Shown one piece after another: positions 1 through 64,000 of a DNA stretch of 64,000 bases; position 1 is the stretch's first letter; the number at the start of each line of letters is the position of its first letter. The DNA comes from Jiangella aurantiaca (lineage in GTDB: Bacteria > Actinomycetota > Actinomycetes > Jiangellales > Jiangellaceae): positions 1 to 64,000 of the forward strand of contig NZ_SMLB01000014.1 of the NCBI RefSeq assembly GCF_004349105.1, written 5' to 3'. The notes below the pieces were generated by a model, which saw nothing but the letters and a program-made list of their open reading frames with translations, was not told where the DNA came from and did no database searches. A program made the translations under genes and the position numbers.

Positions 1-26
1 GCCCCATGCACCCCCAGCCAACTCCC

Positions 27-102
27 AAGTTGATCTTGGAGTAACCGCGCAGTTGCGGTCCGATTTGTCGGATTGATACCCCGGTTACTCCAAGATCAAC
101 TT
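27..102. repeat. Long intergenic hairpin, GATC-tip family, copy A1
   Basis: A perfect 21-bp inverted repeat starts AAGTTGATCTTGGAG and ends CTCCAAGATCAACTT. Between the arms lies a second small hairpin (TCCGA-TTTG-TCGGA). It sits just past the menD stop codon and could end menD transcription, although no T-run follows. Copies at 24306 and 47782 share the outer 12 bp and the nested-hairpin design but have different middle stems, so this is a dispersed repeat and not merely a terminator. Confidence 0.85.
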
Positions 103-117
103 CGAGGGTGTGGTGGA

Positions 118-1809
118 TCAGCCGAGGGCGGCGGTCACCGCGGCGCGGATGCGGGCGTGCAGGTCGCGCAGGGCCGCCCGGGCGACCGGAACCTCGAGCA
201 CGCTGCGCCCCGTCACCGGCTCGGCCAGGGCCGCTCGCAGCGACGCGCCGTCCGTCACCCGGCGGTGCGCCACTCCGTACCCTGCGCACAACGACGCGAG
301 GTCGGCGCCGTGCGGGGTGCCGAAGACGCGTTCGAAGCGGTCGGCGTGGGCCGGGTCGCCGTGCTCGAGCAGCGCGAAGATGCCGCCCCCGTCGTCGTTG
401 ACGACGACGATCTGAAGGTCTGACCGGTCCTCCAGCGGGCCGATCAGCAGGCCGCCGGCGTCGTGGAGGAAGGTGAGGTCTCCGACCAGCGCACGAACCG
501 GCAAGCCGGTCCCCAGCGCCACGCCGGTCGCGGTCGACAGCGTGCCGTCGATGCCGGCCAGGCCGCGGTTGGCCAGCACCGGCCCACCGTCGGTGGCGGA
601 GAGCGGCGCCGCGGCGAGGTCGAGGTCGCGGATCGGGTTCGACGAGCCGGCCACGAGGGTCTCGCCCGGACGGCGCGCCGCCCAGACCAGCGCGGCCACC
701 GCCGGCCCGGAGAGCGGTCCGGCCGCGAGCACGCCGTCGACGGCGTCCTGGGCGGCCTTGGCGGCCCGCTGCCAGGACGCCAGCCACTCTCCGTCGCCGC
801 CCGGAGCCCCGGCCGGCACCGTCACGGCCGGCACCACGCGGGCGGCCCGGCGGCCGGGGTCGATCCAGTCGGGTGCGCCGCCGGCGACCACGACCACCTC
901 GGCCGACTCGCCGGCCAGCAGGGCGCTGACCGGCCGCGACAGCGTCGCATGCCCGAAGACGACGACCCGCTCGACGCGGCCGCCGAGTTCGGGCCGCTCG
1001 AGCAGCAATCGGTAGGGGCCGACGGCGTTGGGTCCGGACCGGGCGCCCGACGACGGCTCGGCGAGCAGCGGGAGGCCGGCCGCCTCGGCGTACGTCCGCG
1101 CGGCCGGCCCGGCGGCGTCACCGGCGACCGCGACCGTCCGCGGCCCCTCGTCCAGCGTCACCGGCTCCCCCGCCGGCGCGGCGCCCGCGCCAGCCGCGAC
1201 GGCCGTGACGTCCGTGACATCCACCGCCCCGGCCCGCGACACCGGCCAGGCCGCGTCGTCGTCGGGGACCAGCGGCTCGCGGAAGGCGAGGTCGAGATGA
1301 ACCGGGCCGGCGAAGCCCGATCGGGTCCCCACCGCGGCCGCGACCGCGCGGGCCAGCAGGGCGCGCAGGTCCGCATCCTCCCCCGGCCGCCCGTACGGGG
1401 CGGGCACGTCGGCGAAGAACCGGACGGCGGACCCGAACAGCCGCACCTGGTCGGTGGTCTGGTTGGCGCCGGTGCCGCGGACCTCATGCGGCCGGTCGGC
1501 GGTGAGCAGCAGCAACGGAACCCCGGAGTGCGACGCCTCCAGCACGGCGGGATAGAGGTTCGCCGCCGCCGTCCCGGACGTCGTCACCACGGCGACCGGC
1601 CCGGCCACCCGGGCCAGCCCGAGCGCGGTGAAGGCGGCGACCCGCTCGTCGATGCGCACGTGCAGCCGAAGGTCGCCGCGCGCGGCCGCCGTCGCCAGCG
1701 CATGGGCCAGCGGCGCGGACCGCGAGCCGGGCGCCAGCACGACGTGCCGGACGCCGTACCGGACCAGCTCGGTGACCAGCGTGCGGGCCGCCGACGTCGA
1801 GGGGTTCAC
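118..1809 (-). CDS. menD: 2-succinyl-5-enolpyruvyl-6-hydroxy-3-cyclohexene-1-carboxylate synthase
   Basis: Thiamine diphosphate-dependent cytosolic enzyme that joins isochorismate and 2-oxoglutarate (SEPHCHC synthase) in menaquinone synthesis. The 563-residue product has the N-terminal signature LAPGSRSAPLA, the cofactor-activating glutamate in VRIDERVAAFTALG, and the C-terminal ThDP/metal region GDLTFLHDAGG followed by NDDGGGIF. The GTG at 1809 was chosen because the protein then begins NPSTSAARTLVTEL, as in the family. The longer reading frame upstream is the CGNR gene in another frame. The start overlaps the CGNR stop by 4 bp (GTGA), so the two are probably co-transcribed. menB, menE and menA lie 3.5-6.6 kb away on the other strand, so the pathway genes are split. 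Confidence 0.93.
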   Translation of the reverse strand: MNPSTSAARTLVTELVRYGVRHVVLAPGSRSAPLAHALATAAARGDLRLHVRIDERVAAFTALGLARVAGPVAVVTTSGTAAANLYPAVLEASHSGVPLLLLTADRPHEVRGTGANQTTDQVRLFGSAVRFFADVPAPYGRPGEDADLRALLARAVAAAVGTRSGFAGPVHLDLAFREPLVPDDDAAWPVSRAGAVDVTDVTAVAAGAGAAPAGEPVTLDEGPRTVAVAGDAAGPAARTYAEAAGLPLLAEPSSGARSGPNAVGPYRLLLERPELGGRVERVVVFGHATLSRPVSALLAGESAEVVVVAGGAPDWIDPGRRAARVVPAVTVPAGAPGGDGEWLASWQRAAKAAQDAVDGVLAAGPLSGPAVAALVWAARRPGETLVAGSSNPIRDLDLAAAPLSATDGGPVLANRGLAGIDGTLSTATGVALGTGLPVRALVGDLTFLHDAGGLLIGPLEDRSDLQIVVVNDDGGGIFALLEHGDPAHADRFERVFGTPHGADLASLCAGYGVAHRRVTDGASLRAALAEPVTGRSVLEVPVARAALRDLHARIRAAVTAALG

Positions 1810-2375
1810 GTGGTCGATTCTGCCCTGCGGTCGCGCCACGCCCGCTGCTTGGCCCGGTTGCCGCAGACCTGCATCGAGCACCACTTGCCCGACCGTGCCC
1901 GCGACGCGTCGTAGAACGCCCACCGGCAGGTGTCGTTGACGCACACCTTGAGCCGCGACCACGTCCGGTCCGCCATCGCGTCGCCGACCAGTGCCAGCAG
2001 CCCGCCGATCGCGCCGTCGACGCCGCCGGCCGACGGACGGGGCCGCCAGCCGTCGCGGGCGGTGAGGGTCGCGGTCAGCCGGGCGCGCGCGGCGGCGGCG
2101 TTGAGGACGGCGACGGCGCCGGACGGGATCGGGTCGCCGCCGTGGTTGGCGGCCAGTGCCTCCCGCAGCGCCTCGCGGACGGCGACCGCGTGGGCGAGAT
2201 CATCCGGCGCGGCCGGGGCGTCGCCGGGCAGCAGCGACGCCGACCGCAGCCAGCCGGCGAGGTCGCCCGGGGTCGCCAGCGCGTCCGTGCCCGCGTCGAT
2301 GTCGAGCGTGTTGACGAAGCGCCGGACCGTTTCGAGCCGGCCGGGCGCCGGCGTGCTGGCTCCGGTGACGGACAT
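1806..2375 (-). CDS. CGNR zinc-finger protein with ABATE domain, putative regulator
   Basis: A 189-residue protein with the usual layout of this family. An N-terminal ABATE-type region (about residues 10-130) is followed by a C-terminal CGNR zinc finger, with cysteines in CVNDTCRWAFYD and then WCSMQVCGNRAKQRAWR. Members are thought to be stress-linked transcription regulators, but their ligands are mostly unknown. It is transcribed divergently from an MFS exporter, with only 56 bp between the start codons. That gap holds a GGTTAT-TTC-ATAACC palindrome and further ATAACC/GGTTA motifs, so I infer it controls the exporter and itself. A TATGCT box lies 6 bp before the ATG, suggesting a leaderless mRNA. 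menD follows with a 4-bp overlap. Confidence 0.8.
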   Translation of the reverse strand: MSVTGASTPAPGRLETVRRFVNTLDIDAGTDALATPGDLAGWLRSASLLPGDAPAAPDDLAHAVAVREALREALAANHGGDPIPSGAVAVLNAAAARARLTATLTARDGWRPRPSAGGVDGAIGGLLALVGDAMADRTWSRLKVCVNDTCRWAFYDASRARSGKWCSMQVCGNRAKQRAWRDRRAESTT

Positions 2376-2407
2376 GTTCTGAGCATAACCCTCTTGCGGT
2401 TTTCATC

Positions 2408-2422
2408 GGTTATTTCATAACC
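2408..2422. promoter_or_regulatory. Palindromic operator GGTTAT-TTC-ATAACC
   Basis: A perfect 6-bp inverted repeat with a 3-bp spacer lies between the divergent CGNR regulator and MFS exporter genes. Its right arm overlaps TAACCT (2418-2423), which sits 8 bp before the exporter ATG at the position expected of a -10 box. Another ATAACC lies at 2385-2390, within the regulator promoter. A protein bound here would block exporter transcription; the CGNR protein is the natural candidate. Confidence 0.6.
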
Positions 2423-2431
2423 TCTGAATCT

Positions 2432-3700
2432 ATGACATCGGTTACGGCGAGTACTCGCGCCTGGGACAGCCGTGACTTCCGCCGGCTCTGGACCGGGTCG
2501 GCGGTGTCGATATTCGGATCCGAGGTCGCCGAGCTGGCGGTACCGCTGCTGGCCATCGGTGTGCTGGCCGCCACGCCGGGCGAGCTGGGCACGCTGCGCA
2601 CGGCGCAGTTCCTCCCGTTCCTGCTGGCCACGCTGCCGCTGGGGATGCTGGTCGACCGGCGGCGCCGGCTGCCGCTCATGGTCGGCGCCGACCTCGGGAG
2701 GTTCGCGCTGATCCTGGTGATCCCGATCACCGTCTGGGCCGGGGTCGCCGGGATCGAGCTGCTCTACGGCGTGATGTTCCTGGCCGGTGTGTTGACGGTG
2801 CTGTACCAGGTCGCCGACTTCGCGTTCGTGCCGGAGGTCGTGACGCCGCACCAGCTGGTCGACGCGAACGGGAAGCTGGCGGCGGCGCAGTCGGCGAACG
2901 AGATCGGCGCCCGCGGCTTCGGAGGGCTGCTCGTGCAGGCGGCCTCGGCGCCGGTCGCGATGCTCGTCAACGCGCTGACCTACCTGGTGTCGGCGCTCAG
3001 CCTGCGCGGCATCGCCGTCGTGGAGACGCCGCGGCCCGCGGCATCCGCCCGTCCGTCGTGGGCCGAGGTGACCGCCGGGCTGCGCGAGGCGCTGCACAAC
3101 CGGTTCGTCCGAGCGCTGCTCGGCGAGGCGACGACGTTCAACCTGTTCAACGAGGTCTTCATCCTCGGACTGATGCTGTTCACGGTGCGCGAGGTCGGGT
3201 TGAACCCGGTGCAGATCGGCGTCGTGTTCACCGCCGGCGGGATCGGCTCGTTCCTCGGCGCGTGGTTCGGCTCGCGGATGACCGGACGGTTCGGCTACGG
3301 GCGGGTGCTGCTGATCACGCTGATCCTCGGCAACACCGCGCCGGTGCTGGTCGCGCTGACGGGCACGGACGTCGTCGGAACGCTGGTACTGCTGTGCACG
3401 GTGTTCGTGGTGATGGGCGTCGGCATCGGCATCGCCAACGTGCACGCGGTGACGCTGCGTCAGGCGGCGTTGCCGGAGGACCTGCGCGGCCGGGTGAACG
3501 CGGCGTACCGGCTGATCTCGTGGGGCGCGATCCCGGTGGGCGCATCGCTCGGCGGGGTGCTGGCCGGGGCGGCCGACGCGCGGACGGCGATGGTGGCCGG
3601 CGCCTGCGGCATGGTGCTGGCGACGCTGTGGGTGGCGTTCTCGCCGGTGCGCCGGCTGACGTCGATCGACGAGGCGGCCCGGTTGTCGCGGACGGGCTGA
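2432..3700 (+). CDS. Major facilitator superfamily transporter (EntS/MFS_3-like)
   Basis: A 422-residue polytopic membrane protein with the MFS pattern of two hydrophobic halves. The loop after the second helix carries the conserved basic motif LVDRRRRLPL. It resembles multidrug or siderophore exporters of the EntS/MFS_3 group; the substrate is not visible. The ATG has no Shine-Dalgarno sequence but follows a -10-like TAACCT by 8 bp, so translation is probably leaderless. It is divergent from the CGNR regulator, which probably controls it through the intervening palindrome. Confidence 0.85.
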   Translation: MTSVTASTRAWDSRDFRRLWTGSAVSIFGSEVAELAVPLLAIGVLAATPGELGTLRTAQFLPFLLATLPLGMLVDRRRRLPLMVGADLGRFALILVIPITVWAGVAGIELLYGVMFLAGVLTVLYQVADFAFVPEVVTPHQLVDANGKLAAAQSANEIGARGFGGLLVQAASAPVAMLVNALTYLVSALSLRGIAVVETPRPAASARPSWAEVTAGLREALHNRFVRALLGEATTFNLFNEVFILGLMLFTVREVGLNPVQIGVVFTAGGIGSFLGAWFGSRMTGRFGYGRVLLITLILGNTAPVLVALTGTDVVGTLVLLCTVFVVMGVGIGIANVHAVTLRQAALPEDLRGRVNAAYRLISWGAIPVGASLGGVLAGAADARTAMVAGACGMVLATLWVAFSPVRRLTSIDEAARLSRTG

Positions 3701-3725
3701 CCGTGGCGCGCCCGGACGCTGGGTC

Positions 3726-3764
3726 TCATCGGGACTGACGTCAGACCTCGCGGTCGGCAACCAC
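3726..3764. repeat. Dispersed ~40-bp repeat (TGACGTCA / GACC-N4-GGTC type)
   Basis: The copy contains the palindrome TGACGTCA followed by GACCTCGCGGTC and CGGCAACCAC. It lies downstream of the MFS gene and abuts the stop codon of the following minus-strand gene. Very similar sequences lie at 40762-40846 (two copies) and 51783-51823. A shorter related sequence is at 18461 and 52018. Confidence 0.75.
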
Positions 3765-3766
3765 GG

Positions 3767-4918
3767 TCACGTCTGCGGCTGGCCCTCCGGGGGCGCCTCG
3801 CCCTCGACCTTGCGCAGCCAGGTGAAGCCGGTGTTGCTGCCCTGGCAGGTCTGCAGGACGATGTCGCACTCGTCGCCGCAGGTCCAGTTCGACGCGGAGC
3901 CCAGCGCGGAGCCGCGGCCCTGCGCGATGACGCGGTCGACGACCTCGTACAGGCCGGTGAACTCGCCCTCGAGCTGGACGAACGTGCCGTGCGGGATGGA
4001 GTTCCACCACGAGTTGCCGAGGTAGTCGTGCGCGACGACGAACGTGCCGGACTCCACTGGCGTGTAGTGGCAGCCGACGCCGTTGCCGAGGTTGTCGATG
4101 TCGACGTCGTCATCGCAGGTCTCGACCGGGATCGTGCGGACGTCGTCGCCGAGCGCGATGGCCTCTTCGCTGACGACGGCGCTGAACCGGCTGCCGCCGG
4201 CATAGCTGAACCGGAACCGCGTGGTGTGCTCGGCGGTGGCCTGCGCGGTCGCCGTGCCTTCGGCCGTCGTCGTGATGGCGGACACCGGCGCCCACTCCTC
4301 GCCGTCGGCCGCCTGCTCCAGCCCGATCTCGCCGACGATCGGGACACCGCCCTCGGTGGTCCACGCGGCGGTGACGCTCACACCGTCGTCGGACTTCTCC
4401 GCGGTGGCGGTGACGCGCGACACCAGCGGCGAGCCTGCCGTGATGACGACCTCGTGCGACGCGACCGCCTCGACCTCGGGGCCGCCGCCGTACGCGAGCC
4501 GGTAGATGCCCGACGTCTGCACCTGCACCTCGACCTCGCCGGTGCCGTTCTCGACCGGGACCGTGGTGACGGTCGCCCAGGAGTTGCCCTCGATGCGCTG
4601 CAGGTCGACCTCGCCGCTGACGGCCTCGCCGGACGGGGTGATCCAGCTGGCACCGAACGTGACGGTGCTACCCGGCCGCGCCTCCGTCGGGGCAGTCAGG
4701 ACCAGCGGGAGCTCGTCGGGCGCGGCCGGCGGCTCCGCGGCGATGGCGCCGGCCACCTGCTCGGGCGCCGGCGAGGCGGCCGCCTGGACGATGGTCGCGT
4801 CGGAACCGCCGTCGTCGCTCGCGGTCGTGTCGTCGCCGTTCGTGGCTCCGAGGATGGCGAACACCGCCGCCACGAGGAGGGCCAGGACACCGGCAACGGC
4901 CGTCACGCGGTACTTCAT
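3767..4918 (-). CDS. Membrane-anchored Ig-like protein with C-terminal sortase-like domain
   Basis: A 383-residue exported protein. One N-terminal hydrophobic helix (about residues 5-25) is followed by an acidic Ser/Asp linker, then two or three beta-rich Ig-like segments to about residue 265. The last 115 residues are distinct. His297 (in VVAHDYLG), Cys358 (in VLQTC) and Arg369 (in TWLRK) are spaced 61 and 11 residues apart. In Staphylococcus aureus SrtA the catalytic His120, Cys184 and Arg197 are 64 and 13 apart, and LQTC fits the sortase TLxTC motif. I infer a divergent sortase or sortase-like fold displayed on a stalk; the family is not certain. The start is 4918 (MKYRV) or the in-frame ATG at 4933. 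A dispersed repeat abuts the stop codon. Confidence 0.7.
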   Translation of the reverse strand: MKYRVTAVAGVLALLVAAVFAILGATNGDDTTASDDGGSDATIVQAAASPAPEQVAGAIAAEPPAAPDELPLVLTAPTEARPGSTVTFGASWITPSGEAVSGEVDLQRIEGNSWATVTTVPVENGTGEVEVQVQTSGIYRLAYGGGPEVEAVASHEVVITAGSPLVSRVTATAEKSDDGVSVTAAWTTEGGVPIVGEIGLEQAADGEEWAPVSAITTTAEGTATAQATAEHTTRFRFSYAGGSRFSAVVSEEAIALGDDVRTIPVETCDDDVDIDNLGNGVGCHYTPVESGTFVVAHDYLGNSWWNSIPHGTFVQLEGEFTGLYEVVDRVIAQGRGSALGSASNWTCGDECDIVLQTCQGSNTGFTWLRKVEGEAPPEGQPQT

Positions 4919-5013
4919 GCCCCTATTTTCCATGATCACCGACGCATGTCGGCCCCGGCCCGGTGCACCCACACCATTGGGACGATGGAATCGACCGGTT
5001 CGTTCCCCCGATT

Positions 5014-5343
5014 TCAGGGGATGACGAGCGATTCCGTGGCGATGGTCGCGCCGTCCGGACCGGTGATGGCGTTGGAGACCGGCTCGGCGCCCTCAGGGAG
5101 GGCGGCGCCCGTCCGGCTGAGCTCGTCCGCGAACGGCACCCTGTCGAGCAGCACGCTCGCCCCCGGGCTGCGGGTCGCGGGCGGCGGGACGTTGGTCTTC
5201 TCGTTCGTGCCCGCCACGTCGGTGGTCGGTGTGGGCGTCGCAGCGACCGCTTCGGGCTCGGTGTCGCCGCCGGAGCAGGCGGCCACCGTCAGCACAGGTC
5301 GGCATCCGAGCGGCACCCTATGCGAGCACCCGGACGGATGCAC
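5014..5343 (-). pseudogene. Probable lipoprotein remnant lacking a normal signal peptide
   Basis: The frame encodes a lipobox (LTVAAC followed by SGGDTEPE), a Thr/Pro-rich linker and about 70 further residues ending at a clear stop. No reading frame upstream of the lipobox gives the hydrophobic stretch a lipoprotein needs. In frame, the 16 residues before it are polar, and a GTG lies only six codons before the cysteine. I infer that the 5' end was lost, perhaps when the upstream menB promoter region was rearranged. It could instead be a short expressed protein. No function is assignable. Confidence 0.4.
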
Positions 5344-5360
5344 CGGCTAGCGTGACCGGC

Positions 5361-6272
5361 GTGACGACCGTACCGTTCGATCCGTCCCGCTGGCGCCCGG
5401 TCGAGGGCTTCGAGTTCAGCGACATCACGTACCACCGGCACGTCGCGGACGCGCACGACCGCGGCACTGTGCGGGTCGCGTTCGACCGGCCCGAGGTGCG
5501 CAACGCGTTCCGGCCGCACACCGTCGACGAGCTGTACCGGGCGCTCGACCACGCGCGCATGACGCCCGACGTCGGGTGCGTGCTGCTGACCGGGAACGGG
5601 CCGTCGCCGAAGGACGGCGGCTGGGCGTTCTGCTCCGGCGGCGACCAGCGGATCCGCGGCCGCTCCGGCTATCAGTACGCCAGCGGCGAGACCGCCGAGA
5701 CCGTCGACGCCGCGCGGGCGGGGCGGCTGCACATCCTCGAGGTGCAGCGGCTGATCCGGTTCATGCCGAAGGTCGTCATCGCGGTGGTCCCCGGCTGGGC
5801 GGCCGGCGGCGGGCACAGCCTGCACGTCGTCTGCGACCTCACCCTGGCCAGCGAGGAGCACGCCCGGTTCAAGCAGACCGACGCCGACGTCGGCTCGTTC
5901 GACGGCGGCTACGGGTCGGCGTACCTGGCCCGGCAGGTCGGCCAGAAGTTCGCCCGCGAGATCTTCTTCCTCGGCGACGAGTACTCGGCGGCCGACGGGC
6001 ATCGCATGGGCATGGTCAACGCGGTCGTCCCACATGCCGACCTGGAGAACGTCGCGCTCGAGTGGGCCGCCAAGATCAACGGCAAGAGCCCGACGGCGCA
6101 GCGGATGCTCAAGTTCGCCTTCAACGCCATCGACGACGGCATGGTCGGCCAGCAGGTCTTCGCCGGCGAGGCGACGCGGCTCGCCTACATGACCGACGAG
6201 GCGGTCGAGGGCCGCGACGCGTTCCTGGAGAAGCGGCCGCCGGACTGGTCGCGCTTCCCCTGGTACTACTGA
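5361..6272 (+). CDS. menB: 1,4-dihydroxy-2-naphthoyl-CoA synthase
   Basis: Crotonase-fold enzyme that cyclises o-succinylbenzoyl-CoA to 1,4-dihydroxy-2-naphthoyl-CoA in menaquinone synthesis. The 303-residue product carries FCSGGDQRIRGR, the oxyanion-hole region GWAAGGGHSLHVVCDL, and the MenB-typical TDADVGSFDGGYGS. It ends RFPWYY, as is usual for MenB. The GTG at 5361 was chosen because a TAGCGT -10-like box ends 7 bp before it and there is no ribosome-binding site, which is the leaderless arrangement seen repeatedly in this window. An in-frame GTG at 5352 is the alternative. It is followed 45 bp later by menE on the same strand. Confidence 0.94.
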   Translation: MTTVPFDPSRWRPVEGFEFSDITYHRHVADAHDRGTVRVAFDRPEVRNAFRPHTVDELYRALDHARMTPDVGCVLLTGNGPSPKDGGWAFCSGGDQRIRGRSGYQYASGETAETVDAARAGRLHILEVQRLIRFMPKVVIAVVPGWAAGGGHSLHVVCDLTLASEEHARFKQTDADVGSFDGGYGSAYLARQVGQKFAREIFFLGDEYSAADGHRMGMVNAVVPHADLENVALEWAAKINGKSPTAQRMLKFAFNAIDDGMVGQQVFAGEATRLAYMTDEAVEGRDAFLEKRPPDWSRFPWYY

Positions 6273-6317
6273 GCCGTCGCCCGGCAGGCGCTGACCGGCA
6301 TCTAGGGTGGTGGGGCG

Positions 6318-7526
6318 ATGCAGACGCACACCCAGCCGCCCGGCCCGTCCAGCCGCCGCACCCTGACCACGGTCGAGGTGCCGCTGCGGCCCGCCGTCGT
6401 GCCGCGGCTGCTGCCCGCCGTCGCGGCGGCGCTGGCCGGCGGGGACGCGCTGCTGCCGCTCCCGTCGTCGCCGGCGGCGATGCGCGACGAGCTGATCGGG
6501 GAGTTCGCGCCGCGCCGGCCACTGGAGGACGACGTCGCGTTCATCGTGCCGACGTCGGGGTCGACGGGGCGGCCGAAGGGCGCGCTGCTGAGCGCCGCCG
6601 CCGTCCGGGCCTCCGCCGAGGCGACGCTGGAGCGCCTCGGCGGGCCGGGCCGCTGGCTGCTCGCGCTGCCGGCCACCCACATCGCCGGGCTGATGGTGCT
6701 GGCCAGGTCGGTGATCGCGGGGAGAGAACCGGTCGCGGTCGACCTCAGCGGCGGGTTCGACCCGGAGCTGTTCGCGGCCGCCAGCGTGCAGGTCTTCGCC
6801 GGCGGCGGACGCCGCTACACCGCGCTCGTCCCGCGGCAGCTCCGCACGCTGCTCGACGCCGGCGGCGCACCGCTCTCGGCCCTGACCGGGTACGACGCCG
6901 TGCTCGTCGGCGGCGCCGCGACCGACGGCGCGCTGCTCGACCGCGCGCGCAAGGCCGGCGTCGAGGTCGTCACCACCTACGGGATGACGGAGACCTGCGG
7001 CGGCTGCGTGTACGACGGCGTCCCGCTGGACGGTGCGCGGGTCGAGCTGGCCGCCGACGGACGGATCCGGCTGGCCGGTCCGATGCTGGCGTCGGGCTAC
7101 CGCCTCCGCCCGGACCTCGCGCCGGCGTTCGACGGCGGCTGGTTCACCACGTCCGATCTCGGCTCGCTGGACGACGACGGCCGGTTGACGGTGCTCGGCC
7201 GGGCCGACGACGTCGCGGTGTCCGGCGGCGAGAACGTCCCGCTGACCGCCGTCGATCTCGCCGTCGCCTCGCATCCGGACGTCGCCGAGGCGCTCAGCGT
7301 CGCCGTTCCCGACGCCGAGTGGGGCGAGCGGATCGTCGTCGCTGTCGTGCCCGCCGACGCCGCGCGGCCGCCGTCGCTGGACTCCGTCCGCGCCCACATC
7401 CGCGTGCGGCACCCCGTCGCCTACGCCCCCAAGGAGCTGCACGTGCTCGATGCGCTGCCCACCCTGCCGGGTGGGAAGACCGACCGCCGCGCCCTGGCGG
7501 CCCGGCTGGGACTGGAGGACGCCTGA
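6318..7526 (+). CDS. menE: o-Succinylbenzoate-CoA ligase
   Basis: ANL-superfamily acyl-CoA synthetase that makes the MenB substrate OSB-CoA from o-succinylbenzoate, ATP and CoA. The 402-residue protein has the P-loop-like PTSGSTGRPKGALL, the A5 motif YGMTETCGG, a DLGSLDDDGRLTVLGRADD hinge, and the C-terminal catalytic lysine in GGKTDRRAL. The length is typical of the compact actinobacterial form. The stop codon overlaps the menA start by 1 bp (TGATG), implying translational coupling. Context (menB before, menA after) makes MenE the firm choice among related ligases. Confidence 0.92.
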   Translation: MQTHTQPPGPSSRRTLTTVEVPLRPAVVPRLLPAVAAALAGGDALLPLPSSPAAMRDELIGEFAPRRPLEDDVAFIVPTSGSTGRPKGALLSAAAVRASAEATLERLGGPGRWLLALPATHIAGLMVLARSVIAGREPVAVDLSGGFDPELFAAASVQVFAGGGRRYTALVPRQLRTLLDAGGAPLSALTGYDAVLVGGAATDGALLDRARKAGVEVVTTYGMTETCGGCVYDGVPLDGARVELAADGRIRLAGPMLASGYRLRPDLAPAFDGGWFTTSDLGSLDDDGRLTVLGRADDVAVSGGENVPLTAVDLAVASHPDVAEALSVAVPDAEWGERIVVAVVPADAARPPSLDSVRAHIRVRHPVAYAPKELHVLDALPTLPGGKTDRRALAARLGLEDA

Positions 7527-8401
7527 TGGCGACGCTCGGGCAGTGGGTCGAGGGCGCCCGGCCGCGGACCCTGCCGGCCGCCGTCGCGCCGGTGCTGGTG
7601 GGCACCGGAGCCGCGGCGGCCGCCGACGCCGAGCACCTGGGCAAGGCGGCGCTGGCGCTGCTGGTCGCGCTCGCGCTGCAGATCGGCGTGAACTACGCGA
7701 ACGACTACTCCGACGGCATCCGGGGTACCGACGAGAACCGGGTCGGCCCGTTCCGGCTGGTCGGGTCCGGCGCGGCTCGGCCGGCGGCGGTCAAGGCGGC
7801 CGCGCTGTGGAGCTTCGGGGCAGCCGGGGTGTCCGGGGCGGCGCTGGTGGCGTGGTCGGGGCACTGGTGGCTGTTCGCCGTCGGCGCGCTGGCCATCGCG
7901 GCGGCCTGGTACTACACCGGCGGCCGCAACCCGTACGGCTACCGCGGGCTCGGCGAGATCTCGGTGTTCGTGTTCTTCGGGCTGGTGGCCGTCGCCGGGA
8001 CGACGTACGTGCAGGCCGATCGGCTGACGGGGACATCAATGGTGTCGGCGGTGGCGATCGGCTGCCTGGCGTGTGCGCTGCTGCTGGTCAACAACATCCG
8101 CGACATCGGCACCGACGCGGTGAGCGGCAAGCGGACGCTGGCAGTGACGCTCGGCGAGCAGCGCAGCCGGATGCTCTACGTGCTGCTGATGACGGCGCCG
8201 TTCCTCATCGTCGCGGCGCTGGCCGTCACGGGCCGGCCGTGGGGCGCCCTCACGCTGCTGTGCGCCCCACTGGCCGTGGTGACCGCGCTGCCGGTGGTCC
8301 GGCGCGCGACCGGCCGAGACCTCATCCCGGTGCTGAAGCGGACGGGGATGACCGAGCTGGTCTTCGCGGTGCTGCTGACCGTCGGCCTGGCGGTGGGCTG
8401 A
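7526..8401 (+). CDS. menA: 1,4-dihydroxy-2-naphthoate polyprenyltransferase
   Basis: UbiA-family integral membrane prenyltransferase that attaches the isoprenoid tail to dihydroxynaphthoate, giving demethylmenaquinone. The 291-residue protein is largely hydrophobic, with about eight or nine helices. It carries the first Asp-rich motif NYANDYSDGIRGTD and the second motif NNIRDIGTDAVSGKRT. It is the last gene of the menB-menE-menA run. The methyltransferase MenG and the early enzymes MenF, MenC and MenH are not in this window. Confidence 0.94.
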   Translation: MATLGQWVEGARPRTLPAAVAPVLVGTGAAAAADAEHLGKAALALLVALALQIGVNYANDYSDGIRGTDENRVGPFRLVGSGAARPAAVKAAALWSFGAAGVSGAALVAWSGHWWLFAVGALAIAAAWYYTGGRNPYGYRGLGEISVFVFFGLVAVAGTTYVQADRLTGTSMVSAVAIGCLACALLLVNNIRDIGTDAVSGKRTLAVTLGEQRSRMLYVLLMTAPFLIVAALAVTGRPWGALTLLCAPLAVVTALPVVRRATGRDLIPVLKRTGMTELVFAVLLTVGLAVG

Positions 8402-8524
8402 GGGGTTCGCCCACGCGCCGGGCCGGGGTCGGGAACCGGCTGGCGGCCGGCTCTTCGTCTGGCGGGACCGCTGGCTGCGGCGATCCGCGGGTCGGTCGAC
8501 GGAGATGTGGCTCCCGCCCGCACC

Positions 8525-8698
8525 TCAGGCGTGCCGGCGGGCGCGGCGGGGACCGGTGTAGCCGCGGTCCTCGGTGGGAATCCGCGCGACGATGGCGGCC
8601 CGCAGATCCTGCAGCAGCGACAGGCTCTCGCCGCGGTGCCGGCCCCGCTTGGCCTGCTTCGCGTCCTCGGCAGCACGCTCGTATTCGTCAGTCATCAT
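8525..8698 (-). CDS. Small conserved-type hypothetical protein (57 aa)
   Basis: A 57-residue basic protein beginning MMTDEYERAAEDAKQAKRGR and ending RRARRHA. An AGGAGG ribosome-binding site lies 5 bp before the first ATG and 8 bp before the second, which strongly supports a real gene. The first 40 residues are predicted to be helical and amphipathic. No signal peptide or membrane segment is present, and no function is recognisable. Confidence 0.6.
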   Translation of the reverse strand: MMTDEYERAAEDAKQAKRGRHRGESLSLLQDLRAAIVARIPTEDRGYTGPRRARRHA

Positions 8699-8804
8699 GA
8701 GAACCTCCTGTGTGACGACGGCCCCCGGCGGTGCCGTCTGACCCACAAGACAGGGGGACGACCGGATCATGACGCGCCCTGTCAAGATTTCTCTCGGGAA
8801 GTGG

Positions 8805-9035
8805 TCAGCTCTCGTCGCGGAGCTCGGGAACGTCGGCGGCGTCGTCGAGTTCATGCAGGTCACGGCCCGGTGCGTCGGAGCTGAGACCTTGGTCGCCGGT
8901 GGCCGGCTGCGGATGCACGACGCCCTCGTAGCCTTCCATCTCGTCGAGCGCGGCCTCACCGAGGCGTTCTTGGTCGATCTCCCGCGGGTCCTCGCCGGGC
9001 GTGGCCCCGGGTTTCGTGCGTCGATCGTCGGTCAT
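8805..9035 (-). CDS. Small acidic hypothetical protein (76 aa)
   Basis: A strongly acidic, probably disordered 76-residue protein rich in Asp and Glu, ending ADVPELRDES. ATG 9035 is the natural start; the longer frame upstream has an Arg/Pro-rich composition typical of antisense reading. It lies in a group of three small minus-strand genes with the 57-residue protein downstream and the DUF4229 protein upstream. No motif is recognised. Confidence 0.55.
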   Translation of the reverse strand: MTDDRRTKPGATPGEDPREIDQERLGEAALDEMEGYEGVVHPQPATGDQGLSSDAPGRDLHELDDAADVPELRDES

Positions 9036-9099
9036 GGCACGGATGTACCCAGCCGGGCGGCTTTCGCACGCCTCCGGCTGACGCCTCGCGAGCGGCCGG

Positions 9100-9414
9100 C
9101 TAGGCCTCGCGCGGCCCGTCGGGACGGCTCGCCCGCGGGGCCTCCGCATCGGAGCGGGACCGCTCGGCCTGGGCGCGCTGCTCGTCGTCCCACGCGTCCT
9201 CGGCCGCGGTGCGCTCACGGATGGTGCGCAGCCGCCGGTCCCACGCGATGGACACCTGGTCGCGGCTGCCGCGCAGCACGAAGAAGCTGAGCACTCCGGA
9301 GAGCACGAGGCCGAGCGCCACGAGGACGAGCCCGCGCAACCCGACGAGCCAGAGCAGCGCGGCGACGACGGCGAAGACCAGCGCGCGCAGCAGTGTGTAT
9401 CGGAGAACGGCCAT
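9100..9414 (-). CDS. DUF4229-like small membrane protein
   Basis: A 104-residue protein beginning MAVLRYTLLRALVF. Two closely spaced hydrophobic helices (about residues 8-25 and 28-48) are followed by a conserved-looking FFVLRGSRDQVS and a charged, disordered tail rich in Glu, Arg and Ala. This matches the layout of the actinobacterial DUF4229 family, often found near menaquinone genes; function unknown. The start was set at the ATG at 9414 because the region upstream reads as repeat sequence. Confidence 0.65.
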   Translation of the reverse strand: MAVLRYTLLRALVFAVVAALLWLVGLRGLVLVALGLVLSGVLSFFVLRGSRDQVSIAWDRRLRTIRERTAAEDAWDDEQRAQAERSRSDAEAPRASRPDGPREA

Positions 9415-9439
9415 GACCCGACGAATTCTACGCCGCCCA

Positions 9440-9501
9440 GTGATCGGCAGGGCCGCCGCCCGCGAGTCGGGGGAAGCCCGGGCGACGGCCCTGCCGATCA
9501 C
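9440..9501. repeat. Long hairpin, GATC-tip family, copy C
   Basis: A 23-bp inverted repeat with a single mismatch runs from GTGATCGGCAGGGCCG to CGGCCCTGCCGATCAC, with a 16-nt loop. It lies upstream of the DUF4229 gene and downstream of the GNAT gene. The tip is GTGATC in place of the TTGATC of the other copies, and the stem is entirely different, so membership is by design more than by sequence. Confidence 0.75.
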
Positions 9502-9660
9502 CCCGGGGAGGGTGGTGGCCTGGAGGGGCGGCTCGGCCGCTGCCCGTAGCCGGCCGCCGGTGTGGTGTTCGGAAGAACCATGGAGAGACACTATCGAACA
9601 GGTGTTCGAGCGTCAACCTTCGGATGTGCGGCCGATCCCGGATCTCGATGCCCTGGTCGT

Positions 9661-10311
9661 CTAGACGTTCTCTGCCCCCAACAGCGACAGGCAGGGTTCG
9701 AGACCCTCGATCGTCGCGTTGACACTCCGGTGGTCCTCCCAGGCTTGCCGGGTCAGCCGGAAACGCTGTTCGAAGGCCAATTTCCCCTTGGAGATGCCCC
9801 GGCCGATCCCGTTTTCGGCGTAGCCGAGCTTGCGAGACACCCGCAGCGAAGCGTGGTTATGGGTGTAGGCGACGGACACCGCCTCTTCGGCTCTCAGCCC
9901 GGCGAAGGCCAAGTGCAGCATGGCGGCGCGCATCTCGGTGCCGATGCCCTGCCCCTGGTGACGCAGGCCGAGCCAGGATTCGGATCGGACCTCACGCTGG
10001 ATCGCGAAGTCATCGGCTTCGATCTCTTGGACGCCCACCGGCTTACCGTCCATGAAGACGACCAGATTCAGTGCCCAGGACTCGGGTTTGATCTCCGACA
10101 GGGTCTTCCACTGACGCTGGATGACACGGCGAGCCAGCTCTTCGGGAGGCAGTTCGGTCCACGGTGTCCCGAACGGCATCATGTCCGGTTCGTGTATCCC
10201 GTCGACGGCCAGCTCCGCGAGCTCGGCCAGTTCGTCGTGTGTAGGCAGCCGCAGTTCCAGCCTGGGGCTTCGCAGCCGAAGCCCCATCACGGGGAAATGA
10301 TCGATCAGCAT
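9661..10311 (-). CDS. GNAT family N-acetyltransferase
   Basis: A 216-residue acetyltransferase of the RimJ/RimL-like branch. The acetyl-CoA-binding loop is visible as LRHQGQGIGTEMRAA, followed by the family-typical SLRVSRKLGYAENG near residue 165. The ATG at 10311 gives the expected N-terminus (MGLRLRSPRLELRLPT after a short lead), while the longer frame runs through repeat-rich non-coding DNA. The substrate cannot be told. GC at third positions is slightly lower than in its neighbours, and it sits between two dispersed hairpins, so an accessory origin is possible. Confidence 0.85.
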   Translation of the reverse strand: MLIDHFPVMGLRLRSPRLELRLPTHDELAELAELAVDGIHEPDMMPFGTPWTELPPEELARRVIQRQWKTLSEIKPESWALNLVVFMDGKPVGVQEIEADDFAIQREVRSESWLGLRHQGQGIGTEMRAAMLHLAFAGLRAEEAVSVAYTHNHASLRVSRKLGYAENGIGRGISKGKLAFEQRFRLTRQAWEDHRSVNATIEGLEPCLSLLGAENV

Positions 10312-10837
10312 CGCCGACAGTGTGCCCCGTGGGATCGGGCAGCACCAGCGAATATTCGGCCGGTCACTCCACAAGCCTGCGAGTTCCCCGGGCTCTTCTG
10401 CTCCGTCCGTGGGTCCATCTCGCCCGTGAGCGGCCGCGGTTGTCAGCCGCCGTTGTCGGTGACGATGGGTCGTCGTTGACGTTGACGACCAGGTGTGGAC
10501 AACCGGTCCGATGTCGGATGGGTCGTCTGCGCCGTCAGCGTGGCGTCGTACGGGGCTGGCGCGCACGGCGACGACGACCGGGCACGGCTTGATCATGGAG
10601 AAGGTCGGCTCTGCAGTCGCAGGAAACCCGACCCTTCTCCATGATCGACTCGGTGGCGGCTCGCACGTTCGCGGTGGTTGTGTTCTGCCGAGCGCGTGGC
10701 ACGTGGCACGTCAGCCGGGGTTCGTGCGTGGGCTCGTGGTGTGGCGTTGGTGCTTGTGGACAGCGGTGATCATCAACGATCGGCCACGTCACCAGCTAGC
10801 TGGGGCGGTTGAGGTCGACGAGCCAGTTTCCTCCGCC
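10312..10837. other. 526-bp intergenic region with hairpin repeat, no gene
   Basis: I see no credible gene here. It holds the hairpin at 10589-10646, a lone GTGATCATCAACGATC sequence near 10766 that resembles half of the 44005 hairpin, and a 12-bp palindrome CCAGCTAGCTGG at 10792-10803. The region reads as a landing zone for small repeats. Confidence 0.6.
10589..10646. repeat. Long hairpin, GATC-tip family, copy B1
   Basis: The arms are TTGATCATGGAGAAGGTCGG and, reading back, CCGACCCTTCTCCATGATC; they pair over about 18 bp with one bulged base. The tip (TTGATCATGG) differs by one base from that of the TTGATCTTGGAG class. Confidence 0.75.
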
Positions 10838-11239
10838 TCAGTCCAGCGGCGCGGGCCACTCGTGCGCCGGCAGCAGCTCACGCAGCGGCACGGCGCGGTC
10901 CCGGCCCAGGACGACCCGGGTGTCGAGGTTGTCCGGGTGCAGTTGGCGGATGAACTCGCGGCACCGGCCGCACGGTGGCAGCACGTACAGTGCGTCGTTC
11001 TCGTCGCGCCAGACCGCCACGATGGCGGCGATGCGCTCCTCGCCGCCAGTCACCATGGCGGCGATCGCGCTGTGCTCGGCGCAGAACCCGGTGCCGGACG
11101 GGGTGTCGATGCAGACCCCGTGGTACGCCTCGCCCCGGTCTGTGACCAACGTCGACGCGACGTCGCCGATGAGCCTGTCCCCCACATGGCGGGGGTTGAG
11201 GTGGGTGGTCGCCGAGGCGATCAGTTCGTCGTCGTTCAC
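10838..11239 (-). CDS. Cytidine/blasticidin deaminase-like zinc enzyme
   Basis: A 133-residue protein of the cytidine deaminase fold. Zinc ligands and the catalytic glutamate are visible: FCAEHSAIAAM (Cys-Ala-Glu, as in CDA) and PPCGRCREFI (PCxxC). The length matches tetrameric CDA and blasticidin-S deaminase relatives. The VCIDTPSGTGFCAEHSAI arrangement is nearer to the blasticidin deaminase-like group than to the housekeeping CDA. It stands alone between repeats and the divergent F420 gene. Substrate unproven. Confidence 0.8.
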   Translation of the reverse strand: MNDDELIASATTHLNPRHVGDRLIGDVASTLVTDRGEAYHGVCIDTPSGTGFCAEHSAIAAMVTGGEERIAAIVAVWRDENDALYVLPPCGRCREFIRQLHPDNLDTRVVLGRDRAVPLRELLPAHEWPAPLD

Positions 11240-11383
11240 CGTCGCTCCCGGGCTCGCGTGATCTGGACGATAGGGCGGCGGCCATCGTGAACCGGCCCAT
11301 CGCCGCAGCCTAGCCAGCGGGACGGACGACCAAACCGGAGGCTTGTCTCCGGCCGTTCACGGCCTTGACCTAGCGTGAGCCCT

Positions 11384-12421
11384 ATGACTTCTTCCCCCAT
11401 GAAGTTCGGACTCTTCGTCCCGCAGGGCTGGCGCCTGGACCTCGTCGACATCAAGCCGGCCGAACACTGGGCGACCATGCTGAAGGTCGCCCAGCACGCC
11501 GACGCGGGCCCTTGGGAGTCGATCTGGGTCTACGACCACTTCCACACCACCCCGGTGCCGACCGAGGAGGCCACGCACGAAGCGTGGACGCTGATGGCGG
11601 CGTTCGGCGCCGCGACGCAGCGGGTGCGGCTGGGCCAGATGTGCACGTGCATGGCCTACCGCAACCCGGCGTACCTGGCGAAGGTCGCCGCGACGGCGGA
11701 CGTCGTGTCGGGCGGGCGGGTCGAGATGGGCATCGGCGCGGGCTGGTACGAGCACGAGTGGCGCGCCTACGGGTTCGGCTTCCCGCGCGCTGGCGTGCGC
11801 CTGGCGATGCTCGACGAGGGCGTCGACATCATGCGGCAGGCGTGGACCAACGGCGTCGCGACACTGGCCGGCGAGCACTACCAGGTCGACGGCGCCATCT
11901 GCCGGCCGCTGCCGCTGCAGGAGGACGGCATCCCGCTGTGGATCGCCGGCGGCGGCGAGAAGGTGACGTTGCGCATCGCGGCCAAGCACGCCCGCGGCAC
12001 GCAGTACACCGGCTCGCGCAGCTTTACGGCGTACACCAACTTCAGCGGCACGCCGGAGGTGTTCAAGCACAAATCGGAGGTGCTGGCGCAGCACTGCCGC
12101 GACCTGGGCACCGACTACGACTCCATCACCCGGTCGATGAACTTCAACGTCGTCATCGGCACCACCCAGGCCGAGGTCGACAGCAAGCTGGCCCGGGTCG
12201 AGGAGATCTACGGCCGGTTCATGAGGCCCGACGTCGTCGCGGAGAAGATGCAGCCGTACCGCGACAGCCCGGCGGTCGGCACGCCCGAGCAGGTCGCCGA
12301 CGGCATCCGGCGGTTCCAGGACCTGGGCATGCGCTACGCCATCGGCTACTTCCCCGAGGCCGCCCACGACCTCAGCGGCGTCGAACTGTTCGAGCGCGAG
12401 GTCATCCCGGCGCTCTCCTGA
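11384..12421 (+). CDS. LLM class F420-dependent oxidoreductase
   Basis: A 345-residue TIM-barrel flavin/F420-binding protein of the luciferase-like monooxygenase superfamily. It begins KFGLFVPQGWRLDL and contains VWVYDHFHT-type (here IWVYDHFHT), GRVEMGIGAGWYEHEW, and IPLWIAGGGEKVTLR. These match the TIGR03560-like group, which uses reduced F420 and not FMN. The ATG at 11384 is 7 bp after a TAGCGT box, supporting a leaderless start. The substrate is unknown. Confidence 0.88.
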   Translation: MTSSPMKFGLFVPQGWRLDLVDIKPAEHWATMLKVAQHADAGPWESIWVYDHFHTTPVPTEEATHEAWTLMAAFGAATQRVRLGQMCTCMAYRNPAYLAKVAATADVVSGGRVEMGIGAGWYEHEWRAYGFGFPRAGVRLAMLDEGVDIMRQAWTNGVATLAGEHYQVDGAICRPLPLQEDGIPLWIAGGGEKVTLRIAAKHARGTQYTGSRSFTAYTNFSGTPEVFKHKSEVLAQHCRDLGTDYDSITRSMNFNVVIGTTQAEVDSKLARVEEIYGRFMRPDVVAEKMQPYRDSPAVGTPEQVADGIRRFQDLGMRYAIGYFPEAAHDLSGVELFEREVIPALS

Positions 12422-12434
12422 GCGACCGGACCCG

Positions 12435-13358
12435 TCAGTCCCCGCCGCCGCTGTCGCCGCCTCCGTCCCCGCCGCCGTCGCTCGTCATGCCGGAGTCGAT
12501 GGCGAGCGCGGCGTTGACGCCGTAGGCGGCGGCACGGCGGCGGCCGCTGGGGACGCTCCACCGCGACTCGACGGCGTTGCCCTGGACGTCGCGGCGCAGC
12601 GCGTCGTCGGTCATCGCGGCGAACCCGCCGACGGCGACCCGCTGCGCCTGCGCCGCGTCGCCGGGCAGCTCGGCCACCAGGACGTCCGAGATGTCGCGGC
12701 CGCGCGCGGTCCGCGGGTCGGGACCGTGATAGCCGGGCCGCCGGCTCCAGATGACCGCCGTCAGGATCGTGACCGGCAGCCAGCCGAGGATGGTCAGCGA
12801 CGCCGGGACCTCGATCTCCTCGATCGGCCCCGCCGACAGGAACCCCATGGAACAGAAGAACATGCCGACCAGCGTCGGCCCGGCCACCGTCATCGGCCCC
12901 CACTGCCGGCGCAACGGCGTGACCAGCAGCCCGCGGCCGGCCAGCGCGCGCAACCGGCTGCGCAGCTTCCACTTCAGGACGTCGCGGCGGACGGCGTCCA
13001 GGCCCTCCCCGCCCCTGGCGCGGACCGACACCAGGATCGACGCCTCCTCGAAGGAGTAGGGCGGCCGGTAGTCCGGACTGTCCATCGGGGTGTCGAGCAA
13101 CCGGTCGACCTCGTCGCTGACGGTGAGCGTGCCGCCGTCGGCGCGGACCAGCTCTCGGTCGACGAGGGCCAGCACGGCCACATCGACGGCCCGGGCGACG
13201 CCGCCGGTGAGCAGCGCGGCGTCGGTGGCGTCGAGACCGCGGGCCAGCTCCTCGCGTGCGAGGTCCGGCCGCGGCCGCCGGTCGACGAGGTAGGCGCCGG
13301 CCGCCGACCCGATGCCGCCGGCCACGACCAGGGCGAAGAGCACGAGCAATGCGGTCAC
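12435..13358 (-). CDS. TIGR04222-like membrane protein with Gly-rich tail
   Basis: About 307 residues, with three hydrophobic helices. One starts at the N-terminus (TALLVLFALVVAGG) and two lie near residues 150-190 (MFFCSMGFLSAG, then LTILGWLPVTILTAVIW). A soluble region between them is probably helical and basic. The protein ends in a Gly/Asp-rich tail. This organisation matches the TIGR04222 family of actinobacterial membrane proteins of unknown function. The GTG at 13358 is preferred: GGTGGG lies 8 bp upstream and the helix begins there, while longer frames overlap the Lrp gene. Confidence 0.6.
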   Translation of the reverse strand: MTALLVLFALVVAGGIGSAAGAYLVDRRPRPDLAREELARGLDATDAALLTGGVARAVDVAVLALVDRELVRADGGTLTVSDEVDRLLDTPMDSPDYRPPYSFEEASILVSVRARGGEGLDAVRRDVLKWKLRSRLRALAGRGLLVTPLRRQWGPMTVAGPTLVGMFFCSMGFLSAGPIEEIEVPASLTILGWLPVTILTAVIWSRRPGYHGPDPRTARGRDISDVLVAELPGDAAQAQRVAVGGFAAMTDDALRRDVQGNAVESRWSVPSGRRRAAAYGVNAALAIDSGMTSDGGGDGGGDSGGGD

Positions 13359-13393
13359 GAGCGCGACCCACCTCCATGACCGACGCTGTCGCG

Positions 13394-13858
13394 TCAGGGT
13401 TGCGGCTGGGTGATCACCCGCGAAACCAGCGGCGACGAGTACACGACGGACGTCGTGACGCTGCCGAGGGTGGCCAGCCTGCCGGCGAGCTCCTCGAGGT
13501 GCCGCATCGACCGCGCGGCCACCTTGAGGACGAAGCAGTCGTCGCCGGTGACGTGGTGGCACTCCAGCAGCTCCTGGGTGCGGTTTAGCTCGGCGTGCAG
13601 CGCGCGGTAGTTGCCCGACGGGTAGCGCAGCCGCACGTAGGCGATGACGCTGTAGCCGATGCGCTCCAGGTCGAGCTCGGCCCGGAAGCCGGCGATGACG
13701 CCGAGGTCGGTCAGCCGGCGGATGCGGTCGGCGGTCGCGGTGGGCCCGAGGTTGACGCGGCGGGCCAACTCCGCGACGGCGACCCGGCCGTCGCGCTGGA
13801 GGTGCTCGAGCAGCTGCCAGTCGACGCCGTCGAGGGTCGCTGCGGAATCGTCGGCCAT
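13394..13858 (-). CDS. Lrp/AsnC family transcriptional regulator
   Basis: A 154-residue regulator with an N-terminal helix-turn-helix (LDGVDWQLLEHLQRDGR to about residue 60, including ELARRVNLGPTATADRIRRL). The C-terminal RAM ligand-binding domain has the usual HHVTGDDCFVLKV core. The ATG at 13858 is preferred to an upstream one. It is divergent from a rhodanese, 94 bp apart. The amino acid effector is unknown. Confidence 0.88.
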   Translation of the reverse strand: MADDSAATLDGVDWQLLEHLQRDGRVAVAELARRVNLGPTATADRIRRLTDLGVIAGFRAELDLERIGYSVIAYVRLRYPSGNYRALHAELNRTQELLECHHVTGDDCFVLKVAARSMRHLEELAGRLATLGSVTTSVVYSSPLVSRVITQPQP

Positions 13859-13952
13859 GCGCCTAGGATACCGGGGCTTCCCCGCCATGATGTGGCCGAA
13901 TACCCCCGATCATCTCTGCCGGAGCACACCCGGCCGACGTACCGTCGACGCT

Positions 13953-14342
13953 ATGACGATGACGATCCTACCCGCGCCGCCTGAGGCGGCCGCCGCGCAC
14001 TTCGCGTCCCTTCTCGCCTTCGAGACCGACTGCTGGGACGTGCACCACACGCTGACGACCGGCACCGCGGACTTCGTCCTGCTCGACGTGCGCAGCCCGG
14101 AGCTGTACGCCGCCGGCCACGTGCCGGGCGCCGTCAGCCTGCCGCACGGCCGCATCGTCGAGCGCAACCTCGCGCAGTGGCCCGCGGAGACGCCCTTCGT
14201 CGTCTACTGCGCCGGACCGCACTGCAACGGCGCGGACAAGGCAGCGCTGCGGCTGGCCCGGCTCGGCCGCCCGGTCAAGAAGATGATCGGCGGCGTCACG
14301 GGCTGGCTCGACGAGGGGTTCAGCCTGACGCCGAGTCAGTGA
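13953..14342 (+). CDS. Rhodanese-like domain protein
   Basis: A 129-residue single-domain rhodanese. The sequence shows LLDVRSPELYAAGHVPGAVSLPHG, split around the CDC25-like domain core. The active-site loop VVYCAGPHCNGADKAA has a cysteine at the sulfur-carrier position, and GWLDEGF lies near the end. A TACCGT box ends 7 bp before the ATG, which suggests a leaderless mRNA. It is divergent from the Lrp gene, and its 3' end overlaps the dehydratase gene tail-to-tail by 23 bp. Confidence 0.85.
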   Translation: MTMTILPAPPEAAAAHFASLLAFETDCWDVHHTLTTGTADFVLLDVRSPELYAAGHVPGAVSLPHGRIVERNLAQWPAETPFVVYCAGPHCNGADKAALRLARLGRPVKKMIGGVTGWLDEGFSLTPSQ

Positions 14343-15285
14343 GCACCCGCGCCAGCAGCGCCGGGTCCGCGTTGCCGCCGGACACCACGGCCACCGCCCG
14401 GCCGAACCGCTCCGGCTCGGCGAGAAACGCGGCCGTCGTCAGCGCGCCCGTCGGCTCGGCCACGATGCGGCCGCGGGTGGCGAGCAGCCGCACGGCGGCC
14501 AGGATCGCGTCCTCCGGGACCGTCACGATCTCGTCGACGTAGCGGCGGATGTGCTCCCAGGTCAGCTCGCCGACCACCGGGAGCCGGACGCCGTCGGCGA
14601 TGGTGCGGTAGGTGTCGGCCGGGTTCCAGGCGACCCGTTCGCCGCGGGCCAGGCTGTCGCGTGCATCGGCCGCCAGCTCGGGCTCGACGCCGACGACGCG
14701 GGTCCCCGGCGCCAGCGCCTTCACGGCGACGCCGATGCCGGAGATCAGCCCGCCGCCGCCCACGGGGACGAGGACGGTGCCGGCGTCGGGCCGGTCGGTG
14801 GCGATCTCCAGTCCGACGGTACCCGCGCCGGCGATGATCCGGGCGTCGTCGAACGGCGAGACGAACGTCAGCCCGCGCTCGGCGACCAGCTCGCGGACCC
14901 GGCTGTCGCGCTCCGGCGGCGGCACCATGACCACCTCGGCGCCGAGCGCGCGGGTCGCCGCGACCTTCACCGGCGCGGCCGCGTCGGGCATGACGACTGT
15001 GGCCGCGATGCCCTGCGCACGGGCGGCCCAGGCCAGCGCCTGCGCGTGGTTGCCGCTGGAGTGCGTGACGACGCCGCGGGCCCGGGCGCCGTCGTCGAGC
15101 AGGGCGACGGCGTTGAACGCGCCGCGCAGCTTGAACGCCCCGGTCGCCTGCAGGCCCTCCGGTTTCAACCACAGCTCGCCGCCGGCCCACGCGGCCGGGA
15201 GCAGCGGCGTCCGGACGGCGACGCCGTCGAGCCGCCGCGCCGCCGCGCGCACGTCGTCGAGAGTGACCAGGCCGGACGCGTCCAT
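14320..15285 (-). CDS. PLP-dependent threonine/serine dehydratase-like enzyme
   Basis: A 321-residue fold-type II PLP enzyme. The Schiff-base lysine lies in TGAFKLRGAFNAV, the phosphate-binding glycine loop is VPVGGGGLISGIG, and SSGNHAQALAWAA contacts the substrate. The lack of a C-terminal ACT domain and the length suggest a catabolic threonine dehydratase, serine racemase or hydroxyaspartate dehydratase; these cannot be separated by eye. The ATG at 15285 gives a normal N-terminus (MDASGLVTLDDVRAA). Confidence 0.85.
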   Translation of the reverse strand: MDASGLVTLDDVRAAARRLDGVAVRTPLLPAAWAGGELWLKPEGLQATGAFKLRGAFNAVALLDDGARARGVVTHSSGNHAQALAWAARAQGIAATVVMPDAAAPVKVAATRALGAEVVMVPPPERDSRVRELVAERGLTFVSPFDDARIIAGAGTVGLEIATDRPDAGTVLVPVGGGGLISGIGVAVKALAPGTRVVGVEPELAADARDSLARGERVAWNPADTYRTIADGVRLPVVGELTWEHIRRYVDEIVTVPEDAILAAVRLLATRGRIVAEPTGALTTAAFLAEPERFGRAVAVVSGGNADPALLARVLTDSASG

Positions 15286-15352
15286 GGATGCCGCCGTTCG
15301 TGGGCTTCGGGGATCGGCAGCATCATCGCCCACGCGTCCGGGGCGGCGAGCG

Positions 15353-15823
15353 TCAGCCCCGCTCGGCCTGCCACATCCAGTACTGCTTCTCCAGTTCCTC
15401 GATCACGTCGAGCAGGATGTTGTTGCTGACGGGATCTGCCCGCTCGACGTCGTGGGCGCGCTGGCGCATGCGCGCGATGACGCCGTCGTACAGACCGATG
15501 AACGTCGCCACGACGTCGTCGTCGCGGACCCAGCCTGGCTGCTGCCGGGGCAGCTGCGAGTCGCCGGCGACGGTCTCCGCACGGCCGTCGGGCGGGCTGC
15601 CGATGGTCGCCGACCGCTCGGCGACGATGTCGGCGTGCTTCCGCGCGGCGTCGACGACCTCGTCGAGCTGGAAGTGAATGGTGCGGAAACGCGGGCCGGT
15701 GACGTTCCAGTGCGCCTGCTTGCCGGCCAGGGAGAGGTCGACGAGGTCGATGAGCGCGTCGCGCAGGGCCTCCGTCACGACCTTGTGGGCGTCGTCGGTG
15801 AGTGGGCTGTGGATCGTCGTCAT
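15353..15823 (-). CDS. dps: Dps family ferritin-like DNA-protecting protein
   Basis: A 156-residue four-helix ferritin-like protein that stores iron and detoxifies peroxide, usually as a dodecamer in the cytoplasm. Ferroxidase ligands are visible in KQAHWNVTGPRF and in the following IHFQLDEVVDAARKHAD. The C-terminus EELEKQYWMWQAERG is typical. The ATG at 15823 has a GAGGAGGGG ribosome-binding site. A catalase with its Fur regulator lies 9 kb away, but nothing here links their control. Confidence 0.9.
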   Translation of the reverse strand: MTTIHSPLTDDAHKVVTEALRDALIDLVDLSLAGKQAHWNVTGPRFRTIHFQLDEVVDAARKHADIVAERSATIGSPPDGRAETVAGDSQLPRQQPGWVRDDDVVATFIGLYDGVIARMRQRAHDVERADPVSNNILLDVIEELEKQYWMWQAERG

Positions 15824-15901
15824 GGTGTCCCCTCCTCGGATCGTTCTCTCCGTGCCCGTAACCGATCCGCGGAATTTCACCGGCGAGGGTGTCGCCCTAG
15901 G

Positions 15902-16369
15902 TCAGCGGCCGACCAGTTCGGATCGGGCCGGCTCGATCTGGCGGTCCTCGAACCGCGTGGAGATGACCAGCGTCGTGCGGGTGCGTGCGACGCCCTCGAT
16001 GCGCACCAGCTTGCCGAGCAGCCGCTCCAGCCCTTCGACGTCGGCGACGCGGACCTTCAGCATGTACGCCTCGTCGCCGGCGATGAACCAGCAGTCCTCG
16101 ACCTCCGCGACGTCCTCGAGCCGCGCGCCGACCTCCTCGTGGCCGGCGGAGTCGGAGAGCACCAGCCCGATCAGCGCCGTCAGCCCCAGACCGAGCGCCG
16201 CCGGATTGACTGTCGCTCGGTAACCGGTGATCACCCCGCGCTCCTCGAGCCGGCGGACCCGCTCCTGGATGCTCGGGCCGGACAGGCCTACCAGCCTCCC
16301 CAGCTCCGCGTACGACGCACGGCCGTTCGCCCGCAGCGCCGCGACAAGACTCGAATCGACGGTGTCCAT
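15902..16369 (-). CDS. Lrp/AsnC family transcriptional regulator
   Basis: A 155-residue regulator. The N-terminal helix-turn-helix includes YAELGRLVGLSGPSIQERVR. The RAM domain contains DCWFIAGDEAYMLKVRV. It is distinct from the Lrp protein at 13394. The ATG at 16369 fits the usual short lead (MDTVDSSLVAALRANG). The AT-rich stretch upstream (16456-16510) separates it from a small divergent gene and probably carries both promoters. Confidence 0.88.
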   Translation of the reverse strand: MDTVDSSLVAALRANGRASYAELGRLVGLSGPSIQERVRRLEERGVITGYRATVNPAALGLGLTALIGLVLSDSAGHEEVGARLEDVAEVEDCWFIAGDEAYMLKVRVADVEGLERLLGKLVRIEGVARTRTTLVISTRFEDRQIEPARSELVGR

Positions 16370-16524
16370 GGCGCTCCATCCTCGCAGCGCCGCCGAGGGC
16401 GCCGGCAACGTGGTGGGAATCACCCGGTTCGAGATTGCGCCGTGACCTTCCCGTAACTTAGAATCATAGGCGAAGAACGGTATTTGACCTTTGATTTGGT
16501 TGAGGTTCGCTACAGGGAGTGACG

Positions 16525-16644
16525 TTGTACAGCTTGGAGTACGCCCAGACCCGCATCGACGACTTGCGTCGGGAGGCGGAGAGGGTACGCCAGGCAGCCG
16601 AGCTCCGCGCCGGCCACCGGCCGCGGCGTCGGCTCTTCTCCTGA
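16525..16644 (+). CDS. Missed small gene: 39-aa charged helical protein
   Basis: Reading from TTG 16525 gives MYSLEYAQTRIDDLRREAER, then VRQAAELRAGHRPRRRLFS and a TGA stop. An AGGGAG ribosome-binding site lies 6 bp upstream; a GTG at 16519 is too close to it. Upstream is an AT-rich promoter-like stretch (TTAGAATCAT, TTTGACC). A 9-bp stem-loop directly follows the stop. The protein is probably one amphipathic helix with a basic tail. I know of no function. Confidence 0.6.
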   Translation: MYSLEYAQTRIDDLRREAERVRQAAELRAGHRPRRRLFS

Positions 16645-16655
16645 CCATCGACCAC

Positions 16656-16681
16656 GCGTCCGGCGCTGTACGGCCGGACGC
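16656..16681 (+). terminator. Stem-loop after the 39-aa gene
   Basis: A 9-bp perfect inverted repeat (GCGTCCGGC / GCCGGACGC) with an 8-nt loop starts 12 bp past the stop codon. No T-run follows, which is common for high-GC terminators. It supports the small gene as a separate transcription unit. Confidence 0.55.
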
Positions 16682-16832
16682 CTGCGAGGGCTAGCCCCCA
16701 GCCCCTGGTCGTGGCGCCCCCGGACCGCGAGACGCTTGCCCAGACAAGCCGAAACGGGTCCGGGGTGCGTCATGCCCGGCACACCACCTAGGCTGGTGGA
16801 AAGGAACACAGCTCGACCGGGGAGGTCGCACG

Positions 16833-17288
16833 GTGGGTCGGGTACTACCAATCGTGGTCGCCATCGCGCTACTGGTGTATGCGCTGATCGACTGCCTGCA
16901 GACCGACTCCACCCGGTTCCGGTCGCTCAACCGCGTCGCCTGGGCGGCGATCATCGTGCTCATCCCGCTGATCGGGCCGATCCTCTGGCTGGCCGTCGGC
17001 AAGGTCCGCCACCGCCCGCAGCGGCCCGCAGCGCCGCCGCCCCGTCGTCCGCTCGCGCCCGACGACGACCCCGAATTCCTCCGCCACCTGCGCGACGTCG
17101 ACGACAAGCACGAGCAGATGCTCAACCAGTGGGAGGCCGACCTCCGCCGTCGTGAGACGGAGATCCAGCGTAAGAAGGACGCCGAGGCGCGCGCCGCCGA
17201 GGAGGCCCAGCGCCGCAAGGAGGCCGAGGCGCGCCAGCGCGAGGACGAGGCCCGTCAGCACACCGACGACGAGGACGACTCCCGCTAG
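16833..17288 (+). CDS. PLDc_N-domain membrane protein with coiled-coil tail
   Basis: A 151-residue protein. The N-terminus has two hydrophobic helices and the PLDc_N (phospholipase D nuclease N-terminal) signature around RVAWAAIIVLIPLIGPILW. A Pro-rich linker follows, then a highly charged Arg/Glu helix from about residue 95 that is predicted to form a coiled coil, and an acidic end. It has no catalytic PLD domain. The GTG at 16833 has GGGGAGG 7 bp upstream. Function unknown; a membrane-tethered scaffold is possible. Confidence 0.75.
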   Translation: MGRVLPIVVAIALLVYALIDCLQTDSTRFRSLNRVAWAAIIVLIPLIGPILWLAVGKVRHRPQRPAAPPPRRPLAPDDDPEFLRHLRDVDDKHEQMLNQWEADLRRRETEIQRKKDAEARAAEEAQRRKEAEARQREDEARQHTDDEDDSR

Positions 17289-17340
17289 GGCGTAGCGTGG
17301 CGACCGACCAACGATCGCGTACATCACCAGGATTACTGGA

Positions 17341-17370
17341 GCCTCAACACGATTGCAGGCGTGTTGAGGC
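17341..17370. terminator. Bidirectional stem-loop between convergent genes
   Basis: A perfect 11-bp stem, GCCTCAACACG / CGTGTTGAGGC, with an 8-nt loop lies between the convergent ends of the PLDc_N gene (17288) and ccsB (17425). Position and symmetry suit a terminator for both. Confidence 0.7.
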
Positions 17371-17424
17371 AGGAGAAAACCTCATGACGGCCCTGAGACA
17401 GCGGGATGCCTGCAGGAGGCGGGA

Positions 17425-18423
17425 TCAGCCCACCCCGCCGTAGGAGTGCAGGCCGTCGAAGAGGATGTTCACGCCGAAGTAGCTGAACAGCACCGTCGCG
17501 TACCCGATGAGCGCGACCACGGACGCCTTGGAGCCCTTCCAGCCGGCCGTCGCGCGGGCGTGCAGGTAGGCCGCGTAGGCCAGCCAGGTGATGAGCGCCC
17601 AGACCTCCTTGGGGTCCCAGCCCCAGTACCGCCCCCACGACACCTCGGCCCAGATGGCGCCGAGGATGAGCGGGCCGAAGGTCCAGATCGGGAACGCGAT
17701 GGCGGTGAGCCGGTACGCGAGCCGGTCCAGCGCGCCGGAGTCGGGCAGCGACGCGCCGAAGCCGCTCGTGCGTCCGCGGTCGGCGGCCCGCTCGGACACG
17801 ATCTGCAGGGCGCTGACCACCGCGCCGACGGTGAAGAGGCCGAACGCGAGCACCGCGCAGCCGACGTGGACGACCAGCCAGTACGACTGCAGCGCCGGCT
17901 GCAGCGGGCCGGGCGGCACGTAGAGGAACGTCGCGGCGAGGCCGACGGTGACGAAGATCAGCAGGACGGCCCAGACGGCGACGACGCGGCCGACGACGGT
18001 GCGGGCGAGGGCGAGGAAGACGATCGAGGCGACGAGGGCTCCGGTGATGGAGAACTCGTACATGTTCGCCCACGGCGCCCGCTCGGTGCCGAGGCCACGC
18101 ATGACGACGCCGACCGCGAGCACCAGCGTGGCCAGGCCGAACAGTCCGCGGCCGATACCGCCGAGTCGATCGGCGCGCTCCTGGAGCTCGGCGTCGCCAG
18201 GACCCGCCGGCGCCTCCGCCGGGACATCCGCGGACCCCGGCGCATCCGCCGCCGGCGACGTCACGCCGACCAGCTCGCGCTCCGGGACGGTGGTCGTCAC
18301 GTTGCGGCGACGGCGGCTGTGGATGCCGGCCTCGGCGCAGTACGCCAGCCAGGCCGCCAGGTAGCCGAGGACGGCCACGACGACGACGTAGCGGCTCCAC
18401 TCGGCGACGGCATCGAGGTCCAT
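17425..18423 (-). CDS. ccsB: Cytochrome c biogenesis protein CcsB/ResC (haem handling)
   Basis: A 332-residue integral membrane protein of system II cytochrome c maturation. It partners with ResB to export haem and ligate it to apocytochromes outside the membrane. The tryptophan-rich WWD signature is present as SWGRYWGWDPKEVWALITW, and conserved histidines lie in WLVVHVGCAVLAFG and in the last periplasmic loop. A long Pro/Ala/Asp loop (about residues 45-85) between helices 1 and 2 is variable in this family. The ATG overlaps the resB stop by 1 bp. It is the final gene of the hemL operon. Confidence 0.92.
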   Translation of the reverse strand: MDLDAVAEWSRYVVVVAVLGYLAAWLAYCAEAGIHSRRRRNVTTTVPERELVGVTSPAADAPGSADVPAEAPAGPGDAELQERADRLGGIGRGLFGLATLVLAVGVVMRGLGTERAPWANMYEFSITGALVASIVFLALARTVVGRVVAVWAVLLIFVTVGLAATFLYVPPGPLQPALQSYWLVVHVGCAVLAFGLFTVGAVVSALQIVSERAADRGRTSGFGASLPDSGALDRLAYRLTAIAFPIWTFGPLILGAIWAEVSWGRYWGWDPKEVWALITWLAYAAYLHARATAGWKGSKASVVALIGYATVLFSYFGVNILFDGLHSYGGVG

Positions 18424-20087
18424 CAGTCCTCGCCTCTTTCCTTTTCCTTGTTGGACTCGCCGCCACCTGGGACCTCGCGGTCGGCATCGGCCGTTTCTTC
18501 CGCGCCGCCAAGGCGCAGCGACAGCCCGTCAGTGACGGCACCGATCTCGTCGATGAGGCGGTCGCCCGACGAGCCCTCGGCCCGGTGCAGCCCCGCGACC
18601 TCGACCACGGTACGCCCCTCCGGCCCGGTGCTCGCACGCACCCAGGCCCGGCGCCGGCGCACGTACAGCGAGCCCATGAGACCGACCACCGCGACGACGG
18701 CTCCGACGAGCGCCAGCTCGCGACCGGAGTTGCGGCCGATCTGCAGGTTCACCCAGGTCACGTAGCCGTCGAAGGTGATGTAGCGGCCGTCGGGCAGCTG
18801 GACGGTGTCGCCGACGACGAGCTGCTTGCGGTACGGCTCGCCGTTCTCCTGGTACTGCTCCATGTCGGTGGTGTCCAGCCGGTACACCGACTGCGGCTGG
18901 CCGTCGTCGAGGCCGAGGTCGCCGTGCCAGGCGGTCAGGAACACCGCGGGGTTGCGCACGCCCGGGAAGATCGACCGCGGGCCGTTCTCGTCCAGCACGG
19001 CGGTCGGCAGGAAGCTGCCCTGGATGCCGATGTCGTCGCCGAACTCCGGCGGCACCTCGACCTTGACCACGCCGGTGGACGTGAAGCTGGAGTCCTCGGG
19101 CAGGAACGGCACCGGCCCCTCGGCGAGGATCGTCTCGCCGTCGGCGGCTCGGACGGTGAACGCGGGCGCGTAGCCGGGGTTGATGATGTGCACCGATGTG
19201 CCGTCGATGTTCAGCGGCTCGTTGACCCGGATCGTGTGCGTCTCGGGTGCCGCGCCCGGCTCACGCACCACCGTCACCGTCGCCTCGTACTCGGCGGGCT
19301 GGCCGATCTGGTTGCCGGCCTCGACGAACTCCATCCGGAACTCGTCGACGTCCATCGAGAACGGCGGCAGGTCGGCGGTGTCGAACAGCGCGCCGGCGGA
19401 CAGGCTGTCGAACTGGATGACCTGGTTGGAAAAGCCCGCGCCCTCCGGCACGAGCACCGTCGCCCGGTAGCTGAACAGCCCGCCGAGCGCCACCGCCAGC
19501 AGCACCACGACGACCGACAGGTGGAACAGCAGGTTGCCGGTCTCGCGCAGGTGCCCGATCTCGGCGGCGACGGAGTCCTCCTCGCCCTCGGCGGGACGGC
19601 GCAGCCGGTAGCGCCGGGACCGCAGCTCGGCCCGGGCGACCGCCAGCACCTCTTCCGGCGTGGCGTCGACCTCGACCTTCCGGTACGCCGGCATCCGCGT
19701 CAGGCGGCGCGGCGCCTTCGGCGGCTGCGCGCGGACCGCCTTCCAGTGCTGCCACATGCGCGGCAGGATGCAGCCGACCAGCGACACCATGAGCGCGATG
19801 TAGATGGCCGCGAACCAGGGCGCGGAGTAGACGTCGAACAGGCCGAGGCGGTCGTACCACTCCGACAGCGTGGGGTTGCGGGCGCGGAAGTCGCGGACGT
19901 TGAGCGGGTTGACGTCGCTCTGCGGGATGACCGAGCCGGGAATGGCGGCGACGGCGAGCAGGAACAGCAGGATCAGCGCCACCCGCATCGAGGTGAGCTG
20001 CCGCCACGCCCACCGCGCCAGCTCCAGGCCGTTCAGCGGGGGCGGCCGGTTGTCCACCGGCGGGCGCGTGTCCATCCCCGTCGTCAT
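18423..20087 (-). CDS. resB: Cytochrome c biogenesis protein ResB/Ccs1
   Basis: A 554-residue ResB-family protein. Three N-terminal transmembrane helices (starting MRVALILLFLLAVAAIPGS) are followed by a fourth near residue 455, with a large extracytoplasmic beta-rich domain between. It forms the haem-transfer complex with CcsB. The last ~80 residues are cytoplasmic and poorly conserved. They end in a charged tail (KEKERGED) containing the DNA sequence related to the dispersed 40-bp repeat (18461-18485), so part of the tail may be repeat-derived. It lies 13 bp downstream of ccdA. Confidence 0.92.
   Translation of the reverse strand: MTTGMDTRPPVDNRPPPLNGLELARWAWRQLTSMRVALILLFLLAVAAIPGSVIPQSDVNPLNVRDFRARNPTLSEWYDRLGLFDVYSAPWFAAIYIALMVSLVGCILPRMWQHWKAVRAQPPKAPRRLTRMPAYRKVEVDATPEEVLAVARAELRSRRYRLRRPAEGEEDSVAAEIGHLRETGNLLFHLSVVVVLLAVALGGLFSYRATVLVPEGAGFSNQVIQFDSLSAGALFDTADLPPFSMDVDEFRMEFVEAGNQIGQPAEYEATVTVVREPGAAPETHTIRVNEPLNIDGTSVHIINPGYAPAFTVRAADGETILAEGPVPFLPEDSSFTSTGVVKVEVPPEFGDDIGIQGSFLPTAVLDENGPRSIFPGVRNPAVFLTAWHGDLGLDDGQPQSVYRLDTTDMEQYQENGEPYRKQLVVGDTVQLPDGRYITFDGYVTWVNLQIGRNSGRELALVGAVVAVVGLMGSLYVRRRRAWVRASTGPEGRTVVEVAGLHRAEGSSGDRLIDEIGAVTDGLSLRLGGAEETADADREVPGGGESNKEKERGED
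18461..18485. repeat. Short dispersed repeat inside the 3' end of resB
   Basis: The 25 bases CGCCACCTGGGACCTCGCGG plus TCGGC are identical to 52018-52042, upstream of disA. The GACCTCGCGGTCGGC half also matches the longer repeats at 3726 and 40762. Confidence 0.6.
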
Positions 20088-20100
20088 CGTGTGCCCACCT

Positions 20101-20844
20101 CTACACCGCCACCTCGTAGCTGCCGATCCAGCCCTGCAGCGACGACATCAGCTCGCTCCACAGCCCCGTGACCAGCAGGACGCCGAGCACGATCAGCATG
20201 ATCCCGCCGACCCGCATGACTGCCAGCTGGTGCCGGCGCACCCACTGGAACCACCGCGTCGCCCTCTGGTACGCCAGCGCCGCCAGCAGGAAAGGCACGC
20301 CCAGGCCGAGGCAGTACGCGAACGACAGCAGCGCACCGCGGCCCGCACTGGCCTCGTCGAAGGCCAGGAACTGCACCGCCGCCAGCGTCGGGCCCATGCA
20401 CGGCGTCCAGCCGATGCCGAACACCGCGCCCAGCAGCGGCGCGCCGGCCAGCCCCACCGCCGGACTCGCCTCGGTGCGCCAGTCGCGCGACAGCCCGGGC
20501 AGCCAGCCGGCGAACAGCAGGCCGAGGCCGATCGTCACGACGCCCAGCACCCGCATGACGGTCTCGCTGTGTTCCAGCAGCAGCGACCCCAGGCCGCCGA
20601 AGAGCAGCCCGTACGAGACGAACACCACACTGAACCCGAGCACGAACAGCAGCACGCCGAGCACCAGGCGGCCGCGCCGCCCGGACGCCAGCTCCGCGCC
20701 GGACAGCCCCGTGACGTAGCCCAGGTAACCCGGGACCAGCGGCAGCACGCACGGCGACAGGAACGAGACGAGCCCGGCCAGCGCCGCCACCGGCACGGCC
20801 AGCGCCAGCGAACCGGTCAGGACGGTCTCGCCGAAGGAGTTCAC
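20101..20844 (-). CDS. ccdA: Cytochrome c biogenesis thiol-electron carrier CcdA
   Basis: A 247-residue polytopic membrane protein that passes reducing equivalents from cytoplasmic thioredoxin to extracytoplasmic TlpA/ResA. The redox cysteines are in the paired motifs SFLSPCVLPLVPGYLGY (helix 1) and GIGWTPCMGPTLAA (helix 4), as in all CcdA proteins. About six helices are visible. The start overlaps the upstream tlpA stop by 4 bp, indicating coupled translation. Confidence 0.93.
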   Translation of the reverse strand: MNSFGETVLTGSLALAVPVAALAGLVSFLSPCVLPLVPGYLGYVTGLSGAELASGRRGRLVLGVLLFVLGFSVVFVSYGLLFGGLGSLLLEHSETVMRVLGVVTIGLGLLFAGWLPGLSRDWRTEASPAVGLAGAPLLGAVFGIGWTPCMGPTLAAVQFLAFDEASAGRGALLSFAYCLGLGVPFLLAALAYQRATRWFQWVRRHQLAVMRVGGIMLIVLGVLLVTGLWSELMSSLQGWIGSYEVAV

Positions 20845-21461
20845 GATGTCTCAGCGGTGCCCTCCGCGGCCGCGCCCGTCGCGGGCGCCTCAGCCGCGAT
20901 CTCGCGGACGATGTCGGTCAGGGTCGTCTCGCCGAGGGGCCCGAGGATGCGGGCGGCGATGCGGCCCTGGCGGTCGATGACCAACGTGCTGGGGATGGCC
21001 GCAGGCGGGATGGTGTCGCGGAACGCCAGCAGCGCGTCGGCCTTGGGGTCGTAGATGCTGGGGTAGGTGATGCCGAACTCGTCCTCGAACTGCTGCGGTG
21101 CTCGCTTGCCGTTGGTGTCGCGGACGTTGACGCCGACGAACTGGACGCCCTCCGGCTCCAGCGCCTCGTAGGCGGACTGCAGGTCCGGCGCCTCCTTGCG
21201 GCATGGCGGGCACCAGGAGCCCCACACGTTGAGGACGACGACGTCGCCCAGCTGGTCGGCGAGCTGGAAGTCGCCGCCGTCGAGCAGCTCGCCGCCGAAC
21301 TCCGGCGCAGCCTTCCGCTCGGCCGGTTCGTAGACACCGATGGTGCCGTCGCCGGCGATGTAGCCGGCCTGGTTCGCGTTGTCGCTGCGCTCGACCTGGC
21401 CGTCGGAGCACCCGGCCAGCGCCAGCGCCGCCGCGGCCGCGAGAACCACCAATCGTCGCAT
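20841..21461 (-). CDS. resA: TlpA/ResA-like thiol-disulfide oxidoreductase lipoprotein
   Basis: A 206-residue exported thioredoxin-fold protein. It has a short signal sequence ending in the lipobox ALAGC (Cys20), so it is membrane-anchored through lipid. The redox site is GSWCPPCRKEAPDL, and the cis-proline loop is AAIPSTLVIDRQGRIAAR. It would reduce apocytochrome c haem-binding cysteines, with electrons from CcdA next door. The start codon overlaps the stop of the phosphoglycerate mutase-like gene by 1 bp. Confidence 0.9.
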   Translation of the reverse strand: MRRLVVLAAAAALALAGCSDGQVERSDNANQAGYIAGDGTIGVYEPAERKAAPEFGGELLDGGDFQLADQLGDVVVLNVWGSWCPPCRKEAPDLQSAYEALEPEGVQFVGVNVRDTNGKRAPQQFEDEFGITYPSIYDPKADALLAFRDTIPPAAIPSTLVIDRQGRIAARILGPLGETTLTDIVREIAAEAPATGAAAEGTAETS

Positions 21462-22108
21462 CACGCACCCGCCGAGAAGGGTTTGCCGATCTGGGGCAGC
21501 AGGTCGCCGGCGGGCTCGCTGTAGGCGACCGAGACGATGGTGTCGTCTTCGTACGTCACGGTGGTGAGACTGGCCAGCGCGCACTCCCGCCGTCGGGGGT
21601 CGTGCCAGAGCCGGCGGCCCTCGATGAAGCTGCGCGCCGTCCAGATCGGCAACTGGTGCGAGACCAGCACGGCCTCGTGGCCGGCGGCGTCGCGGCGGGC
21701 GTCGCTCATGGCGGCCAGCATGCGGGCGGCGATGTCGCGGTACGGCTCGCCCCACGACGGCTTGAACGGGTTGCGCAGGCTCCGCCAGTGCCGCGGGTGC
21801 CGCATGGAGCCGTCGCCGACGCCGAACGTCAGGCCCTCGAAGACGTTGAGCGCCTCGAGCAGGCGGTCGTCGGTGCGGACCTCGAGACCGAGCGTCTCGC
21901 CCAGCGGGGCGGCGGTCTCGCGGGCCCGCTCCAGCGGCGAGCTGACCAGCACCGTGATGTCGCGGTCGGCGACGGCACCGGCGACGCGCTCGGCCATGGC
22001 CTGGCCGAGGTCGGAGAGGTGGTAGCCCGGGAGGCGGCCATAGAGGACCTTGGTGGGGTTGTGCACCTCACCGTGGCGCAGCAGGTGCACTCGGGTCAGC
22101 TCGCTCAT
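21461..22108 (-). CDS. Histidine phosphatase / phosphoglycerate mutase-like protein
   Basis: A 215-residue member of the histidine phosphatase superfamily. The phospho-accepting histidine lies in [18 protein letters not shown], and the second catalytic histidine is in [12 protein letters not shown]. Genes of this type occupy the same place between hemL and tlpA in other actinobacteria, so the link to haem or cytochrome maturation is probably conserved, but the substrate is not known. It overlaps hemL by 4 bp upstream and resA by 1 bp downstream. Confidence 0.88.
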
Positions 22109-23415
22109 GCCGCATCCGCCCCGGCAGCGGCGGCCGCGGCCGCGGGCAGCGCCTGCGCGATGCGATCGACCGCGCGGCCGTCGTGGGCGGCGCTGACGAA
22201 CCACGCCTCGAACGCCGACGGCGGCAGGTACACGCCCGACTCCAGCATCGAGTGGAAGAACCCGCCGAACCGCGCCGTGCTGGTGCGCTTGGCCGCGGCG
22301 AAGTCGGTGACCGGGCCGCCGTCGGCGGTGAAGAAGACGCTGAACAGGTTGCCGGCGTACTGGATGCGGTGCGGCACGCCGGCCGCGGTGAGCGCCTCGC
22401 CGACGAGCTCGCCGATGCGCGCGGCCGTGGTGTCGAGGTGCGCGTAGACCTGGGCGTCGGCCAGCCGCAGCGTGGTCAGGCCGGCCGTCGTCGCGACCGG
22501 GTTCCCGGACAGCGTGCCGGCCTGGTAGACCGGCCCGGCCGGCGCCAGCAGCCCCATGACCTCCGCTGATCCGCCGAACGCGGCGGCCGGGAAGCCGCCG
22601 CCCATGACCTTGCCGAACGTGGTGAGGTCGGGCGTGACGCCGTCGAGGCCGTGCCAGCCCGAGCGGGAGACCCGGAATCCCGTCATCACCTCGTCGAGGA
22701 TGAGCAGCGCGCCGTGCTCGTGCGCGGTGTCGCGGAGGAACGCGTTGAACCCCTCGGCCGGCGCGACGGCGCCCATGTTGCCGGCGGCGGCCTCGGCGAT
22801 GACACAGGCGATCTGCTCGCCGTGCTCGGCGAACGCCGCCTTCACCGCGCCGGTGTCGTTGTACGGGAGCACGATGGTGTCGGCGGCGCTGGCACCCGTC
22901 ACACCGGGGGTGTCGGGCAGGGCGAACGTCGCGACCCCGCTCCCGGCGGCGGCCAGCAGCGCGTCGACGTGCCCGTGGTAGTGGCCGGCGAACTTCACCA
23001 CCTTGCTGCGCCCGGTGGCGCCGCGGGCCAGTCGGATGGCGCTCATGGTGGCCTCGGTGCCGCTGGAGACCAGCCGGACCTGCTCGACGCTGGTGCGGGC
23101 CACGATCTCCTCGGCCAGCTCGACCTCGGCCTGGGTGGGAGTGCCGTACGACGTGCCCAGCGCGACCTGCGCGCGGACGGCCTCGACGATCGCCGGGTGG
23201 GCGTGGCCGAGGATCATCGGCCCCCACGAGCCGACGAGGTCGACGTACTCGCGGCCGTCGACGTCGTAGAGGTAGGGTCCACTGGCGCGCTGGATGAACC
23301 GGGGTGTTCCGCCGACCGCCCGGAACGCCCGCACCGGCGAGTTCACCCCGCCGGGCGTGACGGTCCGCGCACGGTCGAAGAGCTCCGCACTGCGCGGCAC
23401 GTCGTCGTTGGTCAC
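22105..23415 (-). CDS. hemL: Glutamate-1-semialdehyde 2,1-aminomutase
   Basis: A 436-residue fold-type I PLP enzyme that converts glutamate-1-semialdehyde to 5-aminolevulinate, following HemA in the C5 pathway. The N-terminus has the diagnostic [17 protein letters not shown], and the PLP lysine is in [18 protein letters not shown]. The start is a GTG at 23415. It leads an operon of phosphatase, resA, ccdA, resB and ccsB with overlaps at nearly every junction, so haem supply is coupled to cytochrome c assembly. Confidence 0.94.
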
Positions 23416-23552
23416 CGCGTCATTCTCGCAAGCGGCCGGAGCAGCCCGAACGCCGGCCTAGCCAAAGGCCGACCACGGGGTCCCAAGGGGCGGCGAGGCC
23501 CACAAGGGAAAGGCGGAACAGGGCGTCCGGGCCGCTCCCGCCGACAACCGCC

Positions 23553-24178
23553 TCAGCGCCGCAGGTGCGACCCTAGGAACAGCGACTCCGACTGGCCGGT
23601 GGCGTTGCCCTTGTCGGTGCCCTCGATGGCCGACGTCGTCATCGCGAAGGCCAGCGTGGCGTGCGCAGCGGCGTCGGAGAACTCGTCCAGCGCCTCGATC
23701 GACAGGTTGGTGATGTCGTCGCATTCCGCGTGGTAGCACGGGTCGTATGCGACGCCCGCGGTGCCGCCGTAGATCGCGGCCTGCTCGGCCGTCTTGATGC
23801 CCTCGGCGCCGCTGAACAGGCCGCCGGCCGGGATGCCCACGCTGATGAACGCGTCGTAGTCCGACCGTCCGTCGAAGGCCGTCGGCTCGGTCTCCAGGCC
23901 CTGGCCGGCGAAGACAGTGGTCTGATAGCCGGCGGCGTCGAGCTGGGCCTTCACATACTCCAGCGACTCGTCGTAGCCCGGCGTCCCGGACGCCCTCGTG
24001 CCGCCGTTCGCGTCGGCGATGTCCTGGAGTACCTCCAGGTGCGCTCCATGATGCCGGCCGTGGTCACGGCATCGCGCAGCTCGGTGCTCTCGGCCGGTTT
24101 CGCGGCCGACGCCAGCGGTGCTGCGACCAGTACGACAGCTGCCGCGGATCCCGCGGCCCACACTGCGTTCCGTCTCAT
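23553..24178 (-). pseudogene. Decayed M28 aminopeptidase (frameshift plus internal deletion)
   Basis: Frame 1 starts at ATG 24178 with a good signal peptide (MRRNAVWAAGSAAAVVLVAA, ending ASAA) and a mature N-terminus through TTAGIME. At about 24040 an apparent 2-bp insertion moves the coding sequence to another frame, which continues HLEVLQDIADANGGTRASGT. After TEPT the frame jumps to AFDGRSDYDAFISVGIPAGG, the C-terminal part of secreted M28 enzymes. The central segment with most zinc ligands is missing; only the last ligand (DPCYHAECDD) remains. Total coding length is ~208 codons against ~450 in intact relatives. It cannot be active. Confidence 0.8.
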
Positions 24179-24305
24179 CCTGGCTCCCCAGATCGTGGTG
24201 TCCTGCGGGGCCTGCGGTCCCCTCGTGGAGCGGGAGACTACGCCCGTCCGCGCCCGGACGGAACCCTGATCAGACGGCCATATGCGACGTGAACTCCGGT
24301 CGCGT

Positions 24306-24377
24306 GTTGATCTTGGAGTTGTTCGGCCATCGTGGGGCGAAATGTCCCGTAGATGGCCGAACAACTCCAAGATCAAC
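24306..24377. repeat. Long hairpin, GATC-tip family, copy A2
   Basis: Arms of 25 bp, GTTGATCTTGGAGTTGTTCG through CCAT and its complement, match perfectly. The apex holds the nested GGGGCGAAATGTCCC, nearly the same as the apex of the copy at 47782. It lies between the catalase stop and the pseudogene promoter. Confidence 0.85.
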
Positions 24378-24454
24378 GCTGGGTGGGGCAGGCGCACCGT
24401 CCCCGTCCGGCCCCATGACGGGGCGCGGACGAGGGCGGCGTCGGGCTCGCGCGA

Positions 24455-25903
24455 TCAGCGGCCGGCGGCCTCTTCGACCCGCTTGCCGAGGGTCTCGTCG
24501 ACGCTGCGCCAGTAGGCGTAGACGCGCTGCCGCAGCTCGTCGCTCTTGACCTGGCCGACGTGGCCGGCGATGTTGCCCACCAGGCGGTCGCGCGCGGCGT
24601 CGTCGAGGACCTCGCGGACCAGCGTGCCGGCCTGGCCGAAGTCGTCGTCCTCGGCGTGCAGGGTGGCGGCGGCGCGCACCAGTTCGCCGTCGGACTCCCA
24701 GCCGGCGTCGCCCACCAGCGAGGGTTCGGCCGCCGGGCCGCCGTGGCTGTTCGGGGCATAGACGGGGCGCTCCGGCGACGCCCACGAGTACCGCATGGCG
24801 CCGTCCTTCGAGTACGAGTCGACCTCGTTCTTCGGCGCGTTGACCGGCAGCTGCGCGTAGTTGGTGCCGATGCGGTACCGGTGCGCGTCGGCGTAGGAGA
24901 AGATGCGGCCGAGCAGCATCTTGTCCGGGCTGGCGGCGATGCCGGGCACGAAGTTGCTCGGCTCGAACGCGGCCTGCTCGATCTGTGCGAAGTAGTTCTC
25001 CGGGTTACGATCCAGCCGCAGCGTGCCGACCTTGATCAGCGGGTAGTCGCCCTTCGGCCAAACCTTCGTGAGGTCGAACGGGTTGAACCGGTAGCTCGCG
25101 GCGTCGGCGTACGGCATGACCTGCACGTACACCGTCCACGAGGGGTGCTCGCCGCGCTGGATGGCCTCGTAGAGGTCGCGGATGTGGTGGTCGGCGTCCT
25201 CACCGGCAATGCGGTCGGCGTCGGCCTGGGTGAGGAACTCGTGGCCCTGGTCGGTACGGAAGTGGTACTTCACCCAGAACCGCTCACCGCCCGCGTTGAT
25301 CCACTGGTAGGTGTGCGAGCCGAATCCGTCCATGTTCCGCCAGGTGCGCGGCAGGCCGCGGTCGCCCATCAGCCAGGTCACCTGGTGCGCGCTCTCCGGC
25401 GACAGCGTCCAGAAGTCCCACTGCATGTCGTGGTCGCGCAGGTTGGAGCCCGGCAGCCGCTTCTGCGAGCGGATGAAGTCGGGGAACTTGATGGTGTCGC
25501 GCAGGAAGAACACGGGGGTGTTGTTGCCGACGAGGTCGTAGTTGCCCTCGGTCGTGTAGAACTTCAGCGCGAAGCCGCGCGGGTCGCGCCAGGTGTCGGG
25601 GCTGCCCTGCTCACCGGCGACGGACGAGAACCGCGCCAGCGCCTCGGTACGGGTGCCCGGCTGGAACAGCGCGGCCTTGGTGAACTGGCTGACGTCCTCG
25701 GTGACCTCGAGGACGCCGAACGCGCCGCCGCCCTTGGCGTGCACGACCCGCTCCGGGACGCGCTCGCGGTTGAACTGGGCCAGCTTCTCGACCAGGTAGT
25801 GGTCGTGCAGCACGATGGGACCGTTGGGCCCCACCGTCAGCGAGTGGGCGTCGCTGGCGACCGGTGCACCGGAGTTGGTGGTCGTGTGCGGCGTCGAGCT
25901 CAT
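24455..25903 (-). CDS. katA: Monofunctional haem catalase (clade 3 type)
   Basis: A 482-residue cytosolic catalase that dismutates hydrogen peroxide. The catalytic histidine is in [13 protein letters not shown] and the catalytic asparagine in [33 protein letters not shown] is the family signature, and the proximal haem tyrosine is in [18 protein letters not shown]. The length fits small-subunit catalases. The ATG at 25903 overlaps the Fur-type regulator stop by 4 bp, so the pair is one operon controlled from the fur promoter. The hairpin at 24306 lies past its 3' end. Confidence 0.95.
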
Positions 25904-26346
25904 GCATTCTCCTCGTTCGCTGGTTGGCACTCGGGGCAGAGCCCCCAGAAGGTCACCTCGGCCTCGTCGAGCATGAAGCCGTGCGTGCGCGCGGGCGCCA
26001 GACAGGGCGCCAGCCCGGAGCAGTCGACGTCGACGATGACGCCACAGCCCCGGCAGATCATGTGGTGGTGGTTGTCGCCGACCCGCGTCTCGTAGCGCGT
26101 GGTGGACCCGGCCGGCTCGATGCGGCGCAGCAGCCCGGCTTCGGTGAGCGCGTGCAGCACGTCGTAGACGGCCTGGGTGGAGACGGCGCCGAGCGACGCC
26201 CGGACGTGCCGCGCGACGGTGTCGGCGTCGGCGTGCGACTCGCGCTCGAGGGCGACGAGCACGCCCACGCGGGGCGCGGTGACCCGCAGCCCGGCCGCGC
26301 GTAGCCGCGACGCGGCGTCGTCGCGGAGCTCCTCGTCGGTGGGCAC
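25900..26346 (-). CDS. Fur family regulator of catalase (FurA/CatR-like)
   Basis: A 148-residue winged-helix Fur protein. The DNA-binding half contains [18 protein letters not shown] and [18 protein letters not shown]. Metal-site residues are visible in [12 protein letters not shown], and the structural zinc pair CRGC / CPEC is complete. In actinobacteria, Fur proteins paired with a catalase act as peroxide sensors that repress their own operon. The start is a GTG at 26346 with GAGG 8 bp upstream. It overlaps katA by 4 bp. Confidence 0.9.
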
Positions 26347-26360
26347 GACCCGATCCTCGA

Positions 26361-26388
26361 CCCTTTTCTGGAACGAGTCAAGTAAGCG
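26361..26388 (-). promoter_or_regulatory. FurA-type promoter/operator of fur-katA
   Basis: Read on the minus strand this is ACTTGACTCGTTCCAGAAAA followed by GGG. It resembles the TTGACT-n2-TTCCAGAAA element before furA-catalase genes in streptomycetes and mycobacteria, as I remember it. It lies 15 bp before the fur start and supplies a TTGACT -35 hexamer. Confidence 0.6.
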
Positions 26389-26399
26389 GCTGTTTCAGA

Positions 26400-26528
26400 T
26401 CACAGATCTGGTCGATCCTCCGCGACCCGGACGTCAGGGTGACGCATCAAGGTCACGACGCTCATCGCGAGGCCGCCCCACACGATGACGATCGCCACGA
26501 TCAGCATCGCCAGCGCTCCGCCGCTCAT
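26400..26528 (-). CDS. metS: MetS-like small subunit of NSS amino acid importer
   Basis: A 42-residue protein with a single transmembrane helix (MSGGALAMLIVAIVIVWGGL) and a short charged tail (RHPDVRVAEDRPDL). Its ATG overlaps the stop codon of the NSS transporter by 4 bp. This is the arrangement of metP-metS in Corynebacterium glutamicum, where the tiny partner is needed for methionine/alanine uptake. Such genes are easily missed because of their size. Confidence 0.75.
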   Translation of the reverse strand: MSGGALAMLIVAIVIVWGGLAMSVVTLMRHPDVRVAEDRPDL

Positions 26529-28057
26529 GACCGCCTCCCTTCTCCGCCGACGGTCTCGATCTCGGCGGGGACGAAGTCGTCGGCGCCCCGCCAGCGGAAC
26601 AGCGACAGCACAACGCCGACCACGATGACGCCGATGGCCAGGCCCCACCCGACGACCAGGAGGAACTCCGTCGAATAGTCCCCGTAGTTCTGCTCGAACT
26701 CCTGCCGCAGGCTGTCCCACATCATCCAGCCCAGCACCACGGGCGTGATGATGCCGAGCGCCACCTGCCACCACGCACCGAGCCGGACGGCCGAGGTGAG
26801 GTTGGCATGCGCCTGCAGCGGCTGGAGGCGCCGCAGGATCCAGCTCACCACGATGACGATCACCAACGCCGCGAGCGCGATGCCGTACTGGTTGATGAAG
26901 TGGTCGGTGACGTCGAGGTAGTGCAGCCCCTGGGCGGTGGGGAACAGCAGGATCGACACCAGGGCGATGGCGCCGCCCACGATCGCCACGGCCGGCACGC
27001 GGGTGAGCGGCGTGCGGTCCTGGACCGTCGAGATGACCACCTGCACGATGCTCACCAGCGACGTCAGCCCGGCGATCACCAATGAGGCGAAGAACAGCAC
27101 GCCGAACAGCCCCGCACCGCTGGTCAACGTGGAGATGATCTGCGGGAACGCGATGAACGCCAGCCCGATGCCGGACTGCGCGACCTCACCGACCGCCACC
27201 CCGCTGGACGCCGCCATGAACCCGAGTGTGGCGAATACCCCGATGCCGGCCAGGATCTCGAACGAACTGTTCGCGAACCCGGCCACCAGGGCCGAGCCCG
27301 TGAGGTCGGAACGGCGGTGCAGGTGCGAGGCGTACGTGACCATGATGCCGAAGCCCACGGACAGCGAGAAGAAGATCTGCCCGTACGCGGCCACCCACAC
27401 ACCACCGTCGGTGATGGCGCTCCAGTCAGGCGAGAACAGCGCGTCCAGGCCCAGCTCGGCGCCGTCGAGGAACAGTGCACGCACCACCAGGATCCCGAAC
27501 AGCACCACCAGCAGCGGGATGAAGATCATGTTCGCCCGCTCGATGCCGCGGCGGACGCCCAGCGCCAGTACCACGAGCACGAACGCCCAGACCGCGATGA
27601 GCGGCCAGAGCACTCCGGACACGTAGGACGTGATCCAGCCCGGCTCACCGACCTGGAGGAAGTCGCCGATGAGAAAGGCCTCGGGGTCGTCGCCCCAGTC
27701 CTGGCCGATGGAGAAGCCCGTGTAGCGCAGCGCCCACGCCACGATGACCGCGTAGTAGGCGGCGATGACGAAGCAGATGCCGACCTGCCACCACCCGAGC
27801 GCCTCGGCCCGCCGGTGCAGCCGGCGGAACGCCAGCGGCGGCGAGCCGTGGAAGCGGTGGCCGATGGCGTACTCGAGGATCAGGAACGGGATGCCCGCCG
27901 TCAGCAGGGCGATGAGATACGGCACGAGGAACGCGCCGCCACCGTTCTCGTACGTGACGTACGGGAATCGCCAGATGTTGCCCAACCCGATCGCAGACCC
28001 GATGGCGGCCAGGAGAAAGCCGGCCCGGGTGCCCCATTGCTCCCGTTCGCGCTGCAC
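26525..28057 (-). CDS. Neurotransmitter:sodium symporter family transporter
   Basis: A 510-residue membrane protein of the NSS (LeuT-fold) family, which takes up amino acids with sodium. The unwound helix-1 signature is present as GFLLAAIGSAIGLGNIWRFP followed by YVTYENGGGAF. About twelve helices are visible. The associated 42-residue MetS-like protein points to methionine or alanine as substrate. The GTG at 28057 was chosen because GAGGA lies 6 bp upstream; the GTG at 28063 is too close to it. Confidence 0.88.
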   Translation of the reverse strand: MQREREQWGTRAGFLLAAIGSAIGLGNIWRFPYVTYENGGGAFLVPYLIALLTAGIPFLILEYAIGHRFHGSPPLAFRRLHRRAEALGWWQVGICFVIAAYYAVIVAWALRYTGFSIGQDWGDDPEAFLIGDFLQVGEPGWITSYVSGVLWPLIAVWAFVLVVLALGVRRGIERANMIFIPLLVVLFGILVVRALFLDGAELGLDALFSPDWSAITDGGVWVAAYGQIFFSLSVGFGIMVTYASHLHRRSDLTGSALVAGFANSSFEILAGIGVFATLGFMAASSGVAVGEVAQSGIGLAFIAFPQIISTLTSGAGLFGVLFFASLVIAGLTSLVSIVQVVISTVQDRTPLTRVPAVAIVGGAIALVSILLFPTAQGLHYLDVTDHFINQYGIALAALVIVIVVSWILRRLQPLQAHANLTSAVRLGAWWQVALGIITPVVLGWMMWDSLRQEFEQNYGDYSTEFLLVVGWGLAIGVIVVGVVLSLFRWRGADDFVPAEIETVGGEGRRS

Positions 28058-28121
28058 TATCACTCCTCGCGTGTCGTGTGACAGGCCGACCTTACCGGTG
28101 CGGTCCGACAGCGAGAAAGGG

Positions 28122-29105
28122 TCAGCGGGCCGCGCGCAGCCAGTGGGCGGCCTCGACCGCCCAGTACGTCAGGACGATGTCGGCGCCGGCCCGGCGGATG
28201 GACGTCAGCGTCTCGAGGACGGCGCGGTCGCGGTCGATCCAGCCGCGCTCGGCGGCGGCCTGGATCATCGCGTACTCGCCGGAGACCTGGTAGGCCGCGA
28301 CGGGGACGCCGACGAGGTCGCGAACCCGGGTGAGCACGTCGAGGTAGGACATGGCCGGCTTGACCATGACCATGTCGGCGCCCTCCTCGAGGTCGAGGGC
28401 GGTCTCGCGCAGCGCCTCCAGCCCGTTGGCGGGGTCCTGCTGGTACGTCTTGCGGTCGCCGGTCAGCGACGACTCGACGGCGTCGCGGAACGGGCCGTAG
28501 AACGCCGAGGCGTACTTGGCGGCGTAGGCCAGGATCGCGACGTCGGTGAACCCGGCGGCGTCCAGCGCGGTCCGCGCGGCGCCCACCTGACCGTCCATCA
28601 TCCCGCTCGGCCCGACGACGTGGACGCCGGCCTCGGCCTGCGCGACCGCCATGCGGCCGTAGACCTCGAGCGTCGCGTCGTTGTCGACCGAGCCGTCGGG
28701 CGCCAGCACACCGCAGTGGCCGTGGTCGGTGAACTCGTCGAGGCACAGGTCGGCCATGACGACCGTCGCGTCGCCCACCTCGGCGACGACCTCGCGGATG
28801 GCGGCGTTGAGCGGCCCCTTCGGGTCGACGCCGCCGGAGCCGACGGCGTCCTTCCGTTCCGGGATGGCGAACAGCATGAGCCCGCCGACGCCGGCCTCGA
28901 CCGCCTCGAGCGCCGCCTTGCGCAGCGACTCCATGGTGTGCTGCACGACGCCGGGCATGGACGGGATCGGCCGCGGCTCGGTCGCGCCCTCGCGGACGAA
29001 CATCGGCAGCACCAGGTGGCGCGGCTCCAGCGACGTCTCGGCGACCAGCCGGCGCATGGCCGGCGTGCGGCGCAGCCGCCGCGGCCGGATCTCCGGGTAC
29101 CCCAT
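28122..29105 (-). CDS. hemB: Porphobilinogen synthase
   Basis: A 327-residue TIM-barrel enzyme that condenses two 5-aminolevulinates to porphobilinogen. Active-site lysines are in [17 protein letters not shown] and [13 protein letters not shown]. The metal-site region [15 protein letters not shown] has the cysteine/aspartate mix seen in many bacterial forms. It starts 9 bp after the cobA-hemD stop with AGGAGGG upstream, and is the last gene of the rex-hem operon. Confidence 0.95.
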
Positions 29106-29114
29106 GCGGCCCTC

Positions 29115-30725
29115 CTACTGGGCGTTCTTGCGGCGGGCGGACGCACGGCGGCGCTGGGACGGCTTGAGCACCGGCTCGCCGGCCTCGACCATGGCCAGCC
29201 GGCGGGTCAGGCCGAACTGCGCGAGCGCGTCGGCCAGCGCCTCGACGGACGGCTCCGGCGCCAAGACGTCGACGCGCAGGCCGTGCTCCTCGGCGGTCTT
29301 CGCCGTCTGCGGCCCGATGCAGGCGACGACGGTGGACGCGTGCGGCTTGCCGGCGATGCCGACCAGGTTGCGCACCGTCGACGACGACGTGAAGGCGACG
29401 GCGTCGAACTTGCCGGTCTTGATCGCGTCGCGGGTCTCGGCCGGCGGCGGCGCCGCGCGCACCGTCCGGTACGCCGTGACGTCGTCGACCTCCCAGCCCA
29501 TCTCCGTCAGCCCGGCGGCCAGCGTCTCCGTCGCGATGTCGGCCCGCGGCAGGAACACCCGGTTGATCGGGTCGAGCACCTCGTCGTACGGCGGCCAGTC
29601 GGCCAGCAGCCCGACCGCGGACTGCTCGCCGGACGGGACGAGGTCGGGCTCGATGCCCCACGCCCGCAGCGCCTCGGCGGTCTTCTCACCCACGGCGGCG
29701 ACCTTCAGGCCGGACAGCGCGCGAGCGTCGAGGCCGTACGCCGTCAGCTTCTCCTTGACCGCCCGCAGCGCGTTGACCGAGGTGAAGGCGATCCACTCGT
29801 AGCGGCCCTCGACCATGCCGCGCACGGCCTTGTCGATCTGCTGCGGGTTGCGCGGCGGCTCGACGGAGATGGTCGGCACCTCCTCGGGTACCGCACCGGA
29901 CCGGCGTAGCGCCGTCGACAGCGCGCCGGCCTGCTCCTTCGTCCGCGGCACCAGCACCCGCCAGCCGAACAGCGCCTTGGTCTCGAACCACGACAGGGTG
30001 TCGCGGTGCTCGACGGTGTCGCCGACGATGACGACGTACGGCCCCTCGACCTTGGCCGCCCGGGCGTCGGCCGCGATGCCGCCGAGCGTCGAGACGACGG
30101 TCTGCTGCTCGACGGTGCTGCCGGACGTCACGACGGCGACCGGCGTTGACGGCACCCGGCCGGCGTCGACGAGCGCGTCGGCGAGATGGCCGAGCTGCTC
30201 GGTGACGCCGGTCAGCAGGACGGTGTCGGCCGTGCAGGACCGCAGGTCGATCTTGCCGCCGACGTCGAAGATCTCGACGCTGCGGCGGCGTCCGGTGACC
30301 AGCGGGATACCGGCGTGCGCGGCGACGGACGTGGCCGTGGCGACGCCGGCGACCACCTCGAACGGGATGCCGGCCTTGGCGCACGCGAGCGCTTCGTCGG
30401 CGCCGGTGGCGTGGGTGAACGGGTCGCCGCCGAGCAGGCGCACCACCCGCCGTCCCCCCTTGGCGGCCTGGACGACACGGCGGCCGCGGGCCGACGCGGT
30501 CAGGGTGACGCCTTCCTCGTCGACGCCGACGTCGACGATCTCGACGATGCCGGGCGCGTACGCGAGCATCGTGCGGTGCGCCGGCTCGTCGATGATGACG
30601 ACGTCGGCCCCGCCGAGCACCTCGACCGCCCGTAGGGTGAGCAGCCCCGGATCGCCGGGACCGGCGCCGACGAACGCGACGCCACCTTCATCGGCGCGCT
30701 TCTGCGCACCTCGCGGAGTGGTCAC
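29115..30725 (-). CDS. hemD: Fused uroporphyrinogen-III C-methyltransferase / synthase (CobA-HemD)
   Basis: A 536-residue fusion. Residues ~15-250 form an SAM-dependent uroporphyrinogen-III methyltransferase (VGAGPGDPGLLTLRAVEVL, then VRLLGGDPF). Residues ~260-520 form uroporphyrinogen-III synthase (GWRVLVPRTKEQAGAL, VAAVGEKTAEALRAWG, DAVAFTSSSTVRNL). The product can both close the tetrapyrrole ring and divert it towards sirohaem or cobalamin. The C-terminus is an Arg/Lys-rich tail. The GTG at 30725 follows hemC by 4 bp and has AAGGAGGA 9 bp upstream. This fusion is usual in actinobacteria. Confidence 0.92.
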   Translation of the reverse strand: MTTPRGAQKRADEGGVAFVGAGPGDPGLLTLRAVEVLGGADVVIIDEPAHRTMLAYAPGIVEIVDVGVDEEGVTLTASARGRRVVQAAKGGRRVVRLLGGDPFTHATGADEALACAKAGIPFEVVAGVATATSVAAHAGIPLVTGRRRSVEIFDVGGKIDLRSCTADTVLLTGVTEQLGHLADALVDAGRVPSTPVAVVTSGSTVEQQTVVSTLGGIAADARAAKVEGPYVVIVGDTVEHRDTLSWFETKALFGWRVLVPRTKEQAGALSTALRRSGAVPEEVPTISVEPPRNPQQIDKAVRGMVEGRYEWIAFTSVNALRAVKEKLTAYGLDARALSGLKVAAVGEKTAEALRAWGIEPDLVPSGEQSAVGLLADWPPYDEVLDPINRVFLPRADIATETLAAGLTEMGWEVDDVTAYRTVRAAPPPAETRDAIKTGKFDAVAFTSSSTVRNLVGIAGKPHASTVVACIGPQTAKTAEEHGLRVDVLAPEPSVEALADALAQFGLTRRLAMVEAGEPVLKPSQRRRASARRKNAQ

Positions 30726-30729
30726 GACT

Positions 30730-31674
30730 CTATTCCTCCTTCGACGCCGACCCACCGGCGTCGACGACTGCCCCGGCCCCGTCGGCGAGAAGCTCCAGCG
30801 CGAGGGCGCGCCCGATCTGCTCCGCCCCCCCGAGAGGTCCGGTAGCTGACTTGCGGATACTCACCGATCCGTCGCGTGCTGCAACGACAGCCCGGATGTA
30901 CAGCTCGAGGCCACTTTCTCCCTCTGCCGCCTCGGCGTAGGCGCCCACGGGCGCCGTACAGCCGGCCTCGAGCACGGCGAGGAGGGTCCGTTCGGCGGTG
31001 ACCGCCGCCCTGGTGGCGGCGTCGTCGAGCGCGCCGAGCACCTCTGCGAGTGCGGTGTCGGCGGTCCGGCACTCGACGGCGAGCGCGCCCTGCCCCGGAG
31101 CGGGCAGCACCTGCATCGGGTCGAGCACCTCGGTGACGGAGTCGAGCCGGCCCAGCCGCGCCAGCCCGGCCCTGGCCAGCACGACGGCGTCGAGCGTGCC
31201 GTCGGTCACCTTGCTCAGCCGGGTGTCGACATTGCCGCGCAGGCCGACGATCTCGATGCCCAGCCCGAGCGCCCGCAGCTGCGCCTCGCGCCGCGGCGAC
31301 CCGGTGCCGACACGTGCGCCGGCGGGCAGGTCGGAGAGCTTGAGGCCGTCGCGCGCGCACAGCACGTCGCGCGGGTCCTCCCGCTCCGGGACCGCCGCGA
31401 GCACCAGGCCGTCGGCAGACCCCGTCGGAAGGTCCTTGAGCGAATGGACGGCGAGGTCGACCCGGCCGTCGAGCAGTGCCTCGCGCAGCGCCGTGACGAA
31501 CACGCCGGTGCCGCCGATGCGGTCCAGCGGCGCGGACGACAGGTCGCCCTTGGTCGTGATCTCGACCAGCTCGACCTCGTGCCCGAGCGAGCGCAGGCGG
31601 TCGTGGACGTACCGGGCCTGGACCAGCGCGAGGGCGCTGCGCCGGGTGCCCAGCCGCAGCGGGGTGGTCGTCAT
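30730..31674 (-). CDS. hemC: Hydroxymethylbilane synthase
   Basis: A 314-residue enzyme that polymerises four porphobilinogens into hydroxymethylbilane. The dipyrromethane cofactor cysteine is in [13 protein letters not shown]. Arginine/lysine substrate contacts are in [13 protein letters not shown] and [11 protein letters not shown], and [11 protein letters not shown] is present. The ATG overlaps the hemA stop by 4 bp. Confidence 0.95.
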
Positions 31675-33035
31675 GGCGCCACCGTCCCGTCGGGCTTGGC
31701 GACGGCGTCGATGGACCGGCGGTCCAGCGCGAACAGCTCGCGCAGCGCAGCCTCGTAGGACGCACCGTCGGGCTGCGCGGCCAGCTCCTTGACCCGCACC
31801 GTCGGCTGGTGCAGCAGTTTGTCGACCACCCGGCGGACGGTGCGGGCGACCTCGGCGCGCGTGCGCTCGTCGAGGTCGGGCAGCCGTCCCACCATGCGGG
31901 TGAGCTCGGCGTCGACGACGTCGTCGGCCATGCTGCGCAGCGCGACGACGGTGGGCGCCACCTCGGCGGCGCGGCGCGCGGTGGCGAACGCGGCCACCTC
32001 GTCGGTGACGATCGAGCGCACGGCGGAGACGTCGCCGGCCATGGTGCGGGCGTCGGCGACGTCGTCGTCGGCGGCCTCGCTGAGGCGGGCGAGGTCGGCC
32101 AGCACCACGCCGGGGAGGTCCGCCACGCCGGCGTCGACGTCGCGCGGCAGGGCGAGGTCGACGATGCCCATCGGCCGCCCGCCACGGCCTGCGACCGCCG
32201 CCTCGACGGTCTCGAACGGCAGCACCACACCGGCGGCGCCGGTGCAGGAGATGACGAGGTCGACGTCGCGCAGCACCTGCCGCAGCTCCGTCATCGGCAC
32301 CGCGCGGCCGCCGACCGCCTCGGCCACCCGGACGCCGTTCTCGTGCGTGCGGTTGGCGACGACGACGTCGACGCCCTCGCGCTGCAACGTGGCCGCGGCC
32401 AGCGCCGCCATCGAGCCCGCGCCGACCACCAGGGCCGACGTGCCGGGGAGCAGCTCGCGCCAGGACGCGCCGGCGACCCGGCCGGACGACCATCCCTCGG
32501 CGGCGACCGCCGGCAGCACCCGGGCCAGCCCGAGCGTCACCAGCGAGCGGCCGGCGGCGTCGATGCCGGTCTCGGCGTGCGCCCGCTTGCCCACCCGCAG
32601 CGCGGTCTGGAACAGCTCCGTCAGCACCCGGCCGGTGGCGCCGGAGGTCTGCGCGAGCCGGAACGCGTCGCGCACCTGGCCGAGGATCTGCGTCTCGCCG
32701 ACCACCATGGAGTCGAGGCCGCTGACGACGTGGAACAGGTGCGACACGGCGCGGTCGCCGTAGTGCACGTAGAGGTACGGCGTCAGCAGCTCGATGGGTG
32801 CGCCGGTGTGCTGGGACAGCAGCGCGCTGGCCTCCTCGATGCCGCCGTGGAACGTGGCGGTGTCGAGGTACAGCTCCAGCCGGTTGCAGGTGGCGACGAC
32901 GACCGCCTCGGCGATCTGGTCGGACGACGGGACCTCGTCGAGCAGCTTCACGACCGCGGTGCGGTCGAGGGCGACGCTCTCCAGCACCTCGACCGGCGCG
33001 CTGCGGTGGGAGACGCCGATGGCCAGGACGCTCAT
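31671..33035 (-). CDS. hemA: Glutamyl-tRNA reductase
   Basis: A 454-residue NADPH-dependent enzyme that reduces glutamyl-tRNA to glutamate-1-semialdehyde, the first committed step of the C5 pathway. The catalytic cysteine is in [13 protein letters not shown] (Cys50). The NADPH Rossmann loop is [16 protein letters not shown], and a C-terminal helical dimerisation domain follows. It overlaps rex by 4 bp upstream and hemC by 4 bp downstream, so Rex control extends to haem synthesis. Confidence 0.95.
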
Positions 33036-33766
33036 CCGTTCACCGCCTCGGCCAGCTCGGCCGCCTGCTCGGCGGTCAGGGCCAGCGCGGCGCCGTTCTT
33101 GCGCTGTTCGTGGTATGCGAGGATCTGCAGCTCGGTGGAGAGGTCGACCTTGCGGAGGTCGACGCCCTCGGGCACCTGCACGATGGCCGGTGCGAAGTTG
33201 AGGATGCTGGTGACGCCGGCCGCGACCAGGCGGTCGCAGACCAGCTGCGCGGCCCGGGCCGGCGTGGCGACGACGCCGATGGCGATGCCGAGATCCTGGA
33301 CGATCTGCTCCAGCTCGTCGGCGTGCCGGACCTTGAGCCCGGTGACCTCCTCGCCCACCCGGCTGGGGTCGGCGTCGACCAACGCGGCGATGCGGAAGCC
33401 GCGCGAAGCGAACCCGCCGTAGTTGGCCAGCGCGTGGCCGAGGTTACCGATGCCGACGATGACGACCGCCCAGTCCTGGGTCAGGCCGATCTCGCGGGTG
33501 ATCTGGTGGCGCAGGAAGTCGACCTCGTAGCCGACCCCGCGGGTGCCGTAGGAGCCCAGGTAGGAGAGGTCCTTGCGCAGCTTGGCGGAGTTGACGCCGG
33601 CCGACGCGGCCAGCTCCTCAGACGACACCGTCGCCACGCCGCGCTCGGCCAGCGTGGTGAGCGCCCGCAGATAGAGCGGCAACCGCGCGACCGTCGCCTC
33701 CGGCACGCCGCGCGGTGCCGCTGCGGCTGGTGTCGGCGTCGACGATGGGCGGCTGTTTCGGGTCAC
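33032..33766 (-). CDS. rex: Redox-sensing transcriptional repressor Rex
   Basis: A 244-residue repressor that senses the NADH/NAD+ ratio. The N-terminal winged helix includes [20 protein letters not shown], the C-terminal Rossmann domain has [17 protein letters not shown], and a final swapped helix follows. The GTG start at 33766 lies 96 bp downstream of a near-perfect Rex site. The rex-hemA-hemC-hemD order matches the autoregulated operon of Streptomyces. Confidence 0.95.
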
Positions 33767-33861
33767 GACACTCCCCGGTAGGCCGGCGCGGAAGGCGACA
33801 TCCGGGGGCCGGGTGACGGACCCGAACCGGCAGGACTTACGATGCGCCCCAGCCTAGACGC

Positions 33862-33879
33862 TTGTGAACGTGTGCACAA
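33862..33879. promoter_or_regulatory. Rex operator (ROP) upstream of rex-hem operon
   Basis: TTGTGAACGTGTGCACAA matches the Rex consensus TTGTGAANNNNTTCACAA at all but one base of the arms. It lies between rex (minus strand) and the 3' end of the glutaredoxin gene, so its target is rex. This implies haem synthesis is derepressed when NADH is high, for example at low oxygen. Confidence 0.85.
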
Positions 33880-33903
33880 AGTTGCTGTTCTGGGCTGGAT
33901 GTT

Positions 33904-34170
33904 CTATAAGGCGCCGGTGAGAGCCCGGCGCAGCCGGTCGGCGTCGACCCGCCAGAAGTCATGCTGAGCGCCGTCGACGAACGTGACGGGGATCTGCTCG
34001 CCGTAGCGCCGCTCCAGTTCGGGATCGCCGACGATGCTGCGTTCCTCCCAGCCGACGCCCAGCTCGGCGCAGACCGCCTCGACGACGGTGCGGGCGTCGT
34101 CGCACAGGTGGCAGCCCGGCCGGCCGAGCAGCAGCACCCGCGCGCCCGGGGCCTGATTCGTGTCCGTCAC
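33904..34170 (-). CDS. Glutaredoxin-like protein (DUF836 type)
   Basis: An 88-residue thioredoxin-fold protein. The redox site is GRPGCHLCDDART (CxxC) and the cis-proline is in QIPVTFVDG. It lacks the CPYC of classical glutaredoxin and fits the small glutaredoxin-2-like DUF836 group. A TACGGT box ends 7 bp before the GTG at 34170, suggesting a leaderless mRNA. It is followed by the rex operator and rex on the same strand, and is divergent from the HAD gene. Confidence 0.85.
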   Translation of the reverse strand: MTDTNQAPGARVLLLGRPGCHLCDDARTVVEAVCAELGVGWEERSIVGDPELERRYGEQIPVTFVDGAQHDFWRVDADRLRRALTGAL

Positions 34171-34216
34171 GAAGTCAACCGTACGCAAGCCCGGGGCGCC
34201 GCTACTCTTGGCGACC

Positions 34217-35086
34217 ATGCCGGGATTGCGCTTGCGCAGGGAACGGACCGGAGCCGCGTCGGAACGCGCGCGAGCCGACGTCGCGGCCAGCACCGCCGAG
34301 GCGATCGCCGGCATCGAGCTGCCGTCCGACGCACGGGCGGCCGCCTTCTTCGACCTGGACAACACCGTGCTGCGCGGCGCCTCGCTGTTCTACCTCGCCC
34401 GCGGCATGCACCAGCGCGGGCTGCTGCGCACCAGCGACATCCTCCGGTTCGGCCGGCAGCAGCTGCAGTTCGCGTTCGGCGCCGAGGACCCTGACCACAT
34501 CGTCGAGGCGCGGGCGGCGGCGCTGTCGTTCATCGCCGGCCGATCGGTCGAGGAGCTGTCCCGCGTCGGCGAGGAGATCTTCGAGGAGCTGATGGCCGAC
34601 AAGATCTGGCCCGGCACCCAGGCGATCGCGCAGCTGCACGTCGACCAGGGTCAGCGGGTGTGGCTGGTGACGGCGGCACCCGTCGAGGTGGCGACGATCA
34701 TCGCCCGGCGGCTGGGCCTGACCGGCGCGCTGGGCACCGTCGCCGAGCACGTCGACGGCACGTACACCGGCCGGCTGGTCGGTGACCTGCTGCACGGGGA
34801 GGACAAGGCGGCCGCCGTCCGCTCGCTGGCCGAGCGCGAGAGCCTGGACCTGCGCCGCTGTTCCGCCTACAGCGACTCTGCCAACGACATCCCGATGCTC
34901 TCGCTGGTCGGCTTTCCCTGCGCGGTCAACCCGGACCGCAAGCTGCGAAGGCACGCCCGCAAGCGCGGCTGGCGGATCCGCGACTACCGGGCCCGGCGGC
35001 GCAACACGACGCTGGGCATCGCGGCCGGGACGGGTGCCGTCGCCGGCGCCGCGGTCGGCATCGTCGCCGCCCGGAAGCGGCGCTGA
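34217..35086 (+). CDS. HAD-IB family hydrolase (SerB/CicA-like)
   Basis: A 289-residue HAD phosphatase. The nucleophile motif is AAFFDLDNTVLRGAS, the conserved lysine is in GEDKAAAVRSL, and the metal motif is YSDSANDIPML. A basic segment and a Gly/Ala-rich hydrophobic helix at the C-terminus suggest membrane association. A lysophospholipid acyltransferase gene lies tail-to-tail 5 bp away, and such pairs are common, so a role in phospholipid metabolism is likely. The ATG follows a TACTCT box by 8 bp (leaderless). Confidence 0.85.
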   Translation: MPGLRLRRERTGAASERARADVAASTAEAIAGIELPSDARAAAFFDLDNTVLRGASLFYLARGMHQRGLLRTSDILRFGRQQLQFAFGAEDPDHIVEARAAALSFIAGRSVEELSRVGEEIFEELMADKIWPGTQAIAQLHVDQGQRVWLVTAAPVEVATIIARRLGLTGALGTVAEHVDGTYTGRLVGDLLHGEDKAAAVRSLAERESLDLRRCSAYSDSANDIPMLSLVGFPCAVNPDRKLRRHARKRGWRIRDYRARRRNTTLGIAAGTGAVAGAAVGIVAARKRR

Positions 35087-35091
35087 CGTCG

Positions 35092-36006
35092 TCAGCCGAA
35101 CGCGGTGCCGCGCAGCTCCAGCAGCTCGGTGAGCGTCGCCTGGATGGTGTCGCGCACCTGATCGGTCAGCTCGAACACCACCATGGGGTCGTCGGCGGCA
35201 CCGGGCGGGTAGTCGTCGGTGCGGATCGGCTCGCCGAACTCGATGATCCACTTCGACGGCAGCGGCACCAGCCCGAGCGGGCCCAGCCACGGGAACGTCG
35301 GCGTCAGCGGGAAGTACGGCAGCCCGAGCAGCCGGGCCAGCGACTCGGCGTTGCCGATCATCGGGTAGATCTCCTCGGCCCCGACGATCGAGCACGGGAT
35401 GATCGGCGCCTTGGTGCGCAGCGCCGCGGACACGAACCCGCCGCGGCCGAACCGCTGCAGCTTGTAGCGCTGCGAGAACGGCTTGCCGACGCCCTTGAAG
35501 CCCTCGGGCCACACGCCGACCAGCTCGCCGCCGCTCAGCAGCGCCTCGACGTCCTCGTTGCAGGCCAGCGTGGTGCCGCTCTTGCGGGCGAGGTCGGCCA
35601 CCACCGGCAGCTGGAAGACCAGCGTGGCGCCGAGCGCGCGCAGGTGCCGGGCCTTGGGGTGGGTGTCGTGAACCGCCAGCTGGGTCATCAAGGAGTCGAC
35701 CGGCAACGTGCCGGAGTGGTTCGCCGCCACCAGCGCCGCGCCGGTGTCGGGGATGTTCTCGATGCCGCGCACCTCGACCCGGAACCAGTGCCGGTACAGC
35801 GGGCGCAGCAGCGGCAGCAACACGGTCTCGGTCAGCTCCGGGTCGAAGCCGAACGGGTCGACTTCGAACTCGCCGGTCAGCCGCCGCCCGGCGAACGCGA
35901 CCAGCTCGTCCAGCCGCTCGCCGTCGACGCCGAGGCGGTCGCGCAGCACCCGGCCCGCCGTGGATGCGATGCGGTCGAGCAGGCCCGGCAGCGGGCTATC
36001 GGCCAC
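35092..36006 (-). CDS. PlsC-type lysophospholipid acyltransferase
   Basis: A 304-residue membrane-associated acyltransferase. The catalytic block is AANHSGTLPVDSLM, a histidine/aspartate variant typical of the actinobacterial branch. It is followed by VGVWPEGFKGVGKPFS (substrate-phosphate region) and APIIPCSIVGAEE. The start is a GTG at 36006, inside the upstream epimerase gene (11-bp overlap), indicating an operon. Confidence 0.85.
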   Translation of the reverse strand: MADSPLPGLLDRIASTAGRVLRDRLGVDGERLDELVAFAGRRLTGEFEVDPFGFDPELTETVLLPLLRPLYRHWFRVEVRGIENIPDTGAALVAANHSGTLPVDSLMTQLAVHDTHPKARHLRALGATLVFQLPVVADLARKSGTTLACNEDVEALLSGGELVGVWPEGFKGVGKPFSQRYKLQRFGRGGFVSAALRTKAPIIPCSIVGAEEIYPMIGNAESLARLLGLPYFPLTPTFPWLGPLGLVPLPSKWIIEFGEPIRTDDYPPGAADDPMVVFELTDQVRDTIQATLTELLELRGTAFG

Positions 36007-37015
36007 GGGTGTCCTCCCCGGTCAGGACGCCGCGGACGGCGTGCTCGACCGCGCGGATGCGGTCGCGGTCCAGCAGCCCGCCGCGGGTGCGCGCGCCGGC
36101 GAACGCGTCGAACGTCGCCACCGTGCTGTAGAGGGGCTCGAACTTCAGCTGCGTGCGCATGCGGGTGGTGTCGACGCCGCGGCCGTAGGTGAGGAACCGC
36201 ACCAGCGCGGAGTCCATGTCGACGATGCCGGTGCGCTTCATGATGCCGCCGACGAACGGCGACCTCAGCGTCGGCAGCGGCAACGCCGGCCGGCCCGCCC
36301 GCCGCAGCGCCTGGCTCAGCACCAGAAAGCCGTCGCCGGCCACGTTGAAGATGCCCGGCCGGTGCTCCACCGTCGCGAGCCGCAGCGCGTCGACGCAGTC
36401 CTCCTCGTGCACCAGCTGGAAGCGCGGATCGCGGCCCAGCACCACGGGCACCACCGGCAGCACGAAGTACTCCGACAGGGCGGTGCGGATGTCAGGACCC
36501 AGCACGTTGGTGAACCGCAGGATCGTCACGCCGACGTCGGGCCGGCGCCGCGAGAAGCCGCGCACGTACGCCTCGACCTCGCCGGCGTCCTTCTCGTAGC
36601 CGCGCCGCGCGTGCGCCCCGGACACCATGTCCTCGGCGAACAGCGCCGGCGCCTGCGGCCCCGAGCCGTACACGGTCGTCGACGACTTCACCACGACCTT
36701 GCGCACCGACGGTGAGCGCTGGCACGCCGCCAGCAGCTGCATCGTGCCGATGACGTTGATCTCCTTCTGGGGAGTGCGGCCGCCGGCGTCGGCGCGTGTC
36801 GCCAGGATGTTCATGTGCACGACGGTGTCGGGCGCGACGCGGTCGATGGCGCGGCCGATGTCGGAGGTGCGGATGTCGGCGCGCACGAACTCGGCGCCAC
36901 CGATGCTCTGCGTGGGCTCGACGAGATCGACGCCGACGACGTGGCCGATGCCCGGTTCTGCCGAGAGGCGCTCAGCCAGCCGGGCGCCCAGATACCGGGC
37001 GACGCCCACCACCAT
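35996..37015 (-). CDS. NAD-dependent epimerase/dehydratase family protein (extended SDR)
   Basis: A 339-residue extended short-chain dehydrogenase. The nucleotide-binding loop is degenerate (VVGVARYLGARLAERL in place of GxxGxxG), and the catalytic Tyr/Lys pair is probably in ARRGYEKDAGEVE. FRFTNVLGPDIR-like sequence (LRFTNVLGPDIRT) and FNVAGDG are family motifs. The ATG at 37015 follows an AGG by 6 bp. It overlaps the acyltransferase and may act with it on a lipid or sugar-lipid. Confidence 0.8.
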   Translation of the reverse strand: MVVGVARYLGARLAERLSAEPGIGHVVGVDLVEPTQSIGGAEFVRADIRTSDIGRAIDRVAPDTVVHMNILATRADAGGRTPQKEINVIGTMQLLAACQRSPSVRKVVVKSSTTVYGSGPQAPALFAEDMVSGAHARRGYEKDAGEVEAYVRGFSRRRPDVGVTILRFTNVLGPDIRTALSEYFVLPVVPVVLGRDPRFQLVHEEDCVDALRLATVEHRPGIFNVAGDGFLVLSQALRRAGRPALPLPTLRSPFVGGIMKRTGIVDMDSALVRFLTYGRGVDTTRMRTQLKFEPLYSTVATFDAFAGARTRGGLLDRDRIRAVEHAVRGVLTGEDTRGR

Positions 37016-37096
37016 GACGACCCTGGACAATCGTGTCCCGCTCTCCCTGGAGCGCAGCCGCGCGAGACACCACCCCCGCACGGCCGCCGGAGTGAC

Positions 37097-37198
37097 TTAC
37101 TTGCCCATACGGCGACGCTGGACGCGCGTCCGGCGCAGGAGCTTGCGGTGCTTCTTCTTCGCCATCCGCTTGCGGCGCTTCTTGATCACAGAGCCCAC
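37097..37198 (-). CDS. Ribosomal protein bS22 (33 aa, AURKAIP1/COX24-like)
   Basis: A tiny, extremely basic protein: [20 protein letters not shown], then [13 protein letters not shown] and TAA. It matches the 33-residue bS22 seen at the decoding-centre side of mycobacterial 30S subunits, related to mitochondrial mS38. The GTG start at 37198 has GAGGG 6 bp upstream. It is far below common gene-calling limits and easily missed. It lies between the epimerase and bldC. Confidence 0.92.
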
Positions 37199-37297
37199 AG
37201 GGCACCCTCACTCGCAGGTCGATTGAACGCGCGACAGCCGCGCGACCGGCCAAGCCTACCGGGCTGACCGGGGGCGTCGTCCAATCGGGCGTTGGCC

Positions 37298-37516
37298 TCA
37301 GCCTGCTTGCATCCCGCGGACGTAGGAGTCGCGCAGGTACTCGTGAACGGCGCTCTCCGGGATGCGGAACGACCGGCCCACCTGGACCGCCGGCAACGTG
37401 CCCGCGTGGACGAGGCGATACACCGTCATCTTCGACACCCTCATCGCCGTCGCCACCTCGGCGACAGTGAGGAAGCGCACCTCTCCGAGTGGTGCTTCGG
37501 GCCCGTTGGTCGTCAT
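37298..37516 (-). CDS. bldC: BldC-like MerR-family helix-turn-helix regulator
   Basis: A 72-residue single-domain DNA-binding protein. It has a winged helix-turn-helix, FLTVAEVATAMRVSKMTVYR, followed by LVHAGTLPAVQVGRSFRIP. It has no effector domain. In Streptomyces, BldC binds direct repeats cooperatively and delays sporulation. Strong GGAGGA precedes the ATG at 37516. Its presence next to bS22 is the usual actinobacterial order. Confidence 0.88.
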   Translation of the reverse strand: MTTNGPEAPLGEVRFLTVAEVATAMRVSKMTVYRLVHAGTLPAVQVGRSFRIPESAVHEYLRDSYVRGMQAG

Positions 37517-37843
37517 CGCTCCTCCACGACGTGCCGGCGGCGCCCATGGGTTGGACGCGCATCTTCGGCGACGTGTTGCTTGATGGTAGTGGCGGATGTG
37601 ACGGATGGGAAAGGGGGATCGAGAAGTGAACCGGATCCGCGGCCGGATTGGTCCTCAGTCGTGACCTTTTGGGCGCCTTCCGTTGACGGTCGGAGCCACC
37701 GGTGGGAGGTGTCGACCACGCCGCCTTGATCATGTTCCCCGGCGGCGTCTCAGCGACCGCCAGGGAACATGATCAACGTGGAAGCAGGAGCGCCGGCCCG
37801 CTCGGTCCCGGAGCCGCTTCGGGCCGATCCCGCGTTCCCTCCG
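37517..37843. other. 327-bp intergenic region, bldC upstream region with hairpin
   Basis: No gene is supported. The first ~150 bp carry the ribosome-binding site and an AT-richer stretch (TTGCTTGATGGTAGT) that is likely the bldC promoter region. The rest holds the hairpin at 37726-37776. Confidence 0.6.
37726..37776. repeat. Long hairpin, GATC-tip family, copy B2
   Basis: Perfect arms TTGATCATGTTCCC and GGGAACATGATCAA enclose a 23-nt GC-rich centre. It lies past the 3' end of acuC and upstream of bldC. Confidence 0.8.
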
Positions 37844-39022
37844 TCAGTAGGCCGGGTCGAGGGCGTGCAGCGGGAAGACGGCGAGTCGCGTGGCGTTGAT
37901 GGCCTGGTCGAGTGGGTTGGACGGGTCGTAGCCGTCGGACCAGTCGGAGTGCGCCGGCCGTGCGCCGTCGGTCATACGCTGCGGGGGCGTGCGGGAGTAG
38001 TGGCCCTGGATGTGCGTGCGCCAGGCCGGCGGGGTGGGCGTCGCGGGGTCGATGGGGCGTTCGGCCGCGATGGCCAGCAGGTGGGTCCAGGCGCGCGGGA
38101 CCACCTCGATCAGCGCATAGCCGCCACCGCCGGTCGCGACCCAGCGGCCGTCGCAGAGTTCGTGGGCGAGGTCGTGCAACAGGCGGTAGGACTCGCGCTG
38201 GCCGTCGACCGTCAGGGCGAGGTGCGCGAGCGGGTCCTCCAGGTGGCTGTCGCAGCCGTGCTGGGTGAACAGCAGCTGTGGCCGCCAGGCGCGCAGCAGG
38301 GGCGGGACGACGGCGTGGAACGCGCGCAGCCAACCCGCGTCCGACGTCCCGGGAGGAAGCGCGACGTTGACGGCGCCGCCCTCGGCGCCCGGGCCGCCGG
38401 TCTCGGTGGGGTAGCCGGTGCCCGGGAACAGCGTCCGCGGCGTCTCGTGCAGGCTGATCGTCAGCACCCGAGGGTCGTCGTAGAAGACGGCCTGCACGCC
38501 GTCGCCGTGGTGGACGTCGACGTCGACGTAGGCGATCCGCTCGGCGCCGGCGTCGAGCAACGCCTGGATGCCCAGCGCGGGGTCGTTGTAGACGCAGAAC
38601 CCGGACGCGCTGCCCGGCATCGCGTGGTGCAGCCCGCCCGCGACGTTGACGCCGTGCAGCGCGCGCCCCTCCCAGACCGCCAGTGCCGCCGCGATCGTCC
38701 CGCCTGCGACCAGCGCGCTCGCCTCGTGCATGCCGGAGAAGCAGGGGTCGTCGGTGGTGCCGAGGCCGTGCGCGAGGTCGACGGTGTCAGGGTCGGCGCT
38801 GGCGGCCTTCACGGCGTCGAGGTAGTCGGCGGTGTGCACCGTGCGCAGGGCGGCGTCGTCGGCCGGATCGGGCGCCTCGACGTGCACGCCGTCGCCGCCG
38901 AGGACGCCCAGCTCGCGGGCCAGCCGGATGGTGAGGTCGACGCGGACCGGGTTCAGCGGGTGCCCGGGCCCGAAGTTGTAACCGGTCAGGGCGTCGGACC
39001 AGGCGACATGCACGGTGTGCAT
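37844..39022 (-). CDS. acuC: AcuC-like histone deacetylase family enzyme
   Basis: A 392-residue zinc-dependent deacetylase of the arginase/deacetylase fold. Catalytic histidines are in GGLHHAMPGSASGFC and zinc ligands in VDVDVHHGDGVQ. The distal aspartate is in TQHGCDSHLEDPLAH. AcuC proteins deacetylate acetyl-CoA synthetase and other proteins. The ATG at 39022 gives a typical N-terminus (HTVHVAWSDALTGYNFGPGH). It lies 7 bp downstream of proC. Confidence 0.88.
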   Translation of the reverse strand: MHTVHVAWSDALTGYNFGPGHPLNPVRVDLTIRLARELGVLGGDGVHVEAPDPADDAALRTVHTADYLDAVKAASADPDTVDLAHGLGTTDDPCFSGMHEASALVAGGTIAAALAVWEGRALHGVNVAGGLHHAMPGSASGFCVYNDPALGIQALLDAGAERIAYVDVDVHHGDGVQAVFYDDPRVLTISLHETPRTLFPGTGYPTETGGPGAEGGAVNVALPPGTSDAGWLRAFHAVVPPLLRAWRPQLLFTQHGCDSHLEDPLAHLALTVDGQRESYRLLHDLAHELCDGRWVATGGGGYALIEVVPRAWTHLLAIAAERPIDPATPTPPAWRTHIQGHYSRTPPQRMTDGARPAHSDWSDGYDPSNPLDQAINATRLAVFPLHALDPAY

Positions 39023-39029
39023 GGAGCTG

Positions 39030-39836
39030 TCAGACCGACTCGCCGGACGACAGCGCGCGGGAGCGGTCGCGGGCGGCCTCCAAGGCGGCCAGGAAGTCGG
39101 CACGGACCCGGCCCTCCTCGAGCTGCCGCAGCGCCGCCGCCGTCGTGCCGCCGGGCGAGGTGACCCCTTCGCGCAGCACCGTGGGGTGCTGGCCGGTCTC
39201 GCGCAGCAGCTTGGCCGAGCCGACCAGCGTCTGCACGACGAGCTCCGTGGCGGTGGCGCGCGGCAGGCCCAGGTGGACGCCGGCCTCGATCATGGACTCG
39301 ACCACGTAGAACACGTAGGCCGGGCCGGAGCCGGAGACCGCCGTGACGGCGTCCTGCAGCTTCTCCGGGACCCGCGCCACCCGGCCGGTCGACCGCAACA
39401 GTTCCTCGGCTTCGCGCAGCTGCTCCTCGCCGCTGTGCGAACCCGGCGAGATGACGGACATGCCCTCGCCGACCAGCGCCGGGGTGTTCGGCATGACACG
39501 CACGACGGCGACGCCGTCGGGCAGCCGCGCCTCGACGAACGCCGTCGTGATGCCGGCCGCCAGCGACACGAACAGCTGCCCGGGCCGGGCCGAGGCGGCG
39601 ACGTCGTCCAGCAGCGGCCCCATGTCCTGCGGCTTCACCACGAGCAGGACGGTGTCGGCGCGCTTCACGGCCTCGGCGTTCCCGACCACGTCGACGCCGT
39701 ACCGCTCGGTCAGCTCCGCCGCCCGGTCGGGCCGCTTCTCCGCCACCAGCACGTCAGAGACGGGCCGGCCGCCCTGCACGATGCCGGAGAGCAGCGCCTC
39801 ACCCATCACACCAGCACCGAGGATCGCCACGGTCAT
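39030..39836 (-). CDS. proC: Pyrroline-5-carboxylate reductase
   Basis: A 268-residue NAD(P)H-dependent enzyme making proline from pyrroline-5-carboxylate. The Rossmann loop is VAILGAGVMGEALLSG, the signature RVMPNTPALVGEGMS is present, and the C-terminal dimer domain contains AVSGSGPAYVFYVVE and TSPGGTTAAALRQLE. It overlaps the proline dehydrogenase stop by 4 bp, so biosynthetic and catabolic proline genes are adjacent and co-transcribed. Confidence 0.94.
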   Translation of the reverse strand: MTVAILGAGVMGEALLSGIVQGGRPVSDVLVAEKRPDRAAELTERYGVDVVGNAEAVKRADTVLLVVKPQDMGPLLDDVAASARPGQLFVSLAAGITTAFVEARLPDGVAVVRVMPNTPALVGEGMSVISPGSHSGEEQLREAEELLRSTGRVARVPEKLQDAVTAVSGSGPAYVFYVVESMIEAGVHLGLPRATATELVVQTLVGSAKLLRETGQHPTVLREGVTSPGGTTAAALRQLEEGRVRADFLAALEAARDRSRALSSGESV

Positions 39837-40858
39837 TTGGAACTCGCCACCGATCGCAGGAGGAAACCCAGGTTGGCCGGCCGCTCCGCCAGGCGGCGGA
39901 CCAGGTAGGCGTACCACTCCGGACCATAGGGGACGTAGACGCGGACCCGCTCGCCGGCCCGGACCAGCCGGCGCTGCTCGCGCGAGCGGAGGCCGTAGAG
40001 CATCTGGTACTCGTAGCTGCCCTGCTCGCGACGGTGCCGGGCGGCCAGCGACCCGGCGATCTCGACCAGCCGGGCGTCGTGGGTGGCGATCATCGGGTAG
40101 CCGTCGCCGGCGAACAGGACCTTCATGCAGCGCACGTAGGAGCGGTCGACGTCGCCGCGGTCGCGGAAGGCGACGCTCTCGGGCTCGTCGTAGGCGCCCT
40201 TGCACAGCCGCACCCGGGAGCCCTCGTAAGCGAGGTCGCGGCAGTCGGCCTCCGTGCGCTTGAGCTGGGCCTGCAGCACCGCGCCGACGCTGGGGAAGTC
40301 GGCGCGCAGGTCGCGCAGCACGTCCAGCGTGGCGTCGGTGGTGGTGTGGTTCTCCATGTCCAGCGTCACCGTGGTGCCGGCGTCGGCGGCGGCCTGGCAG
40401 ATCTGCTGGGCGTTCTCGAGCGCGATGGCGGTGCCGTCGGCCGGCAGCGCCTGCCCGACGGCCGACAGCTTCACCGACACCTCGACGTCAGGAGTGAGCT
40501 CGGCCTTGTGCAGCGCCTCGAGCAACGTGACGTACCGCTGCGCGATGGTGGTCGCCTGGGCGCGGTCGCGGGTGTCCTCGCCGAGGTGGTCGATGGTGAC
40601 GGCGAGCCCCTCGCCGGTCAGCTCGCCGGCCACCCGCACGGCGTCGCTCTGCTCGGTCCCGGCGACGTACCGGGCGACGACGTTGCGCGTCAGCGGGAGG
40701 CGCTCGACGGTGTGCCGCAGCCGCTCGCTCCGCGACGCGCCCAGCAAGGCCGAACGCAGCATCATCGGCGCTGTCGCCAGACCTCGCGGTCGGCTGCCAC
40801 TGCTCACCGGGGCTGACGCCAGACCCTGCGGTCGGCTGCCACCCTTCCTTCCTGCCAA
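39833..40858 (-). CDS. Proline dehydrogenase with repeat-derived N-terminal extension
   Basis: A monofunctional flavin-dependent proline dehydrogenase (TIM barrel). Motifs are RVRLCKGAYDEPESVAFR, QMLYGLRSREQRR and YVPYGPEWYAYLVRRLAERP. The family normally starts near MMLRSALLGASRSERLR (ATG 40765), but no ribosome-binding site lies there. A TTG at 40858 has AAGGAGAGGG 7 bp upstream and adds 31 residues made from two tandem copies of the dispersed repeat (GSRPQGLASAPV, GSRPRGLATAPM). I infer the repeat entered between the ribosome-binding site and the old start. Length is 341 residues from TTG, 310 from ATG. Confidence 0.88.
   Translation of the reverse strand: MAGRKGGSRPQGLASAPVSSGSRPRGLATAPMMLRSALLGASRSERLRHTVERLPLTRNVVARYVAGTEQSDAVRVAGELTGEGLAVTIDHLGEDTRDRAQATTIAQRYVTLLEALHKAELTPDVEVSVKLSAVGQALPADGTAIALENAQQICQAAADAGTTVTLDMENHTTTDATLDVLRDLRADFPSVGAVLQAQLKRTEADCRDLAYEGSRVRLCKGAYDEPESVAFRDRGDVDRSYVRCMKVLFAGDGYPMIATHDARLVEIAGSLAARHRREQGSYEYQMLYGLRSREQRRLVRAGERVRVYVPYGPEWYAYLVRRLAERPANLGFLLRSVASSK
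40762..40846. repeat. Two tandem copies of the dispersed ~40-bp repeat
   Basis: Copy one (40762-40800) has CAGACCTCGCGGTCGGCTGC and copy two (40804-40846) has CAGACCCTGCGGTCGGCTGC. Both keep GACC-N4-GGTC with different centres (TCGC, CCTGC-shifted). They lie within the translated N-terminus of proline dehydrogenase. Confidence 0.8.
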
Positions 40859-40913
40859 GGCGGTGCCCTCTCCTTCGCGGTAGCCGGACTCCGCCAGGGT
40901 ACGGCACCGGAGG

Positions 40914-41642
40914 TCAGGGGGTGCGGCGACGCAGCGTGGCCGCGCCGAGTGCCAGCAACACCACCGAGAACGCGAGCACCACGCCGATCTGCCCCCACAC
41001 CTGCGGGTCGGTGTTCGCCTGGACCTCGCTCATCGCGTCGACGGCGTACGACAGCGGCAGCACGTCGGAGATCGCGCCGAGGACATCAGGCAGCTGGTCG
41101 CGCGGCACCAGCAGCCCGCAGAGCAGGAACTGCGGAACGATCAGCGCCGGCATGAACTGGACGACCTGGAACTCCGTCGACGCGAACGCGCTGACGAACA
41201 ACCCGAGCGCCACGCCCAGCAGCGCGTCGAACACCGCCACCGCGATGAGCAGCCAGGACGGCCCGGCGGTGCCGAGGTCGAGCAACCCGATCGAGACGGT
41301 CGCGGTGATGAGCGCCTGGATCAGCGCGACGGTGCCGAACGCCAGCGCGTAGCCGAGGAGGAAGTCGAGCTTGCCGGTCGGCATGGAGAGCAGCCGCTCC
41401 AGCGTCCCCGACGTCCGTTCGCGCAGCGTCGCGATCGAGGTGACCAGGAACATCACCAGGAACGGGAAGATCGCCAGCAGCGCCGGGCCGATGCGGTCGA
41501 ACACGACGCCGCCGTCGTAGATCCACCACAGCAGCGTCATCAGCAGGCTCGGCACCACCAGCATGAGCGCGATGGTGCGGGGGTCGTGCCGCAGCTGGGT
41601 CAGCACGCGGGCGGCCGTGGCCAGGGTGATGCGCGGGCTCAT
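40914..41642 (-). CDS. ABC-2 type exporter permease
   Basis: A 242-residue integral membrane protein with six helices and the ABC-2 family signature (RERTSGTLERLLSMP after helix 2; LCGLLVPRDQLPDVLGAISDVLPLSYAVDA near the end, split here across two segments). It overlaps the ATPase gene by 4 bp, so the two form a half-type exporter. The substrate is unknown; drug or lipid export is typical. Confidence 0.88.
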   Translation of the reverse strand: MSPRITLATAARVLTQLRHDPRTIALMLVVPSLLMTLLWWIYDGGVVFDRIGPALLAIFPFLVMFLVTSIATLRERTSGTLERLLSMPTGKLDFLLGYALAFGTVALIQALITATVSIGLLDLGTAGPSWLLIAVAVFDALLGVALGLFVSAFASTEFQVVQFMPALIVPQFLLCGLLVPRDQLPDVLGAISDVLPLSYAVDAMSEVQANTDPQVWGQIGVVLAFSVVLLALGAATLRRRTP

Positions 41643-42367
41643 GACGATGCCTCCTGCTCCGCCTTCTCGACCAGCTCGAGGAACGCCCCTTCGGCGTCGG
41701 CCGCGCCGGTACGGGCCAGCAGGTCCGGCAGCGTGTCGTCGGCCAGCAACGCCCCCTCACGCAGCAGGACCAGCCGCTCGCACCGTTCCGCCTCGTCCAT
41801 CACGTGGCTGGACACCAGCAGCGTGACGCCGCTCTCGGCCAGCCGGTGGAACAGCTCCCACAGCTGGACCCGCAGCACCGGGTCCAGGCCCACCGTCGGC
41901 TCATCCAGGACCAGCAGCTCCGGCTTGCCGAGCAGCGCCGTCGCCAGCGACACCCGCGACTCCTGCCCGCCGGACAGCCGGCCGACCAGGTGGTCGGCCC
42001 GCGACCCCAGGTCGACCTGCTCGATCGCCCGGTCGACGTCGCTCAGCGGCGCGCCGAGCACCCGGGCGTAGTAGCGCAGGTTCTGCCGGACCGTGAGGTC
42101 GGCGTAGACACTCGGGGCCTGCGTCACGTAGGCGACGCGGTCGCGCAGGTCCTTGTCTCCGGCCGCGCGGCCGAGGACCTCGACGGTCCCGCCGGCCACC
42201 TTCTGCACGCCCACGATGGCGCGCATCAGCGTCGACTTCCCCGAACCCGACGGGCCGAGCAGGCCGGTCAGACTGCCGCTGCGGATGTCCAGGTCGAAAT
42301 CGTCCAGGACCGTCACCGGGCCGCGCACGACCCGCAGTCCGCGGATCCGTACGGCGAAATTCATCAT
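41639..42367 (-). CDS. ABC exporter ATP-binding protein
   Basis: A 242-residue nucleotide-binding subunit. Walker A is GPSGSGKST, the ABC signature is VGRLSGGQESRVSLA, Walker B is LLVLDEPTVGLDP, and the switch histidine is in VSSHVMDEAERCE. Starts at 42367 or 42364 (ATGATG) are equivalent. The start overlaps a perfect operator-like palindrome, and a CATTAT box lies 7 bp upstream, so the mRNA is probably leaderless and TetR-controlled. The permease follows. Confidence 0.92.
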   Translation of the reverse strand: MMNFAVRIRGLRVVRGPVTVLDDFDLDIRSGSLTGLLGPSGSGKSTLMRAIVGVQKVAGGTVEVLGRAAGDKDLRDRVAYVTQAPSVYADLTVRQNLRYYARVLGAPLSDVDRAIEQVDLGSRADHLVGRLSGGQESRVSLATALLGKPELLVLDEPTVGLDPVLRVQLWELFHRLAESGVTLLVSSHVMDEAERCERLVLLREGALLADDTLPDLLARTGAADAEGAFLELVEKAEQEASS

Positions 42368-42376
42368 GTGATGAAT
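42359..42376. promoter_or_regulatory. TetR-type operator over the ABC gene start codon
   Basis: ATTCATCA-TG-TGATGAAT is an 8-bp perfect inverted repeat with a 2-bp spacer. It covers the ATG pair of the ATPase gene and lies between it and a CATTAT -10-like box. The neighbouring TetR protein is the likely ligand. Confidence 0.7.
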
Positions 42377-42424
42377 AATGCGACCGCGAACGGTCGGCGT
42401 CAAGCGTTCGCGAGGTCGTGTGGG

Positions 42425-43039
42425 CTAGTCCTGCTCGAAGGCGCCGTCGTAGTACCGCTGCAGGACGGGTGCGATCAGCCGCACCAGATCCTCGTCCGGG
42501 ACGGAGGCGATCGGCTCCAGCTTGACGACGTATCGGACGATCGCCAGGCCGATGAGGTGCGACACCATGGCCTCGGCCCGCAGCGCGCCGTTCGGGACGC
42601 CCTCGAAGATGCTCAGGACGCGGCCGAGGATGGCACGGGTGACGAACTGACGCAGCAGCCGGGCGGCGGCCTCGTTCTGCATGGCCGAGCGGAGCAGGGC
42701 GAGGATCGGGGCGCGGCCGGCGGGCTGACCCCAGACGGCGAGGAACGTGCGGATCGCCCGCTCCCCGATGCCGGCGCCGCTGGTGTCGTCCATGATCGCG
42801 CCGGCGATGGCGGAGGGGTCGAACGGGATGTCCATCGCGGCCAGGAAGAGCTTCTCCTTGGTCCCGAAGTAGTGGTGGACGAGCGCGGGATCGACACCCG
42901 CGGCCGCCGCGATGGCGCGCACGCTGGCGCCGTCGTAGCCGCGCTCGCCGAACACCTGGCGAGCGGCGGCCAGGATCTCACCCTTGGTGTCCGGTGCGCC
43001 GCGACGCCGCCCGGACCGCCCCCTCAGAACCTTTCCCAC
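42425..43039 (-). CDS. TetR family transcriptional regulator
   Basis: A 204-residue repressor. The N-terminal helix-turn-helix reads ARQVFGERGYDGASVRAIAA followed by AAGVDPALVHHYFGTKEKLF. The all-helical C-terminal domain resembles the TetR_C_7/RutR-like type. It is transcribed in the same direction as the ABC genes, 57 bp upstream of them, and presumably binds the palindrome at 42359. The GTG at 43039 was taken as start. Confidence 0.88.
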   Translation of the reverse strand: MGKVLRGRSGRRRGAPDTKGEILAAARQVFGERGYDGASVRAIAAAAGVDPALVHHYFGTKEKLFLAAMDIPFDPSAIAGAIMDDTSGAGIGERAIRTFLAVWGQPAGRAPILALLRSAMQNEAAARLLRQFVTRAILGRVLSIFEGVPNGALRAEAMVSHLIGLAIVRYVVKLEPIASVPDEDLVRLIAPVLQRYYDGAFEQD

Positions 43040-43348
43040 AATTCCGGCATCCTATCTCGCCGGCTCCGCGCCGATGCCGCACGCAGTGCCGTCACACGCC
43101 TGGCATGTGGCTTGTTGTCGCATTTCTTTCGGCGATGTACGAGAAGTGTCGAGAATTCGGGCCAAACAGGCCGCCACCACCATGAAACACCTGTACAGGA
43201 GGGGTAGACGGCGGCCAGTCACACCAATCGGGTGACTCTCCGACAACACGCTTGACATAGCCCGCTCACCCGTCGAAGCTTTCGTGCTGATGCGCATCAA
43301 GCACCATCCGACCGCAACACAACGCGTGATCATTCAAGGAGTATTCTG
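43040..43348. other. 309-bp intergenic region, promoter of the short PWFWQGP protein
   Basis: No gene is supported. It is less GC-rich than its surroundings. It contains TTGACA at 43252-43257, a 12-bp palindrome TGATGCGCATCA at 43288-43299, and the strong AAGGAG ribosome-binding site 7 bp before the GTG at 43349. A weak inverted repeat GTCAC-n9-GTGAC lies near 43218. Confidence 0.6.
43252..43299 (+). promoter_or_regulatory. Putative promoter and palindrome of the short PWFWQGP gene
   Basis: TTGACA (43252) is followed 17 bp later by GAAGCT, a weak -10 candidate. The palindrome TGATGCGCATCA (43288-43299) sits just downstream, 49 bp before the start codon, in a position to control transcription. 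Confidence 0.4.
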
Positions 43349-43834
43349 GTGAAGAACGTACTGCGCGGCGCCCTCGTCGCTGGTGTGGCGTTCGCAGCCT
43401 CCATGGGCGTCGGGGCTACGGCCACCGCGGTCCCGGAGGTTCCGGAGGTTCCGGGTACCGACTCCCTTCCGGAGATCGACATCCTGAACAACGCCTGCAT
43501 TCTGCCGTGGTTCTGGCAGGGCCCGGTCAACTTCATGGTCGAGGACCAGTACGGCTCGTACTCGGCTTGTAACGGCGCGGCCGAGGACGGCGAGGGCAGC
43601 AGCATCGCGGACAACGCATGCATTCTGCCGTGGTTCTGGCAGGGCCCGTTCAACGTCCTCCTGGGCAGCCAGTCCGGCGACTACGCGGCCTGCAACGGCT
43701 CCGAGGAGATCCCGGCCGACGTCCAGGAGCAGCTGGAGAGCCTGCTGCCCGAGGGTGTCGCTCCCGAGGACCTCACCGAGACCGAGCTGCTCGAGCTGCT
43801 CCCCGAGGGCACGCAGCTGCTGCCGCAGGGCTGA
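43349..43834 (+). CDS. Short secreted protein with two C-x23-C PWFWQGP modules
   Basis: A 161-residue exported protein. Residues 1-28 form a signal peptide (MKNVLRGALVAGVAFAASMG, cleavage near ATATA-VPE). A short PEVPEVPG repeat follows, then two modules: C50-ILPWFWQGP-...-C74 and C91-ILPWFWQGP-...-C115. Each has 23 residues between cysteines, with Q at +17 and Y at +21. The C-terminal 45 residues are acidic and Leu/Glu/Pro-rich, with no LPxTG motif or anchor. The leader peptide and module are shared with the anchored protein at 47959. I do not recognise the family. One disulfide per module is inferred. The GTG start has AAGGAG 7 bp upstream. Confidence 0.85.
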   Translation: MKNVLRGALVAGVAFAASMGVGATATAVPEVPEVPGTDSLPEIDILNNACILPWFWQGPVNFMVEDQYGSYSACNGAAEDGEGSSIADNACILPWFWQGPFNVLLGSQSGDYAACNGSEEIPADVQEQLESLLPEGVAPEDLTETELLELLPEGTQLLPQG

Positions 43835-43847
43835 CTATGAGCTGAGG

Positions 43848-43895
43848 GCACGGGACGGAGATTGCCAGTTTCTCCTGCGGCAATCTCCCCCGTGC
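43848..43895 (+). terminator. Stem-loop terminator of the short PWFWQGP gene
   Basis: Arms GCACGGG-ac-GGAGATTGCC and GGCAATCTCC-CCCGTGC pair over 17 bp with a 2-base bulge and a 12-nt loop. It starts 13 bp past the stop codon. Confidence 0.75.
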
Positions 43896-44004
43896 TGCTC
43901 GGTCTTCTCGCACGGCTCGCGTCGGGGGCAAGTAGGGGTGCTCAGAGAATCCTCGTGGCGACCCTCGCCGACCGTCGGAAAGCGCTCGCCACCACGCGTC
44001 CCGG

Positions 44005-44054
44005 TGATCATCAAGGATCCACCACGCCATGACGGGGCCAACCCTTGATGATCA
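44005..44054. repeat. Long hairpin, GATC-tip family, copy B3
   Basis: Perfect 12-bp arms TGATCATCAAGG and CCTTGATGATCA enclose a 26-nt centre. Lone half-copies of the arm occur near 10766 and 53335. Confidence 0.75.
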
Positions 44055-44210
44055 TGGAGGAATGCGGGTTCCGGCACACGGAGAAACCTGCACCTGCTGC
44101 CGCCACCGTGTGGCGCAGCTGTGGTCATCACGACAGCGAACGCGCCCGGTCGCCATACCGATCACACATCGCCGGCATCGTCAGCGGCGCTGGCCGCTTG
44201 ACGACGGCGC

Positions 44211-45101
44211 TCAGCCGCCCTGGCCGCGGGCAACCACTTCGGCCGTCCCGTCGGGACCCACCGCGAACGCCGTGTCGACCGACGCGGCGAGGTTGAGCCG
44301 CGTGAAGGCCAGCGCCTCGGCGAGGTCGGCCTCGCGCTCGGCCGTATTGCGCGCACGCCGGGTGCTGACCTCGAGGATCACCGACCCTGACCATTCGATG
44401 CGGGCCAGCCGCTCCAGCACCGCTGAGCACGGCTGGTTGCCGCGGCCCGGGATCAGGTGCTCGTCGCGCGCCGACCCGGTGCCGTCGGTCATGTGCACGT
44501 GGGCCAGACGGTCGCCGACCGCCTCGGACAGCACCAGCGCGTCCTGGCCGGCGACGGCCGCGTGCGAGAGGTCCAGCGTGATGTGCTCGTACGACTCGTC
44601 AGTGGGATCCCAGTCGGGCGCGTAGGCGGCCACCTCACGGCCCGCCGCCCGCCACGGGTACATGTTCTCGACCGCGACGGCGATGCCGTACTCGTCCTCC
44701 AGCCGGGCCACCAGCTCGACGAACCCGCGGGCGTATTCGCGCTGCCACCGGAACGGCGGGTGCACGACGACGGTGGACGCGCCCAGCCGGCGGGCCGCCT
44801 CCAGCGACTTCGTCAGCCGCACCGTCGGATCGGGCGACCACACCCGCTGCGTGATCAGCAGGCACGGCGCGTGCACGGACAGCACCGGGACGCTGTACCG
44901 CTCGGCGAGCCGCTCGATCTGGTCGATGTCCTGGCTGACCGGATCGGTCCACACCATCACCTCGACGCCGTCGTAGCCGAGCGACGCGGCCATCTCGAAC
45001 GCCGTCGCCGCGCCCTGCGGATAGGTGGCGGCGGTGGACAGCCCCACGGGTGCCTCCGGAACACGCAGCACCCCGGAGGCACTCTGGCGCAGTTCGGACA
45101 C
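44211..45101 (-). CDS. Sugar phosphate isomerase/epimerase-like TIM-barrel protein
   Basis: A 296-residue xylose isomerase-like barrel (AP endonuclease 2 family). Metal-binding motifs are visible as [34 protein letters not shown] and AHVHMTDG. The real substrate cannot be deduced. The GTG at 45101 follows a TACCCT box by 6 bp (leaderless). It may be co-expressed with the downstream-oriented neighbours only by proximity. Confidence 0.82.
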
Positions 45102-45147
45102 GCTCCAAGGGTATGCGGCCGGGCCACCCGGCGACGTGGCGCTTCGC

Positions 45148-45951
45148 TCAGGAATCAGGGGTGAACTCCCAGTGCCACGGCTCCGGCGTGCTGCCGCCGG
45201 GGCGAGCCCAGTCGGGGTTGTCCCAGCCGAACTCACCGGCGTTGTCGTCGAGCCAGTCATAGAGCGCGCCGTCGAAGGAGTTGGCGCCGCAGCCGACGTC
45301 GACCGCCAGGCCCCAGCCGTGCTCGCTGGTGCCGGGGACGGCGGCCAGGCCGGGCTTGCGCTCGGCGACGTCGACCTGGGCCTCGTAGCTGCGGTAGGAG
45401 TCGGTGACGCATTCGATGAGGCCCTCGCCGGTCTCGGCCCGGTAGAACGCGTCGAGCGCGACGAAGGAGGCGGCGGCGTCCGGGCGCAGCTGCTGGCCGC
45501 TGCCGATGCCGCAGAGGTGCTCGTCGCCGAGCTCGCCGTTGGCGACGTCGCCGCCGGGGATGGTGGCGTCGCAGCCGGGCACCGGCGGGAAGCCGGTCGG
45601 CGACGGCGTGGGCGCGGGCGTTGCCGCGGGAGCGGCCGCCGTGGGTGCGGGAGCAGCCGTCACCGACGGCGACGAAGTGGCCGTCGGGGCGGTCGACGGC
45701 GTGCCGCTGCCGGCCAGCGGGGCCGGCGTGCCGTTGTCGCCGCGGGCCGCGCTCGACGCGGCGTCCTCGCGCAGCTGGTCGACGTCGGCCGGGATCGGCG
45801 AGACCGAGGCGATGGCGGTCGTGGGAGCCGGGGCGCAGGACAGCGCCGTCGCGCCGACGGCGGCACCCGCGGCCGCACCCACGCCGGCGACGGGCAGGAC
45901 GAGCCGGCGGAGGCGGGCAGGATGGCGCCGCTTGTGACGAGCGTTGGGCAC
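45148..45951 (-). CDS. VanY-type D-alanyl-D-alanine carboxypeptidase (M15), exported
   Basis: A 267-residue zinc peptidase. After a basic N-terminus and one hydrophobic helix ([20 protein letters not shown]) comes a ~75-residue Ala/Thr/Pro linker, then the catalytic domain from about residue 140. Zinc and catalytic residues are in [15 protein letters not shown] (SxHxxGxAxD) and PEPWHWEF. It trims D-alanine from peptidoglycan stems outside the cell. The linker suggests a reach through the wall. The GTG at 45951 has GGAGG upstream. Confidence 0.9.
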
Positions 45952-45999
45952 GAGCGGCGGTCCTCCGGAAGGTCACGAGGTGATAACGGCCAGATGACT

Positions 46000-46959
46000 C
46001 TAACCCGATTCGTCCGATTCGCCGAAACCGGCCCCCTCGATCTGGTCCAACCGGCGCAGGATCACGCCCTCGCGCAGCGCCCACGGGCAGATGTCGACCT
46101 CGTCGACCTCGAACAGGTCGATGGCGGCGTCGGCGACGACGGCGCCGGCCAGCAGCTGCCCTGCTCGTCCGGCGGAGACGCCGGGCAGCTTGGCCCGCTC
46201 CGCGGCCGTCATGGACGCCAGCTTCTTCACGAGATCCTGCACATCTTCCCTGCTCAAAGTGCGTCGCACGTAAGGGCCGTCGCCGGACGGAGCGGCACCG
46301 GCCACCCGGGCCAGCGAGCGGAACGTCTTGCTCGACGCGACCGCGCGGTCGGCGGTGCCGTACCGGTTGACGTCGCCGATGATCGACGCGATCTCGGCCC
46401 GCACGTGCCGTCGCAGCGCCCGCAGCTCGTCCTTGTCCGGCGGGTCGCCGGTGAACCAGTCGCGAGTCAGCCGGGCGGCGCCCAGCGGCAGCGACACCGC
46501 GATGTCAGGGTCCTCGTCGCCGCCGGCGGCCAGCTCCAGCGAGCCGCCGCCGATGTCGAAGCTGAGCAGCCGCCCCGCCGACCAGCCGTACCAGCGCCGC
46601 ACCGCCAGGAAGGTCAGCCGCGCCTCGTCCTCGCCGGAGAGGATCTGCAGGTCGACGCCGGCCTCGTCGCGCACGCGGTCGAGGACGGCGGTGCCGTTGA
46701 CGGCCTCGCGCAGCGCCGACGTGGCGAACGCGAGCATGGACGTGGCGCCCTTGTCCTCGGCCGCCTGGACCGCCTCGCGGCAGCTCTTCAGCAGTCGCTC
46801 GGCGCCCTGCTTGCTGATGGAGCCGGAGTCGTCGAGCAGCTCGACCAGCCGGAGATCGGTCTTCTGCTTGTACGCCGGCAGTGGACGCGCACCCAGGTGG
46901 GCGTCGACGAGCAACAGATGGACGGTGTTGGAACCGACGTCGAGCACACCCATGCGCAC
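46000..46959 (-). CDS. Ppx/GppA family exopolyphosphatase
   Basis: A 319-residue actin-like ATPase-fold phosphatase acting on polyphosphate or pppGpp. Phosphate-binding loops are [32 protein letters not shown] and [16 protein letters not shown]. It is the short form without the C-terminal HD domain. The GTG at 46959 follows a TATCGT box by 7 bp. The divergent gene starts only 21 bp away. Confidence 0.9.
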
Positions 46960-46980
46960 GAAAAAGACGATACTCGTGGG

Positions 46981-47733
46981 GTGGAGTTGCGGACACACGG
47001 AGCGCGAGCCTGGGTGGAGTTCACCGATCCGGCCGACGACGGCCAGGTGCTGCGCTGCGACCTGACCTGGCTCACGTCTCGCTGGACGTGCATCTTCGGA
47101 CAGGGCTGCCCGGGCATCTACACCGACCGTCCCGACGACGGCTGCTGCACGCACGGCGCCCACTTCTCCGACGAGGACGACGAGAAGCGGGTGCGCGGAT
47201 ACGCGAACCGGCTGGGCCCGGACGTCTGGCAGCTGCGCGACGAGGGGCTGCGCGGCGGCGTCGTCGAGACGGACGACGAAGGCGAGCGCAAGACCCGCGT
47301 CGTCGACGGCGCGTGCGTGTTCCTCAACCGGCCAGGGTTCGCCGGCGGCACCGGCTGCGCGCTGCACGCCTACGCGCTCTCCACCGGTCTGCATCCGCTG
47401 GAGACCAAGCCCGACGTGTGCTGGCAGCTGCCGATCCGGCGGTCCTACCGCGAGGCCGAGCGGCCGGACGGGACGACCTACCTCGAGATCAGCATCGGCG
47501 AGTACGACCGCGCCGGCTGGGGCGCCGGTGGCCACGACATGAGCTGGTACTGCACGACGGCGACGGAGGCGCACGTCGGGCGGGAGCCGGTGTACCGGTC
47601 GAACGAGCCGGAGCTGCGGGCGCTCATCGGCGACAAGGCGTACGAGCAGCTGGCCGAGCACTGCGAGGCGTTCCTCGCCGCCCAGCTGCCGCTGCTGGTG
47701 CATCCGGCGACGGCGGCGCACGAGCGGGACTGA
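46981..47733 (+). CDS. Cysteine-rich conserved-looking protein of unknown function
   Basis: A 250-residue soluble protein without signal or membrane segment. Nine or more cysteines are spread through it, including [11 protein letters not shown], a CC pair in [11 protein letters not shown], and later [31 protein letters not shown] and EHCEAF. The pattern recalls YkgJ/DUF3109-like metal-chelating proteins and suggests an Fe-S cluster or zinc site. The GTG at 46981 was chosen since a TACTCG box lies just upstream. It is divergent from the Ppx gene. No function can be given. Confidence 0.75.
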
Positions 47734-47781
47734 CCCCGATTCGTCCTCCGCGACGGCGACGGCGCCAGCAATCCAGCCGAG

Positions 47782-47853
47782 GTTGATCTTGGAGAAAGTG
47801 CGGAGTTACTGGGCGAAATGCCCGATTGATTCCGCGCTTTCTCCAAGATCAAC
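47782..47853. repeat. Long hairpin, GATC-tip family, copy A3
   Basis: Arms GTTGATCTTGGAGAAAGTGC plus GGA pair with one G-T difference. The apex contains the nested GGGCGAAATGCCC. It lies between the convergent ends of the Cys-rich gene and the LPDTG gene. Confidence 0.85.
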
Positions 47854-47958
47854 TTTGGTGAGATGGGGCGACCGGTTCGGAACGCCGCCTGGCAGCGAGA
47901 GGCCGCCGGACCCGGACCTCACGTCCGGGCCGGCGGCCTCTGCAGGGGAGTTGCGTGC

Positions 47959-49461
47959 TTACTGCTGGACCTGGCGGCGGCTCACCGCGAACGCGGCGGC
48001 CGCACCGGCGAGCAGCAGGCCGGCGCCGACGAATAGCAGCTGGCTCGACGCACCGGTGTCAGGCAGCTCCTCACCGTCGCCGCTGCCGGAGCCGTCCTCG
48101 GCACCGCCGGCGGCGCCGTCCTCCGAGCCGTCATCCGACCCGTCGGTCTCGGTGCCGTCGACCTCGGTGCCGTCGACCTCGGTGCCGTCGGTCTCGGTGC
48201 CGTCGGTCTCGGTGCCGTCGGTCTCGGTGCCGTCGACCTCGGTGCCGTCGACCTCGGTGCCGTCGACCTCGGTGCCGTCGACCTCGGTGCCGTCGACCTC
48301 GGTGCCGTCCACCTCGGTCTCCGTGCCGTCCACCTCGACCTCGGTGCCGTCCACCTCGACCTCAGTGCCGTCCACCTCGACCTCGGTGCCGTCCACCTCG
48401 ACCTCGGTGCCGTCCACCTCGGTCTCCGTGCCGTCCACCTCGGTCTCCGTGCCGTCCACCTCGGTCTCGGCCCCGGCGCGCTGGTCGCAGGCCTGGTAGT
48501 AGGCCTCCTGGCTTCCGATGACCGCGTTGAGCGGACCCTGCCACAGCCACGGCGCGCCACACGCGTCGTTGAGGATGTCGAGGCTGCCACCCTCGGTCGA
48601 GACGAGGCTGCTCAGCAGGTCCGTCGACGGCGCGTCCGCACCGCTGCAGGCGGTGTAGTGGGCCGACTGCTCGCCCAGCACCGTGTTGATCGGGCCCTGC
48701 CACAGCCACGGCGCGGCGCAGGCGTTGTTGAGCAGGTTGGCGCCGTCGCCGGTCAGCGTGCCGTCGTTGTTGCAGGCGGCGTAGTGCGCGGACTGACCGT
48801 CGTTGAACCCGTTGACCGGGCCCTGCCACAGCCAGGGCAGCGCGCACACGTTGTTGCCGACGTTGACGCCGTCGCCGTAGGTCGTGCCGTCGCTGTTGCA
48901 GGCGACGTACGTGGCCTCCTGGTCGGCGTTGAACACGTTCGCCGGACCCTGCCAGAGCCACGGGAGGGCGCAGGCACCGTTGAGCACGTTGATGCCGTCG
49001 CCGTAGGTGGTCTCTTCGGTGTTGCAGACCACGTAGTAGGCGGCCTGGTCCTCGACAGCGCCGTTGGCCGGGCCCTGCCAGAGCCAGGGCGCCGCGCAGG
49101 CGTTGTTGAGGACGTTGATCCCGTCGCCGTACGAGTCGGCACCGTTGTTCAGGACGTTGATGCCGTCACCGATCGCGATGCCGGTATTGCCGTTGCAGGC
49201 CTCGTAATAGGCTTCCTGGCCGCCGACGAGGATGTTGAACGGGCCCTGCCACAGCCAGGGCAGTGCGCACAGGCTGTTGCCGACCTCGATGTCACCGAGA
49301 CCGAGGGTGTCCAGCAGGCCGTCGGCCTCCTCGACGCTGGTGATCTCGTTGGGGAGCTCAACCCCCTTCCCCTCCTCGGCCGTGGCCGCCGGCACGCTCA
49401 AGGCGAAACAGGCGGCGAGCGCAGCGCCGGCCACAACGGCGCCACGCAGCACTGTCTTCAA
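47959..49461 (-). CDS. LPDTG-anchored surface protein with six C-x23-C PWLWQGP modules
   Basis: A 500-residue cell-wall protein. Signal peptide 1-28 ([18 protein letters not shown]...). Six modules have cysteine pairs 65/89, 122/146, 164/188, 206/230, 248/272 and 301/325, each with 23 intervening residues and the core PWLWQGP; four in a row have an exact 42-residue pitch. Residues ~332-430 are a Thr-Glu-Val-Asp-Gly stalk, then a Ser/Gly/Asp linker. LPDTG (466-470) is followed by a hydrophobic helix and RRQVQQ, a sortase signal. It pairs with the short protein at 43349. Start TTG 49461 gives the same leader and 7-bp ribosome-site spacing as that protein; GTG 49464 is the alternative. Confidence 0.87.
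48140..48470. repeat. Tandem DNA repeat encoding the acidic stalk
   Basis: Units of 12-18 bp built from ACCTCGGTGCCGTC are repeated more than twenty times. They encode EVDGTE / ETDGTE blocks of the LPDTG protein. Copy number is likely to vary between strains by slippage, changing stalk length in frame. Confidence 0.9.
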
Positions 49462-49555
49462 CACAATTCTCCTCAAATCATTCGAAAGGTGTTTCCCAGG
49501 CAACCTGTTTTGTGGGGTGCCCGCCAGGGAGTACATTCGACCCCCTGACCAGATG

Positions 49556-49561
49556 TGTCAA
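49556..49561 (-). promoter_or_regulatory. Putative -35 (TTGACA) of the LPDTG gene
   Basis: TTGACA on the minus strand lies 95 bp upstream of the TTG start. GAATGT follows after 17 bp as a weak -10. The short relative at 43349 also has TTGACA, 91 bp upstream of its start. Confidence 0.4.
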
Positions 49562-49680
49562 GGTACTCTACAAAAGGTCATTCTTCCAGCTGACAGGCGC
49601 ACGACGACAAAGTTCTGAGTTGTTTCCTAGCGCCGGCAAAGACCCCTTCTGCCCGAATTCCGCAATCGGTCTGCAATGAT

Positions 49681-50391
49681 GTGGTCGTGCGCCGCGACGT
49701 CATCCCGAGCCCGAACATCTGGCACTATCCGGACGTCTACGAATTGGAGAACCGCGGCGTCGACCCCGAGGGCGTCCTCGAGGCGGCCATGCTGCGCATC
49801 CACGACTGGGCCGGCCTCGATTTGCTCGACGTCGGCTGTGGCGCCGGGTTCCACCTCCCCCGGTTCGCCGCGTCCGCCCGCCGCGTCGTGGGCGTCGAGC
49901 CGCATGCTCCGCTGGTCCGCCGGGCGCAACAACGAGCCGCGGCGCTGCCGGCCGCGGTCCGCTCGCGGATCACCGTCCTGCGCGGCCGGGCGCAGCAGCT
50001 GCCGCTCCCGCCGGCGTCGGTCGACGTCGTGCACGCGCGCTGGGCCTACTTCTTCGGTCCCGGCTGCGAGCCGGGGCTGGCCGAACTGGCCCGGGTGCTG
50101 CGGCACGGCGGCACCGCGTTCGTCATCGACAACGACGCCACCCGGTCGACGTTCGGCCGCTGGTTCCGCGCGGGGCTGCCGTCGTACGACGCCGAGGCGG
50201 TGGAGCGGTTCTGGGCCCGGCAGGGCTGGCACCGCGAGCCGCTGACGATGCGCTGGGAGCAGCCCGACCGCGCGTCGTTCGAGGCCGTCGTACGCATCGA
50301 GTTCGACCCGAAGACGGCCGACGCGATCCTGGCCGAGCACGCCGGCAGCTCCGTCGACTACGCGGTCAACCTGTTCTGGCGCCGGTTCTAG
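49681..50391 (+). CDS. SAM-dependent methyltransferase (class I)
   Basis: A 236-residue methyltransferase. The SAM loop is LLDVGCGAGFHLPRFA, the acidic residue binding ribose is in VVGVEPHAPLVRRA, and post-motifs are PLPPASVDVVHARWAYFFG and VLRHGGTAFVIDND. The N-terminus (VIPSPNIWHYPDVYELEN) is typical of a small actinobacterial group of unknown substrate. Start is GTG 49681 or, more likely, GTG 49687. It is divergent from the LPDTG protein, 219 bp apart. Confidence 0.85.
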   Translation: MVVRRDVIPSPNIWHYPDVYELENRGVDPEGVLEAAMLRIHDWAGLDLLDVGCGAGFHLPRFAASARRVVGVEPHAPLVRRAQQRAAALPAAVRSRITVLRGRAQQLPLPPASVDVVHARWAYFFGPGCEPGLAELARVLRHGGTAFVIDNDATRSTFGRWFRAGLPSYDAEAVERFWARQGWHREPLTMRWEQPDRASFEAVVRIEFDPKTADAILAEHAGSSVDYAVNLFWRRF

Positions 50392-50504
50392 TCATTCGGG
50401 TCGTCGGGTCGGGCAATCCCCACTGGCGGTCACCCGGTCCTGCGTCTCGCACCGGCCTCCCCTCCTGGCCTTCTTTGTCGGTCCGGCCGTCTACGGTTCT
50501 GGGC

Positions 50505-51941
50505 ATGGCGAAGGCGAAGACGACGGCCCCGGTGTTCCGGTGCTCCGAGTGCAGCTGGTCCACGGCCAAGTGGGTCGGCCGGTGCGGCGAGTGCCAGGCG
50601 TGGGGCACGGTCGAGCAGGCCGGCGCGGCCAAGGCCGGCGTCACGGCGGCCGGCCCGGTCACCGAGGCGGCCCGGCCGATCGGCTCGGTCGCCATCGAGG
50701 CGGCGCGGTCCCGGCCCACCGGCGTCGGAGAGTTCGACCGCGCGTTGGGCGGCGGGCTGGTGCAGGGAGCGGTCATCCTGCTGGCCGGCGAGCCGGGCGT
50801 CGGCAAGTCGACCCTCCTGCTCGACGTCACCGCGCGGTGGGCGCACGAGGCCGGCCGGGCGCTGTACGTCACCGGCGAGGAGTCCGCGGCCCAGGTGCGG
50901 CTGCGGGCCGAGCGCACCGGCGCAGTCGCCGACCACCTCTACCTCGCCGCCGAGACCGACCTGTCCGCCGTCCTCGGCCACGTCGACGAGGTCCGGCCGT
51001 CGCTGCTGGTGCTCGACTCCGTGCAGACGGTGTCCAGCCCGGCCGTCGACGGCGCAGCCGGCGGCGTCACGCAGGTCCGCGAGGTGGCCGCGTCGCTCAT
51101 CCGGGTCGCCAAGGATCGCGGCATCGCCACCATCCTCGTCGGTCACGTCACGAAGGACGGCAGCATCGCCGGACCGCGAGTCCTCGAGCACCTGGTCGAC
51201 GTCGTGCTGCACTTCGAGGGCGACCGCCACTCCCGGCTGCGGCTGGTGCGGACGGTGAAGAACCGGTTCGGCCCGGCCGACGAGGTCGGCTGCTTCGACC
51301 TCACCGACACCGGCATCCGTTCGCTCGCCGACCCCACCGGCCTGTTCCTGTCCCGGCACGCCACCCCGGTGCCGGGCACCTGCATCACGGTGACGCTCGA
51401 GGGCCGGCGCCCGCTGCTCGGCGAGGTGCAGGCGCTCGTGGCCACGTCGGCGCTGGCCACGCCGCGGCGGGCGAACAGCGGGCTCGACTCCTCGCGGGTA
51501 GCCATGGTGCTGGCGGTGCTGGAACGCCGCGGCCAGGTCCGGCTCAGCAACAGCGACGTCTACACGTCGACCGTCGGCGGCGCGAAGCTGTCCGAGCCGT
51601 CCACAGACCTCGCGCTGCTGCTGGCCGTGGCCAGCGCGGCGTCCGGCTCGCCGCTGCCGGCCGGGCTTACCGCGCTCGGAGAGGTCGGGCTGGCCGGTGA
51701 GATCCGCCGGGTCTCCGGCCTGAGCCGGCGGCTGGCCGAGGCCGAACGCATGGGGTTCACGACGGCGCTGGTGCCGTCGGAATCATCGGGGACTGACGTC
51801 AGACCCAGCGGTCGGCTACCACCTCTGCCCGGCCCGGTGCCCGGCGGCATCCGCGTCATCGAGGTGGCCGATGTCGGGCAGGCGCTGGCCGCGTCCGGCC
51901 CCAATGCCGGGCTGGCCGCGGATTCGCCCCAGCACACCTGA
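50505..51941 (+). CDS. radA: DNA repair protein RadA with repeat-derived insertion
   Basis: A 478-residue RecA-like ATPase that promotes branch migration in recombination. The N-terminal zinc finger is [20 protein letters not shown]. Walker A is GEPGVGKST, the RadA-specific KNRFG lies in [12 protein letters not shown], and a C-terminal Lon-protease-like domain follows ([17 protein letters not shown]). In that domain, after TTALVPSE, about 18 extra residues ([17 protein letters not shown]) come from a copy of the dispersed 40-bp repeat (51783-51823). The ATG at 50505 follows a TACGGT box by 7 bp. disA follows, as is common. Confidence 0.94.
51783..51823. repeat. Dispersed ~40-bp repeat inside radA
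   Basis: TCATCGGGGACTGACGTCAG followed by ACCCAGCGGTCGGCTACCAC matches the copy at 3726 over almost its full length. It is read in frame within RadA. Confidence 0.85.
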
Positions 51942-52017
51942 ATCGTTGCGTGGTATTGACGTCATCGTCGCCGCGCAGCGGCACATCACACGCTCCGCTT
52001 TCCCATGTGGGGCTCCT

Positions 52018-52042
52018 CGCCACCTGGGACCTCGCGGTCGGC
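52018..52042. repeat. Short dispersed repeat upstream of disA
   Basis: Identical over 25 bases to 18461-18485 (CGCCACCTGGGACCTCGCGG plus TCGGC) and related to the longer repeat. It lies in the radA-disA spacer, where it may affect expression. Confidence 0.6.
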
Positions 52043-52153
52043 GCCTGGCTAGACTGTTTTCTCCAGTGTCGTCTGCCGTCCCTCGCCGGGCCGGCGTCGC
52101 GCGACCGTACACTGTTCATCACGAGAAGCCGTCCGGGTCACGACAGGGGTCAC

Positions 52154-53248
52154 GTGCAAGGCATCGATCGAGCCGGCGCCGACGCTAAGCTGCGCCTGGC
52201 TCTGGCAGCTGTGGCGCCCGGCACAGCGCTGCGCGAAGGCCTGGAGCGGATCCTGCGCGGCCGCACCGGCGCCCTGGTCGTGCTCGGCTACGACAAGACC
52301 ATCGAGGCCATGTCCACCGGCGGGTTCAGTCTCGACGTCGAGTTCAGCGCCACCCGGCTGCGCGAGCTGGCGAAGATGGACGGCGCCATCGTCGTCGACC
52401 GCGACTGCACCAAGATCCTCAAGGCGGCCACCCAGCTGGTGCCCGACCCGTCCATCCCGACGACGGAGTCCGGCACCCGGCACCGCACCGCCGAGCGGGT
52501 GGCCAAGCAGACCGGCTTCCCGGTCATCTCGGTGAGCCAGTCCATGCGCATCGTCGCCATCTACGTCGACGACATCCGCTATGTGCTCGAGGACGCCGGG
52601 CAGATCCTGTCGCGGGCCAACCAGGCGCTGGCCACGCTCGAACGCTACAAGCTGCGCCTGGACGAGGTGTCCGGCACGCTGTCGGCGCTGGAGATCGAGG
52701 ACCTCGTCACCGTCCGCGACGTCGTCTCGGTGGCCCAGCGGCTCGAGATGGTGCGGCGCATCTCGGTCGAGATCGACGGCTACGTCGTCGAGCTCGGCAC
52801 CGACGGCCGGCTGCTCAGCCTGCAGCTCGACGAGCTCGTCGCCGGCGTCGACTCCGACCGCGAGCTGGTGATACGCGACTACCTGCCGGCGCCGTCCGGC
52901 CGCCGCAAGCGCAGCCTCGGCGAGGCGATCAGCGCGCTCGACGCCCTGTCGGGCACCGACCTGCTCGACCTCGGCGCGGTGGCCCGGGCGCTCGGCTTCC
53001 CCGGCGGCGGCGAGCAGCTCGACGCCGCGGTGAGCCCGCGCGGGTTCCGGCTGCTGGCCCGGGTGCCGCGGCTGCCCGACAGCGTCATCGACCGCCTGGT
53101 CGAGCACTTCGGCGGCCTGCAGAAGCTGCTGGCCGCCAGCGTCGACGACCTCCAGGCCGTCGAGGGCGTCGGTGAGTCCCGCGCCCGCAGCGTTCGCGAG
53201 GGGCTGTCGCGGCTGGCCGAGTCCAGCATCCTCGAACGCTACGTCTGA
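52154..53248 (+). CDS. disA: DNA integrity scanning diadenylate cyclase DisA
   Basis: A 364-residue octameric enzyme that makes c-di-AMP from two ATP and pauses at recombination intermediates. The N-terminal DAC domain has the catalytic [11 protein letters not shown] and [16 protein letters not shown] helical linker and a C-terminal helix-hairpin-helix DNA-binding domain ([20 protein letters not shown]) complete it. The GTG at 52154 gives the standard length. RadA, which in Bacillus inhibits DisA, is encoded just upstream. Confidence 0.95.
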
Positions 53249-53280
53249 CCCCCCGGCCCCGCCACTTCGGGAAATTACCA

Positions 53281-53524
53281 CCCATGCATTCCTGGTGAAG
53301 CGGGAGAACGCCTGATGGAGTGCCGTGGACAACCATGATCATCAACCATTTGCGTGGTCAGGGCAGCAGGGGGACGGCACGACACGAAACCCGGCGAACC
53401 GGCACCCGGCAAACCTGAGGCGTCGACCTACGGAACAGCAGAAGAGCCGGAAATGAGCACGTGAGTAGGGCTGTTGACGCTCTACCCATGTCATCTGGTG
53501 AAGCGGTAAGACGCATGGTGATGT
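53281..53524. repeat. Imperfect 40-bp direct repeat pair
   Basis: Both units contain CCCATG, then CTGGTGAAGCGG, then ACGC-n-TG-n-TG (53281-53322 and 53485-53524). Centres are ~200 bp apart, between the convergent disA and secreted-protein genes. Neither unit shows an internal palindrome. Confidence 0.55.
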
Positions 53525-53537
53525 ACCCCGGAAACGA

Positions 53538-53582
53538 CTCGTGGGCCCGGCCGCCTTCTCGGGAAGGGGCCGGGCCCACGAG
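53538..53582 (-). terminator. Strong stem-loop terminator
   Basis: Arms CTCGTGGGCCCGGCC and GGCCGGGCCCACGAG pair perfectly over 15 bp with a 15-nt loop. It lies 76 bp beyond the stop of the minus-strand secreted protein and may also serve disA. Confidence 0.8.
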
Positions 53583-53658
53583 GTTCATCTCATTTCTCTG
53601 TCACGGCGGGGGGTGGGCCCGCCGCGCTCGATCGCCGGGTCAGGGACCCCAGCGGCTC

Positions 53659-54888
53659 TCAGAGCGAGCGCGCGGCGTCCGCCTCGGCGGCGTCGCCGGT
53701 GATGCCACCCTGCGGGACCTCGACGCTCAGCTCGGGGAAGCTCAGCAGGCCGACCTCGGCGCTGGCCACCTCGACATCGCCGACGACCGGGACCGGGACG
53801 CTCACCGTGACGCGCACCGACAGGCCGCCGCCCGAGGCGGACGCGGTGGTACCGTCCTCGGCGAGGACGGTGTCCTCGTCGCGGTAGTCGGCGAAGTTCA
53901 GGTTCACCGACAGGCCGCCCAGGTCGAAGGTCTCGTCGAAGCCCGGCTCGACGTGAATGACGTCGTCGTCACCGACGTGCAGCTCCAGCGCCGGCAGCTC
54001 GTAGTCGAACGTCGCGCCACCCGGCTCGCCGGTCGCCTCGATCCGGCCCCACGCGTTCGGGGTCTCGCCGTCGTCGGATCCCGCGAAGCCGAGCGAGATG
54101 CCGCCGTTGGCCGCCCCTCCCAGGATGCTCAGGTCCGCGAACCGGCCGCTGACCTCGGCGTACGCACCCAGCGAACCGTCCTCCTTCGGGAAGGTGCCGG
54201 TCTCCTGGAGCAGCTGGCCCGCGCCGACCGTGACCACTGGGCCGCCGACCGGCAGCTCGATCGGCAGCAGCTCGGCGACGGCGCCCAGGTCCGCGACGTC
54301 GATCAGGTCGACCTCGCCGACGCCGGAGTACAGCGACGTCAGCACGCCGCCCGCGCCGCCCTCGGTCACGAGGTCGTCGTTCCAGTTGGCCTTGGCCTCA
54401 CCGGAGATCGCGTCCAGGTTGCCGAGAATGGGCACCTCGAGGCCGTGCAGGCCGTAGGTCGCCGCCTCCGCCTCCTCCGGCAGCGCGACCTGCTCGACCA
54501 GGTACGGCACGTCGAACTCGGCGCCCGCGCCGCCGACGCTGGCGATGGTGCCGAACGCGCGGGAGAAGACGTTCTCGTCCTCGCCCTCGACGCCGGCCGA
54601 GTTCGCCTCGGATTCGATCTGCCCGACGGTGACGTGCGCGTCGAGCTCCGGCACCTGCACCGGAATCGGCGCCTGGGCGCCGGTCTTCACCTGCGCGGTG
54701 GCGTAGTAGCCGTCCGCCGCGATCCTGAACTCGCCGGAGCGCTGGTCCGGCCCTGCGGCCCGGCCGGACTCGGCGGCCTGTGCCTGCAGCCCGGCGGCCG
54801 AGCACGCCAGCGCAGCGCCGGCCACACCCACGACCACCTTGACCGCACCACGGCGCACACGCCGCCGGTCAGTCGCTTCCAGAGTCAT
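53659..54888 (-). CDS. Large secreted acidic protein of unknown function
   Basis: A 409-residue exported protein. After a basic N-terminus (DRRRVRRGAVK) comes a signal helix (VVVGVAGAALACSAAGL) with cleavage near QAQAA-ES. The mature part is acidic, beta-rich and Gly/Val-rich, with no cysteines, no LPxTG motif and no membrane helix. Repeated forms such as VPELDAHVTVG, VPILGNLDAISG and LPALELHVGDDD suggest a beta-sandwich or beta-helix. I do not recognise the family. A GAAGGAG ribosome-binding site precedes ATG 54888. Its upstream region is AT-rich and probably well regulated. Confidence 0.75.
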   Translation of the reverse strand: MTLEATDRRRVRRGAVKVVVGVAGAALACSAAGLQAQAAESGRAAGPDQRSGEFRIAADGYYATAQVKTGAQAPIPVQVPELDAHVTVGQIESEANSAGVEGEDENVFSRAFGTIASVGGAGAEFDVPYLVEQVALPEEAEAATYGLHGLEVPILGNLDAISGEAKANWNDDLVTEGGAGGVLTSLYSGVGEVDLIDVADLGAVAELLPIELPVGGPVVTVGAGQLLQETGTFPKEDGSLGAYAEVSGRFADLSILGGAANGGISLGFAGSDDGETPNAWGRIEATGEPGGATFDYELPALELHVGDDDVIHVEPGFDETFDLGGLSVNLNFADYRDEDTVLAEDGTTASASGGGLSVRVTVSVPVPVVGDVEVASAEVGLLSFPELSVEVPQGGITGDAAEADAARSL

Positions 54889-55098
54889 ACTTGCTCCTTC
54901 TCCACTACCCTTTTCCGGTCTCGATGAGGTCAAAGTCCGGATTATCCGTGCGTGCCGAAATGATCACGCGGAAAAGACGCTAACTACGAGACTGAGCACG
55001 AGTCAACGACCATGACCAAACGTCGTTGGAGAATGTTTTCCCGGCGTCCTTTTTCGACCCTTTGTGACCACCTGCGGCCGCCCTTAGACTCGGGCCTG

Positions 55099-55971
55099 AT
55101 GCACGCCGCCGTCCTGTCCTGGTACTCCGCGCACGCGCGCGAGCTCCCGTGGCGCGCGCCGGACCGCACGCCGTGGGGTGTGCTGGTGAGCGAGATCATG
55201 TTGCAGCAGACGCCGGTCGTCCGGGTCCAGCCGGTGTGGCACGAGTGGATGCGACGGTGGCCGCAGCCCGCCGACCTCGCCGCCGAGGAGCCGGGCGAGG
55301 CGATCCGGGCGTGGGGCCGGCTCGGCTACCCGCGGCGGGCGCTGCGGCTGCACGCGGCCGCGGAGGCGATCGTCTCGAGGCACGGTGGCGTGGTCCCGGC
55401 CACGTACGACGAGCTGATCGCGCTGCCCGGCATCGGCGACTACACGGCCGCCGCCGTCGCGTCGTTCGCGTTCGGCGCCCGGCACGCCGTCCTCGACACC
55501 AACGTCCGCCGGGTCCTCGCCCGCGCCGTCGCCGGGACCCAGTACCCGCCGACGGCGCCGACGGCCGCGGAACGGCGGCTGGCGCACGACCTGCTGCCCG
55601 ACACCGACACGGCGCCGCGCTGGGCCGTCGCGGTGATGGAGCTGGGCGCACTGGTCTGCACCGCCCGGTCGCCGCGCTGCTCGTCGTGCCCGATCGCGGC
55701 CAAGTGCGCATGGCGGCTGGCCGGCTCCCCACCCGACGACGGCCCGCCGCGGCGCGGCCAGGCGTGGCACGGCACCGACCGCCAGGTGCGCGGCCGGCTG
55801 ATGGCGGTACTCCGCGAGTCGGCAAGCCCGGTGCCGAAGCGGCTGCTGGACGCCACGTGGGCCGAGCCGGTGCAGCGCGAACGGGCACTGGACGCGCTGG
55901 TCGCCGACGGCCTCATCGAGCCCCTGGACGGCGACCTGTTCCGCCTCCCCGCCTCCCGCCCGGCGGAGTGA
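55099..55971 (+). CDS. mutY: A/G-specific adenine DNA glycosylase MutY (short form)
   Basis: A 290-residue helix-hairpin-helix glycosylase that removes adenine opposite 8-oxoguanine. Early motif LPWRAPDRTPWGVLVSEIML then QQT; HhH LPGIGDYTAAAVASFAFG with catalytic aspartate in AVLDTNVRRVLARAV. The 4Fe-4S loop is CTARSPRCSSCPIAAKC (C-x6-C-x2-C-x5-C). The C-terminal MutT-like domain is reduced, as in other actinobacteria. The ATG at 55099 follows a TAGACT box by 8 bp (leaderless). Confidence 0.93.
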   Translation: MHAAVLSWYSAHARELPWRAPDRTPWGVLVSEIMLQQTPVVRVQPVWHEWMRRWPQPADLAAEEPGEAIRAWGRLGYPRRALRLHAAAEAIVSRHGGVVPATYDELIALPGIGDYTAAAVASFAFGARHAVLDTNVRRVLARAVAGTQYPPTAPTAAERRLAHDLLPDTDTAPRWAVAVMELGALVCTARSPRCSSCPIAAKCAWRLAGSPPDDGPPRRGQAWHGTDRQVRGRLMAVLRESASPVPKRLLDATWAEPVQRERALDALVADGLIEPLDGDLFRLPASRPAE

Positions 55972-55996
55972 CTGCCTCCGCTCGGCGTGACCACTC

Positions 55997-56025
55997 TTGA
56001 CCGCCGGTAATCATTTCGCTACGTT
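55997..56025 (+). promoter_or_regulatory. Sigma-70-type promoter of the nagZ operon
   Basis: TTGACC (55997-56002) and TACGTT (56020-56025) are separated by exactly 17 bp, 57 bp upstream of the nagZ ATG. This is the best canonical promoter seen in the window. Confidence 0.7.
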
Positions 56026-56081
56026 CCGCCACAAGCCGGTTCGCTGAAAACGGCAACCGCCCATCCCTGGGGAGGCCCCGC

Positions 56082-57911
56082 ATGCCCCGGATCCACCGTC
56101 GCAGCCTGTTCCGCGCCGCCGCCACCGGCGCCGCGCTGCTTCTCGCATCGCCCATGCTCGCCGGCCCAGCGGCCGGCACCATGACCACCGCACCCGTCGA
56201 CGAAGGCGCCGAGTGGGTCGCCGCCCGACTCGCCGGCATGACGCTGGAGGAGAAGGTCGGCCAGCTGTTCGTCGTCCAGGTGTACGGAGCCGACGCGCAC
56301 ACCGTCACCGCCGCGCAGCGGGCCAGCAACCAGGCCGCCTACGGCGTCGACACCCCGGCCCAGGTCGTCGAGAAGTACCAGCTCGGCGGCGTCATCTACT
56401 TCGCGTGGGCCGGCAACGTGAACAACCCGGAGCAGATCGCCGAGCTTTCCAACGACCTCCAGCGGACGGCGACGGAGGACGGCGGGCCGCCGCTGATCGT
56501 CGCCGCCGACCAGGAGACCGGGATCGTCGCCCGCATGCCGGCCCCGGCGACGCAGTTCCCGGGCGCCCAGGCGCTGGCGGCCGCCGGCAGCACCAACGCC
56601 GCCCGCGAGGCGGCCCGGATCACCGCTCGCGAGCTGCGCGCCGTCGGCATCAACCAGAACTTCGCGCCGGTGGCCGACGTCAACGTGAACGCCGCGAACC
56701 CGGTGATCGGCGTGCGCAGCTTCAGCTCCGACCCGGCGATCGCCGCCGAGTACGTCGCCGCCCAGGTGGCCGGCTACCAGCACGGCGAGGGCGTCGCGGC
56801 CGCGGCGAAGCACTTCCCCGGACACGGCGACACGACCACCGACAGCCATTACGGCGTGCCGGAGATCGACCACAGCTTCGCGGAGTGGGAGGCGATCGAC
56901 GCCCCGCCGTTCCAGGCGGCCATCGACGCCGGCATCGACGTCATCATGACCGCGCACATCGTCGTGGACAGCCTGGACGACACGGGCGTCCCCGCGACGC
57001 TGTCCGAGCCGATCATCACCGACCTGCTGCGCGGCAAGCTCGGCTACGACGGCGTGGTGATCACCGACGCTCTGAACATGGAGGGCGTCCGGCAGGGCTT
57101 CGGCCCGGCCCGGGTCCCGGTGCTCGCGCTGCAGGCCGGCGTCGACCAGCTGCTGGTGCCGAAGGACGGCGACATGGACGTCATGTACCAGGCGGTGCTC
57201 CAGGCGGTCCGCGACGGCGAGATCAGCGAGCAGCGGCTGGACGAGAGCGTCGAGCGGATCCTGGAGCTCAAGTGGAGGCGCGGACTCACCGACGACGAGC
57301 AGGTCGACGTCACCCGGGTCGACCGCACGGTCGGCGCCCGTGCCCACCAGATCGCGGCCCAGCGGATCACCGACCCGACCGTCACGGCGCTGCGCAACAC
57401 CGGCGGGGACGGCGCCGCCATCCTCCCGGTCGCGCCCACCAGCAGCGTGAACGTCGTCACGACGAACACCGCCGCGGGCAACGAGCTCGCCGCGGCGCTG
57501 CGCGAGCGCGGCGGCACGGCGGCCGTCCAGGCGGTGGGCACGCGACCCAGCGACGCCGCCATCGCCGCCGCCGTCCAGGCCGCTCCGGCGCACGATCTCA
57601 CCGTCGTCGTCACGTCGAACGCCTGGGACACCGTGGCGACGGATCCCGATGGCCGGCAGCGCCGGCTGGTCACCGAGCTGGCGGCCACCGGGCACCCGGT
57701 CGTCGCGGTCGCCGTCCGCAACGCCTACGACGTCGCGTACCTGCCCGAGACCGCCGGGTTCCTGGCCGCCTACTCCTCGACGACGGTGTCGATGCGCAGC
57801 GTCGCGAAGGTGATCACCGGCGAGCTCTCCCCCGCCGGGCGGCTGCCGGTGGTCGTCCCGGCCGCCGACGGCGACGTGCTCTACCCGATCGGCCACGGCC
57901 TCACCTGGTGA
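56082..57911 (+). CDS. nagZ: Exported beta-N-acetylglucosaminidase, GH3 (NagZ-like)
   Basis: A 609-residue glycoside hydrolase family 3 enzyme with two domains. A twin-arginine-like signal (HRRSLFRAAATG plus a hydrophobic run) indicates export. The catalytic barrel has KHFPGHGDTTTDSHYG (His/Asp dyad of NagZ) and nucleophile aspartate in GVVITDALNMEG. The C-terminal GH3_C domain starts near residue 440. It would release GlcNAc from peptidoglycan fragments. namZ and an AmiE-like gene follow, as in the Bacillus MurNAc recycling cluster. Confidence 0.9.
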   Translation: MPRIHRRSLFRAAATGAALLLASPMLAGPAAGTMTTAPVDEGAEWVAARLAGMTLEEKVGQLFVVQVYGADAHTVTAAQRASNQAAYGVDTPAQVVEKYQLGGVIYFAWAGNVNNPEQIAELSNDLQRTATEDGGPPLIVAADQETGIVARMPAPATQFPGAQALAAAGSTNAAREAARITARELRAVGINQNFAPVADVNVNAANPVIGVRSFSSDPAIAAEYVAAQVAGYQHGEGVAAAAKHFPGHGDTTTDSHYGVPEIDHSFAEWEAIDAPPFQAAIDAGIDVIMTAHIVVDSLDDTGVPATLSEPIITDLLRGKLGYDGVVITDALNMEGVRQGFGPARVPVLALQAGVDQLLVPKDGDMDVMYQAVLQAVRDGEISEQRLDESVERILELKWRRGLTDDEQVDVTRVDRTVGARAHQIAAQRITDPTVTALRNTGGDGAAILPVAPTSSVNVVTTNTAAGNELAAALRERGGTAAVQAVGTRPSDAAIAAAVQAAPAHDLTVVVTSNAWDTVATDPDGRQRRLVTELAATGHPVVAVAVRNAYDVAYLPETAGFLAAYSSTTVSMRSVAKVITGELSPAGRLPVVVPAADGDVLYPIGHGLTW

Positions 57912-57945
57912 CCGGACCAACCGCCTGACACCCCGAGGAGCCCCC

Positions 57946-59232
57946 ATGGACCGCCGTACGTTCATCGCTTCGGCCGGCGCCGCCGCTGCCGTCCCCGCCA
58001 TCGGCCTGGGCGGTGAGGGAGGCGACGACGGCGACGAGGTCACCCCGGCGCGGGCCGTGCTCACCGGCGCCCAGCGCTGGGCCGACGACGGCTGGACGGC
58101 GCTCGCCGGATACCGGGTCGGGGTCATCTCCAACCCGACCGGCATCCTGGCCGACGCCTCGCACATCGTCGACAGCATGGTCGCGGCGAACATCGACATC
58201 TCCGGCGTCTTCGGCCCCGAGCACGGCTTCCGCGGTTCCGCCCAGGCCGGCGAGGCCGAGGAGACCACCCAGGACCCGCGCACCGGCGTCATCGTCTACG
58301 ACGCCTACGGCGCACAGGAGGCCGGCTTCATGCGGATGTTCGCCGAAGCGGACGTCGAGGTGGTGATCTTCGACATCCAGGACGTGGGTGCGAGGTTCTA
58401 CACCTACATCTGGACCATGTGGTCGGCCATGCGCGCGGCCGCCCGCATGGGGCTGAAGTTCGTCGTGCTCGACCGGCCGAACCCGGTCGGCGGCACGGCG
58501 TACGGCCCGATGCTGTTCCCCGGCTTCGAGTCCGGCGTCGGGCAGCGTTACATCGTCCAGCAGCACGGCATGACCGTCGGCGAGCTCGCCCGGTTCTTCA
58601 ACGCCGAGTTCCTGCTGCAGGACGCCGGCGCCGTCGTCGACGACCTCGAGATCGTGACGATGCGCCGGTGGCGGCCGGAGATGCGCTACGCCGACACCGG
58701 GCTGCCATGGGTGCTGCCCAGCCCCAACATGCCGACGCCGGACACCGCCCAGGTGTACGTCGGAACCTGCCTGTTCGAGGGCACGGCCGCCTCCGAAGGG
58801 CGGGGGACGACACGGCCGTTCGAGCTGATCGGCGCGCCGTACGGCACCTGGCATTGGGCCGACGCGCTCAACTCCGCCGGGCTGCCGGGTGTCGACTTCC
58901 GCGAGGCCTACTTCGTCCCGACGTTCAGCAAGCACGTCACCAAGGTCTGCGGCGGCGTGCAGCTGCACGTCACCGACCCGCACGAATTCGACCCGATCCG
59001 TACGGGCGTGACCATGCTCGTGACGATGAAGCAGACCTATCCGAACCAGTTCTCCTGGCGGGGCGGCGGCACCAGCGACGGCTTCATCCACAAGCTGCAC
59101 GGGTCGGAGCGGCTGCGGGTGATGGTCGATGCGGGCGCCTCGGCTGACGAGATCGTGGCGTCGTGGCAGGAGGAGCTGGCCGAGTTCGACCAGCGGCGGC
59201 AGCCCTACCTGATCTACCGGGGCCGGCGATGA
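57946..59232 (+). CDS. namZ: Exo-beta-N-acetylmuramidase NamZ (DUF1343)
   Basis: A 428-residue protein of the DUF1343/YbbC family, recently shown in Bacillus to be an exo-acting muramidase. Motifs are RVGVISNPTGILAD, VFGPEHGFRG, FDIQDVGARFYTY and DRPNPVGG. A twin-arginine-like N-terminus (MDRRTFIASAGAAAAV) points to export. It ends 4 bp into the next gene. With NagZ upstream it could strip MurNAc and GlcNAc alternately from glycan ends. Confidence 0.92.
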   Translation: MDRRTFIASAGAAAAVPAIGLGGEGGDDGDEVTPARAVLTGAQRWADDGWTALAGYRVGVISNPTGILADASHIVDSMVAANIDISGVFGPEHGFRGSAQAGEAEETTQDPRTGVIVYDAYGAQEAGFMRMFAEADVEVVIFDIQDVGARFYTYIWTMWSAMRAAARMGLKFVVLDRPNPVGGTAYGPMLFPGFESGVGQRYIVQQHGMTVGELARFFNAEFLLQDAGAVVDDLEIVTMRRWRPEMRYADTGLPWVLPSPNMPTPDTAQVYVGTCLFEGTAASEGRGTTRPFELIGAPYGTWHWADALNSAGLPGVDFREAYFVPTFSKHVTKVCGGVQLHVTDPHEFDPIRTGVTMLVTMKQTYPNQFSWRGGGTSDGFIHKLHGSERLRVMVDAGASADEIVASWQEELAEFDQRRQPYLIYRGRR

Positions 59233-60965
59233 CGGCGCGCAGAATCGTCCTCGTGACCACACTCGCCGCCGCCCTGCTCGCAGCCGGCGTCCCGGCCGGC
59301 GCACAGGGCGACGAAGGCCGGTTCGACCGCCCGAACGACGGCTTCATGTCGCCGCAGACGACGCTGCGCGCGGCCGGCCCCGACGACGCCGGGCTCGACC
59401 CGGACCGGATCGAGGCGCTGGTGGACGCCGCCGCGTCCTACACCGAGACGCCGGCCGGCGCGACTCATCCGCTGTACTCCGGCATGACGGTGCTCGCCGC
59501 CCACGACGGCGCGGTGGTCGCAGAGGACGCCGCCGGCTGGGCGCTGCGGTTCGCCGACGGCACCGGCGCCGAGCTGTCCCGCGACGAGTGGATCCCGGCC
59601 GCCACCGACACCATCTACGACCTCGCCTCGGTGTCCAAGCTGTTCACCACGATCGTGGTGCTGCAACAGGTCGAGGCAGGCCGGATCGACCTCGACGCGC
59701 CGGCCGTTGGCTACCTGGAGGACTACGCGCCCACCGGCCTACAAGGCATCACGGTCCGCCAGCTGCTCACCCACACCAGTGGCCTGGTGTCGTGGCTGCC
59801 GCTGTGGCGCGACTGGCCGACGCCCGAGGCTCGCATCGACGCCGTTCTGGCCGCGATGCCCACCAAGCCGCCCGGCACCGCGTACCTCTACTCCGACCTC
59901 AACATGATCACGGCCGGGTTGGTCGCGGAGGAGGTCAGCGGCCAGCCGCTGGACGTGCTGGTCCGCGAGGGCATCACCGAGCCGCTCGGCATGACGGACA
60001 CCGGCTACAACCCGCCCGCGTCCGAGCTGGACCGGATCGCGGCGACGGAGTTCCAGGCGGCGCCGCCGCGCGGCATGGTCCGTGGCGAGGTGCACGACGA
60101 GAACGCCTGGTCGCTGAACGGCGTCGCCGGCCACGCCGGCGTATTCGGCACGGCGCAGGACCTCGCTCGGCTGGCGCAGGCGATCCTCAACGGGGGCGCT
60201 TACGGCGGCGAGCGGATCCTGCAGCCGGACACCGTCGAGGCGATGCTCACCGACGAGAACACCGGCTTCCCCGGCAACGCGCACGGCCTCGGCTTCGAGC
60301 TGAACCAGCGCTGGTACATGGACGCGCTGTCATCGCCGTCGACGGCCGGGCACACCGGCTTCACCGGAACGAGCATGGTCATCGATCCGCTGTCGCGTTC
60401 GTTCGTCATCCTGCTGACCAACCGGGTCCACCCGTCGCGCAACTGGGGCACCATCAACCCGGCCCGGCGCGCGGTCGCGCACCAGCTCGCTCACGCGCTG
60501 GCCGTCGACCCGCGCTCCGGCGACGACGCCTGGCAGGCCCATGAGGGTGACGCGACGGCATCGACGCTCAGCCTGCCGGTCGAGCTGTCCGGCAGCTCGA
60601 CGCTGCTGTTCGACCTGTTCGTCGACACCGAGTCGACCGACCGGCTCACGCTGGAGCGGTCCACTGACGGCGGCGCCACCTGGACGCCGGTGCCGTTCAC
60701 GGCCCGCGCCGGCGGCGATCGAGTGGACGCGGCCGACGGCGTCGTCAGCGGCTACCGCGGCCGGCAATGGTGGACGGCGCGCGCCGGGCTGCCCGGCGAT
60801 GGCGACACGATCCTGCGCTGGCGCTACGTCACCGACGCGCTCTACCAGGGCCGCGGTGTCTACGTCGACGGCGTCAAGGTGCGCACCCGCGGCGCGCCAG
60901 TGTTCGACGGCGAGCGTGAGCCCGAGCGGTTCGTGGCGGACGGCTGGGTCAGATCAGATCGATGA
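59229..60965 (+). CDS. Beta-lactamase-family serine hydrolase, AmiE/YbbE-like
   Basis: A 578-residue exported protein. A signal peptide (MTARRIVLVTTLAAALLAAG) precedes a class C beta-lactamase-fold domain with the nucleophile Ser134-Val-Ser-Lys137 (DLASVSKLFTT), YSDLN as the YxN motif, and HTGFTGT as the third motif. A ~130-residue C-terminal beta domain (from about residue 440) is extra. In the nagZ-namZ cluster of Bacillus the matching gene, amiE, removes the peptide from MurNAc. The ATG overlaps namZ by 4 bp. Confidence 0.85.
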   Translation: MTARRIVLVTTLAAALLAAGVPAGAQGDEGRFDRPNDGFMSPQTTLRAAGPDDAGLDPDRIEALVDAAASYTETPAGATHPLYSGMTVLAAHDGAVVAEDAAGWALRFADGTGAELSRDEWIPAATDTIYDLASVSKLFTTIVVLQQVEAGRIDLDAPAVGYLEDYAPTGLQGITVRQLLTHTSGLVSWLPLWRDWPTPEARIDAVLAAMPTKPPGTAYLYSDLNMITAGLVAEEVSGQPLDVLVREGITEPLGMTDTGYNPPASELDRIAATEFQAAPPRGMVRGEVHDENAWSLNGVAGHAGVFGTAQDLARLAQAILNGGAYGGERILQPDTVEAMLTDENTGFPGNAHGLGFELNQRWYMDALSSPSTAGHTGFTGTSMVIDPLSRSFVILLTNRVHPSRNWGTINPARRAVAHQLAHALAVDPRSGDDAWQAHEGDATASTLSLPVELSGSSTLLFDLFVDTESTDRLTLERSTDGGATWTPVPFTARAGGDRVDAADGVVSGYRGRQWWTARAGLPGDGDTILRWRYVTDALYQGRGVYVDGVKVRTRGAPVFDGEREPERFVADGWVRSDR

Positions 60966-61725
60966 GGTCGGCCACCGAGTTGACCACGTGGTTCGGCTGG
61001 AACGGGAACCGGCCGATGTCGGCGCGGGACGTGGAGCCGGTGAGCACCAGGTAGGTGCGCAGCCCGGCCTCCATGCCCGCGACGACGTCGGTGTCCATGC
61101 GGTCGCCCACCATGGCCGTCATCTCCGAGTGCGCCTCGATGGCGTTCATCGCGCTGCGGAACATCATCGGGTTCGGCTTGCCGACGTAATACGGGTCGCG
61201 GCCGGTGGCCCGGGTGATCATGGCGGCGACGGCTCCGGTGGCCGGTAGCGGGCCCTCCTGCGAGGGTCCGGTGGCGTCCGGGTTGGTCGCGATGAACCGC
61301 GCGCCCTCGCCGATCAGCCGGATCGCCTTGGTGATCGCCTCGAAGGAATAGGTGCGGGTCTCGCCCAGCACCACGTAGTCGGGCTTGGTGTCGGTCAGCA
61401 CGTAGCCGATTTCGTGCAGCGCCGTGGTCAGCCCGGCCTCGCCGATGACGTACGCCGTGCCGCCCGGGCGCTGGTCGTCGAGGAACTGCGCCGTCGCCAG
61501 CGCCGAGGTCCAGATGGACTCCTCGGGCAGCTCCAGCCCGGTGCGCGCCAGCCGGGCGGCGAGGTCGCGCCGGGTGTAGATGGAGTTGTTGGTGAGCACC
61601 AGGAAACGGCGCTCACGGTCGACGAGGCGGCGCAGGAAGTCCGCAGCCCCGGGGATCGCGCGGTCCTCGTGCACGAGGACGCCGTCCATGTCGGTCAGCC
61701 AGCACTCGATCTCACGGTCGCTCAC
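60949..61725 (-). CDS. HAD-IIA family phosphatase (NagD-like)
   Basis: A 258-residue HAD hydrolase. The nucleophile is in CWLTDMDGVLVHED, motif II is LVLTNNSIYTRRDLA, and the last motif is MVGDRMDTDVVAGMEAG. The cap insertion type matches NagD/4-nitrophenylphosphatases. Its end overlaps the serine hydrolase gene tail-to-tail by 17 bp. The GTG at 61725 was chosen for length. The substrate is unknown, though a sugar phosphate from the neighbouring recycling genes is attractive. Confidence 0.88.
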   Translation of the reverse strand: MSDREIECWLTDMDGVLVHEDRAIPGAADFLRRLVDRERRFLVLTNNSIYTRRDLAARLARTGLELPEESIWTSALATAQFLDDQRPGGTAYVIGEAGLTTALHEIGYVLTDTKPDYVVLGETRTYSFEAITKAIRLIGEGARFIATNPDATGPSQEGPLPATGAVAAMITRATGRDPYYVGKPNPMMFRSAMNAIEAHSEMTAMVGDRMDTDVVAGMEAGLRTYLVLTGSTSRADIGRFPFQPNHVVNSVADLIDLI

Positions 61726-61974
61726 AGGTCCACTCTGACGTGTCGGACCGTGCATGCGCCAATCCGCAGACTGCCGCTCCCGTCACGCTCGGGTCACCCC
61801 GACCGACGACTCGTGGAGGCCTCCGGCCCCCAGTCGTCGCCGGTATGCACGGCCCTCCACAGGCACCACTCCAGGACGTTGCCGGTTCGCCCCCGGCCGG
61901 TAGGACAGATCGGGTAATGTCGCCGGGGTTTGAGCGATAACGACACGACACCCCCCACATAGGAGTTCCTCGAG

Positions 61975-62343
61975 ATGACCCGTTCCACCCGGACCGCCTC
62001 GCTGCTCGGCGCGGCGGCCGCGCTCGTCCTCGGCCTCACCGCGTGTAGCGGCGGAGGCGACTCCGAGTACTGCGACCTGCTCAACAGCGCCCAGGAGGAC
62101 ACCTCGTTCGCCGACGCCGACCCCACCGACCCCGAGGCGATGGAGGAGTTCAACAACCAGCTTCAGGAGGTCGTCGACGCCGCACCCGACGATCTCAAGG
62201 GCGACTGGGAGACCTTCCAGTCGGCGCTGGAGGCCATGAGCGACCCCGAGGCCGCTGCTGAGCAGGACCCCGAGGCGGCGACGACGGCGATGGAGAACAT
62301 CGAGCAGCACGCCCAGGACGAGTGCGACATCGAGCTCGGCTGA
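61975..62343 (+). CDS. Small acidic lipoprotein
   Basis: A 122-residue lipoprotein. The signal sequence ends in the lipobox VLGLTAC followed by SGGGDSEYC. The mature part is very acidic and predicted to be helical, with two cysteines (EYCDLL and DECDIELG) that could pair. An AGGAG ribosome-binding site lies upstream of ATG 61975. Similar small lipoproteins occur widely in actinobacteria without known function. Confidence 0.8.
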   Translation: MTRSTRTASLLGAAAALVLGLTACSGGGDSEYCDLLNSAQEDTSFADADPTDPEAMEEFNNQLQEVVDAAPDDLKGDWETFQSALEAMSDPEAAAEQDPEAATTAMENIEQHAQDECDIELG

Positions 62344-62367
62344 GCCTGGGCACCCATTGCATGCGGA

Positions 62368-62399
62368 ACGGCCCCGGAGCACGGATGCTCCGGGGCCGT
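62368..62399. terminator. Bidirectional terminator between lipoprotein gene and clpC
   Basis: Perfect 13-bp arms ACGGCCCCGGAGC and GCTCCGGGGCCGT with a 6-nt loop lie between the two convergent genes. Confidence 0.85.
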
Positions 62400-62415
62400 C
62401 TCGCGTGGGACGTCG

Positions 62416-64000
62416 TTACGACGTCTTGTCGCGCTTGGTCGCCGCGGCCGTCCCGCTGGCGGCACCCGCGCCGACCGGCGTGGCCACCTCGGCCAGCTCG
62501 GACTTCGGGCTGCCGACGAACGTGAACTTCGCCTCGGCGCCCTCGCCCTCGACGTCGACCACGACGAGCTCGCCGGCCTTGAGCTCGCCGAACAGGATCT
62601 TCTCGGACAGGGTGTCCTCGATCTCGCGCTGGATGGTCCGGCGCAGCGGCCGGGCACCCATGACGGGGTCGAACCCGTGCTTGGCCAGCAGTTCCTTGGC
62701 CGCCTGAGTCGGCTCCAGGCCCATGTCCTTGTCGCGCAGCCGCTCGTCCAGCTCGGAGATCCGCAGGTCGACGATGCGCAGCACCTCTTCCTGGGTCAGC
62801 TGGTGGAACACGACGATGTCGTCGACACGGTTGAGGAACTCGGGCCGGAAGTGCTGCTTGAGCTCCTCGGTGACCTTCGCCTTCATCCGGTCGTAGCTGC
62901 CCGTGGTGTCGTCCGCGGCCGAGAAGCCGAGGTTGACTCCCTTGGCGATGTCGCGGGTCCCCAGGTTCGTGGTCATGATGATCACGGTGTTCTTGAAGTC
63001 CACGACCCGGCCCTGCGCGTCGGTGAGCCGGCCGTCCTCGAGCACCTGCAACAGCGAGTTGAAGATGTCGGGGTGGGCCTTCTCGACCTCGTCGAAGAGC
63101 ACGACGGAGAACGGACGCCGGCGCACCTTCTCGGTCAGCTGGCCGCCCTCTTCGTACCCGACGTAGCCAGGCGGGGAGCCGAACAGCCGCGAGACGGTGT
63201 GCTTCTCGGAGAACTCGCTCATGTCCAGCTGGATGAGCGCGGACTCGTCGCCGAACAGGAACTCGGCCAGCGTCTTGGACAGCTCGGTCTTACCGACACC
63301 GGACGGGCCGGCGAAGATGAACGAGCCACCGGGACGCTTGGGGTCCTTCAGGCCGGCGCGTGTACGGCGGATCGACTTGGAAAGACCCGAGATGGCGTCC
63401 TCCTGGCCGATGATCCGCTTGTGCAGCTCGTCCTCCATGTGGAGCAGGCGCGAGGTCTCTTCCTCGGTGAGCTTGAAGACCGGGATGCCGGTGGAGAACG
63501 CCAGCACCTCCGCGATCAGCTCGTCGTCGACCTCGGCGACGACGTCGAGGTCGCCGGCCTTCCACTGCTTCTCGCGCTCGATCTTCTGCGCGATGAGCTG
63601 CTTCTCCTTGTCGCGCAGCGACGCGGCCTTCTCGAAGTCCTGCGAGTCGATCGCGGACTCCTTCTCGCGCCGGACCTCGGCGATGCGCTCGTCGAACTCG
63701 CGCAGGTCCGGCGGCGCCGTCATGCGACGGATGCGCAGCCGGGCACCGGCCTCGTCGATGAGGTCGATCGCCTTGTCGGGCAGGTACCGGTCGGAGATGT
63801 AGCGGTCGGCCAGCTGCGCCGCCGCCACCAGCGCGCCGTCGGTGATGGACACCCGGTGGTGCGCCTCGTAGCGGTCGCGCAGACCCTTGAGGATCTCGAT
63901 GGTGTGGGCCAGCGTGGGCTCCTGCACCTGGATCGGCTGGAACCGGCGCTCGAGAGCGGCGTCCTTCTCGACGTACTTGCGGTACTCGTCGAGCGTGGTG
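62416..64000 (-). CDS. clpC: Clp protease ATPase ClpC (5' end outside the window)
   Basis: The C-terminal ~528 residues of a ClpC AAA+ unfoldase, which feeds proteins to ClpP. Visible are the end of the first AAA domain (TLDEYRKYVEKDAALERRF), the UVR-like middle domain (IDSQDFEKAASLRDKEKQL), the second Walker A (FAGPSGVGKTELSK), Walker B (VVLFDEVEKAHPDI), and the sensor-2 region GARPLRRTIQREIED. The UVR motif marks ClpC and not ClpA or ClpB. The frame stays open to the window edge, so the gene is cut, not broken. Confidence 0.94.
   Translation of the reverse strand, partial: TTLDEYRKYVEKDAALERRFQPIQVQEPTLAHTIEILKGLRDRYEAHHRVSITDGALVAAAQLADRYISDRYLPDKAIDLIDEAGARLRIRRMTAPPDLREFDERIAEVRREKESAIDSQDFEKAASLRDKEKQLIAQKIEREKQWKAGDLDVVAEVDDELIAEVLAFSTGIPVFKLTEEETSRLLHMEDELHKRIIGQEDAISGLSKSIRRTRAGLKDPKRPGGSFIFAGPSGVGKTELSKTLAEFLFGDESALIQLDMSEFSEKHTVSRLFGSPPGYVGYEEGGQLTEKVRRRPFSVVLFDEVEKAHPDIFNSLLQVLEDGRLTDAQGRVVDFKNTVIIMTTNLGTRDIAKGVNLGFSAADDTTGSYDRMKAKVTEELKQHFRPEFLNRVDDIVVFHQLTQEEVLRIVDLRISELDERLRDKDMGLEPTQAAKELLAKHGFDPVMGARPLRRTIQREIEDTLSEKILFGELKAGELVVVDVEGEGAEAKFTFVGSPKSELAEVATPVGAGAASGTAAATKRDKTS

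Follow-up and report, generated by a model that had tools for sequence, protein, structure and literature searches.

Two families of short dispersed repeats with empty orthologous sites in Jiangella, including a copy lying in frame within radA

The radA gene of Jiangella aurantiaca (50505–51941, forward strand; a gene call matching TIGR00416 with 491.6 bits) contains a stretch of about 40 bp that recurs elsewhere on the same contig, raising the question of whether a very small mobile element has entered a repair gene in frame, as the original prediction proposed, and, if so, to which class of element it belongs. The window analysed here is the 64,000-bp stretch at positions 1–64000 of contig C8, in a genome of 6,620,775 bp assembled into 102 contigs (G000, the window genome). 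The predicted repeat was found at 51783–51823 (forward strand) in radA, at 3726–3764 and, twice over, at 40762–40800 and 40804–40842. A genome-wide search, suggested together with the prediction, returned many further copies: GACNNNGCGGTCGGCNNCCAC, with at most one mismatch, gave 56 matches, versus 7 with a reversed-pattern control, and the core GACC-NN-GCGGTCGGC (pattern GACCNNGCGGTCGGC) gave 128 matches, versus 9 with the reversed control. The repeat is, thus, far more abundant than expected by chance.

Comparison of 85 distinct core contexts resolved two families. Family A is about 40 bp long and has sharp ends (TCATCGGGGACTGACGTCAGACCTCGCGGTCGGCTGCCAC), whereas family B is about 56–60 bp long, with the consensus CTggTTCCCTTTCCCTTGTGGGACTCGCCGCCGCCTGGGACCTCGCGGTCGGCcTtGGGC, and is often directly followed by CTAG. 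The two families have in common a 3′ core of 15–16 bp and, further upstream, a GGGACT motif, separated from the core by a spacer of 7 bases in A and 13 bases in B. What was initially described, at 18461 and 52018, as a shorter form of the radA repeat really belongs to the longer family B and shares only the 3′ core and GGGACT with A; another B copy, on the reverse strand at 23459–23515, had been absent from the original list. The four loop bases had been reported to vary. This is true of the first two, which read TC in 20 of the 32 copies of A and in 91 of the 106 copies of B (totals that, like those for placement, CTAG, shuffles and strand below, retain two chance core matches, L053 and L078), but not of the last two, which are GC and were fixed as such in the initial search patterns. 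In A, CGTCA immediately precedes the GACC-NNGC-GGTC hairpin and CCAC stands at the end of the unit, with C, C and A at positions +17, +18 and +19 in 26, 26 and 28 of 31 copies, respectively (L053 and L078 excluded). The CGTC motif, the third position of which is C in 3 of these 31 copies, is internal to the A unit and is missing from the B consensus. Family A also contains a palindrome, TGACGTCA. Its reverse strand starts with GTGG, located 5 nt from the 4-bp stem, and the sole GTGG of B precedes the shared stem by 17 bases. Pairs of copies of the same family no more than 300 bp apart at loci of the window genome were direct in four cases and inverted in one, and direct tandem pairs of A or B, with gaps of a few bases, were found at L043, L413, G000:C91:110280/110325 and G007:C4:211174/211219.

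The other A copies of the window are all on the forward strand: one between convergent genes (3726–3764), the reverse-strand member of which has its stop codon about 2 bp away, and a direct tandem pair, the first member of which (40762–40800) lies at the start codon of a reverse-strand gene and the second of which (40804–40842) follows as a 42-bp unit. The B copies lie inside the reverse-strand gene 18423–20087 (18437–18491, forward strand), in the interval between radA and the next gene (51998–52051, forward strand) and at 23459–23515. The window also carries three copies (24–102, 24301–24379 and 47777–47858) of a 79-bp hairpin-like repeat (GTTGATCTTGGAG...CTCCAAGATCAAC), and, within the coding sequence of a reverse-strand gene (47959–49434), there are tandem arrays built of 15- and 21-bp units (48080–48502) and, as far as about 49289, of 126-bp units.

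Sites were aligned with those of congeners wherever the region was retrievable, for six sites in the window, which account for its seven copies with the tandem pair taken as a single site, and six on contig C47 of the same genome. At all 12 of these sites, at least one congener had an empty orthologue. The site within radA (51783) and the neighbouring site at 52018 were both empty in 11 of 11 congeners. The sites at 23459 (a 59-bp insert; G008 was not among the congeners retrieved), C47:147905 and C47:206001 were empty in 6 of 6, the last of these insertions lying between the arms of a perfect inverted repeat, in its loop, and those at C47:130283 and 3744 were empty in 5 of 5, G001 having other extra sequence at 3744. 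At these seven sites, the window genome was the sole filled one among the congeners retrieved. Site 18471 was empty in six of seven congeners (G007 filled), C47:134523 and C47:218134 were each empty in five of six (G011 filled) and C47:216382 was empty in four of six (G008 filled, with a remnant in G002). The site at 40762 was empty in four of seven (G004, G005, G009 and G010), with a single A copy in G007, G008 and G001, where the window genome has two. In the other direction, 28 of 33 congener copies with a window-genome orthologue in hand were shared and five were empty in the window genome; this sharing rate is inflated because the window-genome loci were picked mostly for holding copies, G006 L343 and G011 L356, counted among the 28, have gap lengths that do not fit, and L326 and L327 were assigned to their genomes by inference. 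The five reciprocal copies belong to G008 and G011.

Insert lengths were mostly 42–46 bp for A (39 bp relative to G005 at 216382) and 56–60 bp for B, reaching 63 bp relative to some congeners; the wider ranges at 147905 (57–71 bp) and 3744 (33–58 bp, from BLAST spans) arise because the flanks differ. Small differences in flank sequence were found at junctions. No target duplication common to the copies was seen at the aligned filled and empty sites, and no terminal inverted repeats were seen in A or B; CTAG stands on either side of some B copies (C47:130283), and the flanks are without a match in most copies. Families A and B have, therefore, reached new positions in the chromosome after the species diverged, and the comparison of filled and empty orthologous sites bears out the very small mobile element originally proposed.

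The searches for RadA and for the repeats covered 12 genomes (G000–G011) of this genus of soil bacteria. Counts obtained with a sequence model, which scored no more than 150 candidates per genome, were, for family B, at least 139 in G000, 56 in G011, 31 in G008, 29 in G002, 21 in G009, 16 in G001, 14 in each of G006 and G007, 1 in each of G003, G004 and G005, and 0 in G010. For family A, the model gave 43 in G000, 23 in G008, 15 in G011, 14 in G009, 12 in G007, 7 in G001, 6 in G002 and none in G003, G004, G005, G006 and G010. The 60 genomes searched included 48 from other genera; each of these held the exact core 0–4 times, with neither A nor B around it in contexts that could be placed. No exact A or B pattern was found in viral contigs, and a plasmid search with one B copy gave no match; spread by phages or plasmids was rejected on these results. 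The closest relative of the window genome was G002 (support 90), in a tree built from a 78-kb alignment with much missing data (about 4 kb each for G003 and G006). At C47:134523 and 218134, B occupies the same place, in the same orientation, in the window genome and G011, yet both sites are empty in G002; for this sharing with G011 but not G002, a single gain is insufficient without loss, repeated insertion or recombination. Two more dispersed repeat families, of about 134 bp (L253:17760-17893) and 85 bp (L254:11274-11357), have dozens of matches in G002 and G011 and are, by eye, unrelated to A and B. No published description of A or B was found in the literature, searched by title and the opening of the abstract.

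Both families lie mostly between genes. With a simple gene finder and a coding fraction of 88%, 110 of the 140 window-genome copies read in context were intergenic, 3 were at a locus edge and 27 overlapped a predicted gene, these totals including some in-gene calls that are wrong start extensions (e.g. L064, L035 and L086). A gene end lay within 10 bp of 62 of the 110 intergenic copies; when copies were scattered at random over the same gaps, 45 were expected, and no more than 53 were reached in 300 trials. Gene boundaries within 12 bp of a copy were 57 stops and 15 starts for B, and 8 stops and 2 starts for A. The tetranucleotide CTAG is rare in the genome (0.26 per kb) and, away from the elements, 69 of 82 occurrences are intergenic or at stop codons. 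Of 106 B copies, 31 have it at +21 or +22 relative to the core, versus about 0.06 expected from the genome-wide density, the intergenic density of CTAG being higher. The empty state is known for 12 B sites, and a native CTAG stands at the junction in 3 of them: 52018, where the 3′-junction CTAG is also present in the empty sites, C47:130283 and L390/L255. The empty site of the CTAG-flanked B copy at 23459 lacks CTAG, and the empty sites of 218134 read CTCAG. Fisher and binomial figures for CTAG, which likewise take the genome-wide density, cover 11 sites and are weakened by the later inclusion of 23459. B favours CTAG neighbourhoods, and the four letters may belong to the target or to the element.

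The insertion in radA adds 45 bp, or 15 residues net, after TTALVP; the extra residues first noticed are, thus, real, but number 15 rather than the approximately 18 described after TTALVPSE. The alignment of RadA with close relatives, proposed as a check in the original prediction, revealed an empty site in 11 of 11 congeners, all of which lack the 15 residues. Among 14 further RadA proteins aligned, 13 cover the loop concerned and none has these residues, a few having some extra residues of their own; the loop is already variable among actinobacteria. Six insertions into coding sequence have an aligned empty orthologue. Five are read through in frame: those in radA, in the gene 18423–20087 (+57 bp, or 19 codons, close to the C-terminus), in the gene at C47:134523 (57–63 bp relative to different congeners, near the C-terminus, in the window genome and G011) and in two G008 genes (+60 bp each) that are uninterrupted in the window genome. 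The sixth, an A copy in G008, lies where the orthologue of gene 46000–46959 ends; it brings a new stop, and the last residues are replaced. At 218134, the stop codon of the neighbouring gene is changed from TGA to TAG by the element and the end of the protein is unchanged. In-frame entry is, thus, tolerated, as predicted, in five of six cases, but the suggested preference for it is not supported, as 110 of 140 copies are intergenic despite 88% of the DNA being coding, and in-gene copies lie in several frames and on both strands. Given that the resulting peptides come from different frames and strands, what spreads is the DNA and not a peptide. The in-frame pattern is consistent with survivorship, being as expected if only harmless insertions persist. 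A hydrophobic peptide encoded in the core phase of B (LVGLAAAWDLAVG) was judged a coincidence, because the copies are mostly intergenic.

The palindromic arms had been proposed to be under selection, and they are indeed conserved, but pairing within the GACC/GGTC stem was no better than in column shuffles, with no covariation, and the consensus fold was no better than that of shuffled sequence. Rfam gave no match for eight loci (24 kb) at E values up to 1, and a hairpin or RNA function was rejected on these three grounds. The Y1 transposase domain PF01797 (IS200/RAYT) was found in none of the 12 genomes of the genus, in a search that was positive in 5 of 14 known control genomes; the IS91-type Y2 domain PF04986 was likewise found in 0 of 12, but its control genomes were also silent. 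The 504 predicted proteins near copies included six clusters of three or more, none transposase-like by eye, and an autonomous parent element beside the copies was rejected on this basis for the window genome. The strand of B relative to neighbouring genes was the same in 47 cases and opposite in 61 (p 0.21), or 17 versus 31 in gaps between tandem genes (p 0.06). Along G008, the strand of B showed no regional trend (p 0.86, 12 of 31 copies used), and A showed a weak regional bias (p 0.03, 23 copies, origin not located). These strand results do not establish the lagging-strand signature of HUH transposition.

With no consistent target duplication, terminal inverted repeats, Y1 transposase, recurrent transposase-like family beside the copies, covariation or established strand bias, a non-autonomous element moved in trans is favoured, and A and B are probably REP-like miniature elements of this kind, mobilised through their shared module. 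This module, GGGACT, a spacer and GACC-NNGC-GGTC-GGC, would be recognised by a single trans-acting enzyme, so that two otherwise different sequences could be moved by the same machine. The enzyme would act on DNA and join the element at weakly specified sites, often beside CTAG in the case of B; as CTAG stands mostly outside coding sequence or at stops, this may help to account for the placement at gene ends. The layout resembles, by analogy, the single-strand HUH transposition of REP/RAYT and IS200/IS605 systems, with a small hairpin-capable unit, no target duplication and CT-containing junctions, but the enzyme would not be a recognisable Y1 transposase, and selection would then clear harmful insertions. 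In favour of this reading are the excess over the reversed controls, the sharp bounds of both families, the empty and reciprocal sites, the copy numbers that differ by lineage, the CTAG beside B and the five in-frame coding insertions; the missing mobilising gene, covariation and strand signature, the discordant CTAG at 23459 and 218134, the one early stop and the patchy sharing with G011 speak against it. The more specific proposal, that one enzyme outside the Y1 HUH group recognises the 15-bp module and GGGACT, making these families a living example of the enzyme-less CGTC-type REP class, is offered tentatively.

Rather less probable is that A and B are ordinary REPs, left as relics by a RAYT (Y1 HUH transposase) that has been lost or persists in unsampled strains. 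Their size (REPs are 21–65 nt), gene-end placement, the TAG stops provided by element ends and the copies of REPs known in repair genes would fit, in the descriptions drawn on here (PMC6006769, PMC3733652), as would the GTGG with which the reverse strand of A begins, a head of the REP type (PMC2817692), and the cutting of CT by Y1 REP enzymes (PMC8266576). However, Y1_Tnp is found in 0 of 12 genomes although, at seven sites, no congener retrieved shares the copy of the window genome, the shared stem has 4 bp against the 7–20 paired bases of the REP definition (PMC6006769), and the only GTGG of B is distant from the stem. Degenerate MITEs of a cut-and-paste (DDE) insertion sequence are improbable: the paired CTAGs around some B copies, as at C47:130283, do look like a 4-bp duplication, but matching flanks are missing in most copies, there are no terminal inverted repeats and no transposase-like cluster beside the copies, and units of 40–60 bp fall below the range of 70–300 bp stated for MITEs (PMC3733652). 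We give equally little credence to spread without any enzyme, by template switching or by copying during repair at sites prone to hairpins, to which the insertion in the inverted-repeat loop at C47:206001, the direct tandem pairs with gaps of 0–4 bp and the small flank differences at junctions might be attributed, because many copies have defined ends and almost the same insert length, which indicates a recognised unit. Immobile regulator binding sites kept by selection are highly implausible, despite the operator-type palindrome TGACGTCA in A, since whole blocks of 40–60 bp, often at gene 3′ ends or in genes, are cleanly present or absent between sister species, and the empty sites contradict this explanation.

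These small repeats can be set against several known systems. As for MITEs, in the accounts consulted (PMC10969869, PMC3733652), A and B are non-autonomous, dispersed and gene-adjacent, but they are smaller and have neither terminal inverted repeats nor a consistent target duplication. They resemble GT[AG]G REPs (PMC2817692, PMC6006769, PMC8266576) in size, high copy number and intergenic bias, in the REP-type GTGG that heads the reverse strand of A and in the CT-containing junctions of B. A REP is defined by GT[AG]G located 0–2 nt from a stem of 7–20 paired bases (PMC6006769), and, unlike such REPs and REPtrons, A and B have too short a stem, no Y1 enzyme in any of the 12 genomes and no transposase-like cluster beside the copies. 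Rickettsia RPEs, described as 100–150 bp long and often located in genes (PMC3767692, PMC10969869), provide a parallel for in-frame entry into unrelated genes with the addition of a peptide, as seen for RPE-1 and others; A and B differ in their length of 40–60 bp and in having 27 of 140 window-genome copies overlapping predicted genes, this comparison being one of descriptions.

How REP-like repeats without a transposase spread was given as an open question in 2013 (PMC3733652). Young insertions with exact empty sites, B counts from 0 to at least 139 between species and a shared module make the enzyme searchable by gene-content comparison, and the high- and near-zero-copy species of a single genus provide a route to it. 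The radA case provides a clean natural insertion of 15 residues in a repair ATPase. REPs tagged with CGTC, including RPE-4 and RPE-6 of Rickettsia conorii and dRS3 of Neisseria, are small and dispersed, occurring close to the 3′ ends of genes as well as within repair genes, with no dedicated transposase known; they have an unpaired CGTC at one end, a stem of 8–9 bp with A-T pairs first, a loop of 4–5 bases and a CCA tail, and mostly form head-to-head dimers (Di Nocera et al., 2013; PMC3733652). Actinobacteria are not among the phyla given for them in the sections of that article drawn on here. A and B differ from these REPs in several respects: the CGTC of A is internal, with about 15 conserved bases before it, and is absent from the B consensus; the GACC/GGTC stem has 4 bp rather than 8–9, without A-T first pairs; and pairs of copies are mostly direct tandems rather than head-to-head. 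Like CGTC REPs, both families are small and dispersed, lie near gene 3′ ends and inside a repair gene, and have no associated transposase gene, and A has a four-base NNGC loop and a CCA tail. The CGTC of A adjoins its hairpin, as in these REPs, but within the unit and not at one end of it. The nearest known class is, on the best reading, that of the CGTC-REPs and Rickettsia RPEs.
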